Source: a virus. From it: a stretch of DNA of 40,475 nt. Of the stretch, positions 1 through 40,475 are shown one piece after another. The stretch spans positions 1 through 40,475 of the IMG/VR virus record IMGVR_UViG_3300028577_000023; one strand, given 5' to 3'. Both the position numbers and the translations under genes were made by a program. Every line of letters begins with the position of its first letter. Positions within the stretch are counted from its first letter, which is position 1. The notes beneath the pieces were generated by a model. That model was given only the letters and a program-made list of their open reading frames with translations, was not told the origin of the DNA and did not search any database.

Positions 1-137
1 TCCAATGATCAGGAGGACTTCAATAAGAAGTTCCCGATGGAATACATGGACAATCTGACCGGATATGTAAGAAAACCTTACATTTACTTGATAGACTGGC
101 AAACAGTGATGAAAGAGTATGACGGTATAATCATAGC
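1..137. repeat. Left copy of terminal direct repeat (assembly overlap or short terminal redundancy)
   Basis: These 137 bases match the last 137 bases of the window except at base 11 (A here, C at 40349), leaving 126 exact matching bases. The same reading frame runs through both copies. This is what a circular or circularly permuted genome gives when an assembler leaves an overlap; a real short terminal repeat is the alternative. The mismatch changes a proline codon (right copy) to glutamine (left copy). Confidence 0.95.
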
Positions 138-336
138 TCCCTATCAATGGAGCTGTAGATTGATGAATCAAACAACAAGTTGGTATTACGGATGGGACTG
201 TGCGAGTGGCTGTATTTGGAACATTAGTGCTGTTAGGTCTTTTACTCTTCAGCCTAGACTGGTGGAAACTCAGGAATGCCAGGCGGAGGGAATTCAGACG
301 GATTCACGATCAGCGGTGTGTTGCCTGCAAGGGTAA
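1..336 (+). CDS. C-terminal part of ADP-ribosyltransferase-like protein (continues from the right end)
   Basis: This frame is open from base 1 and is the continuation of the ORF that starts at 40051; joined through the terminal repeat the protein is about 207 residues. The segment here carries the IDWQTVMKEYDGIIIAPYQW stretch, then WYYGWDCASGCIWN, an aromatic and cysteine-rich motif I associate with a widespread phage and bacterial family that resembles an ADP-ribosyltransferase fold; that assignment is from memory of motif patterns and is not certain. The last 80 or so bases overlap the 3' end of the convergent minus-strand gene at 254-724, and the residues after CIWNIS look less conserved. 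See the 40051-40475 entry for the N-terminal part. Confidence 0.75.
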   Translation, partial: SNDQEDFNKKFPMEYMDNLTGYVRKPYIYLIDWQTVMKEYDGIIIAPYQWSCRLMNQTTSWYYGWDCASGCIWNISAVRSFTLQPRLVETQECQAEGIQTDSRSAVCCLQG

Positions 337-724
337 ATTGACCCCCAGATATGTAGGCGTTATAGCTCCTACCGTCAATAGGGAGTCCATTAGCGTCGTA
401 AAGCTGAAATGTGTCTGCGGTTGCTTGCTGTACGTAGAACAGACGGTTGTTAAGCTGTTGCATCCCTGTAGCAAGTGCGAGGGGCATATAGATGAATTGG
501 GTTGTTCTAACTGCTTGGCCGTTTTCAAAGCCATGAGCTGTTAAAGTCACGACGATAGGAAGCGTTGCTGTAATCGCTTCTGGAACCTTCTGACGGTATG
601 TGAAGTGAGATAGTGAGGTATCAGGATTGTTCGGATATGGAGATGGCGGCTGCTCATCAATGAAATCATATAACGGGCTAGCTGGATCTTGTGGATTTGG
701 CCCACTTCCTGGAGTTTGAGGCAT
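254..724 (-). CDS. Structural-type protein with FCCH-like beta module
   Basis: A 156-residue protein. The start is set at the second ATG (724) because AGGA lies six bases before it, whereas it abuts the first ATG at 730. The N-terminal 60 residues are proline-rich and probably flexible (MPQTPGSGPNPQDPA). The rest has the pattern VTLTAHGFENGQAV, then LNNRLFYVQ, TADTFQLYDANG, and a terminal glycine-rich beta stretch; this layout resembles the E1 FCCH-like domain often found in phage virion proteins. The same module appears in the capsid-block protein at 32003-32713. It is probably a decoration, fibre or tail-associated protein. It is the last gene before the circular junction on this strand and overlaps the convergent ADP-ribosyltransferase-like ORF at its 3' end. 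Confidence 0.75.
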   Translation of the reverse strand: MPQTPGSGPNPQDPASPLYDFIDEQPPSPYPNNPDTSLSHFTYRQKVPEAITATLPIVVTLTAHGFENGQAVRTTQFIYMPLALATGMQQLNNRLFYVQQATADTFQLYDANGLPIDGRSYNAYISGGQFTLAGNTPLIVNPSEFPPPGIPEFPPV

Positions 725-808
725 GAACATTCCTAAATAAAGACTTTACATAAATTCATACTACTGCGAAAAGTAAAGAAAAACAAGTCAATTCATAAGG
801 ATGCTATT

Positions 809-967
809 ATGGCCAAAGGCGAATACGAAAAGTCTATCAGAATTTCAGCTAAACCTGCTAAGAAATCAGGCCCTATGGTCTCTTTCGTAGAAGGTGCGAA
901 ACAATCAAAGGTTACGAAGCCTAAGAGTCTCACGCCCCTTAAAGCTGCCTCTTCTCGCAAGAAGTAG
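809..967 (+). CDS. Small basic protein of unknown function
   Basis: A 52-residue lysine/serine-rich ORF beginning MAKGEYEKSIRIS and ending ASSRKK. AAGGA lies eight bases before the ATG, a good ribosome site, which is the main reason to accept so short an ORF. It resembles other small, highly basic phage proteins in this genome (17210-17350, 17441-17719) that may bind nucleic acid, but no family was recognised. Its last 63 bases overlap the 3' end of the convergent gene at 905-1270. It is divergent from the gene at 254-724, so 725-808 must hold start signals for both. Confidence 0.6.
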   Translation: MAKGEYEKSIRISAKPAKKSGPMVSFVEGAKQSKVTKPKSLTPLKAASSRKK

Positions 968-1270
968 TTCAGCCTTTTTAGCGTACACTCTTCCCGCTCC
1001 CCAGATAAAGAGTACTCCCTCTTTCCTGCACGTATCCTCTAGGAAATCTCTTGCTAATGCTTCTATATACTCTCTTTCGTCGAATATGGTTCTGGGTATG
1101 TACTTTCCTTGAGTCACGGAACCGTCGTTAAAGAACATCTGTGCCCAAACCTTCACTTCTTCTGTCATCCCTGGAATCATTTGAAAGTAGTTTAGCATAG
1201 GGGTTGACACTCTTTTGTTGCATCTGCAATCTGTGCAGTGCTCTCCACAATTATCACATTCTCCGCTCAT
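905..1270 (-). CDS. Hypothetical protein with N-terminal cysteine cluster
   Basis: A 121-residue protein that starts MSGECDNCGEHCTDCRCNKR, a tight cluster of six cysteines in CxxC-like spacing that likely binds zinc or another metal. The remainder is an ordinary alpha/beta-type sequence (MLNYFQMIPGMTEEVKVWA) and ends in a basic tail. Its ATG shares the ATGA junction with the stop of the upstream gene (1267-1476), and GGGGGAG precedes it, so the two are translationally coupled. It is the last gene of the RNA-repair operon. The function is unknown. Confidence 0.7.
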   Translation of the reverse strand: MSGECDNCGEHCTDCRCNKRVSTPMLNYFQMIPGMTEEVKVWAQMFFNDGSVTQGKYIPRTIFDEREYIEALARDFLEDTCRKEGVLFIWGAGRVYAKKAELLLARRGSFKGRETLRLRNL

Positions 1271-1476
1271 TTCTCCCCCTTTAAAACTGATTCAAAAATC
1301 ATTTCAAACATTTTAAGTACTTGTTTTTTTTCTAGATTCATATGAGTAAAAAGAGCTGCAAAGTGCATACATAATCCAATTGCTTCAGGTGGATTAATAT
1401 CGTTTAACTGAAAGAATTCTCTCATCAAAGATATTTTCTTTGAATGTTCTAAATACTTATCTTGAGTGTATTCCAT
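1267..1476 (-). CDS. Small hypothetical protein in the RNA-repair operon
   Basis: About 69 residues, helical (MEYTQDKYLEHSKKISLMRE), with no recognised domain. The stop of the RNA ligase gene and this start overlap as TGATG, so translation is probably coupled; a GTG one codon earlier (1479) is the alternative start. Because it sits between the RNA ligase and the cysteine-cluster protein with no spacing, it is likely expressed with the RNA-repair enzymes, but that does not identify its role. Confidence 0.65.
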   Translation of the reverse strand: MEYTQDKYLEHSKKISLMREFFQLNDINPPEAIGLCMHFAALFTHMNLEKKQVLKMFEMIFESVLKGEK

Positions 1477-2498
1477 CACTTCTCAAATCCTAGGTTAATT
1501 ACTTTAAAGCTAATTGGCTTATGTCCTTCAAGATTCTCTTGAGATCTTATGACTACACCCTCTCTCTGCTTACCATTGGAGTACACACCTTCTCCTCGGA
1601 GCTCAAGTCCATCTCGTATGAAACGGTGTCCCCACTCTATGACTCTCACCATTGGGAATTTCAGCTGAATGCTGAGCTCTCTGAGTTCAGTAAAGGTGAA
1701 ATATCTCTTGTTGAAGATGTTGTATGCCGAGAACATGAAGCCATCAATGTCCTTCAGTCCCATTGGATTACTCTGGATTCCAGGGCCACATGTCTCCCAT
1801 TGAATAGCAACTCCCTCAGGCAAGTTCTCTTCAAGCTTGTACTTTTCAGCGACTTTCCAGTAGCCATTGTCAGGATTTCTGACCAATTCCAGGTTCCTAG
1901 AGCAAATGCCGAATTCTCCTTTCCAACGATATGCAGTCGTTGAGGAGCCATCGGCTTTCTCTGTCATGTACCATGCTTTGTCAACCAAAGCGTCAACCAG
2001 CTCGGGATATCTCTGGTAGTTGAGCTCGTCGGTCTTTGGGATGAATTCTGGGAAGTATCCCTTAGCGTTTCCTTGAAGATGAGCCGGAACAGGCTTGTGA
2101 TACTTGGTGACTCCGAAGAATAGAGTCATGTCATCTCCAACCTCGCGACCTTCTCGGTACGGTTCAGGAATCGGCATGATGAGCACCTCACTTGGTGCTG
2201 CTTTGAATCTACGCATCTTGACTCGCCAACCGCTCGCTTCCATGAATTTCATCCCTTCATTGGGAGGAATTAGAGAATCTGGTAGGTAGACATCACATAG
2301 GCTGCCTATCTCAAACTGATCTTTCTTGACGATGCCTTTCCACTTTCCACCTGCTCCGCAAACTACTGTCGCTGAGACAATGAAGTCAGCTGTAGGGATT
2401 GGTTCTAGAGCAACTATCTTGCCCACATAGACAAGTTTCGCACTCTCAAGAACAGTGAATGGTGCGGGTTCAAACGATGGGTAAGTTTCAAAGCTCAT
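1476..2498 (-). CDS. RNA ligase, Rnl5 / DRB0094-like
   Basis: A 340-residue ATP-dependent RNA ligase that would join 3'-OH and 5'-phosphate RNA ends. The nucleotidyltransferase motif I is TEKADGSS, with the predicted adenylylated lysine at about residue 181. Motif III lies near VAIQWETCGPGIQSNP, motif IV is REGVVIRS, and motif V is ISFKVIN near the C-terminus. The first 130 residues form a separate module with the pattern VGKIVALEPIPTADFI, like the OB-type N-terminal domain of the Deinococcus DRB0094 ligase family (Rnl5), and the length fits that family. GAGGAT lies just before the ATG. The gene overlaps the upstream 57-residue ORF by 11 bases. Its neighbour is RtcB, an RNA ligase with opposite end chemistry, pointing to RNA or tRNA repair. 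Confidence 0.88.
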   Translation of the reverse strand: MSFETYPSFEPAPFTVLESAKLVYVGKIVALEPIPTADFIVSATVVCGAGGKWKGIVKKDQFEIGSLCDVYLPDSLIPPNEGMKFMEASGWRVKMRRFKAAPSEVLIMPIPEPYREGREVGDDMTLFFGVTKYHKPVPAHLQGNAKGYFPEFIPKTDELNYQRYPELVDALVDKAWYMTEKADGSSTTAYRWKGEFGICSRNLELVRNPDNGYWKVAEKYKLEENLPEGVAIQWETCGPGIQSNPMGLKDIDGFMFSAYNIFNKRYFTFTELRELSIQLKFPMVRVIEWGHRFIRDGLELRGEGVYSNGKQREGVVIRSQENLEGHKPISFKVINLGFEK

Positions 2499-2661
2499 TT
2501 TTATCCTCTAACGCTACCAGTTTCTTGGTTGTATTGTGTGTCCTATTGCCTTTGCAATACGGACACCTTTTGTTATTCCTACATGACCTATCAAAAGACT
2601 TTGATCCACGGTAAGGCTTTCTATGCTCCTTCTTGGATTCAATCGCTTTCTCTAGGCCCAT
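2488..2661 (-). CDS. Small zinc-finger-like protein between the two RNA ligases
   Basis: A 57-residue basic protein. I chose the ATG at 2661 because it follows the RtcB stop directly and has AAGGA just upstream; an earlier in-frame ATG at 2694 would lie inside rtcB. The sequence is lysine/arginine-rich, with cysteines in SCRNNKRCPYCKGNRTH, enough for one small metal site. It overlaps the start of the RNA ligase gene. A nucleic-acid-binding helper for one of the ligases is possible but unproven. Confidence 0.65.
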   Translation of the reverse strand: MGLEKAIESKKEHRKPYRGSKSFDRSCRNNKRCPYCKGNRTHNTTKKLVALEDKNEL

Positions 2662-2662
2662 G

Positions 2663-3847
2663 CTAGTCCTTATATGGGTCAAATTCGCGTTCATCTGCCA
2701 TACAAACGCCTATCGGGGTTAAGGTGTGTAGAATGTTGACTGTAGCCTTATGAGCGTCTAGAACCTGTTCTATTCGCTTGTATGCATAGGGTGATTCGTC
2801 AAGTCCACCCCCGCGAAGCTCAACGGCAGCGGTACGCATCCACTGGTCGTGATCAGGGCGTTTGACGAGTCCTTCGGTAAGTTGTCTACCAGTCTTTCTG
2901 CATGTCTTTCCTTTTGCTTGAGTTCTTCCCATAGCACGGCCCGCTCCATGGATGGTAGAATACAACGCAGCTTGCGATTCAGGCTCTTGGACTCCTTCGA
3001 GGATGACAGATATATCTCCCATAGATCCCCCAACAAAGCCTTTTTGACCTGGAAAGGCCGGAGTTGCTCCCTTGCGAACCACCCAAAGATCTTTACCGAA
3101 ATGGTTTTCTCTCCAAGCAAAGTTATGGTGATTATGGATTTGTTCAACAACATTTGCTCGTAGTATTCTGGCCACCCTTTCACATACCCAATCTCGCCCT
3201 GCATAAGCGTAGCGACCAGCAAGTTCCATACATGCAAGATATTGCTGTCCAAGGTCTGAAGACTCATCAAATATGACCGGCTCGGCATGTACTCCATCTT
3301 TTCCTCCTCCTGCTTTTACATAGTGCGTCGCAATAGAATGACCGAGACCTCTACTACCAAAATGCACACCAACCCAAACACGATTAAGCTCGTCCACGAA
3401 GATATCCACGTAGTGATTACCACCCCCAACAGTACCCAGCTGATCGCGTGCTTTATCTTTGAGCCCTTTGAGGATGTCCAATTCTACCCAGAGAGGTTCA
3501 TCAAACAATTCATGATCAACTTTCTCACTGTTCCTTCTCCCCATCCCGAAGCTTATGTGCTTCTGGATCTCATTCATTGTCCTATAAATATTTCCTTTGA
3601 CTGCACTAGCATCCACATCAAGAAGCACAGCTTTGTTCCCGCAAGCGATATCAAAACCCACACCATTGACGTTGATAGCTCTATCGTAAGCAACCACACC
3701 GCCAACAGGCACGCTGTATCCGATGTGGTGGTCAGCCATAAGAGCCACATATTCAGGTTTTTTAACATAATTCATTACCGCCTTCATTTGTTGCACTGCT
3801 TCAGGCAACGGTTCGCCCCACACGGGGACGTTATCAATCATCTTCAT
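2663..3847 (-). CDS. rtcB: RNA-splicing ligase RtcB
   Basis: A 394-residue RtcB-family ligase, which uses GTP and manganese to join RNA 2',3'-cyclic phosphate or 3'-phosphate ends to 5'-OH ends. Family signatures are present in order: VGFDIACGNKA (metal cysteine), TVGGGNHYV (GGNH motif), VHFGSRGLGH, a histidine pair in QIHNHHN, RKGATPAFPGQ, and TIHGAGRAMGR, where the histidine is the expected guanylylated residue. All key positions appear intact, so the enzyme is likely active. The start at 3847 is preferred: AGGAG precedes it and homology-like sequence begins there (KMIDNVPVWG); the longer frame from 3967 runs back through two overlapping small genes. Length is close to the usual 400 or so. 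It is followed directly by the small zinc protein and Rnl5. Confidence 0.95.
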   Translation of the reverse strand: MKMIDNVPVWGEPLPEAVQQMKAVMNYVKKPEYVALMADHHIGYSVPVGGVVAYDRAINVNGVGFDIACGNKAVLLDVDASAVKGNIYRTMNEIQKHISFGMGRRNSEKVDHELFDEPLWVELDILKGLKDKARDQLGTVGGGNHYVDIFVDELNRVWVGVHFGSRGLGHSIATHYVKAGGGKDGVHAEPVIFDESSDLGQQYLACMELAGRYAYAGRDWVCERVARILRANVVEQIHNHHNFAWRENHFGKDLWVVRKGATPAFPGQKGFVGGSMGDISVILEGVQEPESQAALYSTIHGAGRAMGRTQAKGKTCRKTGRQLTEGLVKRPDHDQWMRTAAVELRGGGLDESPYAYKRIEQVLDAHKATVNILHTLTPIGVCMADEREFDPYKD

Positions 3848-3992
3848 CTTCTTTCTCCTCGGGGATTGGCCCCTCATGGATTGCCTGTACATATACGCCA
3901 TGTTCGGAGTAGTCTCCCATATGGCTTTCCCATATCCAGGCTGCTGCCTCTTTATCCGTGATCTCAATCTGTATCGTCAGCACTCTTCCCAT
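3834..3992 (-). CDS. Small acidic-tailed hypothetical protein
   Basis: A 52-residue ORF starting MGRVLTIQIEITDKEAAAW and ending with an acidic run PEEKEDEDD. Its end overlaps the rtcB start by 14 bases and its beginning overlaps the preceding 58-residue ORF by 29 bases. A longer form from an ATG at 4061 is possible but would overlap that gene more. The beta-strand-then-helix opening looks like a real folded mini-protein. No family was recognised; it may be coupled to RtcB translation. Confidence 0.55.
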   Translation of the reverse strand: MGRVLTIQIEITDKEAAAWIWESHMGDYSEHGVYVQAIHEGPIPEEKEDEDD

Positions 3993-4140
3993 GTCTAGCC
4001 AGCCATTTTCTACGGTTTCTAGTCTTACAATCGCACCAGTATTTCCCTTCCCAGTGCCCATCTTCCGGATGAGGCTTTTTACGCCTCAAATCCTTCTTGC
4101 TCATCTGTCTTCTAGTCTGTCTACTCTTTCTTTCAGACAT
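3964..4140 (-). CDS. Small basic hypothetical protein
   Basis: A 58-residue ORF: MSERKSRQTRRQMSKKDLRR followed by a middle stretch HWEGKYWCDCKTRNRRKW and a short polar tail. AAGGA stands six bases before the ATG. It overlaps the membrane mini-protein upstream (4101-4247) by 40 bases and the 52-residue ORF downstream by 29 bases, each in a different frame. The strong positive charge and the CxC pair suggest RNA or DNA contact, but function is unknown. Confidence 0.55.
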   Translation of the reverse strand: MSERKSRQTRRQMSKKDLRRKKPHPEDGHWEGKYWCDCKTRNRRKWLARHGKSADDTD

Positions 4141-4247
4141 TTTATTTCCTTATAAATCCGATATGGGTTGTATTGACATACTTCGGGCCCATGTTGGTAT
4201 AATAAATAAATAAATATTCCTAACAATAAAGCAATAAACATTCTCAT
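4101..4247 (-). CDS. Single-pass membrane mini-protein after the SPFH gene
   Basis: A 48-residue ORF in ATGA overlap with the stop of the SPFH gene. Residues 3-17 form one hydrophobic segment (MFIALLLGIFIYLLY); the rest is polar, with a short charged helix at the end (LKERVDRLEDR) that could form a coiled coil. The coupled start, plus a membrane segment beside an SPFH membrane protein, suggests a partner at the inner membrane. Two cysteines, C24 and C37, are present. This is an inference from context. Confidence 0.55.
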   Translation of the reverse strand: MRMFIALLLGIFIYLLYQHGPEVCQYNPYRIYKEIKCLKERVDRLEDR

Positions 4248-5131
4248 TTGACCTCAAAGAAAGGAATTGCTCCGGAAGTGACATGAGGAAGCTTACCGTC
4301 CCATTTCTGGACGCTTTGCCATTGAATAAGTTCTAGAGTGACTGATTTTGCGAGTACAAGATTGGCTTTGGCCTCTGATTCGGCTTGAAGAATGGCACAT
4401 TTTGCCTGACCTTCGGCCTTGGCAATCTGTTTCTTCGCCTCTGCTTCGGCCTCACGCAGCTCGTTTTCGCGCTGTTGAGCCCTTTGCATGGCTTCAATCT
4501 TAGCATTGAGAGCTGCAATGACGTTTGTGGGAAAGTGAAACCTTCCAATGAGATAAATACGTGAGAGTACGATACCGATTTGTTCGAAATCAGCTCGCAC
4601 GTGTTCTTCCACGTCCTTAAAAAAGCATTCTTTTCCGGAATACAGATCTTCAATGCATGTTTTAGATGCACTTTTGTTGATTGCGTCCCGTATGTAGTTT
4701 CTTATGAATACATGGGTGATCTCATCCATCCCACGACGATATTTCTGGAATATCTTCGGGATAGCATCAGGTCTAAGGTGGTACGTGATTCCGATATCAG
4801 CATGTACAGCCATCCCCTCAGATGTCTGAAAGCTGAATCCTTCACGTTCACCTTCCCATGTATCGTTCTGCTCAAAGATGGGAAACTGATAAACAGTCTT
4901 CCACGGAGCAATCCAGTGCATTCCCACATGCAGCTCTTTCGACTCTACGCCCTTAGAGTCTCCGAGCATGTCAATCACCACACCGACATAGCCTGGACTG
5001 ATCATCTTGAAGAACATACACCATGTTGCAAACACCACTAAGCAACAAAGTAAAGCTACTTTAAACCTAAGTGCCAATTTTAGCAACAACATTCCAACCG
5101 ATTCTTTCGGTTCACCCTTGTAGTACACCAT
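4244..5131 (-). CDS. SPFH (stomatin/prohibitin/HflK-C type) membrane protein
   Basis: A 295-residue protein. The start at 5131 has GGAG eight bases upstream; the longer frame from 5191 would run into the tRNA gene. After a short polar N-terminus there is one transmembrane segment at about residues 23-43 (VALLCCLVVFATWCMFF), then the SPFH core starting ISPGYVGVVIDMLG, and a long charged helix near residues 215-260 rich in alanine, glutamate and lysine (coiled coil, AEAEAKKQIAKAEGQAK), the layout of prohibitin and HflK/HflC proteins. Such proteins form large ring scaffolds in the membrane and modulate proteases. In a phage it might affect host HflKC-FtsH, membrane integrity or superinfection; none of this is shown here. 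Confidence 0.85.
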   Translation of the reverse strand: MVYYKGEPKESVGMLLLKLALRFKVALLCCLVVFATWCMFFKMISPGYVGVVIDMLGDSKGVESKELHVGMHWIAPWKTVYQFPIFEQNDTWEGEREGFSFQTSEGMAVHADIGITYHLRPDAIPKIFQKYRRGMDEITHVFIRNYIRDAINKSASKTCIEDLYSGKECFFKDVEEHVRADFEQIGIVLSRIYLIGRFHFPTNVIAALNAKIEAMQRAQQRENELREAEAEAKKQIAKAEGQAKCAILQAESEAKANLVLAKSVTLELIQWQSVQKWDGKLPHVTSGAIPFFEVK

Positions 5132-5164
5132 CTTATGCTCCAAAATTACAGCATGTTTATATTG

Positions 5165-5238
5165 CGGCCGGTGATGAGTTCGAGTCACCATTTCTTAGCA
5201 CTTGGAGTCCTAAGCGTCCTACCTTAGACGAACCAGCC
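5165..5238 (-). tRNA. tRNA-Trp-like (CCA anticodon) with enlarged anticodon arm
   Basis: Reading the minus strand: a 7-base-pair acceptor stem GGCTGGT/ACCGGCC with discriminator G, a D-arm GTCT/GGAC, and a T-arm GGTGA-CTCGAAC-TCATC are all clear. The anticodon arm is CTTAG-GACTCCAAGTG-CTAAG, so the loop is 11 bases instead of 7, or a 7-pair stem with one G-G mismatch around CTCCAAG. The only T33-anticodon reading is T-CCA-A, which gives tryptophan, and the G discriminator fits Trp. No CCA tail is encoded. The body is good, the decoding identity is uncertain. Confidence 0.55.
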
Positions 5239-5241
5239 ATA

Positions 5242-5313
5242 CGGGCTATGATGGAATTGAACCATCGCTTCATCCGTGACAGGGATGCGTGACTACCACT
5301 GCACTAATAACCC
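5242..5313 (-). tRNA. tRNA-Asp (GTC)
   Basis: A canonical 72-base cloverleaf on the minus strand: acceptor GGGTTAT/ATAGCCC (one G-T pair) with discriminator G, D-arm with loop AGTGGTAG, perfect anticodon stem CATCC/GGATG with loop CTGTCAC (anticodon GTC), and T-arm GATGG-TTCAATT-CCATC. The 3' CCA is not encoded and would be added. It lies four bases before the Trp-like gene in the transcription direction, so both probably come from one precursor. Confidence 0.9.
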
Positions 5314-5316
5314 AAA

Positions 5317-5421
5317 CGAGGGAAGTGGGATTCGAACCCACGGTATTTCTACTACAATGCGATCGGTAACGGGTTGCGTCCACCACTACACTGCTGCTTT
5401 CAGCCACTCAGCCATCCCCTC
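5317..5421 (-). tRNA. tRNA-Ser-like gene with about 24 extra bases in the anticodon loop
   Basis: A perfect seven-pair acceptor GAGGGGA/TTCCCTC (one G-T) with discriminator G, a class II D-arm TGGCTGAGTGGCTGAAAGC typical of tRNA-Ser, and a T-arm GTGGG-TTCGAAT-CCCAC. Between D-arm and T-arm there are 54 bases, about 20 more than in a normal class II tRNA. The best fold gives an anticodon stem GCAGT/ATTGT (two G-T pairs), then a 31-base loop, and a short variable arm GTA-GAAA-TAC. No canonical seven-base loop with a serine anticodon is evident. It could be an intron-bearing or decoy tRNA, or a degenerate one. Confidence 0.5.
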
Positions 5422-5472
5422 AAAAGAGTGCGCGGGTTGTATCGCATATCTCATCCCTTACGGGCCACTCAT

Positions 5473-5545
5473 TGCTTGCTGTAGGACTCGAACCCACCAC
5501 CTGTTGAGTACAAAACAACCGCTCTACCAGATGAGCTAAGCAAGC
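5473..5545 (-). tRNA. tRNA-Thr (TGT)
   Basis: A 73-base cloverleaf: acceptor GCTTGCT/AGCAAGC with discriminator A, D-arm GCTC-ATCTGGTA-GAGC, anticodon arm GTTGT-TTTGTAC-TCAAC (last pair T-T; anticodon TGT), five-base variable loop, T-arm GTGGG-TTCGAGT-CCTAC. CCA is not encoded. Its first ten bases overlap the end of the upstream protein gene (stop TAG inside the acceptor and D-linker), so the mRNA must be cut to release the tRNA. Confidence 0.9.
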
Positions 5546-5763
5546 GTATCACGCCATACTTTAACCATCGCCGGTAGATCTTCGCCTAGGACTCCAGACT
5601 CTTTAAGCTGTAGCTTATCAGAGTGCAGGTGATTCCAGGTCTCCATGACATTCAGTGCCTGATCAAGCTCGCGGTAGTACTCACCGAAAGCCCAACGAGA
5701 GAACTCTTCAAGTTCTGCATCATCAGGAATGTACTCATGGAAGAACTCTTTTACCGTGCTCAT
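5536..5763 (-). CDS. Hypothetical protein ending inside tRNA-Thr
   Basis: A 75-residue acidic, helical protein beginning MSTVKEFFHEYIPDDAELEE, with a conserved-looking middle WAFGEYYRELDQALNVMETW. Its ATG overlaps the stop of the preceding gene as TAATG. The stop codon lies ten bases into the tRNA-Thr gene, so maturation of the tRNA would cut this message at its 3' end. No family was recognised. Confidence 0.7.
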   Translation of the reverse strand: MSTVKEFFHEYIPDDAELEEFSRWAFGEYYRELDQALNVMETWNHLHSDKLQLKESGVLGEDLPAMVKVWRDTLA

Positions 5764-6017
5764 TAGTCTACCCTCTGCTCTTCTACTGATACTCCAGGAA
5801 CTGCCTGAGTCACTGGAACAGGTTTGTTTATAGGACTGACCAGGAGCATATGATTGTCATTTCCCTGCATAGCCATCCCTTCTACCTGAACGAACAATAA
5901 TGATGGCCATAGCTTTCCTAGGATAGACATGGTCATCTCATCTGCCATGAGCAGATACTGTTTAGGTTTTTGCACTGGAGCTTCTACAGCCGGTGCTTGT
6001 TTCAATTCTTCACTCAT
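5763..6017 (-). CDS. Hypothetical protein
   Basis: An 84-residue protein, MSEELKQAPAVEAPVQKPKQ then a hydrophobic core (TMSILGKLWPSLLFVQVEGMAM) and a proline/valine-rich end. The start at 6017 is chosen because GGGGGAG lies five bases upstream; it overlaps the preceding stop by eight bases. An earlier ATG at 6086 lies inside the upstream gene and has no good site. There is no signal peptide or known motif. It is part of the minus-strand operon running toward the tRNAs. Confidence 0.65.
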   Translation of the reverse strand: MSEELKQAPAVEAPVQKPKQYLLMADEMTMSILGKLWPSLLFVQVEGMAMQGNDNHMLLVSPINKPVPVTQAVPGVSVEEQRVD

Positions 6018-6378
6018 CGTCTCCCCCATCACTCTCTTCCTGTGGTTCTCTACCAGTTTTTTGCAGTAACGCATCCAACTTCTCACGCACTACCTCGTTT
6101 TGTTTGTGCACCGTCAGGAACTTATCCATGTAGTAGAGTAAGCTCGGGAGAGTCTCTTCCACTTCCTTGGCATAGTTCTTAAGTGCTGTTTTATAAACAA
6201 CCTCTAGATCTTGTAGTTCTTCTTGAAACATTGTTTTCTCCTTTCCAACATTAAAACCTTCGTAATACTTACTTCGTTCTATCATCTGCTCGCGGAAATA
6301 CTTAGCCCAAATCTTTGAACCATTGATATACTTTCTCTCCAAGTCTCGGCAGTCAATCTTCCATTTGTAGGTGGGCAT
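6010..6378 (-). CDS. Hypothetical helical protein, first gene of the tRNA/RNA-repair operon
   Basis: A 122-residue, highly charged and mostly helical protein starting MPTYKWKIDCRDLERKYING and ending in an acidic tail ESDGGDDE. GGAG lies eight bases before the ATG. It is preceded by a credible promoter (6403-6432) and is the first of a chain of overlapping minus-strand genes and tRNAs that reaches the RNA ligases. A coiled-coil-rich middle (EELQDLEVVYKTALKNYAKE) suggests oligomerisation. No family was recognised. Confidence 0.7.
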   Translation of the reverse strand: MPTYKWKIDCRDLERKYINGSKIWAKYFREQMIERSKYYEGFNVGKEKTMFQEELQDLEVVYKTALKNYAKEVEETLPSLLYYMDKFLTVHKQNEVVREKLDALLQKTGREPQEESDGGDDE

Positions 6379-6402
6379 CTCGTTCTCCGTAGTAAAGATT
6401 TT

Positions 6403-6432
6403 TTTATACTAGCTTTCAGGGATTTTTAGCAA
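6403..6432 (-). promoter_or_regulatory. Predicted sigma70-like promoter of the left minus-strand operon
   Basis: On the minus strand, TTGCTA (6432-6427) and TATAAA (6408-6403) are separated by 18 bases, about 25 bases upstream of the ATG at 6378. The 18-base spacing matches three of the plus-strand promoters of this genome. No experimental support; the sequence match is four of six and five of six to consensus. Confidence 0.55.
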
Positions 6433-6462
6433 AAGAGAAAAGTTAAAGAGATACACAAATCC

Positions 6463-6606
6463 CTACATAAAGTCTCGCCAAGACATGCCTAAGCAATCCA
6501 TACAATAATATCCACAGGGACATCCCTCGTCCTCGTCTGGCTCTTCATCTTCATCATAGTAGTCATCACGATCCCAATCGCAATCATCACAGTCTTCTTC
6601 ATCCAC
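6463..6606 (-). CDS. Very acidic cysteine-rich mini-protein
   Basis: A 47-residue ORF with a GTG start preceded by GAGGG. The first half is almost only aspartate and glutamate (DDCDWDRDDYYDEDEEPDED), the second half is GCPCGYYCMDCLGMSWRDFM with four closely spaced cysteines. Such acidic, DNA-mimic-like or metal-binding mini-proteins occur in phages, but no family is claimed. A competing frame on the same strand exists (MKKTVMIAIG). It ends about 30 bases before the predicted promoter of the operon and probably has its own promoter near 6610-6650. Confidence 0.45.
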   Translation of the reverse strand: MDEEDCDDCDWDRDDYYDEDEEPDEDEGCPCGYYCMDCLGMSWRDFM

Positions 6607-6712
6607 CTCTAGCCCTCAAAATAAATCTTTACATCCCATTACCCCTTTTATAAAGTAATTATTTTACAGACAAGAAGAAAGTGTCACTCAATACGCCTAT
6701 ACAGGAAAAATC

Positions 6713-6913
6713 ATGTACGAAATTGCAGAATTAGAAAAGACGTTCAAGGAACATCATAAGAGAAGCGTCAAGCTCAATAAGAAGCTAATCAAGGACTTCA
6801 AAGCCAATAATCCAGGTGAGCCTATCCCAGATCCATTCAATGATGATTTTAGCCTACCGCTTGCCTTAGCAGCGATATGCAAGTCAATACAAGATCTTAA
6901 GAAGGGAGCTTAA
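6713..6913 (+). CDS. Small helical hypothetical protein
   Basis: A 66-residue protein, MYEIAELEKTFKEHHKRSVK then KLIKDFKANNPGEPIPDPF and a hydrophobic helical end. AGGA stands about seven bases upstream. It is the first plus-strand gene after a divergent intergenic region (6607-6712) with AT-rich sequence suited to start signals for both strands. It is followed two bases later by the next gene, so they are likely co-transcribed. No recognised domain. Confidence 0.65.
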   Translation: MYEIAELEKTFKEHHKRSVKLNKKLIKDFKANNPGEPIPDPFNDDFSLPLALAAICKSIQDLKKGA

Positions 6914-6914
6914 T

Positions 6915-7244
6915 ATGGAACCAGATGTAGCTTGTTTTGCTGAGCATGTAATAAAGCACTATGCAAAGAGAAAGGTCATCACCGTTTCGTGCTATATACA
7001 CTGTGATAAGAAGATTACTCTTTCCATGGAATTACCTAGAGAATGCGTGATAAGTGTAGAAGACGAATCTCTGAATCATGCAATGGTAATCCTAGGCCAT
7101 GGACTTAAGGGAATCTATTCTACCTATTCAAGACATAACGTATTCACAGAACCCGAACTCATCATCAAGCCTGATAACATGACTATAGGTGTTAAAATAG
7201 GAATCCTTAGCAAAGAGAAGTGGAAAAAGATTAAGGTTACCTAA
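6915..7244 (+). CDS. Hypothetical protein
   Basis: A 109-residue protein (MEPDVACFAEHVIKHYAKRK), mixed alpha/beta, with no motif I recognise. AAGGGAG lies about nine bases before the ATG. The gene end lies within the left arm of a 12-base inverted repeat (7231-7242), so its 3' end is embedded in a large RNA fold that may end transcription. Confidence 0.65.
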   Translation: MEPDVACFAEHVIKHYAKRKVITVSCYIHCDKKITLSMELPRECVISVEDESLNHAMVILGHGLKGIYSTYSRHNVFTEPELIIKPDNMTIGVKIGILSKEKWKKIKVT

Positions 7245-7340
7245 CTCGTCTCATAGACAAAGGGCTAACTTAAACCCCCGAATTGCCTAACTAAAGTTAG
7301 GGTGAGTAAGGTAACCTTAAAAATCTGGGTAAATTTTTTT
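7231..7340 (+). terminator. Large branched hairpin with T-run after 6915-7244
   Basis: TTAAGGTTACCT (7231-7242) pairs perfectly with AGGTAACCTTAA (7309-7320). Between them are an inner hairpin CCTAACT/AGTTAGG (7286-7301) and a GGG/CCC hairpin around 7262-7279. Eight consecutive T follow near 7331-7338, which suits transcription termination on the plus strand, but the distance from the outer stem to the T-run is longer than in a standard intrinsic terminator. CTAACT occurs three times here. A regulatory RNA or replication element is the alternative. Confidence 0.45.
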
Positions 7341-7667
7341 TGACGTGACTGTGCACTGGGAACGCATTGTTTCCTAGACTTACTATACATTTTTTGAGTA
7401 ATTATAGGTAGTAATTTTTTTGGTAGGATCTATTAGGAAATAGTAAGGAAAAGGTGTAAATAGTTTACTTAGTTGAGAAAGTGAGGTCTCAATGAAACAT
7501 ACGTGGAGATATAGATATATAAGGTACCGGTACTGATTAAGGTCATACCCCCACCCTCTTTTCTATGCTTTCCTTGGCTGGTTCCATACCTTCGTTCCCA
7601 CATGTTCATGCAGTTACCTAAGTAAAGCTTGTTTATGTTAGTGATTACCGAGTGAGTAGATGATAGC
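7341..7667. other. AT-rich non-coding region with small palindromes
   Basis: No credible gene of normal length is seen. The stretch has short dyads: GTAAA-TAG-TTTAC near 7457, TTGAGA/TCTCAA near 7473-7493, and the ten-base palindrome GTACCGGTAC near 7524. A 14-codon ORF (MKHTWRYRYIRYRY, from 7493) has GAGG upstream and is almost only basic and aromatic residues; I do not call it a gene. It could be a control region or origin-like segment between convergent units. Confidence 0.4.
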
Positions 7668-8084
7668 CTATGCCTTAGGCTGCTTGGAGATGATGAAGTC
7701 AAAGGCTGCTGTTGCTATGTCCTTAGCTGCATTCTTAGCTTCATCCTGGTCATAACCTCTGCTCTTACCTTGTGTCTTAAGCAAGAAGAGCTGAAGGGTT
7801 GTATCGTTTGATTCCATTGCTCTATCAAAGCATGACTGCTCTAGTTGATCTAGTTGACGTTCTCTAGCATCCTTTAGAGCTTCTTGAAGATCCTTATCTG
7901 CATCGCATCTACGTCTTATGCAACCTCTAGTAGTACCCATGATATCGGCTACTCTAGCTAGGTTACCATGTTCTTTAGCGATGAGATCAAGCATTGTATT
8001 TTTATCAAGTGGTACCCCTGGCCTAGGCTGTTTAGCTTTCTCGCCTCGTCTGTTACCTTTCTTTATGCTTGGGAAACCTGCCAT
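7668..8084 (-). CDS. Probable terminase small subunit (HTH DNA-binding)
   Basis: A 138-residue protein. Residues 25-55 give a helix-turn-helix of the homeodomain-like type (HGNLARVADIMGTTRGCIRRR), followed by DKDLQEALKDARERQLDQLE and the stretch LQLFLLKTQGKSRGYDQDE, which is characteristic of many phage small terminase subunits and related packaging proteins. Small terminases recognise the packaging site and recruit the large subunit. It is unusual that it lies far from the large terminase (37110-38600), and it stands alone on its strand. A sequence-specific regulator with the same fold is the alternative. No strong Shine-Dalgarno is seen before the ATG. Confidence 0.7.
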   Translation of the reverse strand: MAGFPSIKKGNRRGEKAKQPRPGVPLDKNTMLDLIAKEHGNLARVADIMGTTRGCIRRRCDADKDLQEALKDARERQLDQLEQSCFDRAMESNDTTLQLFLLKTQGKSRGYDQDEAKNAAKDIATAAFDFIISKQPKA

Positions 8085-8170
8085 AGTGGGCTACTCTTTC
8101 TTTGTTTAGTTACCTAGCTAACTTAAGATACTAGGCCGCCTAGAGCCGGCGGGTGGCTATGTTCAAGACT

Positions 8171-8283
8171 GATTATAACCGCATAATGAATCCGACCCTA
8201 TTTTGGTGTCAAGTCTTTATTTTAATCCTCTATGAGAAATGCTAGAAAAGTGAAAGCAAAGTTCTTTTGTGTTGCGGTTAATC
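8171..8283. repeat. Inverted repeat around the plus-strand promoter at 8272-8301
   Basis: GATTATAACCGCA (8171-8183) is matched by TGCGGTTAATC (8273-8283) in inverse orientation, with two extra bases in the left arm. The right arm covers the -35 of the predicted promoter. A second inverted pair, AAGACT/AGTCTT, lies at about 8165 and 8213. These could be operator sites or an untranslated structured region. The 250 bases from 8085 to 8334 carry no gene. Confidence 0.5.
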
Positions 8284-8301
8284 CTTAAAGAGTGATATAG
8301 T
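8272..8301 (+). promoter_or_regulatory. Predicted promoter (TGATATAGT type) of the 8335-10606 operon
   Basis: TTGCGG (8272-8277), an 18-base spacer, then TGA-TATAGT (8293-8301), an extended -10. The same nine-base TGATATAGT is found before three other plus-strand genes in this window. The operon start codon is at 8335. Confidence 0.65.
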
Positions 8302-8334
8302 TCTGTACATACAACGCCAACAAGGAGAAAGTAA

Positions 8335-8649
8335 ATGAAGACACAAGAAACAACCACAACGAACCTAGCGGATTTTGGATCACGTGAGAGATGGATGCTA
8401 GTAGAGCTATTGACCGCATGGGATAAGCAAGGACTACCTGATAACTTCTACGATGAAGAAGTTGTACCGATGATGAATCGTAATAGCGGCAATGTGTTCC
8501 TAACCAACAGCGAGTTTCAAGTAGCTATGTTGAATGATAACAAGCTTGAGATGTGGCATAGCTGCCCCAATTGTGGGCATGAAGGCTTTAGCGAAGATTG
8601 TCAGATCAACGAAGATAACGAATGCAACGAATGTTGCGAGGGGGAATAA
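8335..8649 (+). CDS. Hypothetical protein with C-terminal zinc ribbon
   Basis: A 104-residue protein with AAGGAG before the ATG. The N-terminal part is helical and acidic (RERWMLVELLTAWDKQGLPD) and includes NSEFQVAMLNDNKLEMWHSC. The C-terminus carries CPNCGHEGF...C...CNEC, a likely single zinc ribbon. It is the first gene behind the predicted promoter and is immediately followed by the next ORF. The role is unknown; small zinc-ribbon phage proteins often bind nucleic acid or host polymerase. Confidence 0.7.
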   Translation: MKTQETTTTNLADFGSRERWMLVELLTAWDKQGLPDNFYDEEVVPMMNRNSGNVFLTNSEFQVAMLNDNKLEMWHSCPNCGHEGFSEDCQINEDNECNECCEGE

Positions 8650-8877
8650 ATGAGCGTATCAGAACTAATGACAAAGAATAGATCCGAAGAGATGAAGGCT
8701 ATTTGCCGATTCATAGATACATGCGACTTTGAAGAGTTGGCCAAGATAGTTGAAGAGATCAGATGCTGCCATGATTGCTTATTTGCATTCAATGCAGAAA
8801 CTGGCCTATTCGCTAAGATTGATAGTATATGCCTAAATGGTGAAGCAATTCAAATGAACGTAGAGAAAGGAGAATAA
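8650..8877 (+). CDS. Hypothetical protein
   Basis: A 75-residue acidic protein, MSVSELMTKNRSEEMKAICR, with several cysteines (C18, C24, and RCCHDC), no known domain. GAGGGGG stands before the ATG and the gene begins one base after the stop of the zinc-ribbon protein, so it belongs to the same operon. Confidence 0.65.
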   Translation: MSVSELMTKNRSEEMKAICRFIDTCDFEELAKIVEEIRCCHDCLFAFNAETGLFAKIDSICLNGEAIQMNVEKGE

Positions 8878-8879
8878 TC

Positions 8880-9089
8880 ATGGATATCACAGTAATTATG
8901 ACAGGGATAGGAACAGCTACCGCAATCATTGGGGCTAATGTAGCCCTGATTTCTTGGTTGCGCTCCGATATGAAATCTTTTGAGACCGAGGTAAGAGGTT
9001 GGAGAGAGGACATAAACAAGGAAATGAAGGACTTTCACGGCAAATTATGCACGCTTGAGGAGAAAAACCGTGTTAAATCCCCAAGTTAA
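8880..9089 (+). CDS. Small membrane protein with coiled-coil tail
   Basis: A 69-residue protein. Residues 5-26 form one hydrophobic segment (VIMTGIGTATAIIGANVALISW), followed by a charged helical tail (SFETEVRGWREDINKEMKD) able to form a coiled coil. AAGGAG precedes the start. The topology, an N-terminal membrane anchor and a cytoplasmic coiled coil, resembles small holin-associated or haemolysin XhlA-like phage proteins, but nothing lytic is encoded beside it, so the holin idea is only a possibility. Its end overlaps the next gene by 20 bases. Confidence 0.65.
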   Translation: MDITVIMTGIGTATAIIGANVALISWLRSDMKSFETEVRGWREDINKEMKDFHGKLCTLEEKNRVKSPS

Positions 9090-9384
9090 AGAGATCTTGC
9101 TTAAAAACTGGGGTGAGAAAGCGGATTCAATGAACTGTTATTGCGAAGTAAAGTTTATTGATCCGCTATCTTCATGGGCATGTTACATATACGCTATGAA
9201 TCCTAAAGACGAGGATGAAATAGCGTGTATGGTTTATGACCATGGAGAGGTAGAGGTTTGCGATTGGTCAATGAAAGAACTAATGCTTACCTACAACCGT
9301 GAGGGAGAATACCCCGAAATAGATCATGAATACAGGCGCAAGAGGGCCTCAGAGCTGTTTAAAAAGTTAAACGAGGAAATATGA
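9070..9384 (+). CDS. DUF2958-like hypothetical protein
   Basis: A 104-residue protein from a GTG start with GAGGAG seven bases upstream; the frame is open back to a TTG at 9055, which overlaps that ribosome site and is less likely. The pattern LNPQVKEILLKNWGEK, then EVKFIDPLSSWACYIYAMNP, VYDHGEVEVCDWSMKEL and a final IDHEYRRKRASELFKKL resembles DUF2958 proteins found on mobile elements, whose function is unknown. It overlaps the small membrane gene and its stop overlaps the next start as ATGA. Confidence 0.7.
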   Translation: MLNPQVKEILLKNWGEKADSMNCYCEVKFIDPLSSWACYIYAMNPKDEDEIACMVYDHGEVEVCDWSMKELMLTYNREGEYPEIDHEYRRKRASELFKKLNEEI

Positions 9385-9590
9385 CACCTGAAGAGATTCA
9401 AGAGATTAGACACAAGCTATGCGTTTCGCAAGAGAAGTTTGCACAGCTATTGGGCACAACTGTTGTGACTGTAAACCGATGGGAGAATGGTAAAACTACA
9501 CCATCAAGATTATACATCAAAGAGCTTAAGGAGCTAAGAAACAATCATGGATCATACGTTTGTAGACGAGAAGAACTTAAAGACGCTTGA
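9381..9590 (+). CDS. XRE-family helix-turn-helix regulator
   Basis: A 69-residue protein that is nearly all HTH: EEIQEIRHKLCVSQEKFAQL-LGTTVVTVNRWENGKTTPS, the standard helix-turn-helix of Cro/CI and XRE proteins. It is likely a DNA-binding regulator of the phage, possibly for its own operon or the divergent unit. It starts in ATGA overlap with the DUF2958-like gene. There is no dimerisation domain beyond the HTH, so it is closer to Cro-like or antitoxin-like proteins than to full CI repressors. Confidence 0.85.
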   Translation: MTPEEIQEIRHKLCVSQEKFAQLLGTTVVTVNRWENGKTTPSRLYIKELKELRNNHGSYVCRREELKDA

Positions 9591-9873
9591 AGATTACGCG
9601 GTATTCCTAACAAGCGGCATGTTAACTTTGATGACTCTACAAAACTTGCAAGTGCGAGCTTTAGAGATTGGCATCATGAAAGAAGATCATGCAGAGAGAG
9701 CAAATACGATCATATGGGATCTGCGAAGGCTTATGAAACAATATCAAACGCAGACAGAACAAGTTTTAGAGATGCTTCCAGATGATTTCAACCATGAAGC
9801 CATCATAGAGAAATTGAAACAAGGCGAGCTAAAGAAAGCCCGTTCAATGACTAGAAAGCCTAAGGAGAAATGA
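9547..9873 (+). CDS. Hypothetical helical protein
   Basis: A 108-residue protein starting MDHTFVDEKNLKTLEDYAVF with a helical, coiled-coil-like centre (RANTIIWDLRRLMKQYQTQT) and a basic tail KARSMTRKPKEK. It overlaps the HTH gene by 44 bases in another frame; the ribosome site is weak, so the start is uncertain. Position between a regulator and a recombinase is suggestive but does not define a role. Confidence 0.6.
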   Translation: MDHTFVDEKNLKTLEDYAVFLTSGMLTLMTLQNLQVRALEIGIMKEDHAERANTIIWDLRRLMKQYQTQTEQVLEMLPDDFNHEAIIEKLKQGELKKARSMTRKPKEK

Positions 9874-9874
9874 T

Positions 9875-10606
9875 ATGAGATACGTAATATTTAGCCGAGT
9901 TTCTACTAATTTACAGCTTGACGAGAGTCAATTATTCATGTGCCGAGAGTATATCAAAGGCATAAAGAAAGAAGGTGATGAGATCATAGAGTTTAATGAG
10001 CCTCCAACCTCCACGCGCTTGAAAATGGATAAAAGACCAGTTCTTCAATCTCTATTTGAATTCCTAAAACCTGGGGATAATCTAGTAGTATTTTGCCTAA
10101 CGCGATTAGCTAGAACCGGAACAGAGATAGTGAAGATCTACGAGGAGCAAGTGACTAATAAAAAGGTCATTCTTCACTCTCTAGGACAACCCAAAGTTGA
10201 TAAGAATTTCATTCACATCTACGCTATGATGGGCGAGATGGCTAGAGATACTATAAGCAACAACACAAAAGCTGGGCTCAAAAGCAAGCAAGCTCAGATG
10301 CAAAAAGTTGGGACAACTTGGTACGGCTATAAAACCGACGAATCTAAATTGCAACTAGAGAGAGAAAGATGTCATTCCTTCAAAAAACCCTACCTTCTGA
10401 TTCCAGAAGAAGATGAGCAGAGCCAAGTGAACCTAATGGTGGAAATGCATCATCGTGGCTCAAGTTACGGTGAAATAGCGTCCGAACTTGAAACCAGAGG
10501 CTTTCGGAACCGTAAGGGTAATCTTGTGCAGAAAAGCACGGTATGGAGGGTTCTAAAACGTCTAGAAATGCAGAATCCAGCTCCCAGGGATTTAGCTTAT
10601 GCGTAG
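9875..10606 (+). CDS. Serine recombinase (resolvase/invertase type)
   Basis: A 243-residue protein with the serine-recombinase N-terminal domain: YVIFSRVST, where serine 10 is the expected nucleophile, then LVVFCLTRLARTG (matching the DRLSR region) and MMGEMARDTISNNTKAGL (the helix E region). The C-terminal part, PYLLIPEEDEQSQVNLMVEM then GSSYGEIASELETRGFRNRK, is a helix-turn-helix like the DNA-binding end of small resolvases. It is shorter than the large phage integrases, so it may resolve multimers, invert DNA or act in a non-integrating role. AAGGAG is eight bases upstream. Its last 227 bases overlap the convergent RusA-like gene. Confidence 0.85.
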   Translation: MRYVIFSRVSTNLQLDESQLFMCREYIKGIKKEGDEIIEFNEPPTSTRLKMDKRPVLQSLFEFLKPGDNLVVFCLTRLARTGTEIVKIYEEQVTNKKVILHSLGQPKVDKNFIHIYAMMGEMARDTISNNTKAGLKSKQAQMQKVGTTWYGYKTDESKLQLERERCHSFKKPYLLIPEEDEQSQVNLMVEMHHRGSSYGEIASELETRGFRNRKGNLVQKSTVWRVLKRLEMQNPAPRDLAYA

Positions 10607-11000
10607 TCTCGTGAATCCAGATAATGGTTTTAGGCTCGGGATGGTAAACTTTAAGACAGGGGCCAAGAGATACCTTTTGATCCCCTTGAATTACTATCCC
10701 ATCCAAACAATCTAAGTAAAGTTTAATTAGATTGTCTACATCCGGTTTCTTATCGTGTTTTAGTCTTCCCGATTCGTATAGTTCTTTGTGTTTCTTGGGA
10801 ATGCTATTCGGAATAGGCATGTGAAACAAAAAACTGATTCTCGGAAAAGCGATATCATTGCTAGTCCGAAAAGCCTCAAGAACGTGACGAATGAGACTCT
10901 TTTCCTTTGCTTTTGGGTCATAAGTGGTTACAAAACCTCTCCTATTTGAGTGTTTCATGCGAGCTTGAGGAACTGGAATACCAGGGATGATGATTTTCAT
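10380..11000 (-). CDS. RusA-like Holliday junction resolvase with antisense C-terminal extension
   Basis: A 206-residue ORF. The first 130 residues match RusA-type endonucleases: an opening IIIPGIPVPQARMKH, an aspartate motif HDKKPDVDNLIKLYLDCLDG and IVIQGDQKVSLG; the aspartates would bind magnesium and the enzyme would cut Holliday junctions made in recombination and replication. Usual family length is about 120-140 residues. The extra 75 residues here come from sequence antisense to the serine-recombinase gene and look atypical, so they may be a read-through of a lost stop. The start overlaps the upstream stop. Confidence 0.8.
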   Translation of the reverse strand: MKIIIPGIPVPQARMKHSNRRGFVTTYDPKAKEKSLIRHVLEAFRTSNDIAFPRISFLFHMPIPNSIPKKHKELYESGRLKHDKKPDVDNLIKLYLDCLDGIVIQGDQKVSLGPCLKVYHPEPKTIIWIHETTHKLNPWELDSAFLDVLEPSIPCFSAQDYPYGSESLWFQVRTLFHRNLSHDDAFPPLGSLGSAHLLLESEGRVF

Positions 11001-11194
11001 TCACCCTCTGGTACTTTCTCATGTGGCATTCCCGTTACCTCAAAGTAAACGTGTGTACCGTCACCATCTTCTTGCTGGTACACACGAACAACTTCCCTAC
11101 CATTACGGCCGAGTCTGTTTGCTTTCTTAACTATGTATTCCAGATCCTTAACACAGAGTTTTTCCGTGTAAGTGACTGCGTGTTCATTAAGCAT
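10997..11194 (-). CDS. Small hypothetical protein of the replication block
   Basis: A 65-residue protein, MLNEHAVTYTEKLCVKDLEYIVKK, with a beta-rich end VVRVYQQEDGDGTHVYFEV. AGGGGG lies six bases before the ATG and its stop overlaps the RusA-like start. No family was recognised. Placement between the SSB-tip protein and RusA points to a DNA-metabolism function. Confidence 0.65.
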   Translation of the reverse strand: MLNEHAVTYTEKLCVKDLEYIVKKANRLGRNGREVVRVYQQEDGDGTHVYFEVTGMPHEKVPEGE

Positions 11195-11203
11195 AAATCC
11201 CCC

Positions 11204-11518
11204 TTAAAATGGTATTTCTTCATCCCCTACCACTGATGCTTTGTGCACCGACTTACCCTTTTCCCATGAACGGTCATCCAAGAACTTCTTAATGTCTTTC
11301 TCTAAGAAAGAACTATCTTGTAGGAAGCCTTCATAGTAAACCTTGCATCCGTCTTTCGTGACCGAAACGCTAGGTACACCCCAAAACTGGCCGCCATTCT
11401 TTGCCGACTTTCTCACGTATGCAACGCGATAGCGATCGTCAACGAGAAGGTAAACCATCTCTTTGGTGTATTGATCTTCTGGGAATTCTTCATGTGATAC
11501 AAATTTGATATTGGACAT
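11204..11518 (-). CDS. Hypothetical protein with SSB-like C-terminal tip
   Basis: A 104-residue protein with a beta-rich body (MVYLLVDDRYRVAYVRKSAK, FWGVPSVSVTKDGCKVYYEG) and a C-terminus ending GDEEIPF. The last six residues closely match the acidic-aromatic tip of bacterial single-strand-binding protein (DDDIPF), which docks many repair and replication partners. The body is not a clear OB fold to my reading, so it could be a divergent SSB or a mimic. AGGAG is seven bases upstream. It sits beside DnaC-like and RusA-like genes, in line with a replication role. Confidence 0.65.
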   Translation of the reverse strand: MSNIKFVSHEEFPEDQYTKEMVYLLVDDRYRVAYVRKSAKNGGQFWGVPSVSVTKDGCKVYYEGFLQDSSFLEKDIKKFLDDRSWEKGKSVHKASVVGDEEIPF

Positions 11519-11530
11519 AGTTTCTCCTGT

Positions 11531-12358
11531 TTATATAATTGTTGGTTTCCTTCTAGATTTATCTACAAATCCTATCTTTTGACCTGTACTAATTCGGTCA
11601 TTCAAAGCTTCTCCGCAATACTTAGAGAAGTGCTCATCACTCAAATTGGTTGTGATGATAGTTCCTCTGTCACTCCATTGAGTGCGCTTGTCAATAAGCT
11701 CCATAAAGAAGCTCATGAATCCTGGGGGAATATCTCCCGTGCCAAAATCATCTATCACGAGTAGGTTACATTCTGTAACCGACTGAATGTAGTTGCTTGG
11801 CCTCTCGGTTTTGAAAGTATTCAACCAGTCGTATTGCATTTGTTTTTGGGTCGTGAACTTTGCCGACGAATGTTTGCGAGTGAAGTATTCACAAACGCCC
11901 AGACTGGCATAAGTCTTTCCATTTCCTTTGGTACCCTGCATAAGGATGATTCCCACTGGTTTAGTAGCAAACTTGAGTAGATAATCAACTTTAGCGGCAG
12001 ACTGTTCGATTTTCTCAAACCTGACATCATGCTTCAGATCCCCGATATCGTTTAATTCGCAGAATAAGGCCCATTCTAGCGCACGTTTTGGTATTTGGGG
12101 GACAATACCCTCTGATGATGGAGATCGTTGCTTGGAGCCCTCGCAAACGCGTAAACAGAGCCATGCCTTTAATCCCTTCTCCAAAGTGTACAACCCAAAC
12201 TCTTCGCTACCACAAAAAGGGCAGCAAAACTCATTGGCCCGAGCTGGGGGATCAATGGGCTCGTATCCCTTTTGACTGAAGTAAAAGTGCACATAACAAT
12301 CTTCCTTTTTGATGAACGCTTCTTTGAACTTCCCCAGCTCTTGTTGAAGGGTAGTCAT
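11531..12358 (-). CDS. DnaC-like helicase loader ATPase with zinc-finger N-terminus
   Basis: A 275-residue AAA+ protein of the DnaC/IstB type, starting at 12358 where ATGA overlaps the previous stop. The N-terminus has a zinc site, CPFCGSEEF...C...C, near residues 40-70. The core carries Walker A GTKGNGKT (about residue 147), Walker B LLVIDDFG, and IITTNLSD (sensor I region), then a sensor arginine near DRIST. Such proteins load the replicative helicase. No phage helicase was seen in the window, so it would load the host DnaB. The neighbour upstream is a replication initiator-like protein. Confidence 0.85.
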   Translation of the reverse strand: MTTLQQELGKFKEAFIKKEDCYVHFYFSQKGYEPIDPPARANEFCCPFCGSEEFGLYTLEKGLKAWLCLRVCEGSKQRSPSSEGIVPQIPKRALEWALFCELNDIGDLKHDVRFEKIEQSAAKVDYLLKFATKPVGIILMQGTKGNGKTYASLGVCEYFTRKHSSAKFTTQKQMQYDWLNTFKTERPSNYIQSVTECNLLVIDDFGTGDIPPGFMSFFMELIDKRTQWSDRGTIITTNLSDEHFSKYCGEALNDRISTGQKIGFVDKSRRKPTII

Positions 12359-13224
12359 AGGGCCCTCTTGTTCATTTCTTCCATGCATTCAAGAGCGGCT
12401 TTGTCATCGGAGCTAGCGGCGAACTTACGTTCTTTCTTGGGTTGCTCGGGTTTAGCGAGCATCTTCATCTCAAGCTGATCAAACTTCTCTCTTAAGTACT
12501 TAGCTGGATTTGGCTTGAACATCTTGTCTGCCCAGAAGGAATCGGCAAGAGCCCAGTTGAAAACATCCATGAAAAGCTCAGGATCTCTCTTGTCCAGCCG
12601 AAGAGCGAAATCTACTTCCGTGAGCATGGCTGATAAATTCTTAGGAGGAACGTAGTTAGGCTTGGTTCGGCTTAGAGAGTTGATCATCAAGTTTGCGATC
12701 TCTCTAGCCTTGGGAGAGAAGTCATTCTTCTCACGTTTAGGCTTTGAAGAATCTTTTAACTCAATCTCAGCAGCTTTAGCTGCGTCTTCTTTTTTAGGAG
12801 GTATAGGAGGAGTTTCTAAACTAGTACCTACACTTTGCTCTATATATAAGGAGGGGTTGGCAGTTTCCTGCCTGTCTGCCTGGCACTTTTCCGCCACGCA
12901 GGGTGGCACTTTTCCGCCAGTCTGCTTGGCACGCACTTCAGGTTTGAAATCTTCAGGAGGGACAACGGCCTTTATTACTCTATTCCTTCCGTCAAAGGAA
13001 ACTTCCTGAATCCATCCAAGGTCACGCAATTTGTAGATGATCTCACGTAGCCTACGATCTTTAAGTCCAAAGAATTCACAAAGATATTCATTTGAGGCAT
13101 AACAACCTCCTCGGTCGCGATCAAACAGAGAATGAATCTCAGCCCAAACGCACTTCTCTATACAGGAAAGTTTTGAAAGCCATATCTCTCTTGGAATCCA
13201 GATGCCTTTGAAATCGCGATTCAT
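12355..13224 (-). CDS. Winged-helix replication initiator protein
   Basis: A 289-residue protein with an excellent ribosome site (GGAGGTG six bases before ATG). The first 90 residues form a winged helix: IPREIWLSKLSCIEKCVWAE, YASNEYLCEFFGLKDRRLRE, IIYKLRDLGWIQEV, as in phage O-type and DnaD-like replication proteins. A low-complexity linker rich in proline, lysine and glutamate follows (residues 90-165), then a helical C-terminal domain (ELFMDVFNWALADSFWADKM) that may contact the loader. The DNA encoding the linker contains iteron-like repeats, the same arrangement as lambda O and its origin. The stop overlaps the DnaC-like start. Confidence 0.75.
   Translation of the reverse strand: MNRDFKGIWIPREIWLSKLSCIEKCVWAEIHSLFDRDRGGCYASNEYLCEFFGLKDRRLREIIYKLRDLGWIQEVSFDGRNRVIKAVVPPEDFKPEVRAKQTGGKVPPCVAEKCQADRQETANPSLYIEQSVGTSLETPPIPPKKEDAAKAAEIELKDSSKPKREKNDFSPKAREIANLMINSLSRTKPNYVPPKNLSAMLTEVDFALRLDKRDPELFMDVFNWALADSFWADKMFKPNPAKYLREKFDQLEMKMLAKPEQPKKERKFAASSDDKAALECMEEMNKRAL
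12842..12932. other. Putative replication origin: iterons and AT-rich tract inside the initiator gene
   Basis: TGGCACTTTTCCGCCA occurs exactly twice (12881-12896 and 12904-12919), 23 bases apart, with a related GTCTGCYTGGCAC partial unit at 12874 and 12920. Each unit has TGGC/GCCA ends. The two copies are read in different frames of the overlapping protein gene, so the repeat is conserved at DNA level. An AT-rich stretch (TATATATAAGG) adjoins at 12841-12850. Together this resembles an iteron origin with an unwinding region. Confidence 0.6.
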
Positions 13225-13316
13225 AGTGCACCTCCATGAGAAAGAATGTTGACGGGTAAAGCTTTATTAGCTAGAATAGGGATATTCATAAGTTAACCTT
13301 TTTTACTTGTGTTTTT

Positions 13317-13353
13317 AAATGCTCGGCGGCGTTGTAACTACCGAGCATTTTTT
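13317..13353 (+). terminator. Intrinsic terminator hairpin (T-run on plus strand)
   Basis: AAATGCTCGG (13317-13326) and CCGAGCATTT (13341-13350) form a ten-pair stem with a 14-base loop, followed by a T-run on the plus strand. In the minus direction the T-run is short, so it could serve both strands weakly. The minus-strand gene at 13338-13646 ends within the hairpin. The gap 13225-13316 before it holds start signals of the replication gene and no other ORF. Confidence 0.6.
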
Positions 13354-13646
13354 CTTTTCCGTGAGTACTCTTTGTAGTAGTCAGGGTATTTTTCCTTGAA
13401 CTTGCGGCGGTATTCCGCAAATTTCTCTTTGTTTTTGGCGTAGTAATCAACCATGTAGGAGCGTTGCTCGTCGTTATCAACAAAACGATGCATCCAAGCT
13501 TTAGTTCGCTTTTGGTAGCGTACGTTCTTGCGGATGGTACAAGCCTTGCACTCACTGCGCCATTTTCCTTGGCACATGTAAAAGTCCATGTGTGAGATTT
13601 TGGCGCAGTTGCATTTACTACAGATCTTTAAATCATTACTGACCAC
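13338..13646 (-). CDS. Zinc-finger protein, endonuclease-VII/HNH-associated type
   Basis: About 102 residues from a GTG at 13646, with GGAGG five bases upstream; an ATG at 13709 lies inside the preceding gene. The motif CSKCNCAKISHMDFYMCQGK-WRSECKAC is the treble-clef zinc site common to phage endonuclease VII-like and HNH-like proteins (C-x2-C, then arginine, then C-x2-C). The remaining part, VRYQKRTKAWMHRF and YYAKNKEKFAEYRRKFKEKY, is basic and helical and would hold DNA, but a full HNH catalytic motif is not evident. Hence nuclease activity is uncertain. Confidence 0.65.
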   Translation of the reverse strand: MVSNDLKICSKCNCAKISHMDFYMCQGKWRSECKACTIRKNVRYQKRTKAWMHRFVDNDEQRSYMVDYYAKNKEKFAEYRRKFKEKYPDYYKEYSRKRKNAR

Positions 13647-13914
13647 AGAGACCTCCACAAAAGAATGACCCGAGAACGTCATCCTCTTTTCCATGCACTT
13701 TAACAACAATTAGGTGCGCGGTGTCGGTCGTGGTTATGAACCCATAATTCTCCAAGAGTTGGAGATAGGGATTATCAAGGATAGCTAGACCAAAGCAATG
13801 ACAAGTGTTTTGAATCTCGCATAGATCAAGCCACAGCTTAGCAGCCGTTGTGCTTCTCTTAGCGATCATACAGAAACAATCGTCACAGCATAGTCCTGGC
13901 TTACTCATTTTCAT
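13636..13914 (-). CDS. Cysteine-rich hypothetical protein
   Basis: A 92-residue protein. The N-terminus has CCDDCFC and later CEIQNTCHC, then a hydrophobic middle and a C-terminal CGGLC, so up to ten cysteines that may bind metal. Start ATG at 13914 (or at 13908) overlaps the stop of the preceding gene; ribosome signals are weak. Its stop overlaps the next ORF. No family was recognised. Confidence 0.6.
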   Translation of the reverse strand: MKMSKPGLCCDDCFCMIAKRSTTAAKLWLDLCEIQNTCHCFGLAILDNPYLQLLENYGFITTTDTAHLIVVKVHGKEDDVLGSFFCGGLCGQ

Positions 13915-14173
13915 CTAGAGCCGCCAGTGTCACCGAGATGCCCCCGTTGAATGGGTGCCATTCAAGCAGGTTCTCAAGGGCTAGTTTCTTGATTTGATTC
14001 TTGAACTTTGTCCAGCCTTCCGACATGTCAACTTCTACAAGTGACTTCGTAAAGAAGACAGTCCCCTCTTGATTTGCTCTATTGATGCACTGAAGGTACA
14101 CCGAAAGAGACTCGGGGCAATGACGAGAAATCCTTTCCAGGACTTCTTGTGAGGTAATAGCGTATAAATCCAT
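13901..14173 (-). CDS. Hypothetical protein, first gene of the replication operon
   Basis: A 90-residue protein, MDLYAITSQEVLERISRHCP, with a helical body and a section SEGWTKFKNQIKKLALENLL then SVTLAAL that resembles a small winged helix. GGAG lies eight bases before the start. It is the first gene downstream of the structured element 14198-14303, so control of the whole replication unit could act here. The function is unknown. Confidence 0.6.
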   Translation of the reverse strand: MDLYAITSQEVLERISRHCPESLSVYLQCINRANQEGTVFFTKSLVEVDMSEGWTKFKNQIKKLALENLLEWHPFNGGISVTLAALDENE

Positions 14174-14197
14174 GTGTCTCCAAAGAAACTTTGCTAT

Positions 14198-14303
14198 GGA
14201 CTTATTTCCACTACCCCCGTATGATATCAGACATTCTGACGTGTCCTAGTCTATCATCGTTCGATTCTTGGAAGGAATCTAGGCGGTAGGTGGAAATAAA
14301 TCC
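14198..14303. ncRNA. Structured intergenic element (candidate small RNA or control element)
   Basis: Left arm 14198-14215 (ends with TTATTTCCACTACC) pairs with right arm 14285-14303 (GGTAGGTGGAAATAA), 17 of 18 positions, with one bulged G. The enclosed 70 bases hold a hairpin CAGA-CAT-TCTG (14228-14238) and a second arm closed by CCTAG/CTAGG (14245-14249/14279-14283) containing GATTC/GAATC. A terminator with T-run follows at 14309 on the plus strand. No ORF is present. A plus-strand small RNA, an mRNA leader on the minus strand, or a protein-binding/recombination site would all fit. Confidence 0.5.
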
Positions 14304-14308
14304 TAAAA

Positions 14309-14337
14309 CTCCGAGGTTTATTCCTCGGAGCTTTTTT
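14309..14337 (+). terminator. Strong intrinsic terminator hairpin
   Basis: CTCCGAGG-TTTATT-CCTCGGAG, a perfect eight-pair stem with six-base loop, then CTTTTTT on the plus strand. The minus-strand gene at 14318-14683 ends inside the stem, and in that direction TTTTA follows, so it can act bidirectionally. On the plus strand no protein gene precedes it for several kilobases; the structured element just upstream is the likely transcript. Confidence 0.75.
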
Positions 14338-14683
14338 CGTTCAAAGTAAGTTTATTTTCCTGTTTTGTCAATTCTTTTTTCTTGTTAATAGCAACTCTAT
14401 ATGCTTTCTTTTCTGCTATAGCTCTCGGTACATCCAACTCTATCATGTCAAATACTTTCTTTAAAATAAATACTTGCATCTCATCTGATAGAGCCTGATC
14501 TTTCCACCAAGTCTTTCTAACTTTAGACTGATTACCTAGCCAAAATTCAGGCATTCTGATCCAAAGTTTTTCATTCTTGTAGATGCAAATGTCGCAAGAA
14601 ACCATTAAGCCATAATGGTCTATAACAACTTCCCCGATGCGCCAAGCATCTGCATCAATACGAGCACTAACAACTATTGTCAT
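14318..14683 (-). CDS. Hypothetical protein, weakly SpoVG-like
   Basis: A 121-residue protein from the ATG at 14683, chosen for AGGTGA six bases upstream (an ATG three codons earlier is possible). The pattern TIVVSARIDADAWRIGEVV, then VSCDICIYKNEKLWIRMPEF, is a beta sheet similar to SpoVG-type nucleic-acid-binding proteins, but the match is weak. The tail is lysine/glutamate-rich. It is a lone minus-strand gene bounded by a terminator and divergent from the plus-strand recombination unit. Confidence 0.6.
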   Translation of the reverse strand: MTIVVSARIDADAWRIGEVVIDHYGLMVSCDICIYKNEKLWIRMPEFWLGNQSKVRKTWWKDQALSDEMQVFILKKVFDMIELDVPRAIAEKKAYRVAINKKKELTKQENKLTLNEKSSEE

Positions 14684-14776
14684 AAAAATCACCTAAAAAT
14701 TCAAAAAATAACTTGTCTTTCCCAAGCAAATAAACTAGTGTTGGGTTAAAATAAACATTTACATGCGGGTGCATAT

Positions 14777-14968
14777 ATGAAGGAAGTTTGGAAAGAAATT
14801 TGCCAAGGGATAGATATTAGAGTCCTCCTTGTCACTTTACTTTCAATCGCCTTTATAGCTGCTTTGGCCAGTGGACTGATATGTAGCTTTTCAGCTGCTA
14901 AACGTCAACAGGAATCAAGCATAGATCACCCTATTTTTAAACCAATTCAAACAAACTTTACACCGTGA
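14777..14968 (+). CDS. Small single-pass membrane protein
   Basis: A 63-residue protein with one transmembrane helix at residues 15-37 (VLLVTLLSIAFIAALASGLI), an amphipathic N-terminus and a short polar tail. Ribosome signals are weak and the leader is AT-rich. The stop overlaps the next GTG start as GTGA, so it is coupled to the exonuclease gene. A holin-like role is conceivable from size but not supported by neighbours. Confidence 0.55.
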   Translation: MKEVWKEICQGIDIRVLLVTLLSIAFIAALASGLICSFSAAKRQQESSIDHPIFKPIQTNFTP

Positions 14969-15507
14969 CTGAGAAAAATACTAGGGAAAATTATACAAGA
15001 GTGACAAGTGTTCTCTACCCCTTCTCGGGGCTTGAGAAGCTTGATGCTGAAATAGTGGCGCACGCCGCTGACAGAGGGACTAAAGTTCACAAGATCTGTG
15101 AAGGGATAATTCAAGGACTTGGCGAGCTCGGCGTTGATGATGAGACACGTCCATACGTTGAATCTTTCAAACTTTGGTGGGCAAAAGGCCATGAAGTTCT
15201 AATGATGGAAAAGCGTTTCTGGTGCGATGAGCTGAAGATCACTGGACAAGTAGACCTCATCCTCAATACCCCTGACGGGCTTGTAATCGTTGACTTAAAG
15301 ACATCCAGTCAGCCCTCTAAGACATGGCCAGCACAAGGTTGTGCCTATGCCTACCTAGCTAAAAAAGCTGGTCACGATATTAAGAAGATCCAATTTTTAC
15401 ATCTACTCAAGACAGGCAAGGAAGCGAGGATACACGAGTATCCGGTAGACGATAGTTTTTTTTTCTCCATCTTCCGAGTGTGGCAACACTTTTACCAAAA
15501 GGATTAA
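14965..15507 (+). CDS. PD-(D/E)XK (RecB/Cas4-like) exonuclease
   Basis: A 180-residue protein with the nuclease core: TGQVDLIL, then LVIVDLKTSS (the D-x-K signature) and KTWPAQGCAYAYLAK, where the glutamine is the conserved QxxxY helix residue. An N-terminal histidine in ADRGTKVHKICEGI fits the RecB-family HxxxE-like position. It likely resects DNA ends for the adjacent RecT-like annealing protein, a common phage recombination pair. The GTG start overlaps the previous stop; a downstream start is possible but the core would be retained. Confidence 0.85.
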   Translation: MTEKNTRENYTRVTSVLYPFSGLEKLDAEIVAHAADRGTKVHKICEGIIQGLGELGVDDETRPYVESFKLWWAKGHEVLMMEKRFWCDELKITGQVDLILNTPDGLVIVDLKTSSQPSKTWPAQGCAYAYLAKKAGHDIKKIQFLHLLKTGKEARIHEYPVDDSFFFSIFRVWQHFYQKD

Positions 15508-15510
15508 GAC

Positions 15511-15744
15511 ATGGGAAAAGATCCGTTCAACGACCTAACACCCGTCATGCAGGCACGTTTAGACAAGTGGAAGCAAAACGTTTTACCTGTCAAAAGCGCA
15601 GATATCCTAAGGGGAAAATCGCTTGGAAGCCAAAGACAAGTGCGCGGCGATTATGGGGACGACATCAGGGACTTTGAGAAGAAAGATCAAGATGCTTGGG
15701 CTAGAGAGCTACAAAACAACCCAATATATAGGAACTACAGATGA
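15511..15744 (+). CDS. Hypothetical protein between exonuclease and annealing protein
   Basis: A 77-residue charged protein, MGKDPFNDLTPVMQARLDKW, ending NNPIYRNYR. AAGGA precedes the ATG and it overlaps the next start. It lies within the recombination pair, so an accessory role is plausible; no family was recognised. Confidence 0.65.
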   Translation: MGKDPFNDLTPVMQARLDKWKQNVLPVKSADILRGKSLGSQRQVRGDYGDDIRDFEKKDQDAWARELQNNPIYRNYR

Positions 15745-16514
15745 GCCAAAATTTACCAGCGGTGAGGGTTCAGACCTCCCTAAGCATTCCAAATGAACAT
15801 GAGATGATGGTGTATCACACCATGGCTGAACAAGCCGTCTCAAGCAAAATGTACAGAGGTATCGGAGAGAAAGCAGGTGTGATGATGATTATGCTTTCTG
15901 CAAGAGAGCTTGGGATTCCTCCTATGCAAGCTCTCAATGGTGGGATAAACATCATAAACGGTAAAGCGGAAATCTCCGCGAGAATGATGAGTGCCCTCAT
16001 TAGAAAGGCGGGTCACGAGATTAAGATTAAAGAGATCTCCGATACTTCCTGTACTCTTATTGGAAAGAGAGCGGATTCAGGTGAGTCTGAAGAAGCATCT
16101 TTCACTGTTGCTGATGCCCAAAAAGCCAAGCTTGTGAAACCAGGCGGTGGATGGGAGAAGTGTCCTAAAGACATGTGCTTCGCTAGAGCCCTTTCTAGGC
16201 TCGCTAGGCAGCTATTTAGTGATGTCATAGGCATTGGGTACGTCGAAGGTGAGATCAAGGCTTCAGAGCACGATATAGTCGTTCCTGATGATATTCCTAT
16301 GGAGATCAGCCATACCCCTGAAGAAGAAGAATCCCAGCTACAGAAACTACTAGAACTCTTTGATAAAGAAGATCGCTTTCTTGTAATGGAATACATGGAA
16401 GTGGTTATGAAACATTTTGGGTGGAATCGTGCCCAATGTGTCAATAAATTTCTTGAAGAGAAGTCGCTAATAGATAAGTTTAATGCTTGGAAGAGCAAGA
16501 GGAAAATAGCGTGA
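15741..16514 (+). CDS. RecT-like single-strand annealing protein
   Basis: A 257-residue protein with the RecT-superfamily signature region: SARELGIPPMQALNGGINII followed by NGKAEISARMMSALIRKAGH, and CPKDMCFARALSRLARQLFS, the segments that form the annealing core of many phage RecT-like recombinases. The N-terminus is short and the C-terminal 60 residues are acidic. It would coat single-stranded DNA produced by the neighbouring PD-(D/E)XK nuclease and anneal homologous strands during replication and recombination. AGGA lies before the ATG. Confidence 0.8.
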   Translation: MSQNLPAVRVQTSLSIPNEHEMMVYHTMAEQAVSSKMYRGIGEKAGVMMIMLSARELGIPPMQALNGGINIINGKAEISARMMSALIRKAGHEIKIKEISDTSCTLIGKRADSGESEEASFTVADAQKAKLVKPGGGWEKCPKDMCFARALSRLARQLFSDVIGIGYVEGEIKASEHDIVVPDDIPMEISHTPEEEESQLQKLLELFDKEDRFLVMEYMEVVMKHFGWNRAQCVNKFLEEKSLIDKFNAWKSKRKIA

Positions 16515-16726
16515 TTCTAGACTTAGATGAAAGTATTGAATTATGCGACTGGTTAATTGCAAGAGGCTTGGGATTAGGCGAAGCCGCCCATGTTCTTGCT
16601 GACTTAGCAATGGGAGATACACTGTGTATTGCCCTGCTTAAGATGTTTAAACATAGACAAGCAATGATGGAGAAAATTCATGGTAAGAAACAAAGTCCTG
16701 ATTGGGGCAATCCTATCACTCCTTAG
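16511..16726 (+). CDS. Small helical hypothetical protein
   Basis: A 71-residue protein from a GTG that overlaps the annealing-protein stop, with GAGG nine bases upstream; the frame is open further back to a TTG at 16487. The sequence is helical and hydrophobic (ELCDWLIARGLGLGEAAHVL). Its last 47 bases overlap the start of the lipoprotein gene. No family was recognised. Confidence 0.6.
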   Translation: MILDLDESIELCDWLIARGLGLGEAAHVLADLAMGDTLCIALLKMFKHRQAMMEKIHGKKQSPDWGNPITP

Positions 16727-16859
16727 CCTAACTGGCTGCACCTATTCTATTACAATGGTTCATACCGAAGGTACGGCCTCAGATGTAGTAGACGAAACAG
16801 CAACTAACACTCCTAGCACTAGCGTAAGCGTCCCAGTGAGTGTGGTTCCTAAACCATAG
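16680..16859 (+). CDS. Small lipoprotein
   Basis: A 59-residue protein with a lipoprotein signal: MVRNKVLIGAILSLLSLTGC, giving lipobox LTGC with the modified cysteine at residue 20. The mature part is short, TYSITMVHTEGTASDVVDET, then threonine/serine/proline-rich. GGAG lies eight bases before the ATG. Phages carry small lipoproteins as spanin subunits (Rz1), superinfection-exclusion proteins or receptor-blocking proteins; the sequence is not proline-rich enough to call Rz1. It overlaps the previous gene in another frame. Confidence 0.75.
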   Translation: MVRNKVLIGAILSLLSLTGCTYSITMVHTEGTASDVVDETATNTPSTSVSVPVSVVPKP

Positions 16860-16867
16860 ATCACTCT

Positions 16868-17191
16868 ATGTTTTACGACGAGTTCACAGGCGAATATAGC
16901 TTCTTTCCTCCTACGGTTTCATTCCAGAAAGACGGTGATCTTTGGCATGAATTCAGAGAGTTTCATCAACAGAATCCGGAAGTATATCAGACCTTCAAAG
17001 AGAAGATTCTGAGTTCACTAGGACGTAGAAGACTCACTTCTTATGAAGTCCGAGAGAAGATGATCACCTGCAATAAGCACGAGAGTGTAGACAATAACCT
17101 GGCTCCCTACTACTTGAGAACGTTTCTTGAAGAGTTTCCGCAGTACTCTAAATTCTTCCGATTGAAGTGTCTTAAGAGTGGAAACCTATGA
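16868..17191 (+). CDS. Hypothetical protein
   Basis: A 107-residue protein, MFYDEFTGEYSFFPPTVSFQ then HEFREFHQQNPEVYQTFKEK, aromatic-rich, with a helical C-terminus. The stretch VYQTFKEKILSSLGRRRLTS looks like a small helical DNA-associated fold. The ribosome site is weak. It follows the lipoprotein by eight bases and its stop overlaps an ATG at 17188 (see rejected alternative). Confidence 0.65.
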   Translation: MFYDEFTGEYSFFPPTVSFQKDGDLWHEFREFHQQNPEVYQTFKEKILSSLGRRRLTSYEVREKMITCNKHESVDNNLAPYYLRTFLEEFPQYSKFFRLKCLKSGNL

Positions 17192-17209
17192 AAAACAAAT
17201 GGAGTAATT

Positions 17210-17350
17210 ATGCCCTTAAAGACGGGAAAGTCCAAAGCAGTTATCAGCGAGAATATAGCAACAGAAGTCCGAAGCGGGAAGCCCGTAAAGCAAGCGGCCG
17301 CGATAGCTTACAGCAAAGCGAGCAAGAGCAAAAGCCCCAAAAAGAAGTAG
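17210..17350 (+). CDS. Small basic phage protein (DUF6496-like)
   Basis: A 46-residue [23 protein letters not shown] then [20 protein letters not shown], ending PKKK. This matches a pattern I know from many phages: MPLKKGKS...ISENIxxE...GKPxKQAxAIAxS...KK. GGAG lies six bases before the ATG. It is nested in another reading frame of an open frame running 17188-17505. Very basic, likely nucleic-acid-associated; function unknown. Confidence 0.7.
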
Positions 17351-17440
17351 AGTTGGTCTACAGAGAGCCGACTCATTACCAAGTAAAAGTAGATCCTATC
17401 ATCTTGACCGATGCGTGGATTGTAAATTTAAGAGGACAAG

Positions 17441-17719
17441 ATGAAAAAAGTAGTGATAGCAAAGGGAAAAGAAGAGCCAGCAAAAGAAGTAAAGAAAGCT
17501 CATGAAAGTGCTGGGGGTTCTAATGTGGGAAAGTACAAGAAAGTGGCGAGCAAAGATTTCGCAGGTACAGCTGGTGGTGCACCTAAAGGGTCATATCCGA
17601 TCAATACTGAGAAGAGAGCTAAAGCAGCACTTGCATATGCCCATAACGCTCCTAATCCAGCAGGCATTAAGGCTAAAGTTCACGCTAAGTATCCGTCCCT
17701 AGGGAAAAAAAGTAAGTAG
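17441..17719 (+). CDS. Small basic protein of the DUF6582-like phage family
   Basis: A 92-residue protein with an AGAGGAC site before the ATG. A lysine-rich lead (MKKVVIAKGKEEPAKEVKKA) precedes the segment KDFAGTAGGAPKGSYPINTE, then RAKAALAYAHNAPNPAGIKA and HAKYPSLGKKSK. The pattern of FAG..GSYPI....A..AL......P...A...AK.H.KYP is shared by small phage proteins of unknown function. The 90 bases between 17351 and 17440 hold no ORF I accept. Confidence 0.7.
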   Translation: MKKVVIAKGKEEPAKEVKKAHESAGGSNVGKYKKVASKDFAGTAGGAPKGSYPINTEKRAKAALAYAHNAPNPAGIKAKVHAKYPSLGKKSK

Positions 17720-17736
17720 TCAAAAAAACTTTGACT
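17718..17736. repeat. Small inverted repeat before the 17767 gene
   Basis: AGTCAAA (17718-17724) and TTTGACT (17730-17736) form a perfect seven-base dyad with a five-base spacer, immediately before the TATAGT element. GTCAA/TTGAC dyads also occur at 33681-33698 and 37087-37102. It may be an operator or a short hairpin. Confidence 0.45.
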
Positions 17737-17745
17737 TGATATAGT
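17737..17745 (+). promoter_or_regulatory. TGATATAGT extended -10 promoter element
   Basis: TGA-TATAGT at 17737-17745, 22 bases before the start of the 86-residue secreted protein. No good -35 is seen at the 18-base spacing; an extended -10 may suffice, or an activator may bind the overlapping dyad. Confidence 0.5.
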
Positions 17746-17766
17746 GCCTCCTTAAAGGAGATTACT

Positions 17767-18027
17767 ATGCTTAAAAGATTCCTGTTCGTATTCCTCTGTC
17801 TATTCTTCTCTGCGGCCTATTGCGTAGAGGTAGACAAAGAGCAATTCATAAACAAGACACATAAAGAAATCATTCAGACAGACGGTTATAAAGACGATCT
17901 GCGGTGTTCCCTAGACGCATACACATGGTATTATCTACAAGGGAAAGTGGCTGGTATCTTGGAGGCTAGACGTATCTTTGAGGAATGCGAGGTTAGGTCG
18001 CAGTCGTTACTGCTGTCCACGCAGTAG
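17767..18027 (+). CDS. Secreted/periplasmic small protein
   Basis: An 86-residue protein with a signal peptide at residues 1-20 (MLKRFLFVFLCLFFSAAYC), likely cleaved near AYC-VEV; no strict lipobox, though AAYC could be considered. The mature part has cysteines in LRCSLDAYTWYYLQGK and [15 protein letters not shown] precedes the ATG. It has its own predicted promoter and its last 35 bases overlap the convergent tail-fibre gene. An exported phage protein of this size could affect lysis, envelope or superinfection; unproven. Confidence 0.7.
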   Translation: MLKRFLFVFLCLFFSAAYCVEVDKEQFINKTHKEIIQTDGYKDDLRCSLDAYTWYYLQGKVAGILEARRIFEECEVRSQSLLLSTQ

Positions 18028-19210
18028 CTCCATCGGTGTTGATATAGGCACGGGTGGAGGTAGACGAGCCGTCTAATCTAGCATAATAAGAACCTTTTGC
18101 GGCTGTTACGCCTCCATTCGGGTCTCCGGTGCCTGACATAAAGTCAACACCTCCTGGGCCTACGCGGTATCGTGAAGTGGTTGCGCCTAGCTCTATGCGA
18201 GTAGGATAAATGCTGAGTCCGGTTACCGCTATCGTGCTAAAGACATTGATCTGCATATGGCTAGCGGCAGCTCCTGGAGTCACGTTATCCATGATCGCTG
18301 TGAAGCTAGTAGCGTTTATTTCCGTTCCGTCGGTTATTTGGATGAGCATATCATGGTTGTTGGCGAATCCAGCTCCTATGCTTGCAGGAACTGTTGCAGT
18401 CATATGCGATCTAATGGTTGTATTTCCAACGTTGAAGACGTTGCTCAAAGCTGTGACGTTTAAGACTGGGAAGACTCCAACTGCTGCGCTAAAGACCTGT
18501 GTGGCATTAGATACCAGAGATGTAAAAGATCCTGTATTTGGTGTTGTAGATCCTATAGGCGCAGGTTTTGCCATCATGAAGGCTATATTGCCTGACTGAA
18601 GAACTTGAGTAGTTCCGTAAGTGTTGTATTCAGATTGTGCCTGTGTGGCTAAAGTGACAATACCGATTTGAGAAGTTGTAGCAATCTGCGAGCTAACAAA
18701 GGCATTCGCTCCAAGTACGAAGTGGGCAGAGTTGTAATGAGAAACACCGTTCTTGGTAGCATTTGCGACAGAATCGCTGCCTGCTTGTTGAATCTCAATA
18801 GTGAAAGTATTCGCTGCAAGCGAGTCTGTTCTGATGACATTAGCTAGACCTGCGTTAGCGATCTGACCACCGGTAACGGTGATTAGACCTCCTGATGTTG
18901 CTACGACAGGGTTTGTTCCTGGAGCTGTAAAGGTGTCAACCATTATGGAGTCAAGGTTTCCTTGACCACTGCTAATAAGAGTCCAATAGCCTTGGTTGGA
19001 TACGATCTTGGAGAGCATGTAAAGATCGCCTTCTGTACCTGTTGTGGGGTCTTTACTGACAGCCCAGACAGTACCGATGCTATAGAGGGTTCCGGTCTCC
19101 GGCTGACGATAGTCGGCTAGAGTAGGGATACGATTCCGAGTCACGAAGAACGTGATGTACTTGTTAGTTCCTACATGTTTTGTCGGAAGCTTTGGATTGA
19201 AGTTACCCAT
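17993..19210 (-). CDS. Tail fibre-type protein
   Basis: A 405-residue beta-rich protein, low in charge and rich in glycine, threonine and serine. The N-terminal section [20 protein letters not shown] is followed by a module [28 protein letters not shown] that is shared with the adjacent fibre at 19203-21506. The C-terminus [33 protein letters not shown] is a terminal motif frequent in metagenomic phage fibre proteins. It is the last gene of the virion block; likely a receptor-binding or fibre subunit. Overlaps the previous gene by eight bases. Confidence 0.7.
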
Positions 19211-21506
19211 TATTTACCTTCACTTTAAGTTCTTCTATTTCGTTTTTAAGCTTTTTAACTTCATTCAATAACATCGGAATCAGCCAGAGATAACGGACTG
19301 TTTGTGCCATTCCTTTCTTATCGTATTGAACAAGCTCTGGGAATATATCATCTACCTCTTCTGCGATCAGACCGTATTGAGTCATCTTGGTTTCTTCATC
19401 TGAAACGCTGTCGGACTTCTTGAACTGGAAGGTTACTGGTCTAAGCTTATGAATGAGAGAAGACGTATCTCCCATGTCTACTATATTGTCTTTGAATCTC
19501 TTAGAGGATGTTGTAGTTCCCAACACATCTGATCCGTTCACTAAGACAGCTACTCCGGCAGCCGAAGTTTTTCCGTTTATACCGCAGATGACAGCCTTAT
19601 TGACTTGCTGGTTTCCTGTTCCTGTTCCGTTACCGATTGTTAGAACGTTGGACTGACCTGTTGTACCTACGGAGTTTATGTCAATGTTGCTTGACTCTGA
19701 ACCTGTGTAGTTAACCCCTGTCTGATCACCTACCCCGCAGTTGTAGCTGCCTGTGATCAAACTTTGATAGCATCCGTGACCTACTCCTGCGTTGTTTCCA
19801 CCTGTGGTTACGGCTGTACAAAATTGGTATCCAATCCCGCAGTTTTTTGTTCCACTGGTTAAAGCTTTAAGTGAGTTCTGTCCAAAGCTTTGGTTGAATT
19901 GACCTGTTGCTGCAACTCTTCCTGCTCCAGTTCCGTAAACAGTATTATTGTTTCCGTCTGTGGCCAATAGAGTCATAGTGGTTGCTGTTCCACTGAATGT
20001 TGACGTTAGACTCATGCCAGTAGCTGTGAAAGTCACAGTTGAGCCTGTGACCGACCCAGTATCTCCGTTGATTGTGGTAATCCCAGAAGATGCAGCAGCA
20101 GCCCATGAAGGAATACCCGCAGCTAGAGTTAAGACGAATCCGTTGGTCGTAGCGGCAAGCTTTGAAAGAGTGTTTGATGCAGAGGCATACAAGATATCGC
20201 CAGTAGCATAGCTAGTTTGACCTGTACCGCCAAATGTTGGCCCTACTGCTGTACCTTGCCATACACCCGTTGCAATCGTTCCTAGCGTTGTTATGGAGGT
20301 CTGACCTACATAGGTAGCGGCTATGTCAATTTGAGGCGTTGTACCCCCGCTAGAAGTGATCCTATTGGCAGTTCCTGTTACTGATGTCACGCCCGTACCG
20401 GCTGGGGTAGCCCATGTGCCGTCTCCTCTCCAGAAAGTTGAGGCTGAAGCAGAAGTTCCACTATTAAGATGAGAGACCGCCAAGTTGCCTGTAACGTAGA
20501 GAGCCAAGTCAATGGCTGTTCCGTTCCAAACTCCGGTAGTTATTGTGCCAAGAGTAGTAATGGATGATTGACCGACATAAGAAGCCGAGATGTCTATCTG
20601 AGGAGTTGTTCCGCCAGTTGAAGTGATTCGGTTTAGAGTTCCTGTGACTGAAGTTACTCCAGTTCCAGCAGGTGTTGCCCAAGTCCCATCCCCTCGCCAG
20701 AATGTAGAAGCAGAGGCTGAGGTTCCAGAGTTCAAGTGAGAAACTGCTAGGTTTCCGGTGACGTATAAGGCTAGATCAATCGCAGTTCCGTTCCATACGC
20801 CTGTAGTGATTGTTCCTAGGGTAGTGATAGAGCTTTGTCCAACGTATGAGGCTGAAATATCTATTTGTGGGTTTTGTCCACCTGTAGAGGTTATTCGGTT
20901 GGCTGTTCCTGATACCGATAGAACTCCAAGACCTGAAGAGTTGAGTGTTACGAATCCGTTTGCGTCTACTGCAAATCCGGCTGAGTCAAAGTGAGAGACT
21001 CCGTTTGCACCAATTGTAGAGGCTGCTTGGTTTGAGCTTCTTTGTATTTGTATTGTATAAGTGTTTGCCGCGAGTGAGTTAGTGCGGATTACGTTTGCTG
21101 TGGTTCCAGCTGCAACTTGACCGCCTGTGACTGTGATTACGCTAGCTAAAGGAGTAACTGGGTTTGTTCCAGGAGCCGTGAAAGCATCCACTTGCATGTT
21201 GGTGTCGCCAGCTGTAGCATCTAGGGTCACAAATCCGTTTGCATCTACATCAAAGTCTCCAGTGTAGAACGATGCGATACCAGCACGTGTAGAACTAGTT
21301 GTTGCGAATGCTTGAGCTAGTTGAACTTGGTAGGTGATAGTATTTCCAGACCCAATAGACCTAAAAGGATTGGTTCCGGCTGTGACAACGGCACCTAGAA
21401 GCTCTAGGGTGTTAGCAATAGGGATTGCGAACCCGACGTTGGCGATGAAAAGTGTTGGGATCTCCGGATGGGTACCGATGACATCTATAATTCCTTCCTG
21501 ACTCAT
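19203..21506 (-). CDS. Tail fibre/spike with C-terminal intramolecular chaperone (peptidase S74)
   Basis: A 767-residue fibre. The C-terminal ~100 residues hold the S74 chaperone: [44 protein letters not shown], and a coiled-coil end. This domain helps the trimer fold and cuts itself off at the serine of SSKRFK. The middle contains tandem 89-residue units ([53 protein letters not shown]), two complete and one partial, plus a module shared with 17993-19210. The protein is likely the main adhesion fibre. The ATG overlaps the preceding stop as ATGA. Confidence 0.85.
20376..20909 (-). repeat. Tandem 267-base units in the fibre gene (near-identical protein, divergent DNA)
   Basis: Unit 1 at 20643-20909 and unit 2 at 20376-20642 each encode 89 residues that differ only at the A/L following GT and at QN/TT. 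At DNA level many synonymous positions differ: in the 13-codon stretch [13 protein letters not shown], 10 of the 11 degenerate codons differ between units. A third, partial unit follows below 20376. Confidence 0.85.
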
Positions 21507-22171
21507 TGAACCCTCTCTTTCAATCTTTCAATCAATGTATATACGTTTTCAAACTTCTTCTGATCGTAGCCTACTGCTTTCTTGAGAAGAGCTATCTCCT
21601 TTACTAAACCTATGAAGTCAATCTTGAACGCTTGAAAGTGATCTTCCATCTCTTTCTTTAGAGGCTTGAATTCCTCTACTGAAGGGATGTCTTTTCTAAC
21701 ACCTTCCAACTGATCAGCTGCATGAGCCTTTAGATCGCTTACGGCTTTCTGGAAGAAGTCATAGTTAGAACCCACTTCCTCCTGTAGAACTGCTAACTTT
21801 GCAAAGTGTGGATACGTAGCTTTGACGTGATCCTCTTTGGTAAGGAAGTGTTCTTGGAATTCATCCAATCGGAAGTCAAGATGGCTCTGTAGTTCAAGAC
21901 ATTTAGACTCTAGATCGCCTATCCTTTGGAAGAATTGGTCTAGCTTCTTTAGGACTTCTTGGTGAAGATTCTCAAAAGAGATCAACACTTGTTTTCTATC
22001 ACTGTCGGCTTTGGCAATCACCTCTCCATGTCTCATGACAAGCGCATCCAATCCCTTAGAAAGAGCCTGAACCTGCTGGCTAGTCTGATACATTAAGTCC
22101 TGGTGATTCTTTATCTCCTGAGCGACTCTGATATCAACTTCTGATCTGTCCTTAAGCGTAAACGTCTTCAA
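21503..22171 (-). CDS. Coiled-coil structural protein
   Basis: A 222-residue, highly charged, helical protein with long heptad-like stretches ([39 protein letters not shown]), typical of a fibre shaft, tail-shaft or assembly protein. The frame starts from a TTG at 22171 with GGAG nine bases upstream, overlapping the previous gene by 20 bases; an ATG at residue 27 is the alternative. It lies between a small virion protein and the S74 fibre; probably a coiled-coil element of the adhesion apparatus. Confidence 0.6.
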
Positions 22172-22490
22172 TGTACACAGCTCCGCTTACTGGTGCAGTT
22201 ACTTGCTTAACATAGAACTGCGTCCCCTTAGCAATGACGAAGTTATCGTCTTTTCCAGGTACTAAGTTCGCTGTAAGGTCATACAACTTAAATGACCCTG
22301 CTGGTAAGAAGATTTGACCCGCAGCATTAGTGTTATCCGTGCTGAGGATCATGTCTCCCTGTGTCTTGTTGGTGAAACAGATGATTCGTGCTTCTTGAGT
22401 AAACGGAGTGCCTAAGGCTGCATATGCACCTGAGATGCCACCGAACGCTAAAGAGCGCAACGTATCAAAGTAAACTTTCTTTGCTGACAT
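22152..22490 (-). CDS. Small structural protein
   Basis: A 112-residue beta-rich protein (MSAKKVYFDTLRSLAFGGIS then ARIICFTNKTQGDMILSTD), with AGGAG before the ATG. The sequence matches small virion proteins found beside fibre genes; similar to the pattern of phage proteins with a DNTNAAGQIFLPAGSFKLYD-type core. A baseplate or fibre-attachment role is inferred from context. Confidence 0.65.
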   Translation of the reverse strand: MSAKKVYFDTLRSLAFGGISGAYAALGTPFTQEARIICFTNKTQGDMILSTDNTNAAGQIFLPAGSFKLYDLTANLVPGKDDNFVIAKGTQFYVKQVTAPVSGAVYIEDVYA

Positions 22491-22500
22491 GTTGCTCTCC

Positions 22501-23532
22501 TTAGTTTATGACGATAAAGTTCATTACGATATCGGCAGTTGAAGTAGTTGCACCTGTTCCGTTTGTTACAACGATTGCAGAAGATCCCGCAGTGTTTGTA
22601 ACGCTCTTGATTGACAAGGCAGCCCCTGTAGTTGCTCCACTCATAGAGTAGATAACTTGAGTTGTTGCACCTGTGATCGCTGAGTTTGTGATCGTCAATG
22701 TGAGATCAGCAGCAGCGGCAATACTTACAGTCGTGAATGTCGCTTGACCTGATCGTCCGTTTACAACTACTGGAGAAGCAGCAACACCTGAAGCAGCTGG
22801 TGAGTTGAACAAGAGTCCACTTCCGGCTGTTGATCCTACGAAGTTACCGTTCGTTGCTGTGATCGCACCGAGAGTAGCTGTAAGAGTTGTTGTGGCTGCG
22901 ACTGATCCTGGGGCTATAACCGCTGAAGGCAAGCTGAATGTGATCGTGCTTCCTGCACCTGTTGATGTGATCTGGCTAGCTGTACCAAGAAGGTTGAAGT
23001 TACCAGAGGTTGGGGAAAGCGCGCCGCCTGATCCACCTGTGAGAGTAGCTATCAAAGCTGTTCCGGCAGTCACTGAGATTGTCAGTGTAGAACCTGAACC
23101 GGCTACTGCTACCGCACCTGAACCTATGATTGACATGGCTCCAGCTGTTGGGCTACGAGCTCCACCTGAGTTACCAGCAATCGTTGCTACGAGGGCTGTA
23201 CCTGGAGTGATTGATCCTGTGAGAGTAGATCCTGAACCTGCGAAAGCCAAAGCTCCAGCACCTAGGATGTTAATGTTACCCAAAGTAGGAGAGAGCGCGC
23301 CGCCCGAGTTACCTGTAAGGGTTGTGATGTCTCCAGAAGAACTTGTCCCGAGAGAAATCCAGCTTCCAGATCCAGGCCACATAAAGGCTCCTGGGGTAGC
23401 TGTGTTTAGCCAAAGAGTACCCTTCACATAAGCTTTATCGCTTGACGTTGGGTTCCTTGTGGCTGTTTGTAAATCAGGTGGAAGGATAGCCCTAACACCC
23501 AGGTATTGTCTTGCTGCTCTAGATAGGGCCAT
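22501..23532 (-). CDS. Repetitive fibre-like protein
   Basis: A 343-residue protein with glycine/serine/threonine-rich repeats: three units of 37-40 residues with the pattern T(L/I)xGxSGGxxSPTxGxxxxxG, then GSGSTLTxSxTxGTALxAT. The C-terminal part has a beta pattern and ends STADIVMNFIVIN. The N-terminus ARQYLGVRAILPPDLQTATR-NPTSSDKAYVKGTLWLNTAT is a form common at the start of phage tail-fibre-associated proteins. CAGGAG lies before the ATG. Likely an adhesion protein attached to the tail. Confidence 0.65.
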   Translation of the reverse strand: MALSRAARQYLGVRAILPPDLQTATRNPTSSDKAYVKGTLWLNTATPGAFMWPGSGSWISLGTSSSGDITTLTGNSGGALSPTLGNINILGAGALAFAGSGSTLTGSITPGTALVATIAGNSGGARSPTAGAMSIIGSGAVAVAGSGSTLTISVTAGTALIATLTGGSGGALSPTSGNFNLLGTASQITSTGAGSTITFSLPSAVIAPGSVAATTTLTATLGAITATNGNFVGSTAGSGLLFNSPAASGVAASPVVVNGRSGQATFTTVSIAAAADLTLTITNSAITGATTQVIYSMSGATTGAALSIKSVTNTAGSSAIVVTNGTGATTSTADIVMNFIVIN

Positions 23533-23610
23533 AACCTCACTCCTGTGGTTTAAAGATTTTTCTTTACACTACCACGGGAGGTGTCAAAAGTATATAGAAA
23601 TTCTTTGAAT

Positions 23611-23640
23611 TTGACTTTTCCCTATGAAGAATGATATAGT
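23611..23640 (+). promoter_or_regulatory. Predicted promoter (TTGACT / TGATATAGT) for the 23685 gene
   Basis: TTGACT at 23611-23616, an 18-base spacer, then TATAGT at 23635-23640 with TGA before it: the strongest of four TGATATAGT promoters in this window. It points to the plus-strand 32-residue ORF and would also drive antisense RNA into the virion gene at 23780-25654. Confidence 0.7.
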
Positions 23641-23684
23641 GGGATACTAAAAATATATATACAATGATATGTAGGGGTAAAGAT

Positions 23685-23783
23685 ATGGCTTATATTTTGA
23701 GCGCATTAGCATGGGTATCTGGAATGGCTCTTCTATTCCAAGCTTGGTTTTGGATTAAGAGACAATTGGGAATGAAGATCTAA
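23685..23783 (+). CDS. Tiny hydrophobic membrane protein
   Basis: A 32-residue ORF, MAYILSALAWVSGMALLFQA-WFWIKRQLGMKI, one transmembrane helix with a basic end. AGGGG lies about nine bases upstream and a strong promoter precedes it. It is the only plus-strand gene inside the 21-kb virion block and its stop overlaps the end of the convergent gene. Possibly a lysis or regulatory mini-protein; unknown. Confidence 0.55.
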   Translation: MAYILSALAWVSGMALLFQAWFWIKRQLGMKI

Positions 23784-25654
23784 TCTTCGTCCTCTTCGCC
23801 AGGTCTATACATCTGAAGATCATTAATGCCTTGTTTCCAGAAGTCATCAAGGCTTCCGTATTCATCTATGATTTCGCTTTCTAGAGTTGCGAAGTCTTTA
23901 CCCATATTAGAGAATGAACCGTTGGCGGCATTCTTTAGAATGTTAGCATAAGTCTTACGAGCTACTGGACGAGTTAACGCCCAACCTCTGAAGTAATCAA
24001 ACATAGGCTTAGCGGCTAAAGCTGCTACTCCTACCCCAGGAACTTTAGCTAGAACAAATCCAGCTAATGGGCCCCATTCACCTACCTTGAACTTATGCTT
24101 GGCAGAGTTGGCGTATTGAGTGGTAGCTTTCTGAGCTCTCTCCCCGTATTCGGCGATTTGACGAAGCTCTTTTACTCCATCTTCTCCAATGTCTTTGGTA
24201 AGTTGAGCTCTACTAGTTTTGTTGTTCAACACTTGGTTGAGTTTCTTAGCACTGAACTCCCCATTAGGGAATGCCTTAGCGATCAATCCTTCCGTTCTAG
24301 CAAGAGAGGCATTCTGAGCAAAGATTGTATTCGCTGCTTTATGCGCTTCTACTAGTTCTTTGCCTCCTTGTTTCTCAATGGTATTACGGACTCTGTCGTT
24401 CAGAAAGGCATACGTATTCTTCACTTCATCTTCAACGCCACTGTATTCTGCTTTCTTGTAGATTCCTTTTACGTTTGAATTGTAGTTCTTAGTCTGTTGT
24501 ATCAGTTGTTCAGCACTTGCAGATTTTCCTTTAGCAGAAGAAGTTGATTCAATAGGATTTCCTTGTGCATCTAAAATCTGCTTACCCTTTTTAGCAGGAG
24601 CGGATAGCTTTCTCTTCTCTTCTTCTAAGATTCTAATAGACGCTTCTTGAGCAGTACTTGGAGAGGGAGCTAGGGATTTGATACGGGCAATCTCTCTATC
24701 AATGTCTGAGATTATCTCGCTGGTATCTATAGGAGTTTTGTGCTCTTTAGCTAACTTTGTAGCTACCTCATAAGCCTCATCCTCTAAGACTTCTAAGTCT
24801 TTACCTTGGCCACGCATCTTGCTTACAGGAATCTTTCCTTCAACGATCTTTTTAATGGCTTCATCAGTGGTCATTCCTAGGTCTTTTTCAAATGCTGCCT
24901 TACGGGATTTAGAAATCTTAGCACTAGATCCAGAAGTATCTTCTATCATGAACTCCATCAATGGTAGTCCATGTTTCTCCGCTACATCTATGATTCTCTT
25001 CTGCTCAGCTGTAAAAGTTCTAGCTGATTTCTCTAGAGTGGCTAGACCTCCAGTCACATCTCCAGCTAATTCAGATACAAACTCAGGAGCACCAGCTTCT
25101 CTAAGGGCTGCCGTTGTAGTTGCTCCGGCTATTCCAGCTTTTGCAGCCTTCCCCCATCCCTTTCCTCTGGTTAAACCAGCTAGAAAGAAAAGTTTATTGA
25201 AGAACTTTCCAGTCTTTGTTTTTGGTTCAGCAATGTTTGTCCCGAAGTTCTCATCTATCTTTCTCTCTAAAAGTTCTTGAGTAGGGATGAATTCTCCTTG
25301 CTGCATCACAGTCTGGATGTACTTGTTTCTGTCGAATGGTTTTCCAGCCTTGGCAAAGGCATCTTCTAGTTCATCAATATCAGTGAGACCTTCTCCTACC
25401 ATAGCGATCTTTAGAACGTCTAGTGGCCATGTAAATGCTTGTCCTAATCCAGCAGCAGATTGCACTCCAGCCTCTTTAAGAGAATCCCACCAAGTTGCCT
25501 CTTCAGCTTCTTTAGACTTGGAGTATTCAGCCATATCAATGGTGCCCTCATATTGCTCGGCTTCATCAGCAGCTTGTCTCTGCTGACTGTATGCAGCCAT
25601 GTCAATACCTTCGTCTTCTTCTTCAATGGGTAGGTTTTGTGCTGGTAGGCTCAT
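23780..25654 (-). CDS. Probable internal virion / DNA ejection protein
   Basis: A 624-residue protein from the ATG at 25654 (TAATG overlap with the upstream stop; the frame is open back to 25669). N-terminus SLPAQNLPIEEEDEGIDMAA is acidic with two similar IDMAAYSQ/IDMAEYSK pieces. A hydrophobic stretch KAAKAGIAGATTTAALREAG and another WGPLAGFVLAKVPGVGVAAL are suited to membrane insertion; the rest is helical and charged. Position among internal proteins, size and composition fit ejection proteins that leave the capsid before the DNA. No lytic domain is evident. Confidence 0.65.
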   Translation of the reverse strand: MSLPAQNLPIEEEDEGIDMAAYSQQRQAADEAEQYEGTIDMAEYSKSKEAEEATWWDSLKEAGVQSAAGLGQAFTWPLDVLKIAMVGEGLTDIDELEDAFAKAGKPFDRNKYIQTVMQQGEFIPTQELLERKIDENFGTNIAEPKTKTGKFFNKLFFLAGLTRGKGWGKAAKAGIAGATTTAALREAGAPEFVSELAGDVTGGLATLEKSARTFTAEQKRIIDVAEKHGLPLMEFMIEDTSGSSAKISKSRKAAFEKDLGMTTDEAIKKIVEGKIPVSKMRGQGKDLEVLEDEAYEVATKLAKEHKTPIDTSEIISDIDREIARIKSLAPSPSTAQEASIRILEEEKRKLSAPAKKGKQILDAQGNPIESTSSAKGKSASAEQLIQQTKNYNSNVKGIYKKAEYSGVEDEVKNTYAFLNDRVRNTIEKQGGKELVEAHKAANTIFAQNASLARTEGLIAKAFPNGEFSAKKLNQVLNNKTSRAQLTKDIGEDGVKELRQIAEYGERAQKATTQYANSAKHKFKVGEWGPLAGFVLAKVPGVGVAALAAKPMFDYFRGWALTRPVARKTYANILKNAANGSFSNMGKDFATLESEIIDEYGSLDDFWKQGINDLQMYRPGEEDED

Positions 25655-27012
25655 TAGAAGTCTCTCCATTTTTTCTCTTTCAACGACTCAACTCTATCAT
25701 TTGGAACTGCTCTGAAATCTCCTTTTGGAGTTTGCATCAAAGTCATTCCTCTAAACTTATCTGGGTTCTCTGCTTTGATGTTGATGTAATCAGAAGCTTT
25801 AACCAAGTTGTTGATCTTACCTATTAACTCTTGCTCTTTGGCTTCGACTTTTTCACCAACGACTTTAGAAATCTGAATATAGTTTGCATCACGGCCATAA
25901 TGTTTGAGAGCCTCGTTTAATGTGTTGTTGTATACAGATTCTAATTCGTTGGTATATTCCATCTGTTTTAGAATCAGTCTTCTTCCTTGTTCATCATTTA
26001 ACAATGAAGGTAATTGAGATTTGAACGTTCTAATATCAAAGTCAGATATCACGGAACCTAACTGAGCTTTGATACCTTCTAAGTACTGGTTAAGGTTCTT
26101 TACATAGAGAGCTGTCTGAGGATTCTGTTGCTTAGTCAAGGCAGCAGTAGGTCTGATATCCCCTGTATTCGGGTCAATAGTAATCAAGCGACCAAGACCA
26201 TCAGGGAGATATTTCCCATCGTTGATCTCTGTCATCGTCTTAATTCTGTTGTTGTTATTAGTCAGAATCTTCTTAGAGTCAGTAGTCTCTTTGATAGCCT
26301 TACTATTCTCTTTTTGGTTCTCATTCTCCCAAGCAACTCTTTGATCGTAGTTCAGCAATTTAGGCAGTTCAGGTTCTGGCCAATCTTTCTCAGGAACAGG
26401 AGTTTTCGCTTTAGCGTCTTTCTTCTCTTGAGGAGTGATAGGATCATCTACGAATACAGGTCTTTCTCCTGTAGGAGCCGAAGCATCGGGTACTGTTACT
26501 GCGCTAGGTGCAGGAGAGGATTCAGGAGTTCCTTCAGGGATTGTAACTAATGGTGCACGAATCTTTCTTTCCTTAAGCTCTTTGTGTTCTCTAGCTAGGA
26601 TTTGTTGAACGCCTGGCTTAGAGTCCAAATAGAAGTCGGCAATTTCTTCAGGCCAACCATCCTTAATCAAGTTGTCTTTCTGTCTAACCTTCTCTTCTTG
26701 AGTCAAGATTCCTTTGTTTACCTTAGCATTCAAAGCCTTGTCTCTTTCAGTGATAGTCTTTCTCATTTGATTCAAAGACTCTTGAGTTTGTAGTCTCTTA
26801 GAAGGAGAAACGTTGCTCTTCTCAAGATTCAACTGTAGATCTTCCCAAGCATTGGCATCCTCACGATTGGCTTTATAATCGTCTATGATCTTACCAATCT
26901 CTACTTGGTCGTTCTTATCTTTGAAACTCTTTCCTAATTTAGAGAAGAACTCTTCCACTCCAGTTGGTTCTGGCTGATTCTCTGTAGTATCTACAACTTG
27001 AACTTGTGGCAT
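25654..27012 (-). CDS. Probable internal virion protein
   Basis: A 452-residue protein, helical and charged, with a proline/alanine-rich centre (residues 145-215, e.g. TIPEGTPESSPAPSAVTVPD). The first 130 residues and last 200 are helical (SFKDKNDQVEIGKIIDDYK; LESVYNNTLNEALKHYGRD). It overlaps the next ejection-type gene as TAATG. Such multi-domain, low-identity proteins in this position are normally packaged in the capsid of podoviruses. No enzymatic motif was seen. Confidence 0.6.
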   Translation of the reverse strand: MPQVQVVDTTENQPEPTGVEEFFSKLGKSFKDKNDQVEIGKIIDDYKANREDANAWEDLQLNLEKSNVSPSKRLQTQESLNQMRKTITERDKALNAKVNKGILTQEEKVRQKDNLIKDGWPEEIADFYLDSKPGVQQILAREHKELKERKIRAPLVTIPEGTPESSPAPSAVTVPDASAPTGERPVFVDDPITPQEKKDAKAKTPVPEKDWPEPELPKLLNYDQRVAWENENQKENSKAIKETTDSKKILTNNNNRIKTMTEINDGKYLPDGLGRLITIDPNTGDIRPTAALTKQQNPQTALYVKNLNQYLEGIKAQLGSVISDFDIRTFKSQLPSLLNDEQGRRLILKQMEYTNELESVYNNTLNEALKHYGRDANYIQISKVVGEKVEAKEQELIGKINNLVKASDYINIKAENPDKFRGMTLMQTPKGDFRAVPNDRVESLKEKKWRDF

Positions 27013-27021
27013 TTTCTTCTC

Positions 27022-27660
27022 CTATTTGAAGTAATTGGCTAGTTGTTCAGTCATCTCAGGAGTGATGGATTTCAAGACTGAGTTGATGTCAAATCCTCCA
27101 CCAGTTCCAGCTGATTTATCATAGGCAAATGTTTGTCGGTTCTGAAGGTTTTCAACTGCTGATCGCTTAGCATTTCTAGCGTTGTTCTGTTCTCCATAGA
27201 GATATTCAGCTCTCTTACCGTTTAGGTTCTCTTGGATGTCTCTAGCTGTTTTAGCCAAAGCGTCTCCAGCATAGGAACTGTTTTGCAGTCCATTGCTTCG
27301 GAATTGTCCGGTGATCTCAGGAGCAAGTTTCTCTTGGAAGTTACGGTAAGCCGGATTGGCAATGTTCTTGTCAAACACCGCGTTGGCTTCTTCTGGATTG
27401 TAGTTGTAAAGATCAGCAAGTGGCCCTTTCCCAAGGATAGAGTCATGTTGTTGTTCATTCAACTGTTGTTGTCTTTTGTCTAGAGAAGAGACCTTCTTCT
27501 TCTTTTTCTTCTTGCTACCGAAAAGACCTGCTACTCCCCCGATAAGTCCACCAACTCCTGCTCCAATTGCTGTACCTACACCAGGGATTACAGAACCAAT
27601 GGTTGCGCCAGTGGAAGCTCCACCGAGTGCTCCTTTTGCTCCACCTGTCCAATCTGCCAT
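27022..27660 (-). CDS. Internal virion protein with glycine zipper
   Basis: A 212-residue protein. Residues 5-48 form a glycine-zipper stretch (GAKGALGGASTGATIGSVIP then GTAIGAGVGGLIGGVAGLFG) followed by a lysine run KKKKKKK, then a helical, glutamine-rich body. Glycine zippers of this kind are typical of phage ejection proteins that insert into the host membrane. AGGA precedes the ATG. It is the first of three likely internal proteins after the tail genes. Confidence 0.7.
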   Translation of the reverse strand: MADWTGGAKGALGGASTGATIGSVIPGVGTAIGAGVGGLIGGVAGLFGSKKKKKKKVSSLDKRQQQLNEQQHDSILGKGPLADLYNYNPEEANAVFDKNIANPAYRNFQEKLAPEITGQFRSNGLQNSSYAGDALAKTARDIQENLNGKRAEYLYGEQNNARNAKRSAVENLQNRQTFAYDKSAGTGGGFDINSVLKSITPEMTEQLANYFK

Positions 27661-27679
27661 ATAATCCTACCTTTGTTAT

Positions 27680-27961
27680 CTAAGTTATCAAAGTCCACAC
27701 AACAATATTTGGTGTAGTCCTGCTTGTCATTATCCATGCTTGATCTGTATCTGTTCTAACCGTAATGTCCCCAATTGAGAAGAACGAATTCCTCTGGTCG
27801 TTTGCAGATGGATCAGCTCCACTTACCACATCTTTTTTAATCCCCTGTGATAGAGCGTTAACTATGTCTGTATACATCTGTGACAATTGATTAGAAAGAG
27901 TAGGAGACAGTTCTTTAATCTCTGATCCAAAGTTCTTATAGACTGGAAGATTAAAACTCAT
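27680..27961 (-). CDS. Small virion-associated protein
   Basis: A 93-residue protein, MSFNLPVYKNFGSEIKELSP with a helical N-terminal half and a beta C-terminal half (FSIGDITVRTDTDQAWIMTS). It overlaps the stop of the tail gene at 27958 as ATGA. Virion role by context only. Confidence 0.6.
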   Translation of the reverse strand: MSFNLPVYKNFGSEIKELSPTLSNQLSQMYTDIVNALSQGIKKDVVSGADPSANDQRNSFFSIGDITVRTDTDQAWIMTSRTTPNIVVWTLIT

Positions 27962-30138
27962 ACAAGTCTCCCTAATGGTTGGAATCCTGGCATCATAGCG
28001 TGAACTTGAATCTTAGCCCCTGCTTGGTTGTTTCTCATACGGAACTGCAAGAAACGAGATGTCTGGTTAATCCAAATCTTCACCCATTTCTTAGATCCTA
28101 TCTCAGAAGCTAAGTTTGAGCAGTCTATCTGGTATTGGAAAGTTGGGACGCTATTAACATCAGAATCATTCGTAATCACGTCTATATCTAGAAGAGCCGG
28201 AACGGCTACGTCATTCTCATCGGTTAAGAGGGTGTCAGTAACGCTGACATAGAAGTAGATCCATCCACATCTGACTTTCTTGTCCATATCCACGAAAGGA
28301 TTCAACTTTTTGCTTAACGCTTCAAACGGGATTGTTTTCGACGCGATACCGCCGCTTGTGTACGCACTAAAGCCAAGGGTTGGTATGTCTACATCAAAAA
28401 CGTTCCAAGCCGTTTGTATGGCCTTTATGGCCCCTTGCTTGTGATTTGCCTGAATCATGCCATTTACGCCTTCGAAAACGATGTTGTCTCCGATCTCGTA
28501 GTTGTTCCAGTCAGTAGTGACTCTTAGCGTGTCAGAATCTATGACAGTCATGGCTCGGATTTTCTGAGGATTGTCTTCGGTCTGTGTATCGTTTAGTCTC
28601 CAGATCTCTCCCTTATGTCCACCGCCTATGGAAATCGGCGATCCCTTGTTGAAGGGGAAAGCATTCCAGTTCCCATACTTCTCCGCTAAGGCATCCCAAG
28701 AAGGAAATCCATTAGCAGCCGTGAGATCCGACCATAGTATAATGAATGAAATTTGGAAATTGCCCATGCAAGAAAGTGGTATGCGATAGACTGCATAATT
28801 GTCCTCTTCAAAGTTAATGACGAGAATACGATCTGACTCTCCATTCGTTAACAATGGAGGTCTAATAGTTCCTTCTGAGGGATAGATCATGTAAACATCT
28901 CTATCTTCATCCAAGAAACCAGAGAAGCATCTAAGGAATTGATCTGAACGAATGCTATTGAAGGCGAAGTCTGGAATGTTGTTGTCCATCCTATCAACTT
29001 GATAGCCATCAGATATGATCAGTCCTCTTGGGCTCGCGGCTAAAGTTCTGTTGAGGTAAGAGATTACGGAGAAGGCTGCGGCAGAGCCACGGCTTCCATC
29101 TATCTTCTCTAGAGTGAAAGGAGTTACATCATTACCTGTGTACTTCAGAATCCATGTAGCAGCTTCTGTGTAGAATAGAACGTCATCTCGGTTAAAAGCA
29201 GCTCCGAAAAACCAAGTATTATCTGGAATGTCAATGAACCCAGCTCCTGTAGCTGTATTGTCAAAGGTATCTGAGTTAATACCGGTTCCGGAGATGCGAA
29301 TTCTTCTAGGGAACAAAACACCGGCTTCGATGGTTTGGAAGAGCACCAATCGGTCTCTTACGTTAAAAATCTGTCTGGCATTGAGGGTTCCACCTGCCCA
29401 TACTTTTGTATAGGCAGCGATGGTAGTTCCATCGTATTGCTGGATTACATCCCCTACGACTCCATTGGCAAATAGAAGTCTTGGAACACTAGCGGGTGTA
29501 GCGTAGTTTACCCATGACCAAAAGTCTGTAGCTCCACCATTATATGTTCCAGCTGGGATGTCATCTAATCTGTCTGTAGCTGGGTTATATCGGTTCACAA
29601 ATCTAGTATCTGCAACGATCAGCTCTCTGACGTTATTCGTTGGATAGAAGCTCATTACTCCCATGACTGGAAAACCTGGATGGTAGCTGTAGGTCAGAAG
29701 AACGGTAGAAGCAACAGCAGGAGCAAGAGTAAAAGTGACTGATACGGCTCCGGTTGTGTAGTTGATAGTTCCTGTTCCAGCACCTGTAAATCCTCCAACC
29801 CCATCATCTGTTAGCACTTGAGCTGGGTTATTGCCAGTTACAACGACTCTTCCTCGTGCGACGGGAGCAGTTAGAGTCCAAGTGTATGTTCTATTTACTC
29901 CATCAATCGCCCCAGTTGCAGGGGCAACGTTGGCAAGCTGATGAACCATTCGGCTCTCTGTGTATGTGGACTTTAGTCCATTGGCAAACCCAGAGTAACC
30001 ATCTCTCTTAGTGGTCACTCCTCTATAGACAAAACCATCCAGAAGATCAACGAATGCATCATTTGGCAAAAGCCAAGGTTGAAGCTCTCTGTCGAATCCT
30101 GTTGAGTAGTTTGATATCAAAAAGGATTGATAGCTCAT
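27958..30138 (-). CDS. Large tail protein (tail tube/stabilisation type)
   Basis: A 726-residue beta-rich protein starting MSYQSFLISNYSTGFDRELQ-PWLLPNDAFVDLLDGFVYRG and containing repeated blade-like strands (PRLLFANGVVGDVIQQYDGT, VLFYTEAATWILKYTGND). The start pattern and length resemble tail-nozzle or stabilisation proteins of P22-like phages, with a beta-propeller-like middle. It likely forms the distal part of the short tail. The start overlaps the upstream stop as TAATG. Confidence 0.7.
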   Translation of the reverse strand: MSYQSFLISNYSTGFDRELQPWLLPNDAFVDLLDGFVYRGVTTKRDGYSGFANGLKSTYTESRMVHQLANVAPATGAIDGVNRTYTWTLTAPVARGRVVVTGNNPAQVLTDDGVGGFTGAGTGTINYTTGAVSVTFTLAPAVASTVLLTYSYHPGFPVMGVMSFYPTNNVRELIVADTRFVNRYNPATDRLDDIPAGTYNGGATDFWSWVNYATPASVPRLLFANGVVGDVIQQYDGTTIAAYTKVWAGGTLNARQIFNVRDRLVLFQTIEAGVLFPRRIRISGTGINSDTFDNTATGAGFIDIPDNTWFFGAAFNRDDVLFYTEAATWILKYTGNDVTPFTLEKIDGSRGSAAAFSVISYLNRTLAASPRGLIISDGYQVDRMDNNIPDFAFNSIRSDQFLRCFSGFLDEDRDVYMIYPSEGTIRPPLLTNGESDRILVINFEEDNYAVYRIPLSCMGNFQISFIILWSDLTAANGFPSWDALAEKYGNWNAFPFNKGSPISIGGGHKGEIWRLNDTQTEDNPQKIRAMTVIDSDTLRVTTDWNNYEIGDNIVFEGVNGMIQANHKQGAIKAIQTAWNVFDVDIPTLGFSAYTSGGIASKTIPFEALSKKLNPFVDMDKKVRCGWIYFYVSVTDTLLTDENDVAVPALLDIDVITNDSDVNSVPTFQYQIDCSNLASEIGSKKWVKIWINQTSRFLQFRMRNNQAGAKIQVHAMMPGFQPLGRLV

Positions 30139-30731
30139 TATATTGATTCCACCATGATGTAATAACCAACTGTTCTAGCACTGCTATTGCCGTTAACTAC
30201 TCTTATGTTTGAGCCGCTTATGGAGATATTAGGTCTACTTGAGTTAGGGCTTTCCTTAATCAAGTTGGTGTCTACGAAAGTGGTACCGGATTTGTAGAAG
30301 AGGTAGTATCGGTAGAAGTTTCCGGATGGGCTTATGTAGTTGACGAAGATCGTTCCCTGGCTGTTATTCGGGATCGTATAGATCGTTCCCGATGTAGCAC
30401 TTCCCGCTAGAGCAACCGATCCGGTGACTTTAGTAGGAGCAGGAGCTATAGGGGTAATTTGATACTCTAGACCAGCATCATCCATGTAGAACAGATTCAC
30501 TGCTCCACTGGCTGACTTGGCATACACACGTCCTGTAGCAGCCAAGACTCCAGATGGAGCTTGTTGCGTTAGATGAACCACGTTATGGTATCCATCATCA
30601 GCCGCAGCCGAGAGGTTAAATTGGTGATCAGCCCCTATGATCGTTTGCAATCTCGCATAGTTGGTTTGAGACTGCGTTGGAAATATTGACGGTGAGTCAC
30701 TATTTAAGGGAATTGCAGCATTGAAAGTCAT
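30138..30731 (-). CDS. Virion protein of unknown role
   Basis: A 197-residue beta-rich protein (MTFNAAIPLNSDSPSIFPTQ; VHLTQQAPSGVLAATGRVYA; NLFYMDDAGLEYQITPIAP). AGGAG lies before the ATG. The AATGRVYAKSASGAVNLFYM segment is a pattern found in tail-associated proteins of other phages. It is between the connector and the large tail protein. Confidence 0.65.
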   Translation of the reverse strand: MTFNAAIPLNSDSPSIFPTQSQTNYARLQTIIGADHQFNLSAAADDGYHNVVHLTQQAPSGVLAATGRVYAKSASGAVNLFYMDDAGLEYQITPIAPAPTKVTGSVALAGSATSGTIYTIPNNSQGTIFVNYISPSGNFYRYYLFYKSGTTFVDTNLIKESPNSSRPNISISGSNIRVVNGNSSARTVGYYIMVESI

Positions 30732-30739
30732 AGTTTCTC

Positions 30740-31444
30740 CTAAAAGTCTGGGGCTGTTCTTTGTGATTCATACTGGTTCCAAGTCCTTGCCAATACTTGC
30801 CCTCTGTATCGTCTGTATACCTGGAAAACCTCTTGGTACTTGTCCATCTCGCCGTAGTCGCTCAAGATGTCTAATGCCGCTCCATAGGCGAAATACCTAG
30901 TGAGATAAGCTACTGGAACGTTGGCAAGTATTGACCCCGAATTCGTGTTGGTTCCTCCAGAGAAGGAGTAGTCAATCTTGTAGGCTGAGATTCGGATGTT
31001 ATATACCTGATCTGGTGGCCCACGAAATGTCAGCTCGTTGTTGTAATACAACACATAGGTTGGCATCTGAGGAGTGAAGACCTGCTCCCAAGGCCATCTC
31101 GCATAGAACTCTTTTGGGCTTAGATACCAGAAGAGAGGAAAGGAGGTTGTTGCTCCAGTAGTATAGGCAACATAGGCAGGAGCATTGATTGTGCTAAAAC
31201 CTAACTCATCAAGATCAACAGGCAAAGGATCTACCGTATCCGGCCCGATAGCAAAATCCCACCAAGTTTCGTTCTGGAATATCCTCACTTCTTGAGGATG
31301 CTCTTGCTGGACGAAGGCATTCAGATAATCAAACATGATAGCGTCAGTGAAGGCAGGGTCGTTTTTATCAACCCTACCCGTAACGTTTCTTATGATCTGA
31401 ATGACACTTGTACCGGATTGCGGTAAAACTGGCCCTGTTGTCAT
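30740..31444 (-). CDS. Head-tail connector / tail accessory protein (P22 gp4-like)
   Basis: A 234-residue protein with AGGAA before the ATG. Features: an N-terminal helical segment SGTSVIQIIRNVTGRVDKND, a beta core PEEVRIFQNE-like WWDFAIGP, and a C-terminal stretch VPVAYLTRYFAYGAALDIL-SDYGEMDKYQEVF, a combination typical of adaptors that sit under the portal. It would close the head and join the tail. The assignment is from family pattern and gene order. Confidence 0.65.
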   Translation of the reverse strand: MTTGPVLPQSGTSVIQIIRNVTGRVDKNDPAFTDAIMFDYLNAFVQQEHPQEVRIFQNETWWDFAIGPDTVDPLPVDLDELGFSTINAPAYVAYTTGATTSFPLFWYLSPKEFYARWPWEQVFTPQMPTYVLYYNNELTFRGPPDQVYNIRISAYKIDYSFSGGTNTNSGSILANVPVAYLTRYFAYGAALDILSDYGEMDKYQEVFQVYRRYRGQVLARTWNQYESQRTAPDF

Positions 31445-31453
31445 AATCTATTC

Positions 31454-31951
31454 CTATGCGTATTCAAGTACGTTACATGAGAATCTTGGTGTCTCACCCA
31501 CTTGTTTTGTCTCTGTATGGACTACGTTTCCATGCTCTGTTTTTACTTCAGCGAAATCGGGTGTAGCCAATCCGTTTAAGAAGTTAATCACTGGCAATGG
31601 AAGCATGTATGTTCCACCTGACTTGAGTTGGCCTGTCCAATCAATGTCTTTGTTTCTTACACGAACCTTCAGTACGTTCTCGTGCTGTTGGAATCTGTGG
31701 AATTTGGTCTTGAATTTCTTGTAGTAAGATTCATCTGGAATCTTTACTTTCATCTTGTTTCTTTCGTGTAAACATAATCTGTTATGCTTACGAACGTGTG
31801 CATTGTAGACTTCAAAGTCTTCAATCTTTTCGAACTTGAACGTATCAAAGTCAAACGCCTCAGCTTTCTCTCTGCCTGGCAGTTCTCTTCCTTGAAGCAT
31901 TGCTTGTTCAATTACTTCTGCATCTCTGTCTTTCTGAGTTCTCTTGCTCAT
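31454..31951 (-). CDS. Virion-region hypothetical protein
   Basis: A 165-residue basic protein from the ATG at 31951 with AGAGGAA upstream (the frame extends to 31981, without a ribosome site). Lysine-rich, with KTKFHRFQQHENVLKVRVRN and a C-terminal DFAEVKTEHGNVVHTETKQV. No family recognised. It follows the capsid unit terminator and precedes the connector gene. Confidence 0.65.
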   Translation of the reverse strand: MSKRTQKDRDAEVIEQAMLQGRELPGREKAEAFDFDTFKFEKIEDFEVYNAHVRKHNRLCLHERNKMKVKIPDESYYKKFKTKFHRFQQHENVLKVRVRNKDIDWTGQLKSGGTYMLPLPVINFLNGLATPDFAEVKTEHGNVVHTETKQVGETPRFSCNVLEYA

Positions 31952-31962
31952 AATTCCTCTTG

Positions 31963-31994
31963 TAAAAGTGGGTAGGGACAAAACGTCCCCACCC
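31963..31994 (-). terminator. Intrinsic terminator after the capsid genes
   Basis: On the minus strand GGGTGGGGAC and GTCCCTACCC form a ten-pair hairpin (one G-T) with a five-base loop, then a short T-run. It separates the capsid unit from the tail genes and may only attenuate, because no strong promoter is seen between it and 31951. Confidence 0.6.
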
Positions 31995-32002
31995 TATTGG
32001 TT

Positions 32003-32713
32003 TTAAGCTACATCGCCTAGGTTGTAATAAGCGTTGAACTTACTTGCTACGAAGTAGATAACGTCGTTATCTGCTCCCATCACTGAAGTACCTAACAGAA
32101 GTCTGTAGGTAACAGGAGCGTCTACGATTCCCAAAGATGGGCCAGTAATGGTGATTTGACCACCTGAGGCACTGTATGTGCTTACTACTGTCACTGGGAT
32201 TCCATAGATGTCATACAACGCGAAGGTAGTAGCCGATAAAACGTCTACGACATAAGTGTTGTTGTTTAGCTCTTGTCCGATGTTTCCGGAAAGCTTAGTG
32301 ATGATGACTCTGTCGCCGTCAGATAGCCCGTGAGCTACAGTGACAGTTACAACGCCAGGAGTCGCTGTTGTGATCCCTGAAATTGTGCGATGTTCGTCAG
32401 TAAATCCACCGGCTGTATTAGCAATCGTTACCCCGTTTGTTGTTTCCAACACGGAAGAAAGATCGGTAGTACCTCGGCTTATGATAAGAGCGTCCCCTGC
32501 GGGCATGTCTCTAAACCAAACACCCTGAAGGTTGTTTGCGTCTGTGCCAAACTTTGTGTAGTTGTACCACTCAAGTTTGTCGGCCTGCCATGGCAATATA
32601 AGATTGTAGGCAGCTCCAGCGGATTGTAAGTATCCACCGTATGTGTTCGTAACTTGTCCTAGCTGGACTGTTCCAGAAAAGACGTTAGAACTGTTTCCAA
32701 TTGGTGCAGTCAT
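32003..32713 (-). CDS. Virion protein with FCCH-like module
   Basis: A 236-residue protein next to the major capsid gene. N-terminus is glycine/asparagine-rich (MTAPIGNSSNVFSGTVQLGQ), and the centre has TATPGVVTVTVAHGLSDGDR, then GQELNNNTYVVDVLSATTF-ALYDIYGIP, ASGGQITITG, the same order as in the 254-724 protein. It could be a capsid decoration protein. Ribosome site AGGAG present. Confidence 0.7.
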   Translation of the reverse strand: MTAPIGNSSNVFSGTVQLGQVTNTYGGYLQSAGAAYNLILPWQADKLEWYNYTKFGTDANNLQGVWFRDMPAGDALIISRGTTDLSSVLETTNGVTIANTAGGFTDEHRTISGITTATPGVVTVTVAHGLSDGDRVIITKLSGNIGQELNNNTYVVDVLSATTFALYDIYGIPVTVVSTYSASGGQITITGPSLGIVDAPVTYRLLLGTSVMGADNDVIYFVASKFNAYYNLGDVA

Positions 32714-32723
32714 GTTTTCCTCC

Positions 32724-33668
32724 TTAACCTTTTGTACTTCTTAAGTTTACACACCAGCTGTCATCAAGGATGACTGAGCCAAGACGGCCCTTCCAACCCA
32801 TTGTCTGTCTTTGGTTCAATGGATCTTGTCCAGCTCCCAAAGGCTTGATGATCATCTCCATTGACTGGTCATCAATCATGATTCGTCCGTAAGCGTTAGC
32901 CGCGAACAGCATGTTTGAGTAAACAGGTGGGGATACAGCAGAATTCTTGTAAGCTTCTGAAGTCATTACAAGGCGAACTTCGTCGCAAGCTCCGAGCTCA
33001 GCTTCAAGTACAGACTGTTGACGTGGGTAGTCAGCTGTTGCCAAGAAGTTAGAGAGTTGCTTGAAGTCAGTTCTAAGATCGGTGGAAATAATCATCCAAT
33101 AAGCCGCCCAAACTGGAGCAGTTCCGAAGGCATTAGTACCTTCTTGGTTGGGTGATAATTTTTTACCGTTGTTCTCAGTGACAAAGTCTACTGCGAGTTC
33201 AAGGTCAGTAGTTGTTACTTCAGTGATCGCATTGCCGTTTACCCCGTTAAGGCAGTCAATTTGAGCACTTGTAGCAACAAGCATGTTACGAACGATTTTG
33301 TCGTAAGTGGATGCCATGTTCTGTGCGAGCATGTCAGCAACTTCGTTCGCTGTCTGATCTTGTACAGTGATGATTACATCGTCACTAAGCTCAACGACTT
33401 TACCGTACTGAGAAACAGTCGCGGTGATGTCAAATTTAGTAACTTGTTCAGCATTGGGAGTAACACCCTCTGTGAGAGGTGTTAAAGCGTCTGCTAAGTT
33501 GTCGAATCTTCGGAAGATAGCGTTCTTGCTGTTCTTCTGAGGAATACGTCTCTCCTGAGCGAAATAGCCATAAACATAGTATGGCTGATGACGGTCAAGG
33601 AGTATGTTGTCGAAGAACAAGTTGACTTCTGGGTCTACTTGTACTGTCGTTGTGGTTCCTGCGGCCAT
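32724..33668 (-). CDS. Major capsid protein (N4 gp56-like family)
   Basis: A 314-residue protein, size and order (after scaffold and portal) as expected for the HK97-fold capsid. Family features: an N-terminal FFDNILLDRHQPYYVYGYFA, then FRRFDNLADALTPLTEGVTP, YGKVVELSDDVIITVQDQTA, and WAAYWMIISTDLRTDFKQLS with a C-terminal Trp-Lys-GR pattern; I recognise these from the N4-gp56 family. No separate protease is seen. GGAG precedes the ATG. Confidence 0.85.
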   Translation of the reverse strand: MAAGTTTTVQVDPEVNLFFDNILLDRHQPYYVYGYFAQERRIPQKNSKNAIFRRFDNLADALTPLTEGVTPNAEQVTKFDITATVSQYGKVVELSDDVIITVQDQTANEVADMLAQNMASTYDKIVRNMLVATSAQIDCLNGVNGNAITEVTTTDLELAVDFVTENNGKKLSPNQEGTNAFGTAPVWAAYWMIISTDLRTDFKQLSNFLATADYPRQQSVLEAELGACDEVRLVMTSEAYKNSAVSPPVYSNMLFAANAYGRIMIDDQSMEMIIKPLGAGQDPLNQRQTMGWKGRLGSVILDDSWCVNLRSTKG

Positions 33669-33680
33669 TTTTATCTCCTA

Positions 33681-33698
33681 GTCAAAAAATGTTTTGAC
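33681..33698. repeat. Dyad before the capsid gene
   Basis: GTCAAAA and TTTTGAC form a perfect seven-base inverted repeat with a four-base spacer, just upstream of the ribosome site of the major capsid gene. A poly-A/T tract (TAAAAAAATTTTG on the minus strand) follows. Similar tracts precede the portal. It may tune capsid expression. Confidence 0.45.
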
Positions 33699-33716
33699 AA
33701 GAGCGGCAAAATTTTT

Positions 33717-34346
33717 TTATGCCTCGCCTCGGAGCACCTTCTGACGATATTCCCTAAACTCTTTCTTCCCCTGTATACTCTTCAGATATTCAGTACCGCT
33801 AGGCTGCGCAGACTTACCGACTTCCACCGGTGATCTGGGCTTATTAGCGTTATCTACTATCCGTTGAGCATCTGCTACTGCCGCCTTAGTCTTTGGCTTT
33901 TCAGCCACTAAGTGTAAGTAGTCATCAACGATTTCGTTGGCACGGGCCAAGCGGTTTACGGCGTTATCTAACGTCGCTGCTAGCCAAGGCTTCTTGTCCA
34001 AAATTGGTTTTAAATACGTGTTTATCTTTTGAACTGCCTCAGGATTCATGTCTTGGTAGACCTGCTCAAGAATCTCCCTCTTCGTGAGGGCTTTCTCTTC
34101 TCGGAAGGAAGACTTAGTAAGCAAAGCTTCTGGGTCTTCTTCTTCCTCTTCTTCAGTAGGAACATTTTTCTTCGCTAGAAGATCCTCGTACACTTTCGTG
34201 CGAGTCTCAAATTCTTGGCGCTTCCGACGTTCTGCCTGTAGAGCAGCTAGGGGAACCATCTTTGGTTCGTCCTGTGTTGCATCCTGTTGGGAGACCTCGG
34301 CTTGCTCGGAGACAGCGGCTTGGTCTTCTTGTTCTTCGTTACTCAT
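33717..34346 (-). CDS. Scaffold protein
   Basis: A 209-residue, strongly charged, helical protein. The N-terminus is glutamine/glutamate-rich (QDQAAVSEQAEVSQQDATQD), the middle has acidic runs EEEEEEDPEALL, and the C-terminal third is basic (QGKKEFREYRQKVLRGEA), the usual scaffold pattern that binds the capsid protein. GGGAG precedes the ATG. It lies directly upstream of the major capsid gene. Confidence 0.8.
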   Translation of the reverse strand: MSNEEQEDQAAVSEQAEVSQQDATQDEPKMVPLAALQAERRKRQEFETRTKVYEDLLAKKNVPTEEEEEEDPEALLTKSSFREEKALTKREILEQVYQDMNPEAVQKINTYLKPILDKKPWLAATLDNAVNRLARANEIVDDYLHLVAEKPKTKAAVADAQRIVDNANKPRSPVEVGKSAQPSGTEYLKSIQGKKEFREYRQKVLRGEA

Positions 34347-34367
34347 ATAACTCCCTTTTTTCTACCG

Positions 34368-34739
34368 TTACCTCGGTAGGAGGATTGTTGAACCCGTATT
34401 TCCGCCGGTTACACGGATGGACTTCCCAAGTGTGGGAAAACTTAACATGTCCCCTGGATGCATGATCCAGAGCAGAGTCTTTACCCCTCTTCTATTGTCC
34501 ACTTCATAGACGAAGGACTCTTTGATGATTCCAGGCTTCTCAGCGCACGCCTGTAGAAACGGACGAACGATGTCTTTGCCTTTCTTCTTCTCAATCTTTG
34601 CCTTACCCAATACCCAATACTTATCCCGATGTTTGTTCTCATTCAGGATCTTTTCTAGCATGTGATTGAACTGGTCGGTTATCCCTTCCCGTACTCTTAC
34701 ATGTTCGTCCATCTGGTGTTTGGGTGAGGTAATTAGCAT
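34368..34739 (-). CDS. Hypothetical protein in the head block
   Basis: A 123-residue protein (MLITSPKHQMDEHVRVREGI; KYWVLGKAKIEKKKGKDIVR; LWIMHPGDMLSFPTLGKSIR), basic, alpha/beta. It is between the portal side and the scaffold; similar small genes are seen at this site in other podoviruses. Function unknown. AGAGG lies seven bases upstream. Confidence 0.65.
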   Translation of the reverse strand: MLITSPKHQMDEHVRVREGITDQFNHMLEKILNENKHRDKYWVLGKAKIEKKKGKDIVRPFLQACAEKPGIIKESFVYEVDNRRGVKTLLWIMHPGDMLSFPTLGKSIRVTGGNTGSTILLPR

Positions 34740-34996
34740 GGTTGGCCTCTGAGAGATTCCTTCCTTGCTTCTTCTTCCTTCGCACTCATTGCTTTCATGC
34801 GATCTGAGTTACCGTATCCAGGCCCGATTGCGGAACCTTTCTTCGGAACACTCATTGGATTTTGCTTGGTGCTGTATTCACCAAAAGCACTTGCTCCGGC
34901 AGATCCTTGTGGAGGCTGATAACCTGGGTTATTCTGACCACCATAAGTTTCCATACGGGGCATCATCTTGTTAGATGTAGACGTACCTTTTGCCAT
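34733..34996 (-). CDS. Small disordered hypothetical protein
   Basis: An 87-residue glycine/proline/serine-rich protein with no predicted fold (MAKGTSTSNKMMPRMETYGG) and a short basic end. AGGA precedes the ATG. It overlaps the next gene by seven bases. It may be a flexible virion component or head assembly factor; unknown. Confidence 0.6.
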   Translation of the reverse strand: MAKGTSTSNKMMPRMETYGGQNNPGYQPPQGSAGASAFGEYSTKQNPMSVPKKGSAIGPGYGNSDRMKAMSAKEEEARKESLRGQPC

Positions 34997-35004
34997 ATGT
35001 TTTC

Positions 35005-37068
35005 CTATTGTTTAAGGGCTTGTGCCCGTTTCATGTCCTTCTGCAACTCAGCTTCTGCCTGTTGCTTCTCTTGCATCCGAATATCGGCTGCGAGCTTTAG
35101 TACCTCAACTAATCGCTTACGAGGTATATCTTCTATCTGCGCTATCGTTTTGGCGTTATCTAGGAACGCTTTAGCATGGTTCTGAGTAACCTCAGACTCC
35201 CTTTCTTTAGCCAATCCAATATCCGCAAGTACTCGTGCCCTACGCTCTTCAGCCAGAGCTGTGGACTGGTTAACAGCGGCCATATCAAGCAACTTCTGCA
35301 TTTGCACAGCTTCTTGTTCGGCGGCGGCAGCTTGTTGAGCTGATTCTGCTTGTTGACGCATAACCTCATGCAACTTGGTGCTTCCTTGTAAAGGAGCCAC
35401 TTCTAGGATGTCAGGCCATGGAATCGGAGCTCCGAGAGCCACGAGTTGAAGGAGTTGATAGTAATAAGCTTCTCTTTGAGTTGTGGTCTTGACTGCTTGT
35501 TTGATAGCGCAGTCATATTCTTCAAACTGACCGGACATGAACTCTTCGGTCGGTTCTTCGTTGATGATTCTTTGGATCTTTCCTACGGAATAGTTCTTCT
35601 GGATGCACTCTATGACTAGTTTCCCAAGATACTTTCGTGACTGCTCAAGATTGTCAAAGATCCCTCTGTTGCCTTTGAGGCCGTTTGAGGCTCTAACTTC
35701 TGCGAGCTTCCCTGACACCTGGCTGTCGCCAACGCTAGAAAGACCAAGCAGCTCGTCAGAAGCACCAGGGATCTCCATGATGTTTTTATCAATGATATCC
35801 TGATATTGCAGATAGCCAGGTGGGATGTTAGGAGGACTAATCTCCCTAATGTCAGCATTAACGTCATATCCCTCGTTGACCACGATTTGTTTACCCTGAC
35901 CGGCCTGCATCAGCATGTTTGGATCTAGTACGGCACCGTTCTTAGTGATGTAACCGGTGTTAATAATTGATTCCATCAAATCTATTATTTGAGAATGCCT
36001 TCTATTATATTGTCGTTGCGCATCTCTAATAGACCTTACTATTCCTTGTATCTTTAATTCAAAAGTATCAATTAACGGTTCGTGATATAATAACACTGGA
36101 ATAAAGGGGTAATTATCAAGGCCCGTTGGGTCGGGGCCAGTGTACAAAAGTTGACCCGATACGATGATGTTTAGCTCTACAGATCGCTTGTGAGAGGCTA
36201 TAAGCTGTAGTCTAGGGCCAAGACCCTGCTCAGCACGTCTAGCAGCCTCTTCCTTGAGTTGAATGCGTAGAGCCCTCTCTGCGGCCTTATCTCCATCCCA
36301 CTCCTCAGAAACGCCTGTTTCCATGTCCACAAGGTATCTTTGAACCTTGTTGATTCGTTTCCAGTACTGATCGTAGGTGCAAAGGTTCTTTGCAATGTAG
36401 GTTGAGTTGTATTGACGATAGATTCCCAAGTACTGATACTTGTTGTCGCGTATCCCAGTGGGTAGATTATCAATGACAGTCGGATCTACCCACGGAAGCA
36501 TAGATTTGATCTGCTCTTTAGAGAGCAAGTCCCTGGTTGAAGCCTGGTCACAATCACTGAGATCCCGCTTCGTGAAATAGGGATCAAGCATCAGCGCGTT
36601 GAATGGCTTCCAATACATTTTGATGTCGCCATTCACTTTGTCCCTTGAATAGTCCATGTAGAGTCCGATTATTGATAAACCGGTCTTAAGACTATGCTCA
36701 AAGGCTTCGGAGATTATGTAGTCGGCGTTAGCCTTCTCATACACGTAGTACAGTATGTCGGAGAACTGGTCTGCTGTTTGAACGTCTGATCCCTCAACAG
36801 GGGCGCAAACTGTGGCAGTTCGGTTTTCTCTTTCGTAGCCAGAATAGAGGTTTACAACGCGTCTGATCTTGTTTAGTTCCAAGATCATTCTATTTTGTCT
36901 CTCTAACTTGGTCTTCTCTAGATTAGTCCAGTTATCTCCGGCATATGCTCGTAAATCTCTATAGGCAGCAGCGTAGTACACTCCCCACGTGCGATACGCA
37001 TCGTAGAAGAATTGGGTGAACTGAAACACCTTCTCATTGTTAGTACCTGTCGCTACATATCCTGACAT
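35005..37068 (-). CDS. Portal protein (P22-like)
   Basis: A 687-residue portal, the dodecameric ring through which DNA enters and leaves. Signatures: an N-terminal AAAYRDLRAYAGDNWTNLEK, RQNRMILELNKIRRVVNLYS-GYERENR, then GLSIIGLYMDYSRD and WKPFNALMLDPYFTKRDLSD-CDQ, and near the end a long coiled-coil barrel region (RQQAESAQQAAAAEQEAVQM...). The length fits P22-type portals (about 720). Start at 37068 with weak ribosome site. Neighbours are large terminase upstream and scaffold downstream, the classical order. Confidence 0.9.
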   Translation of the reverse strand: MSGYVATGTNNEKVFQFTQFFYDAYRTWGVYYAAAYRDLRAYAGDNWTNLEKTKLERQNRMILELNKIRRVVNLYSGYERENRTATVCAPVEGSDVQTADQFSDILYYVYEKANADYIISEAFEHSLKTGLSIIGLYMDYSRDKVNGDIKMYWKPFNALMLDPYFTKRDLSDCDQASTRDLLSKEQIKSMLPWVDPTVIDNLPTGIRDNKYQYLGIYRQYNSTYIAKNLCTYDQYWKRINKVQRYLVDMETGVSEEWDGDKAAERALRIQLKEEAARRAEQGLGPRLQLIASHKRSVELNIIVSGQLLYTGPDPTGLDNYPFIPVLLYHEPLIDTFELKIQGIVRSIRDAQRQYNRRHSQIIDLMESIINTGYITKNGAVLDPNMLMQAGQGKQIVVNEGYDVNADIREISPPNIPPGYLQYQDIIDKNIMEIPGASDELLGLSSVGDSQVSGKLAEVRASNGLKGNRGIFDNLEQSRKYLGKLVIECIQKNYSVGKIQRIINEEPTEEFMSGQFEEYDCAIKQAVKTTTQREAYYYQLLQLVALGAPIPWPDILEVAPLQGSTKLHEVMRQQAESAQQAAAAEQEAVQMQKLLDMAAVNQSTALAEERRARVLADIGLAKERESEVTQNHAKAFLDNAKTIAQIEDIPRKRLVEVLKLAADIRMQEKQQAEAELQKDMKRAQALKQ

Positions 37069-37086
37069 TTGATCTCAAATATTTAC

Positions 37087-37102
37087 TTGACACTCAGGTC
37101 AA
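37087..37102. repeat. Dyad between the terminase and portal genes
   Basis: TTGAC (37087-37091) and GTCAA (37098-37102) are an inverted pair with a six-base spacer in the 41-base gap before the portal start. A tract of A and T adjoins, as at the capsid gene. A regulatory role is only inferred. Confidence 0.35.
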
Positions 37103-37109
37103 AATTTTT

Positions 37110-38600
37110 TTAGAGCCACTCTTTTCTCATGCGTGCCCACTCTTCAGCAGACATACCCGCACTTGATCCCGTTCTTTGCACTGCTTCAGCGCAGTAGATG
37201 AGAGCCTTAGATCCGTGAGAGGCCCAGTCGTGGTAGCTCTTCTCTCGGTAACATCCCAGTTTCTCATTCCATTCCTTCCTGAAGCTTTCTACGGCTTTCA
37301 CACCGCGTTCGCATTTACTCTGGTCAAAAAAGAATCTCGGAAGCATACTGCGGAGACATTCAATACCGAACATTTCGTTGGTATCACGAGGAAGTATGTC
37401 TATTTTAAGACCTAATCCCCTGGCTATGTCCGCAAAAGACTTGCCTGATCCTTTCTCTCTTGAAGCTGCATCATGTGGTAAAAAGTGCTTTTCGAAGATG
37501 TACGGCTTACTTTTTAACCACTTAACGTAATGTGCTAGAGCTTCATCACTGTTTTCATAGTAGTCAATGCAGTGAACCTCTTTTCCGACTAGTTGAAAGA
37601 CCCAGATGGCACATGAATCCCCGATCCCAATATCCCAAGCAGTGTAGGTCTTTGCATTTTCATCGTATGGTAGGTGACATATTCTTCTTTCCTGTCTGGC
37701 TATAGAGATCATCTTAGCAAAGTAGTACCCCTCGTTAGCCGTTTCAAAGGCTTCCTCGGGAGTTGAGGGGTATTCCCTCTTCATGTACTCACCTTGTGTC
37801 AGCATTTTCTTTACATACCATGCTTTTTGCTCAGAAGTTAAAATAATGTCTTTACTTTCTAATACCTCAAAATAGTCTGACATGTCTTTACTTATCAAGA
37901 CATTTTTTGAATCTAAGACATAATCTGGATGTTGCCACCAAGGAAAGAACCAAAGCTTCCAATCTAAAGTACCTAAACTAAGCTTTGCATCTTCCATCGC
38001 CTGAGCGGACTTACATAGGTTAAAGAAATGACCTTCCCTTCCCCTTGCTGTGGACTCAATGCATACGAATTGTCCAGCTTGCACCGCGTTGAGTGCTCCT
38101 GAAATAATCTCGTTAGCCTTGGTAGGATTCTCCTGACAGACCTTCGCAAACTCGGTGATGTGAAGTAGTTGGAGAGTTCCACCGCGCAAACTGGTGGCGA
38201 CTCTGAATACGGAACCGTTGGCAAAACGCATCTCGTGAACGTTGTCCCGATATGCGTGGCACATGTCTCTAACGAACTGTGGCAGATTGTCATAAGCAAA
38301 CTTTACCTTATCTACGAAGATTTCTCTTGCAATGTCTTTATTATCAGCTACAATAGCTGCATTCGTGTTGGGCTGGAACAAGCAGTAGTCTAGAAACAGG
38401 AGAGCATGGAAAGTGGTGATTCCAAGCTGTCGTGCTTTCAAGACGATGTTCAAGTTGTGAGGACGAAGTAAAGTTTTCTGTGCCCAATTGGGGGCAAAAT
38501 CTACTACGTTCCCCTCTTTGTCTTTGATCTTATATAGGTTTGATAGCCTCCACTCCTGGTTGCCCAGAAGTCGGAAAGCATCATCTTGGGATAAACTCAT
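37110..38600 (-). CDS. Terminase large subunit
   Basis: A 496-residue packaging motor. ATPase region: NIVLKARQLGITT, a deviant Walker A, and LHITEFAKVCQENP near the Walker B/C region. Nuclease region: AWDIGIGDSCAIWVFQLVGK (first aspartate), and HDAASREKGSGKSFADIARG; the C-terminal part YHDWASHGSKALIYCAEAV supplies the last acidic motif. The order and length are normal for podovirus large terminases. Its start overlaps the preceding stop as ATGA. It would pair with the small terminase-like protein at 7668-8084. Confidence 0.9.
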   Translation of the reverse strand: MSLSQDDAFRLLGNQEWRLSNLYKIKDKEGNVVDFAPNWAQKTLLRPHNLNIVLKARQLGITTFHALLFLDYCLFQPNTNAAIVADNKDIAREIFVDKVKFAYDNLPQFVRDMCHAYRDNVHEMRFANGSVFRVATSLRGGTLQLLHITEFAKVCQENPTKANEIISGALNAVQAGQFVCIESTARGREGHFFNLCKSAQAMEDAKLSLGTLDWKLWFFPWWQHPDYVLDSKNVLISKDMSDYFEVLESKDIILTSEQKAWYVKKMLTQGEYMKREYPSTPEEAFETANEGYYFAKMISIARQERRICHLPYDENAKTYTAWDIGIGDSCAIWVFQLVGKEVHCIDYYENSDEALAHYVKWLKSKPYIFEKHFLPHDAASREKGSGKSFADIARGLGLKIDILPRDTNEMFGIECLRSMLPRFFFDQSKCERGVKAVESFRKEWNEKLGCYREKSYHDWASHGSKALIYCAEAVQRTGSSAGMSAEEWARMRKEWL

Positions 38601-38986
38601 TTACGCCTATGCTCTTCACAAGTTGTAGTTAGCCAATGTTTTGAATGGTCTATGGAACCTGGTTTACCGCAATACTCACATGTCCTAGAGCTACGATCTT
38701 CGTACTCATAGATCAGCTCTTCCATCTCATCTGTAGAGCAATGCATGTAAAATCTAAGGGTTCCATACTTCTCTTTCACTTGAGAAGCAGAACAACTGCT
38801 ACCATATTCATCGGGTGTTATTGCCTGAACTAGAGGGTAAAGCTTTTCGCTCAGCTCACGGATTAGTTCATACCATCCGTCGCCACATTCAAATCCAAAA
38901 CCCATCGCAGAAGACCGAATATCGGCCTTACTGTCGTAAAGTAAAGGGAAGTCGTTAAATAGCTTTTCTTCTAGTTCCTGTTTCAT
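38597..38986 (-). CDS. Hypothetical protein with zinc-finger C-terminus, first gene of the late unit
   Basis: A 129-residue protein, MKQELEEKLFNDFPLLYDSK, with the phage-common stretch GFGFECGDGWYELIRELSEK and EKYGTLRFYMHCSTDEMEEL, ending TCEYCGKPGSIDH with CxxC and a final CEEH. This is a widespread phage family of unknown function; a DNA-binding or terminase-associated role is possible from position. AAGG lies before the ATG; a promoter is predicted just upstream. Confidence 0.7.
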   Translation of the reverse strand: MKQELEEKLFNDFPLLYDSKADIRSSAMGFGFECGDGWYELIRELSEKLYPLVQAITPDEYGSSCSASQVKEKYGTLRFYMHCSTDEMEELIYEYEDRSSRTCEYCGKPGSIDHSKHWLTTTCEEHRRK

Positions 38987-38992
38987 AGCCTT

Positions 38993-39022
38993 GTTTTATC
39001 AACTAAAATATTTACTTTACAA
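38993..39022 (-). promoter_or_regulatory. Predicted promoter of the late (virion) unit
   Basis: On the minus strand TTGTAA (39022-39017) and TAAAAC (38998-38993) with 18-base spacing, TGA in front of the -10, immediately upstream of the gene at 38597-38986. Moderate match; it lies opposite the divergent promoter at 39052-39081. Confidence 0.4.
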
Positions 39023-39051
39023 CGTTTTTTTAAGAGGAGAATAAATAAACT

Positions 39052-39081
39052 TTGCTTTAGAAACATACATGGTGATATAGT
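39052..39081 (+). promoter_or_regulatory. Predicted promoter (TGATATAGT type) of the phosphoesterase unit
   Basis: TTGCTT (39052-39057), 18-base spacer, TGA-TATAGT (39073-39081). The start codon is at 39103. Same composition and spacing as the promoter at 8272-8301. Confidence 0.65.
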
Positions 39082-39102
39082 TCACGCTAAATAGAGGGCT
39101 AT

Positions 39103-39762
39103 ATGATAGTGGACTGCGTAAGTGATTTGCATGGATTCCTCCCCAAAATGGATGGGGGAGACCTATTGATTGTAGCTGGAGATCTAACAGCTAGGGACAC
39201 TGAATACCAGCACGATGATTTTTTCGTATGGCTTAACAATCAAGCCTACACAAAGAAGATATTTATCGCTGGGAATCATGATAACTACCTTGAGAAGAAC
39301 AATGAAAAGTTCCTTAAGACTTTAGAGAAGTCTGACCTAGAGTATCTATGCGACTCAGGCACAGAGTTCCAAGGAGTCAAGATTTGGGGGTCACCCTGGA
39401 CTCGAACTTTTCCTGGGATGAATCCACATTGCAAAGCTTTCACTTACGATACCGAGAAAGAGTTGTCTGAGAAGTGGATGTTGATTCCTACGGACACTAA
39501 CATTCTTATCACCCATTCCCCTTCCTTTGGAAACTATGACTGGGTGAAGAATCCAGATGGAACCGTTGGCCCTTCTGTTGGAAGTCTATTGCTATGGATG
39601 TGGATGCTGACTATGATCCCTCACCTAAAATTGCATGTGACAGGTCATATCCATGAGGCGTACGGTAATTCCGTACATCCAAATGGCATTCACCTTGTAA
39701 ATGCGAGTCATGTTAATGAGAGATATAAACCAGTGAACAAACCAGTACGGATTATCCTATGA
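39103..39762 (+). CDS. Calcineurin-like metallophosphoesterase
   Basis: A 219-residue protein with all metallophosphoesterase motifs: VDCVSDLHG (motif D-x-H), IVAGDLT (GD), FIAGNHDNY (GNHD), ILITHSPSFG and VTGHIHEAYG (GHxH). Such enzymes use two metal ions to hydrolyse phosphomono- or diesters. In phages they can act on nucleotides, 2',3'-cyclic phosphates or RNA ends, so it may prepare RNA ends for RtcB or Rnl5, though it stands on the other strand and has its own promoter. It may instead act in nucleotide metabolism. Confidence 0.85.
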   Translation: MIVDCVSDLHGFLPKMDGGDLLIVAGDLTARDTEYQHDDFFVWLNNQAYTKKIFIAGNHDNYLEKNNEKFLKTLEKSDLEYLCDSGTEFQGVKIWGSPWTRTFPGMNPHCKAFTYDTEKELSEKWMLIPTDTNILITHSPSFGNYDWVKNPDGTVGPSVGSLLLWMWMLTMIPHLKLHVTGHIHEAYGNSVHPNGIHLVNASHVNERYKPVNKPVRIIL

Positions 39763-40064
39763 CTAAACCTGCTCCTGTTTCTAGTTCCTACATGGAACTA
39801 TGCTTCCACGTAGATGGAGGCCAAAATCTTTACCTTAGAGTTCCAACTGTGTGGGATGATAGACGAAAACTTTGGATCGGCTTCGTTAAAACCCCCAAGA
39901 CTCAACGATTGATACATGGGGAGGGTAAAGATAGCCATGAGCTACAAAACTCGTTTAACAAGGCAATAGCGACGATTTGGGAGAAAGGCGAAGATTTAGC
40001 CGATGAAGTGTTCTCTCTTTTCCAACCATTATCATACTGGGATGAGATGCATGCTTCCAACTAA
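39759..40064 (+). CDS. Hypothetical protein
   Basis: A 101-residue protein (MTKPAPVSSSYMELCFHVDG), with beta-rich start and helical end (LQNSFNKAIATIWEKGEDL). Its ATG overlaps the phosphoesterase stop as ATGA, so they are coupled, and its last 14 bases overlap the ART-like start. Function unknown. Confidence 0.65.
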   Translation: MTKPAPVSSSYMELCFHVDGGQNLYLRVPTVWDDRRKLWIGFVKTPKTQRLIHGEGKDSHELQNSFNKAIATIWEKGEDLADEVFSLFQPLSYWDEMHASN

Positions 40065-40475
40065 GCTTTACCACTATTCTGCTCAGCCTTTGAAGAAACT
40101 TAGACAAGATTTCCACGATATGCACTGGGCTCGGATTCCTATCTTTCAGAAGCCACATGGATTCTGGATCAGCGTAGAGGACTATCCTGAAGATCAGAAC
40201 TGGTACTCTTGGTGTGAAGGAGAAGAGTTTAGACCTGAATGTCTTGAGCATCGGTATCATGTGATCCTGAAGAAGAAGGCTAAGATCCTTCATCTCAAGA
40301 ACGCAGAAGAACTTGAAGCTTTTAGCCTGAAATATGCATCCAATGATCCGGAGGACTTCAATAAGAAGTTCCCGATGGAATACATGGACAATCTGACCGG
40401 ATATGTAAGAAAACCTTACATTTACTTGATAGACTGGCAAACAGTGATGAAAGAGTATGACGGTATAATCATAGC
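40051..40475 (+). CDS. N-terminal part of ADP-ribosyltransferase-like protein (continues at base 1)
   Basis: The ORF opens with MLPTKLYHYSAQPLKKLRQD, and contains KPHGFWISVEDYPEDQNWYS-WCEGEEFRPE. With the left-end part it gives WYYGWDCASGCIWN. The HYS opening, a KPxGFWxSxED core and the YGWDC end match a family I associate with ADP-ribosyltransferase-like toxins; this is pattern memory, not a search. If correct it would modify a host target (protein, tRNA or nucleic acid). The full protein is about 207 residues when the ends are joined. The frame is intact across the junction. Confidence 0.75.
   Translation, partial: MLPTKLYHYSAQPLKKLRQDFHDMHWARIPIFQKPHGFWISVEDYPEDQNWYSWCEGEEFRPECLEHRYHVILKKKAKILHLKNAEELEAFSLKYASNDPEDFNKKFPMEYMDNLTGYVRKPYIYLIDWQTVMKEYDGIII
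40339..40475. repeat. Right copy of terminal direct repeat
   Basis: Matches bases 1-137 except base 40349 (C versus A at base 11). Its open frame is the same as in the left copy. One copy should be removed when the genome is closed, giving a unit of about 40,338 bases. Confidence 0.95.

Follow-up and report, generated by a model that had tools for sequence, protein, structure and literature searches.

A compact RtcB/Rnl5 RNA-ligase unit with tRNA and tRNA-like genes in a phage of about 40 kb, a probable RNA-repair island

In a tailed phage of about 40 kb, two RNA ligases that would seal different kinds of broken ends, RtcB and an Rnl5-type enzyme, are encoded in one minus-strand island together with tRNA and tRNA-like genes, and we consider that this island probably serves RNA repair and tRNA supply against host defences that cut tRNAs. 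The window, that is, the whole 40,475-nt stretch of DNA analysed here, carries a terminal overlap (positions 1–137 against 40339–40475, 99.3% identical), which shows the phage genome to be complete, at about 40.3 kb (~40.34 kb). The island (1476–5545) comprises genes for the Rnl5-type ligase, RtcB and an SPFH protein, two ordinary tRNA genes and two non-standard tRNA-like genes. Every gene from 6378 down to 905 lies on the minus strand, and a simple scan between these genes found no minus-strand terminator-like site. The first-pass annotation had described an Rnl5-like ligase, RtcB and four tRNA or tRNA-like genes as one minus-strand unit, and the domain searches, tRNA calls and strand run agree with that description. 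The gene for the SPFH/Band-7 membrane protein (4244–5191, minus strand; PF01145, E 1.6e-28) belongs to the same strand run and is also present in several relatives. The bearer of the island is a small tailed soil phage, and its relatives share a recurring cluster; a terminase prophage search for its host in 396 Acidobacteriota genomes gave no match, an empty result that is weak as evidence.

The ATP-dependent RNA ligase (1476–2498, minus strand; 340 aa, nucleophile Lys181) matched PF21189, the N-terminal OB domain, at residues 22–109 and PF09414, the RNA_ligase nucleotidyltransferase domain, at residues 175–333 (E 2.7e-20), and the domain search and an alignment with NgrRnl gave the OB-then-nucleotidyltransferase order of Rnl5 ligases (DraRnl/NgrRnl). 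It also matched phrog_968 (E 6.8e-40), and its best solved relative was NgrRnl (5cot, E 1.6e-29), an enzyme that seals nicks and whose catalytic residues are K170, D172, E227, E312 and K326 (PMC9931718). By motif, these correspond to K181, D183, E235, E313 and K332 of the window ligase, all of which were invariant in 13/13 relatives, including Lys181 (motif KADGSS), the conservation of which had been set beforehand as a test of the repair reading. The expectation of a TIGR02306-type enzyme was borne out only in part: PF09414 and PF21189 were matched, but TIGR02306 scored 92.4 bits, below its cut-off of 151, so the protein appears from its sequence to be Rnl5-like rather than a DRB0094 equivalog.

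RtcB, a GTP-dependent RNA ligase, is encoded at 2663–3847 (minus strand; 394 aa, counted from an ATG at 3847). The anticipated match to PF01139 was obtained (E 1.1e-67), and RtcB PDB entries matched at E ~4e-23. The HGAGR histidine H300, on which the repair reading had likewise been made to depend, was invariant in 9/9 relatives, as were D66, C69, N144, H145, H162 and H241; the window protein has the PF01139 fold with its guanylylated histidine and metal-binding Cys, His and Asp residues.

A third enzyme, absent from the first-pass annotation, is an MPPED2-like binuclear metallophosphoesterase (39103–39762, plus strand; PF00149, E 1.4e-11). Because the genome is complete and its ends join, the island and this gene are neighbours, the phosphoesterase being separated from Rnl5 by ~2 kb that span the genome junction; it is on the opposite strand here and on the same strand in most relatives. 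The MPPED2 structure 3rl4 matched the protein (E 1.8e-23), and among 21 sequences the metal ligands H10, D27, N58, H59, H138, H182 and H184 were invariant and D8 nearly so; its similarity to MPPED2 and its conserved binuclear metal ligands are those of the MPPED/class III phosphodiesterases. The gene was present in 15/15 de-duplicated loci with RtcB and Rnl5 versus 12/29 Rnl5 loci without RtcB (p 8e-5), and in near-complete records it accompanied both ligases in 8/8 cases versus 2/13 with neither. The scan of the window proteins, which took in part of the small ORFs, gave no match to a polynucleotide kinase.

Two tRNA genes of the island are canonical, tRNA-Thr(TGT) (5473–5545; Rfam 60 bits) and tRNA-Asp(GTC) (5241–5314; Rfam 58.5 bits), both on the minus strand and the only ones called by ARAGORN at standard settings. 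Rfam adds a class-II (Ser-like) tRNA-like gene of 105 nt (5317–5421, minus strand; Rfam tRNA 40.9 bits, cut-off 29), which is also recognized by its fold. The anticodon loop of this gene is expanded to about 29–31 nt, an ARAGORN match needs a 24-nt anticodon-loop insert, and inspection of the sequences showed that the loops obtainable from it yield no Ser anticodon. A partial homologue with a longer insert occupies the same place in the close relative L298, and class-II tRNA-like genes in the relatives L043 and L023 have loops of 37 and 24 nt, respectively. The fourth gene, Trp(CCA)-like (5164–5238, minus strand), was called under relaxed ARAGORN settings only and has either an over-long anticodon stem of 7 bp with a G.G mismatch or an 11-nt loop; its cloverleaf folds better than shuffles (z −2.6), and the homologous place in L004 reads CTA and has a degenerate T loop. 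As drawn, two of the four tRNA-like genes of the window cannot be ordinary decoders.

The association of these genes extends to relatives. RtcB occurred in 15/47 Rnl5-anchored loci, always on the same strand as Rnl5 and within 4 kb of it, and lay directly upstream in 11 of the 15 (gap 20–635 bp). The two ligases co-diverged (Mantel r 0.89, p 2e-4), with linkage kept at mean identities of 59% and 71% for the two proteins. The first-pass annotation had held that the repair reading would fail if relatives carried the two genes far apart and without tRNAs; adjacency is kept, and tRNAs are usual. In tests that, like those given above for the phosphoesterase and the co-divergence, are corrected for shared ancestry only in part, tRNAs lay within 4 kb of Rnl5 in 8/14 loci with RtcB versus 5/31 without (p 0.01), and any PF09414 ligase and tRNA genes tended to co-occur in RtcB-positive records of 34–43 kb (counts 12/2/2/11, p 4e-4). 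On the RtcB tree, about 2.5 of 3 independent pairs were concordant and 0 discordant for Rnl and tRNA, which is not significant, the pairs being too few for power. Different ATP-dependent ligase classes are repeatedly paired with RtcB or tRNA-like genes; in L043 and L107, for example, a different short ligase class lies 240 bp upstream of RtcB, with tRNA genes near. The view that RtcB belongs to the core genes of the structural clade was rejected, as it is present in only 1 of 28 further terminase-anchored records.

Relatives encode, in addition, a family of tRNA-like RNAs, termed TLR-A, in which the arm core is invariant and the anticodon loop is replaced by a variable hairpin that is backed by compensatory changes (covariation). 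None was found in the window itself, and most phages with RtcB and Rnl5 are without it. TLR-A usually lies near an ATP-dependent RNA ligase, which is Rnl5 in most records and an RLIG1-like enzyme, 276 bp upstream of TLR-A, in L287; this record has neither RtcB nor a PF09414 ligase, nor does the 20-kb record L283, which also carries TLR-A, and a strict link of TLR-A to either ligase was therefore rejected. RLIG1, sought in the wider set as an explanation of tRNA-rich phages without Rnl, was found in L287 only. Several identities for TLR-A were discarded. Where an archaeal-type intron would show a bulge-helix-bulge and a spliced 7-nt loop with U33, the TLR-A arm contains a 1-nt bulge and an internal loop, G/UUU; an intron-containing decoding tRNA was rejected because no simple excision yields such a canonical loop. 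A coding or tmRNA-like role for ATGAGC, which follows GGGG, was rejected because the members do not share one reading frame and in some of them a stop codon comes immediately, and a hammerhead or K-turn at GAUGAG... was rejected because required residues, judged by eye, are missing.

We propose that host defence RNases would cut tRNAs or other translation RNAs while the phage infects. RtcB would directly reseal 5'-OH and 2',3'-cyclic or 3'-phosphate ends, the products of metal-independent anticodon nucleases, and Rnl5 would reseal the 5'-phosphate and 3'-OH ends produced by metal-dependent RNases; the phosphoesterase probably strips cyclic or terminal phosphates, which would make more broken ends usable, and the phage tRNAs would replace or buffer depleted species. 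Given that no kinase was found among the scanned proteins, 5'-OH ends healed at the 3' side only would not be sealable by Rnl5 without a host kinase. The sequences show the catalytic residues to be intact, gene order and strand to be conserved, the components to co-occur and the ligases to co-diverge; we infer the substrates, the end healing and the anti-defence role of the island. The adjacency, the phosphoesterase and the pairings of ligase classes fit the repair reading of the first-pass annotation, and its substrates and activities are predictions from sequence. For the RNA ligases of jumbo phages, non-redundant roles in repair have been proposed, calcineurin-like phosphatases providing a healing step (PMC7824862), and one proposed function of phage tRNAs is to counteract the anticodon nucleases of the host (PMC10264068). 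Counting against the repair island, Rnl5 enzymes are known for duplex nicks, not for anticodon-loop breaks, many relatives have one ligase only, or tRNAs without Rnl (nine tRNAs in L018), and RtcB and Rnl5 alone were not significantly associated in terminase-anchored genomes (p 0.33).

Alternatively, the ligases could serve the odd tRNA-like genes of the phage, the inserts in the anticodon arms being cut out or nicked and RtcB, Rnl5 or both rejoining the ends, as in a splicing-like tRNA-processing unit. This stays a live alternative because such genes really exist in the island, where one anticodon loop is about 24 nt too long, and expanded loops recur in L298, L043 and L023; TLR-A, with its invariant arm core and covarying hairpin, lies near ATP-dependent RNA ligases, and in animals and archaea it is RtcB that joins tRNA exons once the intron has been removed. 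However, neither a splicing endonuclease nor a canonical bulge-helix-bulge was found, simple excision of the TLR-A hairpin yields no 7-nt loop with U33, the loops obtainable from the window gene yield no Ser anticodon, and TLR-A is absent from the window and from most phages with both ligases but present in L283 without either. We consider such a processing unit rather unlikely. It is doubtful, too, that the insert-bearing tRNA-like RNAs (TLR-A and the expanded-loop class-II genes) are substrates or partners of the phage ligases, be it through cut-and-rejoin processing or as ligase-dependent decoys whose variable hairpin would divert host anticodon nucleases.

The components might also be independent accessory cargo that shares one variable region. 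RtcB might, for example, act on damaged rRNA or tmRNA, Rnl5 might act on nicks, and the phosphoesterase might act on cyclic nucleotides; small cyclic nucleotides are among the substrates that MPPED2-like enzymes can use (PMC10547211, PMC4222275). The region is highly variable in the 28 further terminase-anchored records, PF09414 occurring in 7 and tRNAs in 9, and many relatives carry a single component. Nevertheless, the conserved order and strand, the co-divergence of the ligases, the presence of the phosphoesterase in all 15 loci with both ligases and the pairing of unrelated ligase classes exceed what a shared region would lead us to expect, and we regard independent cargo as unlikely, though deserving some weight. 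That the tRNAs only compensate codon usage, the ligases being unrelated to them, is the classical explanation of phage tRNAs, as discussed in PMC10264068, and this phage makes good use of Asp codons and of the Thr codon ACA (24.8 per thousand). It seems very improbable here, given the two tRNA-like genes that, as drawn, cannot decode in the ordinary way, the narrow recurrent set of Asn-GUU, Thr-UGU and Asp-GUC (32/96 distinct tRNAs) and the finding that tRNA presence tracks ligase presence.

The first-pass annotation knew of no description of this combination, which holds in part: RtcB together with other ligases is known from jumbo phages, and what is new is the compact RtcB/Rnl5 unit in phages of ~40 kb. 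Jumbo phages such as BcepSaruman and BcepSauron combine RtcB with ATP-dependent ligases (Iyer et al. 2021, PMC7824862), and these combinations, often accompanied by phosphoesterases and tRNAs, were proposed to handle different end chemistries (PMC7824862). Their genomes, however, are larger than 200 kb, and in BcepSaruman about 10.5 kb separate RtcB from a relative of the window Rnl5 on the same strand, whereas here the two genes and the tRNA-like genes are neighbours. Phage T4 likewise encodes healing and sealing of RNA breaks alongside phage tRNAs, and its Pnkp/Rnl1 repair is thought to counter host anticodon nucleases (PrrC) (PMC4933390). T4 uses a kinase/phosphatase and Rnl1, whereas the window has no kinase among the proteins scanned and is predicted to rely on direct sealing by RtcB, a separate Rnl5 and an MPPED2-like phosphoesterase. 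RtcB is also the sealing enzyme of bacterial RNA repair operons, RtcBA and Rsr-Y RNA-RtcBA (PMC7790460), some versions of which have a tRNA-like partner, Y RNA (PMC7824862); unlike these, no RtcA, RtcR or Ro protein was seen here, the partner is Rnl5, and the tRNA-like genes have complete acceptor stems. The tRNA cluster of T5 contains tRNA-like stable RNAs (RNA1, RNA2 and RNA3, about 73–144 nt; AY543070 annotation), which by eye lack the TLR-A core, whereas TLR-A has an invariant arm, a variable hairpin and RNA ligase genes near. In bacterial Pnkp-Hen1 (CthPnkp), a binuclear metallophosphoesterase and an ATP-dependent ligase are combined and fused with a kinase; the window has a similar pair, but in separate genes, with an MPPED2-like enzyme rather than the Pnkp phosphatase, and with RtcB in addition.

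TLR-A, covarying and found close to ligases of different kinds, adds a concrete new RNA family. In the phage analysed here, a small unit unites what jumbo phages distribute over a large genome: sealing of two chemistries, a phosphoesterase that is a candidate for end healing, and tRNAs. The repair reading predicts that hosts deploy RNases of both end chemistries, and with a phage of ~40 kb the need for two kinds of RNA ligase becomes testable in a small genome.

The first and last 137 bases of the window match with one mismatch, and the window is therefore a complete phage genome of ~40.34 kb. It encodes terminase, portal and major head protein together with a serine recombinase, RusA, a PD-(D/E)XK nuclease and a RecT-like protein. 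The genes from 6378 down to 905 lie on the minus strand: small ORFs come first, then tRNA-Thr(UGU), a class-II-like tRNA-like gene, tRNA-Asp(GUC) and a Trp-like tRNA-like gene, followed by an SPFH protein (4244-5191), two small ORFs, RtcB (2663-3847), a small ORF, Rnl5 (1476-2498) and further small ORFs. No terminator-like site on the minus strand turned up between 6378 and 905 in a simple scan, a result compatible with a single transcript. The small Cys-rich ORF between RtcB and Rnl5 (2488-2694) has an N-terminus like that of Rnl5 in the relative L004 (MNANLTHIR), which points to an insertion where the ligase gene begins.

The 340-aa ligase has an OB domain plus nucleotidyltransferase layout, and NgrRnl is its closest solved structure; because it scores under the TIGR02306 equivalog cut-off, it is named Rnl5-like. 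The counterparts, by motif, of the five known NgrRnl catalytic residues (PMC9931718) are K181, D183, E235, E313 and K332, all invariant in 13 relatives, and the RtcB histidine and metal ligands are kept in 9/9 aligned sequences. Lysine 181 and the RtcB histidine, on whose conservation the first-pass annotation made its repair-island reading depend, are both retained, and given this conservation both ligases look active.

Close RtcB proteins are encoded in 209 viral stretches, many from ~40-kb soil phages. A search anchored on Rnl5 found RtcB in 15 of 47 loci, never more than 4 kb away and always on the same strand, so the pairing of the two genes recurs in relatives; in 11 loci RtcB lies directly upstream by 20-635 bp. 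The two proteins have co-diverged (Mantel r 0.89, p 2e-4). Another class of short RNA ligase (phrog_548, L107:1357-2043) lies 240 bp upstream of RtcB (2285-3457) in the record that also contains L043, a phage with tRNAs.

Clustering of Rnl5 neighbours yielded an MPPED2-like metallophosphoesterase, present in 15/15 Rnl5 loci with RtcB versus 12/29 without (p 8e-5). Of the near-complete records, 8/8 with both ligases have it, as do 9/20 that carry RtcB alone, 5/10 that carry Rnl5 alone (one of these copies is broken; RtcB absence judged on the available stretch of record) and 2/13 with neither. The window's own copy (39103-39762) is on the strand opposite to Rnl5, ~2 kb away from it across the junction. 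SpdA, a 2',3'-cyclic nucleotide phosphodiesterase (PMC4222275), is one of the class III enzymes of this kind, and a part for calcineurin-like phosphatases in healing RNA ends has been proposed in jumbo phages (PMC7824862); the MPPED2-like enzyme may trim RNA ends.

The most frequent anticodons, GUU, UGU and GUC, account for 32 of 96 distinct tRNAs. An apparent single lineage (GCTGG..TAGCTTAGTGG..CACCCCT) in the tRNA clusters of L022, L023, L040, L045 and L033 carries different anticodons among phages (TGC, TAC, CAC, AAC, perhaps AAT), which suggests anticodon switching. The tRNA-like gene at 5164-5238 reads CCA; at the same place L004 (about 8513-8590) apparently reads CTA, with a degenerate T loop.

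One main rival explanation gives the ligases a part in processing the odd tRNA-like RNAs that the phage itself encodes. The 105-nt gene at 5317-5421 requires an expanded anticodon loop; its partial homologue in L298 (about 7475-7605), with a longer insert, and L043:1902-2020 and L023:14086-14207 are class-II tRNA-like genes whose anticodon loops measure about 24-44 nt. Two other tRNA-like genes (L122:866-933 and L123:1923-1990) have an anticodon-stem loop of only 5 nt. A further family in relatives, TLR-A, comprises nine distinct tRNA-like sequences of 89-118 nt (L022:14338-14441, L023:14426-14529, L040:10282-10386, L045:12298-12404, L054:2908-3014, L283:4570-4687, L287:1498-1605, L334:4724-4812 and L342:9592-9691), in which an invariant anticodon-arm core (GGCGAUGAGC...GUUUUCAUGC) flanks a hairpin, variable in sequence and length, at the anticodon-loop position. 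Pairing holds in 98.3% of alignment cells, with both-sided changes in 13/26 pairs (7/7 acceptor and 4/5 hairpin pairs included); no shuffled alignment reached these values, and RNAalifold, unaided, recovers the same structure. An earlier seven-sequence model scored members >100 bits and ordinary tRNAs <48 bits. Because simple excision cannot restore a canonical anticodon loop, we think that TLR-A does not decode. The limited literature searched contained no description of these RNAs. Rnl5 is near TLR-A in most TLR-A records. The window itself has no TLR-A, no RNA ligase was found in L283, and the L287 record has neither RtcB nor a PF09414 ligase; there an RLIG1-like ligase (phrog_14301, 614-1222, plus strand) precedes TLR-A by 276 bp.

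The other main rival is that the island genes are independent cargo in a variable region. The island is accessory, not core, since a search anchored on the terminase found RtcB in 1 of 28 further records, Rnl (PF09414) in 7 and tRNAs in 9. Gene order, linkage and intact active sites are shown by the data, as is co-occurrence, which extends to tRNAs: these lie within 4 kb of Rnl5 in 8/14 loci with RtcB versus 5/31 without (p 0.01), and any PF09414 ligase co-occurs with tRNA genes in RtcB-positive records of 34-43 kb (12/2/2/11, p 4e-4, though not significant on the few phylogenetically independent pairs).

The first-pass annotation knew of no described phage module with exactly this combination. 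RtcB together with other ligases is already on record for jumbo phages (PMC7824862); however, in the jumbo phage BcepSaruman these genes are about 10.5 kb apart, whereas the ~40-kb phages carry a compact RtcB-Rnl5-phosphoesterase-tRNA island, which is new as a variant of the jumbo-phage sets. We favour a role in RNA repair and tRNA supply. Judging from the enzyme families, RtcB would seal breaks bearing 5'-OH/cyclic-phosphate ends and Rnl5 those bearing 5'-P/3'-OH ends, the phosphoesterase would broaden the range of usable ends, and the phage tRNAs would buffer tRNA losses.
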